Assembly (NCBI GenBank): GCA_021791235.1
Contig: JAJYXA010000522.1
Span: 1-16,541 of the forward strand
DNA length: 16,541 bases
Reading direction: 5' to 3'
Origin: Pseudomonadota bacterium
Lineage (GTDB): Bacteria; Pseudomonadota; Gammaproteobacteria; Burkholderiales; Thiobacillaceae
The notes under the pieces: generated by a model
Seen by the model: only the letters and a program-made list of their open reading frames with translations
Told to the model about the DNA's origin: nothing
Databases searched by the model: none
Made by a program: the position numbers and the translations under genes
In this document: positions 1 through 16,541 of the stretch, piece after piece
Position numbering within the stretch: position 1 is the first letter of the stretch
Layout of the letters: each line of letters opens with the position of its first letter

Positions 1-580
1 CGAATACCTGGAATTTCTTTCCGTGCTCGTCCCCGGCGGCGAGTTCACCAGTCGCCTCGCCCAGGCTGTGCCGGGCGATTCCATCCTGGTGGAGAAGACC
101 AGCTACGGTTTCCTGAGCCCCGACCGTTTCCAGGACGGCAGCGATCTCTGGATGCTCGCCAGCGGCACCGGGCTCGCGCCCTTCCTCTCCATCCTGCGCG
201 ACCCGTCCGTCTGGGAGCGGTACGAGCGCCTGATCCTGGCCAATTGCGTTCGCCGCGGAGAGGAACTGGCCTATCGGGCGGAAATCGATGCGCTCGGCCG
301 GAACCAGCCGTTCGCGGGGGCTCGCGCCCGCCTGCGCTATATCCCCGCCGTCACCCGCGAGGCCTGGCCCGGCGCGCTCTCGGCTCGGATCACGCAGACG
401 CTCGCCGACGGCCGCCTGGAAGCGATGGCGGGGGCGCCGCTCGACCCGGCGCGCTCGCGCCTGATGATCTGCGGCAACCCGGACATGGTGCTGGAACTCA
501 GGGAAGCGCTGGGCCGACGCGGATTCAAGCTCGGACGACGCGGCGCACCCGGACAGCTGAGTTTGGAAAACGCCTGGTGA
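1..580 (+). CDS. fpr: Ferredoxin/flavodoxin-NADP(+) reductase, 3' part (5' end outside window)
   Basis: FAD-dependent reductase that moves electrons between NADPH and ferredoxin or flavodoxin in the cytoplasm. The reading frame is already open at the first complete codon (position 2), reading EYLEFLSVLVPGGEFTS, so the start lies upstream. The visible part covers the end of the FAD-binding barrel (the PGGEFTS stretch) and the whole NADP-binding domain. The nucleotide-binding loop ASGTGLAPFLSIL lies at about 160-200, and the late motif MICGNPDMVLELREAL lies about 35 residues before the stop. The protein ends in Trp (ENAW); an aromatic C-terminal residue that stacks on FAD is typical of the short bacterial Fpr subclass. 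It lies 53 nt upstream of the DUF2249 gene on the same strand, so it may supply electrons to the NnrS-type operon, but co-transcription is not shown. The frame and motifs make the family call firm; the electron partner is unknown. Confidence 0.93.
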   Translation, partial: EYLEFLSVLVPGGEFTSRLAQAVPGDSILVEKTSYGFLSPDRFQDGSDLWMLASGTGLAPFLSILRDPSVWERYERLILANCVRRGEELAYRAEIDALGRNQPFAGARARLRYIPAVTREAWPGALSARITQTLADGRLEAMAGAPLDPARSRLMICGNPDMVLELREALGRRGFKLGRRGAPGQLSLENAW

Positions 581-633
581 CGGACCCGCCCATCCCCATT
601 TCCCCCCCCCGAAACCTCCACAGGAGCCTGAGC

Positions 634-894
634 ATGAACCTGACCATCCATCAACACTTGTCGCCGGACGCCATTTATCCCTTCGATGCCCGCGGCATCG
701 CCAAGCGCTTTCGCCACGCAGCGATCTTCGGCGCCCTCGACGCGCTGCATAGCGGCGAGCGGATGCGCTTCGTCAATGATCACGATCCCCTGCCGCTGCT
801 CGAGCAATTGCAGCAGCGCTACGGGGAGACCGTGGATATCGCCTATCTGCGGCGGGAGCCGGGCGAAATCGTGATCGATTTCGTCAGGCGATGA
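634..894 (+). CDS. DUF2249 domain protein (small TusA-like fold)
   Basis: An 86-residue cytoplasmic protein starting MNLTIHQHLSPDAIYPFDARG. The ATG at 634 is preceded by an AGGAG Shine-Dalgarno at 623-627. The D-x-R-G segment near residue 20, followed by the I-F-x-A-L-D-A-L and V-N-D-H-D-P-x-P-L segments (about residues 34-55), is the usual signature of DUF2249. This family is often found beside denitrification, nitrite/NO reduction and hemerythrin genes; its biochemical role is not established. Its stop overlaps the next start (ATGA at 891-894), so it is translationally coupled to the FmdE-like gene, and through it to nnrS. It lacks the N-terminal CPxP cysteine of TusA sulfurtransferases, so a sulfur-carrier role is not supported by sequence. 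A run of nine C residues (602-610) lies between fpr and this gene. Confidence 0.82.
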   Translation: MNLTIHQHLSPDAIYPFDARGIAKRFRHAAIFGALDALHSGERMRFVNDHDPLPLLEQLQQRYGETVDIAYLRREPGEIVIDFVRR

Positions 895-1526
895 ACCCGG
901 CCGAAACCGTCATGCGCTACCCGCCCTTCTTCGATGCCGTGCCGCGCCTGACATTGCGCGATCCCCTGGCGCGATTCCTGGGCGCGGTCGGCGACGGCGT
1001 GATCGAATACACCTACCTCGACGCCGTCCGGCTGGCCGGCCACTCCTGCCCCACGGTGGCATCGGCCTACTGGATCACCCGCCGGGCGCTCGCCGCGCTG
1101 TATGGGGCCGACCTCCCCGAGCGCGGCGCGATCCGGGTCGACTTCCGCGAAGACCGCCTGACCGGCGTCACCGGCGTCATCGCCAACGTCGTCTCGATGC
1201 TCACCGGCGCGACGCAGGATACGGGATTCAAGGGGCTGGCCGGGCGCTTCGATCGGCGCCAACTGCTGTTCTTCAACGCCGCCGTGCCGCTCGACTGTCG
1301 CTTCACGCGCTGCGACACCGGCGCCGCCGTCGAAGTCGCCGCTCACGTCCAAAGGGTGCCGGGCGAGCCGGAGCTGCCCGGACTGATGCAGCGCTGCCTC
1401 TCCGGTGCGGCCGACCCCGAAGAGGCCGGGCGCTTCGGGACGGCCTGGCAGGACCGGGTGCGCCGCATCCTGCTCGACCACGGCGAAGACCCGGAGGTGT
1501 TCGTGCTCGAGCCTGGCGGCCGATGA
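891..1526 (+). CDS. FmdE-like domain protein in NnrS operon
   Basis: A 211-residue soluble protein with no signal peptide or membrane segment. The best landmark is G-H-S-C-P-T-V-A-S-A-Y at residues 50-60. It resembles the GHxCP segment of FmdE-type proteins, named for formylmethanofuran dehydrogenase operons but widespread in bacteria that lack methanogenesis. H51 and C53 are plausible metal ligands, and C136/C140-region cysteines (the C-R-F-T-R-C segment) could add others. The segment FREDRLTGVTGVIANVVSML follows, as in the family. It overlaps both neighbours by ATGA (891-894 and 1523-1526), so stoichiometric expression with the DUF2249 protein and NnrS is likely. A role in metal or cofactor handling for NO-related enzymes is inference from context only. 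The family assignment rests on the GHxCP motif and is moderately sure. Confidence 0.62.
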   Translation: MNPAETVMRYPPFFDAVPRLTLRDPLARFLGAVGDGVIEYTYLDAVRLAGHSCPTVASAYWITRRALAALYGADLPERGAIRVDFREDRLTGVTGVIANVVSMLTGATQDTGFKGLAGRFDRRQLLFFNAAVPLDCRFTRCDTGAAVEVAAHVQRVPGEPELPGLMQRCLSGAADPEEAGRFGTAWQDRVRRILLDHGEDPEVFVLEPGGR

Positions 1527-2683
1527 AGCGCGCGGGGCGTCCGCTGTGGCTGGTCGGCTTCCGGCCCTTCTTCATTCTGGCCTGCCTCTCCGGCATGAGC
1601 CTGCCGGTGCTCTGGGCCCTGATTTTCAACGGGCTCATCGCTCCGCCCGAGACCTCGTTCTCGATGGTCCAGTGGCACGCCCACGAAATGTTCTTCGGCT
1701 TCGGCTGGGCGGTGCTCGGCGGCTTTCTCCTGACCGCGACCAAGAACTGGGTCCAGGTTCGCGGCTACCACGACGGCGCCCTGAAGTTTCTGGTCGCCGC
1801 CTGGTTCTTCGAGCGGGCCGGCATGTGGTTTCAGGCTGACTGGCCGCCGTGGCTCTTCCTGCTCGCCAACAACCTGTTCCTGGTGAGCATCGTCGCCATG
1901 ATAGTGGCGACCTTGATCCGCAACCGCAAGACCGACAATTACCGCGACAACTATTTCTTCCTGCTGATCCTGCCGGCCTTCCTGGCGGCGAAGCATCTGA
2001 TGCTCGGCGCCGACACCATGCAGCTCGGCTGGAGCATGGCGATCGGCCTGTTCCGGATGGCCTTTCTGGTGATGCTCGAGCGCACGCTGACCCAGTTCAT
2101 GGGCAACGCCTTCCAGGTGAGCATCCTGAGGCACACGGCCCTGGACGGCGCCATCAAGCTGCTCGGCCTGGCGCTGGTCCTGGTCGGGCTGATGCCGCCC
2201 GGCTTCGCGGCGGCGGCCGCGCTGCTGCTGGCGCTGCTGCTCGCCATCCGGCTGGCGTTCTGGAAACCGCTGCTGGCTCTGCGCCGGCTCGATATCGGCA
2301 TCATGGTGCTGGGCTACCTGGCGATCGTCGCGCAACTCCTGATCGTGGCGCTCGACCGGGTCGCGCAGCCGCACTGGATCGGCGCGGTCTCGGTGCATGT
2401 CTTCGCGCTCGGCGTCGTCGGCCTGATCGTCCCGGCCATGCTGATCAGGATCTCGAACGGGCACACCGGCAGAAAGGTGGTCTTCGTCCGGGCGGACAAA
2501 CTGGCGCTGTGGCTGATGATGCTGGCCTTCGTTCTTCGCGTGATCGCCCCGCAACTCTATCCCGGCGCCTACGGCGACTGGATCGCCCTCACCGCGGCCT
2601 GCTGGTTCTCCTGCTTCGCGCTGTTAAGCTGGCGCTACTTGCCCATGCTCCTGCGCGCGCGGATAGACGGCAAGGAACATTAG
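1523..2683 (+). CDS. nnrS: NnrS family haem/copper membrane protein
   Basis: A 386-residue polytopic inner-membrane protein with about 10-12 hydrophobic segments. NnrS proteins are associated with denitrification and protection from nitrosative stress, and the Rhodobacter protein was reported to carry haem and copper. The hallmark motifs are present: GFRPFF at residues 12-17, and W-H-A-H-E-M-F-F-G-F at 51-60, whose histidines are likely metal ligands. A second conserved block is I-S-N-G-H-T-G-R-K near residue 310, followed by R-V-I-A-P close to the C-terminus. The length is close to the usual 390-400 residues. The start ATG at 1523 overlaps the preceding stop with little Shine-Dalgarno of its own, consistent with translational coupling. 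No FNR/Dnr-type box (TTGAT-N4-ATCAA) was seen in the visible upstream region, so the operon promoter may lie within or before fpr. Confidence 0.93.
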   Translation: MKRAGRPLWLVGFRPFFILACLSGMSLPVLWALIFNGLIAPPETSFSMVQWHAHEMFFGFGWAVLGGFLLTATKNWVQVRGYHDGALKFLVAAWFFERAGMWFQADWPPWLFLLANNLFLVSIVAMIVATLIRNRKTDNYRDNYFFLLILPAFLAAKHLMLGADTMQLGWSMAIGLFRMAFLVMLERTLTQFMGNAFQVSILRHTALDGAIKLLGLALVLVGLMPPGFAAAAALLLALLLAIRLAFWKPLLALRRLDIGIMVLGYLAIVAQLLIVALDRVAQPHWIGAVSVHVFALGVVGLIVPAMLIRISNGHTGRKVVFVRADKLALWLMMLAFVLRVIAPQLYPGAYGDWIALTAACWFSCFALLSWRYLPMLLRARIDGKEH

Positions 2684-2693
2684 AGGATGAGCG

Positions 2694-2996
2694 ATGAGCG
2701 AATACGTCAAGGCGTGGCAATGCATAGGCTGCGGCAAGATCGAGGCGCCGCAGACCTGCGTCGGGGTCTGCCAGGACCGCCGGGTGGAGTTCGTGTACGC
2801 CGACGAACACCGGGAGTTGCAACTCGAGCTCGCGCGTGAGCGCAGCCGGGCGGCGAAGCTGGCGGCGCTGGTGCGGCAACTGGCGGGAACGACGCCGCAC
2901 CCGGGCGAATGGGAACGCTGCTACCGGGCGCTGGCGGCTCAAGCGAGCCGGCTCCTGGCGACCTTGCCCCACGATGCGGCCGGCCCGGAATGCTGA
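2694..2996 (+). CDS. Small four-cysteine, coiled-coil protein of unknown function
   Basis: A 100-residue protein. The start at 2694 follows nnrS by 10 nt and has an AGAGG Shine-Dalgarno at 2682-2686 overlapping the nnrS stop, so it is the last member of the operon. The N-terminal third holds C10-x2-C13-x8-C22-x3-C26, a compact metal-binding (zinc-ribbon-like or Fe-S) arrangement in the segment WQCIGCGKIEAPQTC. It is followed by a highly charged helical stretch (about residues 36-68, repeats of E/L/R/A) that looks like a coiled coil, and a final Cys at position 100. There is no signal peptide or membrane segment. I do not recognise a named family. The position suggests a cytoplasmic accessory or redox/metal-sensing partner of the NnrS cluster, which is inference. 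The ORF has an operon-like position and a good ribosome site, so it is very likely real. Confidence 0.75.
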   Translation: MSEYVKAWQCIGCGKIEAPQTCVGVCQDRRVEFVYADEHRELQLELARERSRAAKLAALVRQLAGTTPHPGEWERCYRALAAQASRLLATLPHDAAGPEC

Positions 2997-3029
2997 TCAT
3001 CGCTCAATCCGCGCGCGATCTATTTCAGC

Positions 3030-3057
3030 TTGCACTTATATCATGCTGTGATATAGT
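3030..3057 (+). promoter_or_regulatory. Predicted sigma-70 promoter of the DsrC-like gene
   Basis: TTGCAC (3030-3035) and TATAGT (3052-3057) lie 16 bp apart, and each matches its consensus hexamer at four of six positions. The site is 33 nt upstream of the start codon and sits in a short AT-rich island between two GC-rich genes. It separates the DsrC-like gene from the nnrS operon. Confidence 0.55.
3037..3055. promoter_or_regulatory. Perfect 7-bp inverted repeat, candidate operator
   Basis: TATATCA (3037-3043) and TGATATA (3049-3055) form an exact inverted repeat around the 5-bp spacer TGCTG. The palindrome covers most of the predicted -35/-10 spacer and the first bases of the -10 hexamer, where a bound dimeric repressor would block RNA polymerase. 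The length and symmetry fit a winged-helix or HTH dimer. The cognate regulator cannot be named from the site. Confidence 0.5.
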
Positions 3058-3089
3058 ATTTCCGCTGGCCTTTTTCTCGGAGGTGATGG

Positions 3090-3416
3090 ATGGAAGTGAT
3101 GACGAAATTGCCGAAGACTGACGACGAGGGTTACCTGGTAGAACCGCAGGAATGGGACGAAGAAGTAGCGGAGGCACTCGCCCGCCAGGAGAACCTGCTG
3201 CTGACCGATGAGCATTGGGATGCCATCCGCTTCATGCGCGATTTTTATCGGGATCGGCAAGTCGCCCCCGACGTGCGCTTCGTGATCTGGCATCTGGCCG
3301 AGCGCTTCGGGCCCTCTTCCCGCAACAAGATCTTCGAACTGTTTCCCTACGGCTACGTGAAGCAGGCTTGCAAGATCGCCGGCATGAAGCGGCCCCGCGG
3401 CTGGAGTTCGGGTTAG
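3090..3416 (+). CDS. DsrC/TusE-family protein lacking the penultimate cysteine
   Basis: A 108-residue cytoplasmic protein of the DsrC/TusE/RspA superfamily. DsrC carries sulfur as a trisulfide for dissimilatory sulfite reductase, and TusE relays sulfur for tRNA 2-thiouridine. Family landmarks are D-E-G-Y-L (12-16), W22, L-T-D-E-H-W-D (38-44), R-F-M-R-D-F-Y (47-53), A-P-D-V-R (59-63), and L-F-P-Y-G-Y-V-K-Q-A-C-K-I-A-G (84-98). C94 corresponds to the upstream cysteine of DsrC (CysB). The catalytic position 11 residues later (CysA, in PTGCV of DsrC) is W105 in RPRGWSSG. The K-G-N-S loop before LFPYG is also replaced and two residues shorter. It is therefore unlikely to be a normal DsrC or TusE, and a regulatory or redox role is possible. 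The start at 3090 has a strong GGAGG site six nt upstream. Its stop overlaps the convergent gspE stop by 3 nt. Confidence 0.9.
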   Translation: MEVMTKLPKTDDEGYLVEPQEWDEEVAEALARQENLLLTDEHWDAIRFMRDFYRDRQVAPDVRFVIWHLAERFGPSSRNKIFELFPYGYVKQACKIAGMKRPRGWSSG

Positions 3417-5221
3417 AAGCCCTGCACCGGCGGCGCCACCTTCATCACTTCCTCGATGGTGGTTAAGCCCGCCGCGATCTTCAGCGCGCCCGAGATGCGC
3501 AGCGGCTTCATGCCTTCGCGCGTGGCCAGCTCGCGGATCCGGGCCAGATCGGCGGCGGCGGTGATCTGCTTGTTGATCTCCGGCGACAGCAGCAGGATTT
3601 CGTAGATGCCGACGCGGCCGCTGTAGCCGGTCATCCGGCATTCCAGGCAGCCCACCGGATGGTAGAGCTTGGCCGGCATCTTGGCTTTCCATGGCGCCAC
3701 CAGCTCGCGCCAGGCCGCCTCGTCCTCGGCGCGCAGGCTGCCTGCCTTCTTGCAGTGCGGGCAGAGCGTCCGGACCAGGCGTTGCGCCATCACGCCGAGT
3801 ATCGTCGAATTGAGCAGGTAGGCCGGCACGCCCAGATCGAGCAGGCGCGTGATCGCCGAAGGGGCGTCGTTGGTGTGCAGCGTCGACAGCACCAGGTGGC
3901 CGGTCAGCGCCGCCTGGATGGCCATGTCGGCGGTCTCCAGATCGCGGATCTCGCCGATCATGATGATGTCCGGGTCCTGGCGCATCAGCGCGCGGATGCC
4001 TTCGGCGAAGCCCATGTCGATGCCCGCGAGCGCCTGCACCTGATTGAAGCTCGGCTCGACCATCTCGATCGGATCCTCGATGGTGCACACATTCACCTCG
4101 GGCGTGGCCAGCGCCTTCAGCGTGGTGTAGAGCGTGGTGGTCTTGCCCGAGCCGGTCGGTCCGGTGACCAGGACGATGCCGTTGGGCTGGGTCGTCATCC
4201 TGCGCCAGCGCTCGCCGTCCTCCTCGGAGAAACCCAGCTCGCGCTCGTCGCGCACCAGCACCTCGGGGTCGAAGATGCGCATCACCAGCTTCTCGCCGAA
4301 CACCGTCGGCAGGGTGGACAGGCGCAGCTCCACCTCGGTGCCGTCGGGGGTGCGCGTCTTGATCCGGCCGTCCTGGGGGCGGCGCTTCTCGACCACGTCC
4401 ATGCGCCCGAGGATCTTGATGCGGCTGGTCATGGCGTTCAGCACCGGCATCGGGATCTGGTACACCTGGTGCAGCACGCCGTCGATGCGGAAGCGCACGA
4501 TGCCTAAGTCGCGCCGCGGCTCGACGTGGATGTCGCTGGCGCGCTGCTCGAAGGCGTATTGCCAGAGCCAGTCGACGATGCGCACGATGTGCTGGTCGTT
4601 GGCGTCGAAGCTGCGGTTGGCCCGGCCCAGTTCGACCAGCTGCTCGAAGTTGGTGAGCCCGGCGCCGCCGACGCTGCCGCCGGTCATCGCGGTCTTCACC
4701 GACTTGGCGAGGTTGTAGAACTCCACCTGGAAGCGCGCGATGGCGTCCGGGTTGGCAATGACGCGGCGGATCTCCTTGCGCAGGATGGGCCGCAACTCCT
4801 CCTCCCAGGCGCGCTGGAAGGGCTCGGCGGTGGCCACCACCACCTCGCGCGCGGTCACCTCCACCGGCAGGACGCGAAAGCGCGTGGCGTAGGCGTTGGA
4901 CACCACTTCGGTGACGGCGGCGAAATCGATCTTGAGCGGATCGATGTGCAGGTATTCCAGCCCGCACCATTGCGCCAGCCATTGGCTCAGCGTCTCGATA
5001 TCGAGGACCCGGTGGGGCGGCCGCGCCGACTTCCATTTCTGCTCGGCCACGACGATCAAGGGATGAATGTCGCCGCGGAAATAGCGCCGCTCCTTGAGGA
5101 AGCGTTCGGCCTCGGGGACGTCGATCAGCCCGTCGGCGGCCAGGGCATCGACCACCTCGACCAGGGTCAGGCGATGTTCCTTCGGTTCCTTGCCCGGCGG
5201 GCTATCAGCGGTGCGCGGCAT
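3413..5221 (-). CDS. GspE/PulE/PilB-family secretion or type IV pilus assembly ATPase
   Basis: A 602-residue cytoplasmic traffic ATPase that powers type II secretion or type IV pilus assembly. The N-terminal region (about 15-180) resembles the GspE N1E/N2 domain. The C-terminal ATPase has Walker A GPTGSGKTTT (354-363), an Asp box I-E-D-P-I-E (381-386), Walker B D-P-D-I-I-M-I-G-E-I-R-D (416-427) and a His box T-L-H-T-N-D-A (447-453). A tetracysteine zinc site follows: C487-x2-C490 and C525-x2-C528. All catalytic elements look intact, and the length is typical. The ATG at 5221 has an AGGA site about nine nt upstream. No other gsp or pil genes are adjacent, so this is an orphan ATPase serving a machine encoded elsewhere. 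Between GspE and PilB the sequence alone does not decide. The preceding minus-strand gene is dsbG-like (83-nt gap), so the two may be co-transcribed. Confidence 0.93.
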   Translation of the reverse strand: MPRTADSPPGKEPKEHRLTLVEVVDALAADGLIDVPEAERFLKERRYFRGDIHPLIVVAEQKWKSARPPHRVLDIETLSQWLAQWCGLEYLHIDPLKIDFAAVTEVVSNAYATRFRVLPVEVTAREVVVATAEPFQRAWEEELRPILRKEIRRVIANPDAIARFQVEFYNLAKSVKTAMTGGSVGGAGLTNFEQLVELGRANRSFDANDQHIVRIVDWLWQYAFEQRASDIHVEPRRDLGIVRFRIDGVLHQVYQIPMPVLNAMTSRIKILGRMDVVEKRRPQDGRIKTRTPDGTEVELRLSTLPTVFGEKLVMRIFDPEVLVRDERELGFSEEDGERWRRMTTQPNGIVLVTGPTGSGKTTTLYTTLKALATPEVNVCTIEDPIEMVEPSFNQVQALAGIDMGFAEGIRALMRQDPDIIMIGEIRDLETADMAIQAALTGHLVLSTLHTNDAPSAITRLLDLGVPAYLLNSTILGVMAQRLVRTLCPHCKKAGSLRAEDEAAWRELVAPWKAKMPAKLYHPVGCLECRMTGYSGRVGIYEILLLSPEINKQITAAADLARIRELATREGMKPLRISGALKIAAGLTTIEEVMKVAPPVQGF

Positions 5222-5304
5222 GGCGGTCCTGCGGGCGGGCTATGGCCGCACTATAGCCGACAAGCGGCAGCGGCTCAACGGCGCGGGACCGCCTCCGGTC
5301 AGGC

Positions 5305-6132
5305 TCAGCGGAATTTGGCGAGCGCCGGGTCGTCGTTCTTCTGCTCGGGCAAGCCGACGATCGCCGGAATGTCGGACAGGCGCGGCATGCCGCTGATCGC
5401 CTTGATCTTGCCGCTCTTGTCCCGCCAGACGATGCCCGGCGTGCCGCCGATGCCGAACTTGTCCATCAGCTCCGCGTTGCTCCGGAGCGCCAGGGCGATC
5501 TGGGGATGCGTGTCGGCGCCGAAGCCGGCCGGAGCGGGCTTGCCCAGGCCGCCGCTTTGCTCCATCTTGCGGAAGGCCGCGGTCTTGTCGGCGGCGGCCA
5601 TGATCGCGATCGCCTTGGGCATGCTGGTGGGTCCCAGCACCGCCACCGGCACCCAGTGGATCTGCAGGCCGACTCTCTCGTAGGCCTGCAGCGCCATCCA
5701 GGTGTAGTGGCAGTAGGGGCAGTTCGGATCGAAGAACACGTAGAGCACGCTCTTGGGATTCTTGGCCGCTCCCTCGACGATGTGCGGCGCCCGGATCAGC
5801 TCCTTCAGCAAGGCCGCGCGGTCGGGCTTGGGAATGTACTGTTCGGCATAGCGTGAGGTGAGATTCCGGCTGTTCTCGTCGATCAGATCGCCGGCGATCA
5901 GCGTCTTGCGATCGGGCGTGGTAAACACCAGCGAATAGTGCCCTTTCTCCGACAGCACCCAGCCGGTGAGCGACGACGCCGCGGGGAAGGTCTTGACCAC
6001 CTTGACGCCGCTATCGACCGCCGCCTGGATCTGCTTCGGGTAACCGGCGGCGAGGCTGGACGCGGGCTGCGCCAGGAGCAGCGGCGCGACGATGAGCGCG
6101 AGGCGGGCGGACGTCTTGAATGCTTCGAACAT
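5305..6132 (-). CDS. dsbG: DsbG/DsbC-type periplasmic thiol:disulfide interchange protein
   Basis: A 275-residue exported thioredoxin-fold protein that reduces or isomerises disulfides, or protects single cysteines from oxidation, in the periplasm. The N-terminus is a signal peptide: positive MFEAFKTSAR, a hydrophobic core, and likely cleavage after S-S-L-A-A (about residue 29). The dimerisation-type N-domain follows. The catalytic motif is F-F-D-P-N-C-P-Y-C (133-141); CPYC is the DsbG form, whereas DsbC has CGYC. The cis-proline loop is G-G-T-P (229-232). The start was placed at 6132, not at the ATGs upstream (6213 or 6144), because GGAG at 6139-6142 gives a proper ribosome site and the signal peptide begins there. 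It lies 83 nt upstream of the gspE-like gene. A link to folding of secreted or pilus proteins is plausible but inferred. Confidence 0.88.
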   Translation of the reverse strand: MFEAFKTSARLALIVAPLLLAQPASSLAAGYPKQIQAAVDSGVKVVKTFPAASSLTGWVLSEKGHYSLVFTTPDRKTLIAGDLIDENSRNLTSRYAEQYIPKPDRAALLKELIRAPHIVEGAAKNPKSVLYVFFDPNCPYCHYTWMALQAYERVGLQIHWVPVAVLGPTSMPKAIAIMAAADKTAAFRKMEQSGGLGKPAPAGFGADTHPQIALALRSNAELMDKFGIGGTPGIVWRDKSGKIKAISGMPRLSDIPAIVGLPEQKNDDPALAKFR

Positions 6133-6258
6133 GCGTTTCTCCATTGCAACAAGCTTGTGGGTGATGGCATCATCGCCGAGTTGCATCCGCACGTGGCGGC
6201 GAGGCTCGACCATTTCCCGCTAATATTAAACTTAAACGATCTGCCCGTGTTCGCCGCC

Positions 6259-7074
6259 ATGCCAGACAGCGCCCGCCTCGATCTTCCCGCCTATCTCGAA
6301 CGCATCGCCTATCGCGGCGAACTGCTGCCCTCGCGGTCGCTGCTGCAGGCGCTGCATCTCGCCCACGCGACGCACATCCCGTTCGAGAATCTCGACGTCC
6401 TGCAAGGCCGCGCCATCCGCCTCGACCTGGCGGGCCTGCAGGCGAAGCTGGTCGCGGGCGGGCGCGGCGGCTACTGCTTCGAGCAGAACCTGCTGTTCCA
6501 GGCCGCCCTCGAGACCCTGGGCTTCGCGGTGCTCCCGCTGGCGGCGCGGGTGCGCTACCGCAGCCAGCGCATCCTGCCGCGCACCCACATGCTGCTCTTG
6601 GTCGAGAGCGACGGCGGGCGCTGGCTGTGCGACGTCGGCTTCGGCGCCGAGGGCCTGCTGCTGCCGGTGCCCTTCGGCACGGCTGAGGAAGTGCGCCACT
6701 TCGCCTGGCGCTACCGCATCGTCCCCGATGAGGGCCAGTGGCTGCTGCAGTCCTGGCAGCAGACGCCGGAACCCGGTTGGCAGGATCTCTACGCCTTCAC
6801 CCTGGAAGCGCAGCATCTCGCCGACTTCGAGATGGCCAACCACTACGTGTCGACGCATCCCGATTCGCGCTTCGTGCAGACGCTGACGGTGCAACTGCCC
6901 ACGCCCGAGGGCCGGCATGTCCTGAGGAACCGCGAGCTGATCTTCGATCGCGGCGCGAGCCTGGACCGCCGCCTGCTGGCCGACGACGAGGAACTGCTAA
7001 TGGTGCTGGCCGGAACCTTCGGCCTGCGCTTTGCCCCGGGCACGCGCTTTCATTACCGCGACGGAGCACCGTAG
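6259..7074 (+). CDS. nat: Arylamine N-acetyltransferase
   Basis: A 271-residue cytoplasmic enzyme transferring acetyl (or another acyl) from CoA to arylamines, arylhydrazines or similar amines by a ping-pong mechanism. The family's cysteine-protease-like triad is complete: C73 in R-G-G-Y-C-F-E-Q-N (69-77), H110 in R-T-H-M-L-L-L (108-114) and D125 in C-D-V-G-F-G (124-129). The early P-F-E-N-L-D block (41-46) is also canonical. The length matches bacterial NATs (about 270-285). The ATG at 6259 was chosen because the homologous region begins right after it (L-P-A-Y-L-E-R-I). The ribosome site is weak, and a GTG 12 nt upstream is possible. It is divergent from dsbG across a 126-nt spacer and is probably monocistronic. 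It is convergent with the XRE regulator 24 nt downstream. The natural substrate is unknown. Confidence 0.94.
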   Translation: MPDSARLDLPAYLERIAYRGELLPSRSLLQALHLAHATHIPFENLDVLQGRAIRLDLAGLQAKLVAGGRGGYCFEQNLLFQAALETLGFAVLPLAARVRYRSQRILPRTHMLLLVESDGGRWLCDVGFGAEGLLLPVPFGTAEEVRHFAWRYRIVPDEGQWLLQSWQQTPEPGWQDLYAFTLEAQHLADFEMANHYVSTHPDSRFVQTLTVQLPTPEGRHVLRNRELIFDRGASLDRRLLADDEELLMVLAGTFGLRFAPGTRFHYRDGAP

Positions 7075-7098
7075 CACCACGAGCAGCTTAGCGTCTAT

Positions 7099-7932
7099 TC
7101 AGATGAGTGGCGGCGCCCCATCGCCTATCTTGATCTCCGCAGCTTCCTCGACAAACGATTTCCACTGTTTCGCTGGCAACCCGAGCTGAAGGGCGACCTC
7201 CCGCACTGCGGACAGATCGTGCGCGCCGCTGATGTTGAGCAGGGTTCCTCTCCGCCATATTTCGTCCCAGTAGGCCCGGAAGAAGTCACGGAAGGGCGCA
7301 CCGGACATGCGCAGCGACGGCCGGCGCTCGGCAGGAGTGCTGGTCCAATACGCGCCCAACAGAAACTCCTCGTCGTCGAAGAAGTAGCCGCCCATCGCGG
7401 GGCTCACCTCGACCAATCCGGGGCAATAACTCTTGACCCAGTACTTGCGGCCATCGTAGCGAAGAATATTCGAGAGCGTTTCCTGAAGCCGTCGGAGGTC
7501 GTAGAAAATCTCGACGCGCAGCACTTCAAGCGTTCCCGACAATAGCCGCTCGGAAACCAGTGTGCGCCACTCCTGCCGAACGTAAGCGGGTGTCGTATAA
7601 GGCGAGGCGAGGCGCAGCGCCTTGAGATTCTGCCTTGCGCGCTTGGTGAGATCGCAAAGCATTGCGGAGAGATGCTCGATCGAATCGAAAGCTATCGCCG
7701 CGGTGGGCGATGAGTGATGGTCCGCGTCTTCATTGAAGAGCGTCTCCAGATCAGCGCCAAGAATCCAGGCGAGGCGAGTTCGATACTTGTCGCGCGGCAA
7801 ATATTTGCCGGCTTCCCACGCTGCAACCGTCGTCACATCGACCTGCAATTGTCCCGCGACATCGCCCCGTGAAAGACCTTTTTCACCCCGCAGACGTTTG
7901 ATTCTCCCCCCTACATTCCCGTGTAACTGCAT
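7099..7932 (-). CDS. XRE-type HTH regulator with large unassigned C-terminal domain
   Basis: A 277-residue protein. Residues about 9-66 form a Cro/CI-type helix-turn-helix: I-K-R-L-R-G-E-K-G-L-S-R-G-D-V-A, then V-D-V-T-T-V-A-A-W-E-A-G-K-Y-L-P-R. The region about 80-245 (from L-K-A-L-R-L-A-S-P-Y through W-R-R-G-T-L-L-N-I-S-G-A) is globular, rich in aromatics and arginine. It resembles ligand-sensing, phospholipase-D-like domains fused to some regulators, although no HxKxxxxD motif is visible, so catalysis is unlikely. The assignment of that domain is tentative. The gene is divergent from the OmpA-lipoprotein operon across 288 nt, a typical arrangement for a local repressor or activator. A run of seven C (7935-7941; G on the coding strand) lies two nt before the ATG and provides a G-rich ribosome site. 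It is convergent with nat. Confidence 0.8.
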   Translation of the reverse strand: MQLHGNVGGRIKRLRGEKGLSRGDVAGQLQVDVTTVAAWEAGKYLPRDKYRTRLAWILGADLETLFNEDADHHSSPTAAIAFDSIEHLSAMLCDLTKRARQNLKALRLASPYTTPAYVRQEWRTLVSERLLSGTLEVLRVEIFYDLRRLQETLSNILRYDGRKYWVKSYCPGLVEVSPAMGGYFFDDEEFLLGAYWTSTPAERRPSLRMSGAPFRDFFRAYWDEIWRRGTLLNISGAHDLSAVREVALQLGLPAKQWKSFVEEAAEIKIGDGAPPLI

Positions 7933-8220
7933 GGCCCCCCCACAGGCATATGACGCAGAATTTCAAAACTCCCGAAAACCCCCAGCAATTCACCCTTGCC
8001 GAGAGAAGGGTATCACTTAACAATCCAGAAAGCATCAATATTTATAGTAAAGGATATATGCATTTAGGAACAAATCTTACGGTTGCTGTTTCACTAGGAC
8101 ATTTTTTCTGCTGACATCGCATCACTTGCAGACGACTGTAAAAAAACCGTCGCTTGGCGAGAAATAAACCGACAAGCATGCAGAAAGCGCTCGTATCGGA
8201 AGGTCAAAAAAGGACAGCAC
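7933..8220. promoter_or_regulatory. AT-rich divergent intergenic region
   Basis: This spacer separates the XRE regulator from the plus-strand envelope operon and should hold both promoters. I see a TATAGT hexamer at 8043-8048 but no convincing -35 partner. A perfect 6-bp hairpin is made by ACCCTT (7992-7997) and AAGGGT (8006-8011). AGGA at 8211-8214 is the ribosome site of the next gene. No promoter can be assigned with confidence and no gene is seen. Confidence 0.4.
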
Positions 8221-9855
8221 ATGCTACTTAAAAAAGTTGGGTTATTTGCAGCTGTGACGGCAACGCTTGGCGGTTGTGCGACCAACCCGCAGACCGGAAA
8301 TCTTGAGATTTCGCCTTCCATTCAACACGGCATCGCATCAGTCAAGAACAAGGTCGTCGATATCTACGATAGCCCAGACCCATGTGCCAACAACGACAGA
8401 AATATTGGAGCCACGGTAGGCGCTTTAGCCGGCGCCATTCTTGGGCATGAAATGAAAAACAACAAATCCGGGACGCTTGTCGGCGCGCTCCTTGGCGCAG
8501 GGGTCGGCGGACTGATCGGGCACAACATGGATACTCGCCGATGCGCGCTTTACAAGATTGCCTTGGCCAACGATCTTAAACTGGCCAGCGCGACGATCAC
8601 TGAACAGAGGCTGGGTGTCAAACCGACGCCTGAGACCAACGTAAAGCATGACCTTGGTCTTGACGTTCAACTGGCCAATAAGCAAGATGAGTTCCAACCC
8701 GGCACGGCAAGGCTCAATCCTCAGGCGCGGCTGTATCTTGGCGAAATAGCGCGCCAGTACACTCCACAGGCACTGGAAGCCTCGCTTGGACCCAAGGCAA
8801 GCCCAGAGCAGCGGCAGCAAATGGCAATCCGGCAGGTGCTGATCGTTGGCCATACCGACGAGAGAGACAACATGCCGGGCGTCGATCTCGCACGACTTTC
8901 GCAGGAGCGGGCGAAGGCTGTGGCGCACGTATTCGCTCAAAGCGGAGTCCCGGCTCGCAATATCTTCTATCAGGGCGCGGGAGACTCTCTACCTCTCAGC
9001 GACAACGCAACTGCCAAGGGCCGTGCTGACAACAATCGCGTGCAAATCGTGGACACGCCGGACCTGCACACGATGACAGCGTTCCTGCAGGCACGCGCAG
9101 CCAACCCCGAGGACTTCGAATCAACCAAGCCGTCAGCCGCTGCCGCCGGGATTATTGGCGGCGCGGCAAGTCAGCCGCAACAGGGATCTACCCTTAGAGC
9201 GATGGCGCAGATCCCGCGCCCGATTCGAATCGCACCGGTCGTAGCGCACGCAGCATCGCCCAAGATTGCAGCAGGTCAGGTGGTGAAAAGCGCATCCGTG
9301 CTCGGCCTGAATGGGCAACCGATGGGGGCTGGGTACAACATTGGCCTCGGCGCACCGATCACTCACTCCTTGTTCTCGATCATTCGAAGTGCATATGCGA
9401 CCGCGCCCGTGATCGTCGGTCCGTGCTGGCAGGACCACCCGCACGGCGCGACCCAGGTGCGCAACTTGTCCAGCGGGGAAGCCCTACCGATTCGCAACGC
9501 CATGCACGGACTGTACGGCGAGCCCTGGTGGGGTCAGCAGAACGACTCCGCGGTAGCCCTGCTGCACACCTATGCGCCGCGTGACGGCGGCGCGCAGGTC
9601 CCGCCGACCACGGTGGAGTTCTATGCGAAGCGTCCGGGTACGACGCAATGGCGCCTGACCGCCAAGGACCTCCAGGCGCCGGTCAACATCTACCGCGGTT
9701 CGCGCTTCACCCTCTATCGCGTATTTTTGCGCAAGCGGGCGCAATGCGTGGATCTCGCGGTTCCCAATGCAACGGCCTCCAGCCACGGCTACGTCATCTA
9801 TCAGGATGCCGGGCGCGAATACGGCGCGTCACTTCAGTTCACGCCGCGTGGATGA
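8221..9855 (+). CDS. OmpA-family lipoprotein with glycine zipper and unassigned C-terminal domain
   Basis: A 544-residue predicted lipoprotein. The signal peptide ends in the lipobox L-G-G-C with C19 as the acylated residue; D/E is absent at +2 (Ala), so outer-membrane sorting is expected. Residues 62-101 form a double glycine zipper (G-A-T-V-G-A-L-A-G-A and G-A-L-L-G-A-G-V-G-G-L-I-G-H), a membrane-associating motif. Residues about 155-278 are an OmpA-like peptidoglycan-binding domain: V-G-H-T-D-E-R (209-215), L-S-Q-E-R-A (227-232), then G-A-G-D and N-N-R-V-Q-I (271-276). The last 260 residues match nothing I recognise. They contain a Ser/Ala/Pro linker (about 300-350) and a Trp/Tyr-rich end, with C402 and C509 that may form a disulfide. 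The ATG at 8221 has AGGA six nt upstream. It is the first gene of a three-gene operon, 22 nt before the next. Confidence 0.85.
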   Translation: MLLKKVGLFAAVTATLGGCATNPQTGNLEISPSIQHGIASVKNKVVDIYDSPDPCANNDRNIGATVGALAGAILGHEMKNNKSGTLVGALLGAGVGGLIGHNMDTRRCALYKIALANDLKLASATITEQRLGVKPTPETNVKHDLGLDVQLANKQDEFQPGTARLNPQARLYLGEIARQYTPQALEASLGPKASPEQRQQMAIRQVLIVGHTDERDNMPGVDLARLSQERAKAVAHVFAQSGVPARNIFYQGAGDSLPLSDNATAKGRADNNRVQIVDTPDLHTMTAFLQARAANPEDFESTKPSAAAAGIIGGAASQPQQGSTLRAMAQIPRPIRIAPVVAHAASPKIAAGQVVKSASVLGLNGQPMGAGYNIGLGAPITHSLFSIIRSAYATAPVIVGPCWQDHPHGATQVRNLSSGEALPIRNAMHGLYGEPWWGQQNDSAVALLHTYAPRDGGAQVPPTTVEFYAKRPGTTQWRLTAKDLQAPVNIYRGSRFTLYRVFLRKRAQCVDLAVPNATASSHGYVIYQDAGREYGASLQFTPRG

Positions 9856-9877
9856 TCACAAAACAGAGAAAATCGCG

Positions 9878-11662
9878 ATGACCTCCCTCATTCATATCAT
9901 TTCATCGATTCCATTTCTAATCTTCGTGGTCTTTGCGACCGCTTTCGGCGTTTTTCTCTATTGGTTACACGCCGACAATTTCAGGTATGCCATGTTCGCA
10001 TACCGGAACTACTGGGCGTTCGGCAGTGACTTCCGCGGAAAACTTGCGCAACTCTCAAACCAAGCCGATGACGACATTGAAGACGAGTACGGACTCGTCG
10101 CCGCCGAGAGGACACTCTGCTCGGACTTCGCGGCAATCATCGCGGGCTCGAAGAACGCCACCGTTTCCAAAAAACAATTCGACCGCGCTCACGAATACCT
10201 GAACATCACCGGACAGAACGACATCCATCCTCCGGGTTTTTTAGCAAAAGTCGGTCTGTTCGTGCTGATCCTTGCCGAGTCTGCAGGTACGGGCTACGTG
10301 CTCGCGCCGTGGATGTCCACCGAAATCACACCATCCCAAGCTAACCTTGCTGCGGGAATCCTGGCCATTGCCGTGGCGATCATGCTCGCAATGCTCACCC
10401 ACCTTTCAGGCTCAATGCTGGCGCAGTACGTCCGCTTCAAGCGCAAGGCGGGCGGCTCGGAGGGGGACGCGAGAAGTATCTCTCTAGGCGATGATCAACG
10501 CCAAGATGCGTATTACATCGACAAAAGCCGGGCGGCATGGGCCGTCAAGCAGAACCCAAACCGTCAGCGCTTCGCGAATCGCGTGCAGGATCCGGGCATC
10601 ATGAGCATTTTCGTGACCGGCCTGTCCACCGCGATCATCTTCGCCATCATGGTGGGCATCTTCGTGATCCGGGTAGAGGGCGTGAATCGGGCGTCGGAGA
10701 AACAGATTGTCTCGATCGAACAGAACGGGGTGTCCGGAGGGGGGGGGAATCCTTTCTCCTCTGCCAACGCGCCGTCACTGCCGCCGGATGTCGCACAGGC
10801 TCAGCAGCAAAGCCGGGAAAACGTGGCCAAGTCGCTCAGCGGCGACTACAAACACGAGGGAGTTGCGGCTTCCTTCATTCTCGCGCTGATCTACTTGGTA
10901 ACGCAATTCACTGCCTTCGTCATTGCCTACCGCTCCGCGTTCAGCGGGCAGGGCCAAGATGCCTATGATTTCACGATGGGCGAGACCTCATTCGATACCT
11001 TCAAGGCAAAATATCTGGAAAATAAGATCAAGCGCGTTGACAGCCTGTTTACCGATCTGCGACAAAAGCGGCACGGCAAGCATCGTCAGGGTACGCTTGG
11101 CTCTTTCTCGGATTATCTTAAAATTAACGCCAAGAAAGAAAGCGACACTCGGCAGAAAGAAATCGAGAGCGCCGCGAATGAAATTGCCTCATCTGTCGAC
11201 AACGAAGAAAAATACAATATCCAGCTCGAAGTTGCCTTGAAGAATTACAACTTCACCGTCGCCGAGCAAGAGATCCTCCACCAGGGCATCCAGCGCATCG
11301 CGGCGCTCCGCGAAAATACGCGCCAGAGCTTCAAGACTCCGCAGGTACCGATGACCGCACCGACCATGCCGGCGCCCTCGGAAACGCCCACGAGGCAGGG
11401 TGACAAGGCAGCTCAGCCCGGTTCTCATCTGATTGCACAGGAGCGGCTCGAGGCTGTGTGCGGCGAAATTCTCGACCAACCCGACAAGGAATCACGGGTT
11501 GGCAAGAAGGAGGAAGTTGTCAGCGCGTTGCGCATGGTGGGGGTCGAGGATCCGGAAACACTGCTGGCTCCGATTCTTGCGAGCCTGAAAAACAGACGTG
11601 ACGAGGAACGCAAGAAACGATCTGTGGCGCAGGAGCTGGATGCGCTTCTGGGTGACGATTAA
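9878..11662 (+). CDS. Five-TM inner-membrane protein with long charged cytoplasmic tail, unknown family
   Basis: A 594-residue protein not matched to a named family. Hydrophobic segments lie at about 8-30, 121-145, 155-178, 241-266 and 330-352. Positive residues after segment 3 (R-F-K-R-K, 186-190) and the charged tail suggest an outside N-terminus, a cytoplasmic 31-120 loop, a periplasmic 267-329 loop (Gly/Ser/Pro/Gln-rich) and a cytoplasmic tail of 240 residues. The tail has coiled-coil-like Lys/Glu helices (375-480), a Pro/Thr/Met-rich linker (488-510) and a charged helical end (520-594). The start at 9878 was chosen over an in-frame ATG at 9767 because the latter would lie inside the OmpA-family gene and add a hydrophilic stretch before TM1. 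Its ribosome site (GAGA) is weak. A nine-G run codes for G288-G290. The short 22-nt and 17-nt gaps to its neighbours indicate co-expression as part of one envelope assembly. Confidence 0.8.
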   Translation: MTSLIHIISSIPFLIFVVFATAFGVFLYWLHADNFRYAMFAYRNYWAFGSDFRGKLAQLSNQADDDIEDEYGLVAAERTLCSDFAAIIAGSKNATVSKKQFDRAHEYLNITGQNDIHPPGFLAKVGLFVLILAESAGTGYVLAPWMSTEITPSQANLAAGILAIAVAIMLAMLTHLSGSMLAQYVRFKRKAGGSEGDARSISLGDDQRQDAYYIDKSRAAWAVKQNPNRQRFANRVQDPGIMSIFVTGLSTAIIFAIMVGIFVIRVEGVNRASEKQIVSIEQNGVSGGGGNPFSSANAPSLPPDVAQAQQQSRENVAKSLSGDYKHEGVAASFILALIYLVTQFTAFVIAYRSAFSGQGQDAYDFTMGETSFDTFKAKYLENKIKRVDSLFTDLRQKRHGKHRQGTLGSFSDYLKINAKKESDTRQKEIESAANEIASSVDNEEKYNIQLEVALKNYNFTVAEQEILHQGIQRIAALRENTRQSFKTPQVPMTAPTMPAPSETPTRQGDKAAQPGSHLIAQERLEAVCGEILDQPDKESRVGKKEEVVSALRMVGVEDPETLLAPILASLKNRRDEERKKRSVAQELDALLGDD

Positions 11663-11679
11663 ACGGAGCAGGAAAGTTC

Positions 11680-12546
11680 ATGAAAACTTTACTTCCACAT
11701 GCTTTGATCGGCGCCGCGCTGGCGTTGTCGTGCGCCGCGCCCGCGCTCGCCGGACTGGTCAACGATGTTCCGAGCTGCTACGCGGCAAACCATTTCACGT
11801 TCCAGTCGGCCGCTCCGGACAAGCTGATTTACGTCCTGATCGACCAGACTGTGCAGATTGATCCGACTCTGCAGCAATCAGTGATCAGCAACATTAATCG
11901 TATGCTCGGCCCACAGACCAAGTTTGTTGTTGCTGAATTCTCCGCGTTCTCTCAAGGCCGGTACCTGAATGTCCTGAATACCGGCATCATCGAGGCACCA
12001 CTGACGCAGGACGAATCAGGCAACGTACCCATGAGTCAATTGCCTAACTTCCATTCCTGCATGAACGGGCAGGCCCAGTTTTCTGTAGCCCTCGCGGACA
12101 AAGCAGCCACTGGCGCCATGCAGGGTGCCACGTCGGCGCTCGATCAGTCCGATATCATGTCCGCCTTGCAGAATGTCTCATCGGCTATCAAGGCAGATCC
12201 TGCCAAAGAAAAGGTTCTGTTCCTGGTTACTGACGGCTTGGAAAACTCCAGCGTAACGAGTTTCTACGCTCACCACGTCGTTAAGAAGATCGATCCGGCC
12301 ACAGAACTGCAGAAGGCGAAATCGGCCAATCTGATCGGTGATTTTGGCGGTGCCAAAGTGTTTGTTCTTGGAGCAGGCACTCTGGCGTCGGCAAAAAATG
12401 GCACGAAGACGGCGCGTGACGGATACCGTGACCCGGTCACTCTAAATCGACTCAAGGAATTCTGGGAGGGTTACTTCAAAGACTCGAACGCTAATCTGGT
12501 TGAGTTCGGTGAGCCCGCTCTTGTCGAACCGACCAGCTTTCAATGA
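11680..12546 (+). CDS. Secreted von Willebrand factor A-like protein
   Basis: A 288-residue protein with a clear signal peptide (M-K-T-L-L-P-H-A, hydrophobic core, cleavage expected after A-P-A-L-A at residue 24), so it is probably periplasmic. The fold cues are a hydrophobic strand ending in Asp (L-I-Y-V-L-I-D-Q-T, 49-57), an amphipathic helix (I-S-N-I-N-R-M-L), and a central strand F-L-V-T-D-G-L-E-N-S-S (181-191). These are the order and spacing of a von Willebrand A domain. The metal-site motif is altered: D55-x-T57 in place of the usual DxSxS, with T184-D185-G186 as the later Asp loop. Three cysteines (C18 in the signal peptide, then C33 and C127) leave a possible C33-C127 disulfide. A GGAG ribosome site lies at 11666-11669. 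It is the third gene of the operon, 17 nt after the membrane protein, and may bind the OmpA-family partner's unassigned domain. That last point is inference. Confidence 0.72.
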   Translation: MKTLLPHALIGAALALSCAAPALAGLVNDVPSCYAANHFTFQSAAPDKLIYVLIDQTVQIDPTLQQSVISNINRMLGPQTKFVVAEFSAFSQGRYLNVLNTGIIEAPLTQDESGNVPMSQLPNFHSCMNGQAQFSVALADKAATGAMQGATSALDQSDIMSALQNVSSAIKADPAKEKVLFLVTDGLENSSVTSFYAHHVVKKIDPATELQKAKSANLIGDFGGAKVFVLGAGTLASAKNGTKTARDGYRDPVTLNRLKEFWEGYFKDSNANLVEFGEPALVEPTSFQ

Positions 12547-12682
12547 TCGAGTGTCATTGACCTGAGAAGCAGGAATGAAGGAGGAAACTTAGCCGAGCAA
12601 TTGATCCACTCGAAAGTTAGGTCAGTTCAGGGAAGGGTACCGTCAGCCTTATCAAAATAAACTTCGCGAAAAGGGGGAAACC
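12547..12682. other. Spacer with crossed inverted repeats and an orphan Shine-Dalgarno
   Basis: The 136-nt spacer between the vWA-like gene and the small membrane gene contains no credible ORF. TCGAGTG (12547-12553) is complementary to CACTCGA (12607-12613), and TGACCT (12558-12563) is complementary to AGGTCA (12619-12624). The order A-B-A'-B' would make a pseudoknot if both paired in RNA. AAGGAGG at 12578-12584 is a perfect Shine-Dalgarno without a suitable start codon after it. Confidence 0.3.
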
Positions 12683-13021
12683 ATGGCAACTCGCATCCCG
12701 ATGAAGCACAAAGAAACCGGCATTATGAAGGATGGTTTTTACGGATTTTCTTGGACTACGCTCTTCTTTGGTTTTTTCCCCGCGCTTTTTCGCGGCGACT
12801 TTATTACGTTTATCGGTGGTTTTGTCATATCCGTAATCATCGGCTTGGTTACGCTCGGCATCGGTGCTTTTTTTATAGGGCTAATCTGGGCCTTCATGTA
12901 CAACAAATACTACACGCGAAAGCTCCTTGAGCGTGGCTACGTACTTGCTGGCAGCGAAGGTGACAATGCACTCGCTGCGTCAGCTCTTGGCATGCTTGCT
13001 CCATCAGTTACTGCCTCATAA
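12683..13021 (+). CDS. Small HrgC/DUF2628-like membrane protein
   Basis: A 112-residue inner-membrane protein. It carries the segment G-F-S-W-T-T-L-F-F-G-F-F-P-A-L-F-R-G-D (21-39), then two hydrophobic stretches (about 41-62 and 63-74) and a Y-N-K-Y-Y-x-R-K-L-L-E-R-G-Y end (73-86). This layout is typical of short proteins labelled HrgC or DUF2628, whose role is unknown. The last 25 residues are Ala/Ser-rich and hydrophilic. The ATG at 12683 has a G-rich ribosome site (GGGGG at 12673-12677) five nt upstream. It lies 136 nt after the vWA-like gene, so it may have its own promoter. Its base composition is the AT-richest of all genes here, in contrast to the regulator genes that follow. It is likely acquired; a functional link to the upstream operon is uncertain. 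Confidence 0.72.
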   Translation: MATRIPMKHKETGIMKDGFYGFSWTTLFFGFFPALFRGDFITFIGGFVISVIIGLVTLGIGAFFIGLIWAFMYNKYYTRKLLERGYVLAGSEGDNALAASALGMLAPSVTAS

Positions 13022-13065
13022 CCTGGCTTGAAATCTCTAGTAAACAGTCATGCCGCTGCTTATGG

Positions 13066-13109
13066 GTAGGTCGGGCTTTACCCGACTGTCGGCCTGAAGG
13101 CCGACCTAC
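13066..13109. repeat. REP-like compound palindrome, possible bidirectional terminator
   Basis: GTAGGTCGG (13066-13074) and CCGACCTAC (13101-13109) form an exact 9-bp outer inverted repeat. Inside are two alternative hairpins: GTCGGG/CCCGAC (13070-13075 with 13081-13086, loop CTTTA) and GTCGGCC/GGCCGAC (13088-13094 with 13099-13105, loop TGAA). This form resembles repetitive extragenic palindromes dispersed in many proteobacterial genomes. It lies in the 168-nt spacer between two convergent genes, where it could stop transcription in both directions. No U-run follows, so it is not a classical intrinsic terminator. Only one copy is in this window. Confidence 0.75.
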
Positions 13110-13189
13110 ATTTGCCGCCCATCGTTGCATCCATCGATTCTTCTATGATTCACTACTAGGGTAAATTCGATCACCCTGTGATGGTACGT

Positions 13190-13876
13190 CTACTGCACGC
13201 GCCGCCCCGCCGCGCCGCTCTTCTGCTCGACGGCGAACACCGCCGCTTCGACGCGCGAGCTCAGGTTGAGCTTGGAGAGGATGTGGCGCACGTGCAGCTT
13301 GACGGTGTCGTGGCTGATGTCGAGCGCCCGGCCGATGGCCTTGTTGGTCAGCCCCCGCGACAGGTAGTCGAGAATCTCGCGTTCGCGCGCGGTGAGCTGC
13401 TTTAGCGCCGACTCCCTGGCGTCGCCCGGTCCGCCGCCTTGCAGCAGATGCACCAGCTTCAAGGTCATCGCCGGCGCCACCACGGTCTCGCCGCGCACCG
13501 CGCGCTGCACGGCGTCGACCACGTCGTCGGGCTCCATGTCCTTCAGCAGATAGCCCTGGGCGCCGCCGCGCAGCGCGCTGGCGAGATCCTCCTCGGCGTC
13601 GCTGACGGTGAGGATCAGCACCGGCCCGCACCATTCGTCGGCACGGATGCGGGTCAGCAGGGATATTCCGCCCAGGGGCGGCATGTTGAGGTCGATGATC
13701 ACCACGTCGGGCGCTTCGTCGTGCAGCAGTTGCAGCGCCTCGTCGGCGTTGCCGGTCATCCCGGCGACGCGGATCGCGCCGCGCTGCTCGAGCAGTTCGG
13801 CCAGTCCCTTCCTGAACAGCGTATGGTCATCGACCAGGAGCACGCGCAGGCGCTCGTCCGCAGTCTGCTCGCTCAT
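13190..13876 (-). CDS. NarL/FixJ-family response regulator
   Basis: A 228-residue DNA-binding response regulator. The receiver domain spans about 10-128: acidic pair D16-D17, phospho-acceptor D62 in I-I-D-L-N-M-P-P-L-G-G, T90 and K112 (Y-L-L-K-D). The LuxR/NarL-type helix-turn-helix spans about 160-214 (L-T-A-R-E-R-E-I-L-D-Y-L, then N-K-A-I-G-R-A-L-D-I-S-H-D-T-V-K-L-H-V-R-H-I-L-S-K-L). All phosphorylation residues are present. Its start overlaps the stop of the upstream histidine kinase by ATGA (13873-13876), so the pair is co-translated and almost certainly cognate. Relatives control nitrate/nitrite or redox responses, but the regulon here is unknown; the nnrS cluster in the same window is a speculative target. 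No terminator is visible directly after the stop. Confidence 0.92.
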   Translation of the reverse strand: MSEQTADERLRVLLVDDHTLFRKGLAELLEQRGAIRVAGMTGNADEALQLLHDEAPDVVIIDLNMPPLGGISLLTRIRADEWCGPVLILTVSDAEEDLASALRGGAQGYLLKDMEPDDVVDAVQRAVRGETVVAPAMTLKLVHLLQGGGPGDARESALKQLTAREREILDYLSRGLTNKAIGRALDISHDTVKLHVRHILSKLNLSSRVEAAVFAVEQKSGAAGRRVQ

Positions 13877-15123
13877 TGGCGCTTTCCGCTCGCCGGCGCC
13901 GGGAAGGACAGGCGCATGCGCACGCCGCCGGCGGGCAGGTTGGCGACGTCGATGCGGCCGCCCAGCCGCTGCGCCCGTTCGCGCATGATGGCCAGGCCGA
14001 AGTGATCGCGCAGGCGCGGGTGCTCGTCGAAGCTGCCGATCGGATTGGCCACCACGAAGAAGCCCTGCCCGCCCTTGCCGTTGTCCTCGACCGTCACCTG
14101 GTAGTGGTCATTGATCTGCTCCAGCAGCAGGCCCGCCCGGCTGGCGCCGGAATGGCGCACGACGTTGGCCAGCGCCTCCTGGATGATGTAGAAGACCTGG
14201 GCCTCCTGGTCGACGCTGAGATTGAGGTCCATGATCCGGTTGTCGTAGTCGAGCGCGATGCCGGTGCGCTCCTGAAAGGCGGCAGACATCTCCGCCAGCG
14301 CATGGAGCAGGCCCAAGGGGTCCATCCGGTTGCGGTACTGGGTGATCAGCTGGCGCAGGCCGGTGTAGGCGTCGTCGAGCGCCTGGCTCACGTCGCCGGC
14401 GTACTTGTCGGCGCGCTCGGTCTGCCCGTCGCCGAGCGCGTCCTGGAGCAGCGCCATGCGCATCTTCATGTAGGCGAGAGACTGCGCCAGCGAATCGTGC
14501 ACCTCGTTGGCCATCATCTGGCGCTCGGTCATCAGGGTGATGCGCAGGTTCTCGCGCGTCAGACGGACGTTCTCCAGCGCCATCCCCAGGTGTTCGCCGA
14601 TCGAGCGGAACAGCAGCGCCACCTCCTCGGGCAGTTCGAAGCGCTCGGCCAGGAACAGGTTGTAGGCCCCGAGCAGCTTGCCGCGGTAGCGCAGCGGCAC
14701 CACCACCATCGCCTGGCACTTGCCGTCGAAGAAGGGCAGACCGGTGACCGCGGCGCAGTCGTGCATGTCGATCGAGAAGCTGGTGCGGTTCTCGCGCATC
14801 GACTGGCCGCAGCTGCCGCAGCTCAAGGGCATCAGGTGCTCGCGCGCGACGAAATCGGCGGGCAGGCCGAGCGAGCCGACCAGGCGCAGATGCGCGCCGT
14901 CGCTGGTGAGCAGGCGCACGGCGCCGCCCTGGGCGCCGGCCAGGCGGATCATGGTGCTCAGGAAGCGGCCGAGCAGCGCCTCGATGTCGCTGTCGCCGGC
15001 CAGGTTGGCGGTGACCTCGGAGAGGATGTGCAGGGCCTGCAGCTTGTAGCTGCCGTCCGCATCCTGATCGCCCTGCGCGCTATGCGCCAAAGGCACACGC
15101 TGGGCGCTGTCGGCAGCGCGCAT
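13873..15123 (-). CDS. Soluble GAF-domain histidine kinase, NarX/HisKA_3 type
   Basis: A 416-residue sensor kinase without membrane segments, hence cytoplasmic sensing. Residues about 44-190 form a GAF domain with four cysteines, C102-x2-C105-x17-C123-x12-C136, that could bind a metal or Fe-S cluster, or act as a thiol switch. The HisKA_3 dimerisation domain has phospho-acceptor H209 in A-N-E-V-H-D-S-L-A-Q-S-L-A-Y-M-K, close to the NarX sequence (R-E-L-H-D-S-L-A-Q-S-L). The ATPase domain shows an N-box E-A-L-A-N-V-V-R-H-S (316-325), G1 D-N-G-K-G (347-351) and G2 F-G-L-A-I-M-R-E-R-A (375-384). The start at 15123 was chosen over 15192 because AAGGAG lies eight nt upstream and the longer form adds only a hydrophilic tail. 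It is coupled to the NarL-type regulator by ATGA. The signal is inferred to be redox, O2 or NO, not proven. Confidence 0.9.
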   Translation of the reverse strand: MRAADSAQRVPLAHSAQGDQDADGSYKLQALHILSEVTANLAGDSDIEALLGRFLSTMIRLAGAQGGAVRLLTSDGAHLRLVGSLGLPADFVAREHLMPLSCGSCGQSMRENRTSFSIDMHDCAAVTGLPFFDGKCQAMVVVPLRYRGKLLGAYNLFLAERFELPEEVALLFRSIGEHLGMALENVRLTRENLRITLMTERQMMANEVHDSLAQSLAYMKMRMALLQDALGDGQTERADKYAGDVSQALDDAYTGLRQLITQYRNRMDPLGLLHALAEMSAAFQERTGIALDYDNRIMDLNLSVDQEAQVFYIIQEALANVVRHSGASRAGLLLEQINDHYQVTVEDNGKGGQGFFVVANPIGSFDEHPRLRDHFGLAIMRERAQRLGGRIDVANLPAGGVRMRLSFPAPASGKRQ

Positions 15124-15193
15124 GTCCCTATCTCCTTGGTGGTTATGGTGCCGTCTCCGCAGCCCGTTCGCTTGCGGGACGCTCGATCTCATT

Positions 15194-15760
15194 TTATGCC
15201 GGAATTTCCCAAGTCCCGGAAAAGATTTTCTCCGCCCAGAACAGGCCCGCGATGGTCTTGCCGTCGGTGATCTCGCCGTCGCGTACGGCCGCCAGGGCGT
15301 CGGCCAGGCTGAGTTCGACGACCTCGAGGAATTCCTCGTGATCGCGCTCGTGGCCGACGTAACTGAGGCCGTGGGCCAGGAACAGCTCGATTTTCTCGTT
15401 GGCGTAGCCGATGCACGGATGAATGAGGGCCAGCTGGCGCCAGCTCCTCGCCTTGTAGCCGGTCTCCTCGCGCAGCTCGCGCCGGGCGGTGTCGAGCGCC
15501 GGTTCGCCCGGGTCGATCTTGCCCGCGGGCAGTTCGAGGAAAACCTGGTGCAGCGGATAGCGGTACTGGCGCTCGAACAGCAGGCGGCCGTTGTCCAGCA
15601 CCGCGATCACCGCCACCGCGCCGGGATGCGCGATGTGCTCGCGTTCCGCTTCGCGCCCGTCGGGCAGGCGGACGCGGTCGCGCAAGACCGTGAGCAGGCG
15701 CCCCGAGAACACCTCCTCGCTGGAAATCCGGGTCTCAACGAGATGTTCGTCGTCGCTCAC
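15194..15760 (-). CDS. NUDIX hydrolase, probable ADP-ribose/ADP-sugar pyrophosphatase
   Basis: A 188-residue cytoplasmic hydrolase that likely splits ADP-ribose or related NDP-sugars into AMP plus sugar phosphate. The complete Nudix box lies at residues 80-102 (G-x5-E-x7-R-E-L-R-E-E-T-G-Y), with the metal-binding glutamates in R-E-L-R-E-E. The upstream L-E-L-P-A-G and the H-P-G-A-V-A-V-I-A-V strand are as in the ADP-ribose pyrophosphatase group. The start codon is GTG at 15758-15760, with a weak ribosome site; no in-frame ATG occurs early enough to keep the domain, so GTG is preferred. It lies 21 nt after the nuoN stop and 70 nt before the kinase gene on the same strand. In many betaproteobacteria a NUDIX gene follows nuoN, often after a small DUF2818 gene that is absent here. 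Confidence 0.9.
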   Translation of the reverse strand: MSDDEHLVETRISSEEVFSGRLLTVLRDRVRLPDGREAEREHIAHPGAVAVIAVLDNGRLLFERQYRYPLHQVFLELPAGKIDPGEPALDTARRELREETGYKARSWRQLALIHPCIGYANEKIELFLAHGLSYVGHERDHEEFLEVVELSLADALAAVRDGEITDGKTIAGLFWAEKIFSGTWEIPA

Positions 15761-15781
15761 GGAGCGCGCAGCAGTCTCGAG

Positions 15782-16541
15782 CTACAGCGAGCGGAGCAGC
15801 GTGAAGCTGCACAGGCTCATGAGCACCTGCGGAAACAGGCCGAACAGCGCCACCGCCAGACCGTTGGCCGAGAGCACCAGGCGCATGTCGAAGCTGGCGG
15901 CGATCGGCGCATTGTCGGTGGGCGGGTCGAAGTACATCAGCTTGACCACCCGCAGGTAGTAGAAGGCGCCGATCAGCGAGAAGAACACCGCGAGCACGGC
16001 GAGCCAGACGTGGCCGGTATCGACCACCGCCAGCAGCACCGAGAACTTGGCGAAGAAGCCGATGAAGAAGGGCACGCCGGCCATCGAGAACATCAGCATG
16101 GCCATCATCGCCGCGAACCACGGGCTGCGCTGGTTCAGGCCCTTGAAGTCGTCGAGGTTCTCGGCCTCGAAGCCGGGACGCGACAAGAGCAGGATCATGC
16201 CGAAGGTGCCCAGGCTCATCAGCACGTAGGACACCGTGTAGTACAGCGCCGAGCTGTAGGCGTTCAGGGCGAAGTGCCGGTCGCCGGCGGCCACACCGCT
16301 GATCAGGCCGAGCAGCATGTAGCCCATGTGCGAGATGGTGGAGTAGGCCAGCATGCGCTTGAGATTGGTCTGGGCGATCGCGGCGAGGTTGCCCAGCGCG
16401 ATCGACAGCACCGCCATGATCATCAGCATCGCCTGCCACTGGTCGGCCAGCTCGAACAGGCCATACACCAGGAGGCGCATCGCCATGGCGAAGGCCGCCA
16501 GCTTCGGCGCGGTACCGATGAACAGCGTCACCGCGGTGGGC
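15782..16541 (-). CDS. nuoN: NADH-quinone oxidoreductase subunit N, C-terminal half (5' end outside window)
   Basis: Proton-translocating membrane subunit of respiratory complex I. About 252 residues are visible; the frame is open at the window edge ([17 protein letters not shown]), and full-length NuoN is about 485 residues, so roughly the C-terminal half is present. Family landmarks are the A-P-K-L-A-A-F segment, [16 protein letters not shown] (with the conserved Lys of the antiporter channel), and the broken-helix [12 protein letters not shown]. At least six hydrophobic helices are visible, and the stop (TAG) is at 15782-15784. As the last gene of the nuo operon in most bacteria, it places the window at the end of the complex I cluster. 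The NUDIX gene follows after 21 nt. Confidence 0.95.

Follow-up and report, generated by a model that had tools for sequence, protein, structure and literature searches.

The window, that is, the whole stretch of 16,541 nucleotides analysed here, contains three intact genes, A, B and C, which lie on one strand with intergenic gaps of 22 and 17 nt. The same arrangement had been given in the first-pass annotation, and its coordinates were confirmed. The genes and the features of their products are as follows.

8221..9855, + strand: gene A, lipoprotein predicted in the outer membrane, containing a glycine zipper and an OmpA domain
8275..8277, + strand: codon of the lipobox Cys19 of A, invariant in 17/17 aligned A proteins
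8404..8538, + strand: glycine zipper of A, residues 62-106 (PF13488)
8821..9033, + strand: OmpA peptidoglycan-binding domain of A, residues 201-271 (PF00691)
9253..9852, + strand: C-terminal region of A, ~200 aa, with the invariant Cys402 and Cys509
9878..11662, + strand: gene B, five-TM protein, predicted inner-membrane, with a long tail predicted to be cytoplasmic
10277..10279, + strand: codon of Glu134 of B, at the centre of the second TM segment and unchanged across 37 aligned B proteins
11680..12546, + strand: gene C, exported protein of predicted vWA fold with a MIDAS-like site
11842..11850, + strand: Asp55-x-Thr57 of C, candidate MIDAS loop 1 (Asp55 in 52/52; Thr57 in 51/52, Ser in one)
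12148..12150, + strand: Ser157 of C, candidate MIDAS loop 2 (Ser in 45/52, Thr in 7/52)
12232..12234, + strand: Asp185 of C, candidate MIDAS loop 3 (52/52)

The earlier description of A as an OmpA/glycine-zipper lipoprotein held, since both domains scored above the Pfam cut-offs (46.7 bits against 27.2 for PF00691) and the protein has a lipobox-like start. The closest solved structure to the OmpA domain is YfiB (profile E 3.2e-23). The GH of a GHTD motif and an LS-x-x-RA motif are invariant in A, the Asp of the former being absent in 2 of 17 proteins (L012 and L020), and these residues presumably have a role in peptidoglycan binding. Lipoproteins that lack Asp at position +2 are sorted to the outer membrane, and A is predicted to be located there by its lipobox without Asp at +2. 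No TM segment was found in A by hydropathy, and a sequence search with the C-terminal region gave no PDB relative below E 0.1.

For B, hydropathy indicated five hydrophobic segments together with a tail of some 244 residues, in agreement with the membrane protein with a tail of about 240 residues proposed before. The window B had no match in Pfam or PHROGs at E 1 and a single match in NCBIfam, far under its cut-off. Strong Pfam matches among 17 B proteins were limited to zinc ribbons in one Aliarcobacter protein, and PADLOC gave no match better than E 0.0005. MotA_ExbB of Pfam matched 0 of the 17 at E 0.1. The B profile aligned with MotA/ExbB/TolQ-type ORFs of three genomes at an hhalign E of 0.35, where the ORF set was chosen by position and may include wrong ORFs, and where the control value of 1.8e-25 is a self-match. 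The absence of a MotA-type channel, as claimed previously, is thus consistent with both Pfam and hhalign. Since B has no detectable homology to MotA, ExbB or TolQ, the idea that it may be energised depends on one residue, Glu134. This residue and ten more are invariant in the 37 aligned proteins, including Gly178, Asp210, Arg235, Arg265 and Gln343. The predicted model of B, which is of moderate confidence (pTM 0.63), contains long helices at residues 242-285 and 303-353, which would form a periplasmic hairpin. This moderate-confidence model had no fold match among the solved structures in the PDB, and the empty search does not show that the fold is new.

Gene C is matched weakly in Pfam (E 0.056). 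Its predicted structure has a Rossmann-like vWA fold, which supports its initial description as a secreted vWA-like protein. In an alignment of 52 trio-type and C-only proteins, Asp55, Thr/Ser57, Ser/Thr157, Asp185, Cys33 and Cys127 are kept in all 52, whereas in the complete MIDAS (DxSxS, T, D) the final Ser of DxSxS is the position that varies. We take Asp55/Thr57, Ser157 and Asp185 to be the candidate MIDAS loops 1 to 3. The invariant Cys pairs of A and C would fit the export of both proteins.

Conservation and mobility of the trio

Protein searches identified 25 B relatives and 359 C relatives, of which the best 120 were listed. Among the matches listed, the relatives of B and C were named 'hypothetical' or 'uncharacterized', and once 'VWFA domain-containing protein'. 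A contig scan with B matched Paraburkholderia ferrariae, P. tropica and Trinickia symbiotica. In a plasmid search with C, 20 of 72,556 records matched (12 Pantoea, 3 Paraburkholderia, 2 Caballeronia and one each of Acidiphilium, Aeromonas and Aliarcobacter), and nine of these were examined in detail. The Aeromonas molecule, although labelled as a plasmid, measures 4.9 Mb and is probably a chromosome.

In a profile search, all 26 longer loci with B, the window and some near relatives included, hold A, B and C in the same order and on the same strand. Two further Pantoea loci hold A-B-C likewise by annotation. The carriers are alpha-, beta-, gamma- and epsilonproteobacteria (Campylobacterota), some of the copies lie on plasmids, and the flanks differ. 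The distance between B and C reaches 1046 nt in one locus (L051), and the start of C overlaps B by 4 nt in seven. Because most of the trio loci were found through C, the independent evidence is that A and B adjoin C; where B led to the locus, as in three cases, it is the presence of A and C. The counts exclude loci superseded or replaced by longer versions (L004-L010 and L025-L050), L019, whose contig starts 415 bp before C, and L066, a weak hit of 62 aa. The outcome in which the homologues are not neighbours elsewhere did not appear. As a fixed set, the trio holds for the loci with B but not for C, which is also found without A and B, and because of this C-only clade only the loci with B are counted as trios.

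The distance matrices of the three proteins are correlated (r of 0.85 for A-B, 0.92 for A-C and 0.84 for B-C), and each value was reached by 0 of 2000 permutations. Such a correlation is expected of a co-inherited unit and can result from joint transfer alone, so that it does not in itself indicate contact.

The distribution of C around the nearest genome, G001, is patchy: 7 of 399 genomes sampled from its order, 16 of 369 from its class and 10 of 398 from its phylum, where the class and phylum counts include C-only and remote forms. The seven genomes of the order sample comprise six trios and one cut by a contig end; the 16 of the class sample comprise three trios, ten C-only, two remote forms and one weak short hit; and the ten of the phylum sample comprise eight trios, two of them already counted, and two remote forms. 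None of the 101 relatives of G001 that were searched had B. Neither the window C nor the Aeromonas B matched any of 50,697 phage records, and C had no match among viral contigs; a reading of the genes as phage cargo was rejected on these results. E. coli gave no DNA match to the Aeromonas trio, which is a weak test because the comparison was possible on DNA only.

The trio sits in an accessory insert, since the nearest genome, a draft of 310 contigs, is about 99.5% identical on both flanks and lacks positions 7050-13186. Its contig C194 (3482 bp) contains window positions 3741-7049 at 99.5%, then 21 bp, then positions 13187-13338 at 95.4%, and its contig C190 contains positions 13213-16541 at 99.5%. 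An exact overlap of 127 bp links C194 to C190, which is typical of an assembly-graph branch, and a second path into C190, perhaps from another strain, may therefore have existed in the sample. The insert consists of five genes, namely A, B and C together with those for a divergent regulator and a small membrane protein.

7050..13186, no strand: 6.1-kb accessory insert holding the trio, with 21 bp in its place in G001
7099..7932, - strand: helix-turn-helix regulator, divergent (HTH_31, 36.4 bits)
12683..13021, + strand: small membrane protein (phrog_4915; PHROGs E 6e-35)

In bins of 800 bp, the GC content is 0.51-0.64 over positions 8001-12800 and mostly 0.63-0.70 in the flanks. No transposase or integrase was seen among the five genes of the insert, and its ends have no clear target-site duplication or terminal repeat. 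The helix-turn-helix regulator and the phrog_4915 protein had no relative in 17 loci, and the latter is probably a passenger of the insert.

Among 117 flanking proteins from 18 trio loci, one family occurs in three loci and five families in two; an outer-membrane efflux family, LpxR and an ABC ATPase were matched by two proteins each. L072 has an LpxR-like gene directly behind C, and L071 has one close to C. Insertion sequences lie near several plasmid-borne copies of the trio. The site and the neighbours of the trio are the same in both P. agglomerans plasmids examined, as would be expected of a stable gene set; Pantoea sp. SO10 has the trio at another site.

The PADLOC matches of the 117 proteins are scattered over at least 25 models; of the 25 listed, all but one matched a single protein. 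Some are strong, such as those of the DrmD and HNH models. When ten flanking proteins were scanned singly, only a PifA-like gene near L002 matched, so that the DrmD, HNH and mad3 matches were not located among these ten. The association of the trio itself with defence is weak, and scattered hits of this kind, having no random control, neither support nor refute a defence island. The first-pass annotation had proposed a survey of the neighbourhood for defence or mobile genes; no clear defence neighbourhood was seen.

Relatives of C outside the trio

In a tree of 41 C proteins, ten C-only proteins fall on one side of a branch with support of 100/98. The remote C proteins have long branches, and the trio label needs two changes on the tree because the trio proteins of L059 and L072 branch apart. 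In the C-only loci, FlgT-like and LPP20-like genes each lie near C (~1 kb) in 8 of 10 and PilZ-like genes in 7 of 10, where FlgT and LPP20 were tested with Pfam in L058 only and PilZ was named by eye. The two exceptions for flgT are L061, which has other neighbours, and L056, which begins at a contig end, 27 bp before C, and is classed as C-only by its tree position. The three types of gene were found in 0 of 26 trio loci and 0 of 4 remote loci.

A different arrangement is found in alphaproteobacteria, where a B-like, a C-like, a weakly MotA-like and a TM-OmpA protein are encoded together in 9 of 9 loci (L074, L120-L125, L128 and L129); apart from L074, these come from the 24 plasmid records matching the B-like protein, of which eight were examined. 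L128 and L129 are the independent loci, since the other seven were used to build the profiles. We know of no name for this four-gene operon. Its C-like family is homologous to C (hhalign probability 98%, E 1.6e-13). The alignment of B with the B-like family (E 0.0018, probability 15%) is only suggestive of homology; a short aligned stretch pairs Glu134 of B with a TM Glu that is invariant in seven alphaproteobacterial proteins. The operon is like the trio in that a homologue of C follows a multi-TM protein with an invariant TM Glu. It differs in its OmpA protein, for which the best match is PomB, followed by MotS and MotB, in its weakly MotA-like protein and in the SNase gene that is close by in 6 of 9 loci. 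The third gene matches MotA at a Pfam E of 0.0071 in L074; its identity as MotA is weak because the hhalign E of the family is only 0.084. Several of the SNases have signal-peptide-like starts, as judged by eye, and the OmpA protein of L074 carries a GmrSD_C (HNH) domain (44.2 bits, cut-off 23). Relatives of the SNase and of the third and fourth operon genes were not found in the 26 trio loci.

Homologues of C thus recur beside other peptidoglycan-linked machines, at flgT loci and in operons with PomB/MotB-like OmpA proteins. A paper on Rhizobium attachment (PMC11406972) includes a vWA gene, RL3273, which was not linked to the C family in this analysis.

Proposed mechanism and alternatives

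The reading that we prefer, tentatively and with somewhat less than even confidence, is that A, B and C form one mobile, peptidoglycan-anchored trans-envelope complex, which would work in the manner of Zorya and MotAB without belonging to them and would perhaps guard the envelope against mobile DNA or damage. Judged from the sequences, it is likely that the three proteins form a complex. From their anatomy, A would be located in the outer membrane, B in the inner membrane and C between them in contact with both. The lipid of A would tether it to the outer membrane, and its OmpA domain would grip peptidoglycan. B would span the inner membrane, with its helical hairpin in the periplasm and its long tail in the cytoplasm, and its invariant Glu in the middle of the membrane may contribute to the passage of ions or the sensing of tension. 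In the periplasm, C would serve as a vWA adaptor linking A to B, possibly by way of its metal site. In this way, the trio would act like the stator machines (Zorya, MotAB and Tol-Pal) with a membrane part of no detectable homology to theirs. It would most likely serve as an accessory guard of the envelope: a disturbance of peptidoglycan or the outer membrane, such as that caused by entering DNA, would be noticed and relayed to the cytoplasm by way of B. Two parts of this mechanism are speculative, namely the passage of ions or tension by B and the protection that the trio would give against damage or DNA entry. We lean towards immunity for three reasons: the spread is patchy, the alphaproteobacterial relatives have nucleases, and the layout resembles that of Zorya in the available part of its description (PMC11890865).

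Counted in favour of this reading are the constant order and strand of the genes, the correlated distances, the broad but patchy spread, the lack of the insert in G001, the Cys pairs of A and C, the predicted vWA fold of C, the invariant Glu134 of B and the recurrence of C homologues beside other peptidoglycan-linked machines. Counted against it are the lack of detectable MotA, ExbB or TolQ homology in B, the merely suggestive alignment with the B-like family, the scattered defence matches, the trio loci having neither the SNase nor flgT, the shared neighbours in P. agglomerans and the fact that joint transfer would also explain the correlated distances.

The foremost alternative, which we regard as unlikely but worth serious weight, is an envelope-stability or surface module with no immune role, which would supplement Tol-Pal as an optional extra and make the envelope stiffer, or monitor it, when stress is local. 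It stands close behind guarding because the trio loci contain no SNase of the alphaproteobacterial kind and no clear defence neighbourhood. The OmpA and glycine-zipper parts of the lipoprotein resemble envelope-maintenance proteins, the neighbours in the two P. agglomerans plasmids are the same, and the defence neighbours are not consistent. Against it stand the patchy spread, the presence or absence of the trio as an insert, and the nucleases that in the alphaproteobacterial relatives are encoded next to the OmpA protein or form a domain of it.

The trio might instead be a transferable part for tuning the flagellar motor, in which C would be a periplasmic ring or stator partner. The FlgT-, LPP20- and PilZ-like genes near C in most C-only loci point in this direction; their absence from all 26 trio loci, and the separate grouping of the C-only proteins in the tree, make it improbable. 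There is a slim chance that the genes are transferred as an operon but that their products do not work as a single complex, as the existence of a clade that has C without A and B would allow. The constant order and strand of the genes despite different flanks, together with the 4-nt overlaps of B and C, argue against this. A secretion or surface-display apparatus, exporting or anchoring something outside, would suit a set whose predicted locations run from the inner membrane through the periplasm to the outer membrane, but it is very improbable, as the efflux family, LpxR and the ABC ATPase are each found in only two of the 117 flanking proteins and flanking families are shared by three loci at most.

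Comparison with known systems

The sequence searches matched B and C to no named family, and the outcome in which each protein belongs to a system already described did not appear. As a named system, the trio is absent from Pfam, NCBIfam, PADLOC and PHROGs and, for B and C, from the PDB sequences. No description of it was found in the open-licence PMC literature, a scope that mostly excludes subscription papers. Within these libraries and this literature, the trio is a set without an earlier description, which is not proof that none exists. The first-pass annotation had set the trio apart from Zorya, Tol-Pal and the T6SS, and we reach the same view, since the defining features of each are missing.

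YiaD-type glycine-zipper/OmpA lipoproteins match the first half of A in domain order, but A scores 90.5 bits against the YiaD equivalog cut-off of 175 and has an extra C-terminal region. Membership of the T6SS was rejected, as TssL with an OmpA extension gave 57.9 bits against a cut-off of 139.8, through the OmpA part only. Tol-Pal also pairs an OmpA-domain outer-membrane lipoprotein with an inner-membrane partner; membership was likewise rejected, since A scores 25.2 bits with the Pal model, whose cut-off is 125.35, and no TolQ-type match was detected for B. The MotAB/PomAB stator with its accessory rings shares the peptidoglycan anchor and, through the C-only clade, the proximity of a C homologue to flgT. 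It differs from the trio, which has no MotA homologue and no adjoining flgT, LPP20 or PilZ-like genes.

Zorya, with its ZorA/ZorB core, is like the trio in having an OmpA-type peptidoglycan-binding domain, a long-tailed membrane protein and a patchy spread. It differs in that ZorA is MotA-like, a likeness not detected in B, and in that ZorB is anchored by a TM segment, whereas A is a lipoprotein with a lipobox start. A aligns with ZorB3 over the OmpA part only (residues 207-282, E 4.3e-9). The PADLOC models of ZorC, ZorD, ZorE, ZorF and ZorG matched none of the window A, B and C or of 17 B proteins; for the flanks, the scan covered 117 proteins of 18 loci and the first 25 matching models. The available part of the Zorya description names no vWA protein ('von Willebrand' occurs 0 times) and gives DUF3348 and DUF2894 proteins as the extra genes of Zorya III (PMC11890865). 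B and C have no Pfam match to either family. Membership of Zorya was rejected, as there is no MotA-like ZorA and A is not a TM-anchored ZorB.

A broader proposal, which we consider doubtful, is that the multi-TM/vWA pair is a portable coupling module joined to different peptidoglycan-anchored machines by lineage: to an OmpA lipoprotein in the trio, to a PomB/MotB-like pair and exported nucleases in alphaproteobacteria and, as the vWA protein alone, to the flagellar H-ring locus. On this view, the trio would represent a novel type of mobile immune machine that senses the envelope, and its membrane protein would be unrelated to MotA. If the three proteins form one machine, it would be a widespread trans-envelope system that is mostly labelled as hypothetical protein and whose membrane part belongs to no known family. 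Its relatives tie one vWA family both to flagellar ring genes and to nuclease-adjoining operons, which offers a testable link between the force-bearing machines of the envelope and immunity.

Edge of the insert and possible shared integration region

A short repeat adjoins the end of the insert that carries the trio (window 13036-13160), and many similar stretches are present in genomes of the same genus. In G001, the closely related draft genome without the insert, contigs C190 and C194 overlap exactly over 127 bp at the border of the insert site, which is a sign of a branch in that assembly. The trio at L051 is flanked as follows, both genes being named by eye.

L051, 4536-6113 and 13794-15260: integrase-like gene and nuoN-like gene

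The nuoN-like gene is related to one located about 3 kb from the window trio, and the two trios possibly share a common integration region.

Single loci with unusual features

Among the 17 B proteins (five-TM) tested, Zn_Ribbon_1 was matched in only one, that of Aliarcobacter cibarius.

L017, 6295-7902: B with a zinc ribbon (E-value of 1.8e-13, and annotation of the record)

The 4.9-Mb Aeromonas caviae record L016 is labelled as a plasmid and is probably a chromosome; a second C-like place is also present in it.

C-only and two-gene relatives

At eight C-only loci (L053-L055, L057, L058, L060, L062 and L063), an LPP20-like gene and flgT are divergent from the vWA gene, with a PilZ-like gene farther along in seven of them. 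L064, L065 and L073 hold a two-gene version, in which a multi-TM protein whose N-terminal part is long is followed, closely spaced, by a C-like exported protein.

Alphaproteobacterial four-gene operon

L074, 4891-10163: four-gene operon, also found at L120-L125, L128 and L129

In alphaproteobacteria, the operon encodes, in order, a multi-TM protein, a vWA protein, a weakly MotA-like protein and a TM-OmpA protein, the last of which carries a GmrSD_C domain at L074. An SNase gene lies close to the operon in six of the nine loci. This operon is a candidate for a separate system in its own right.
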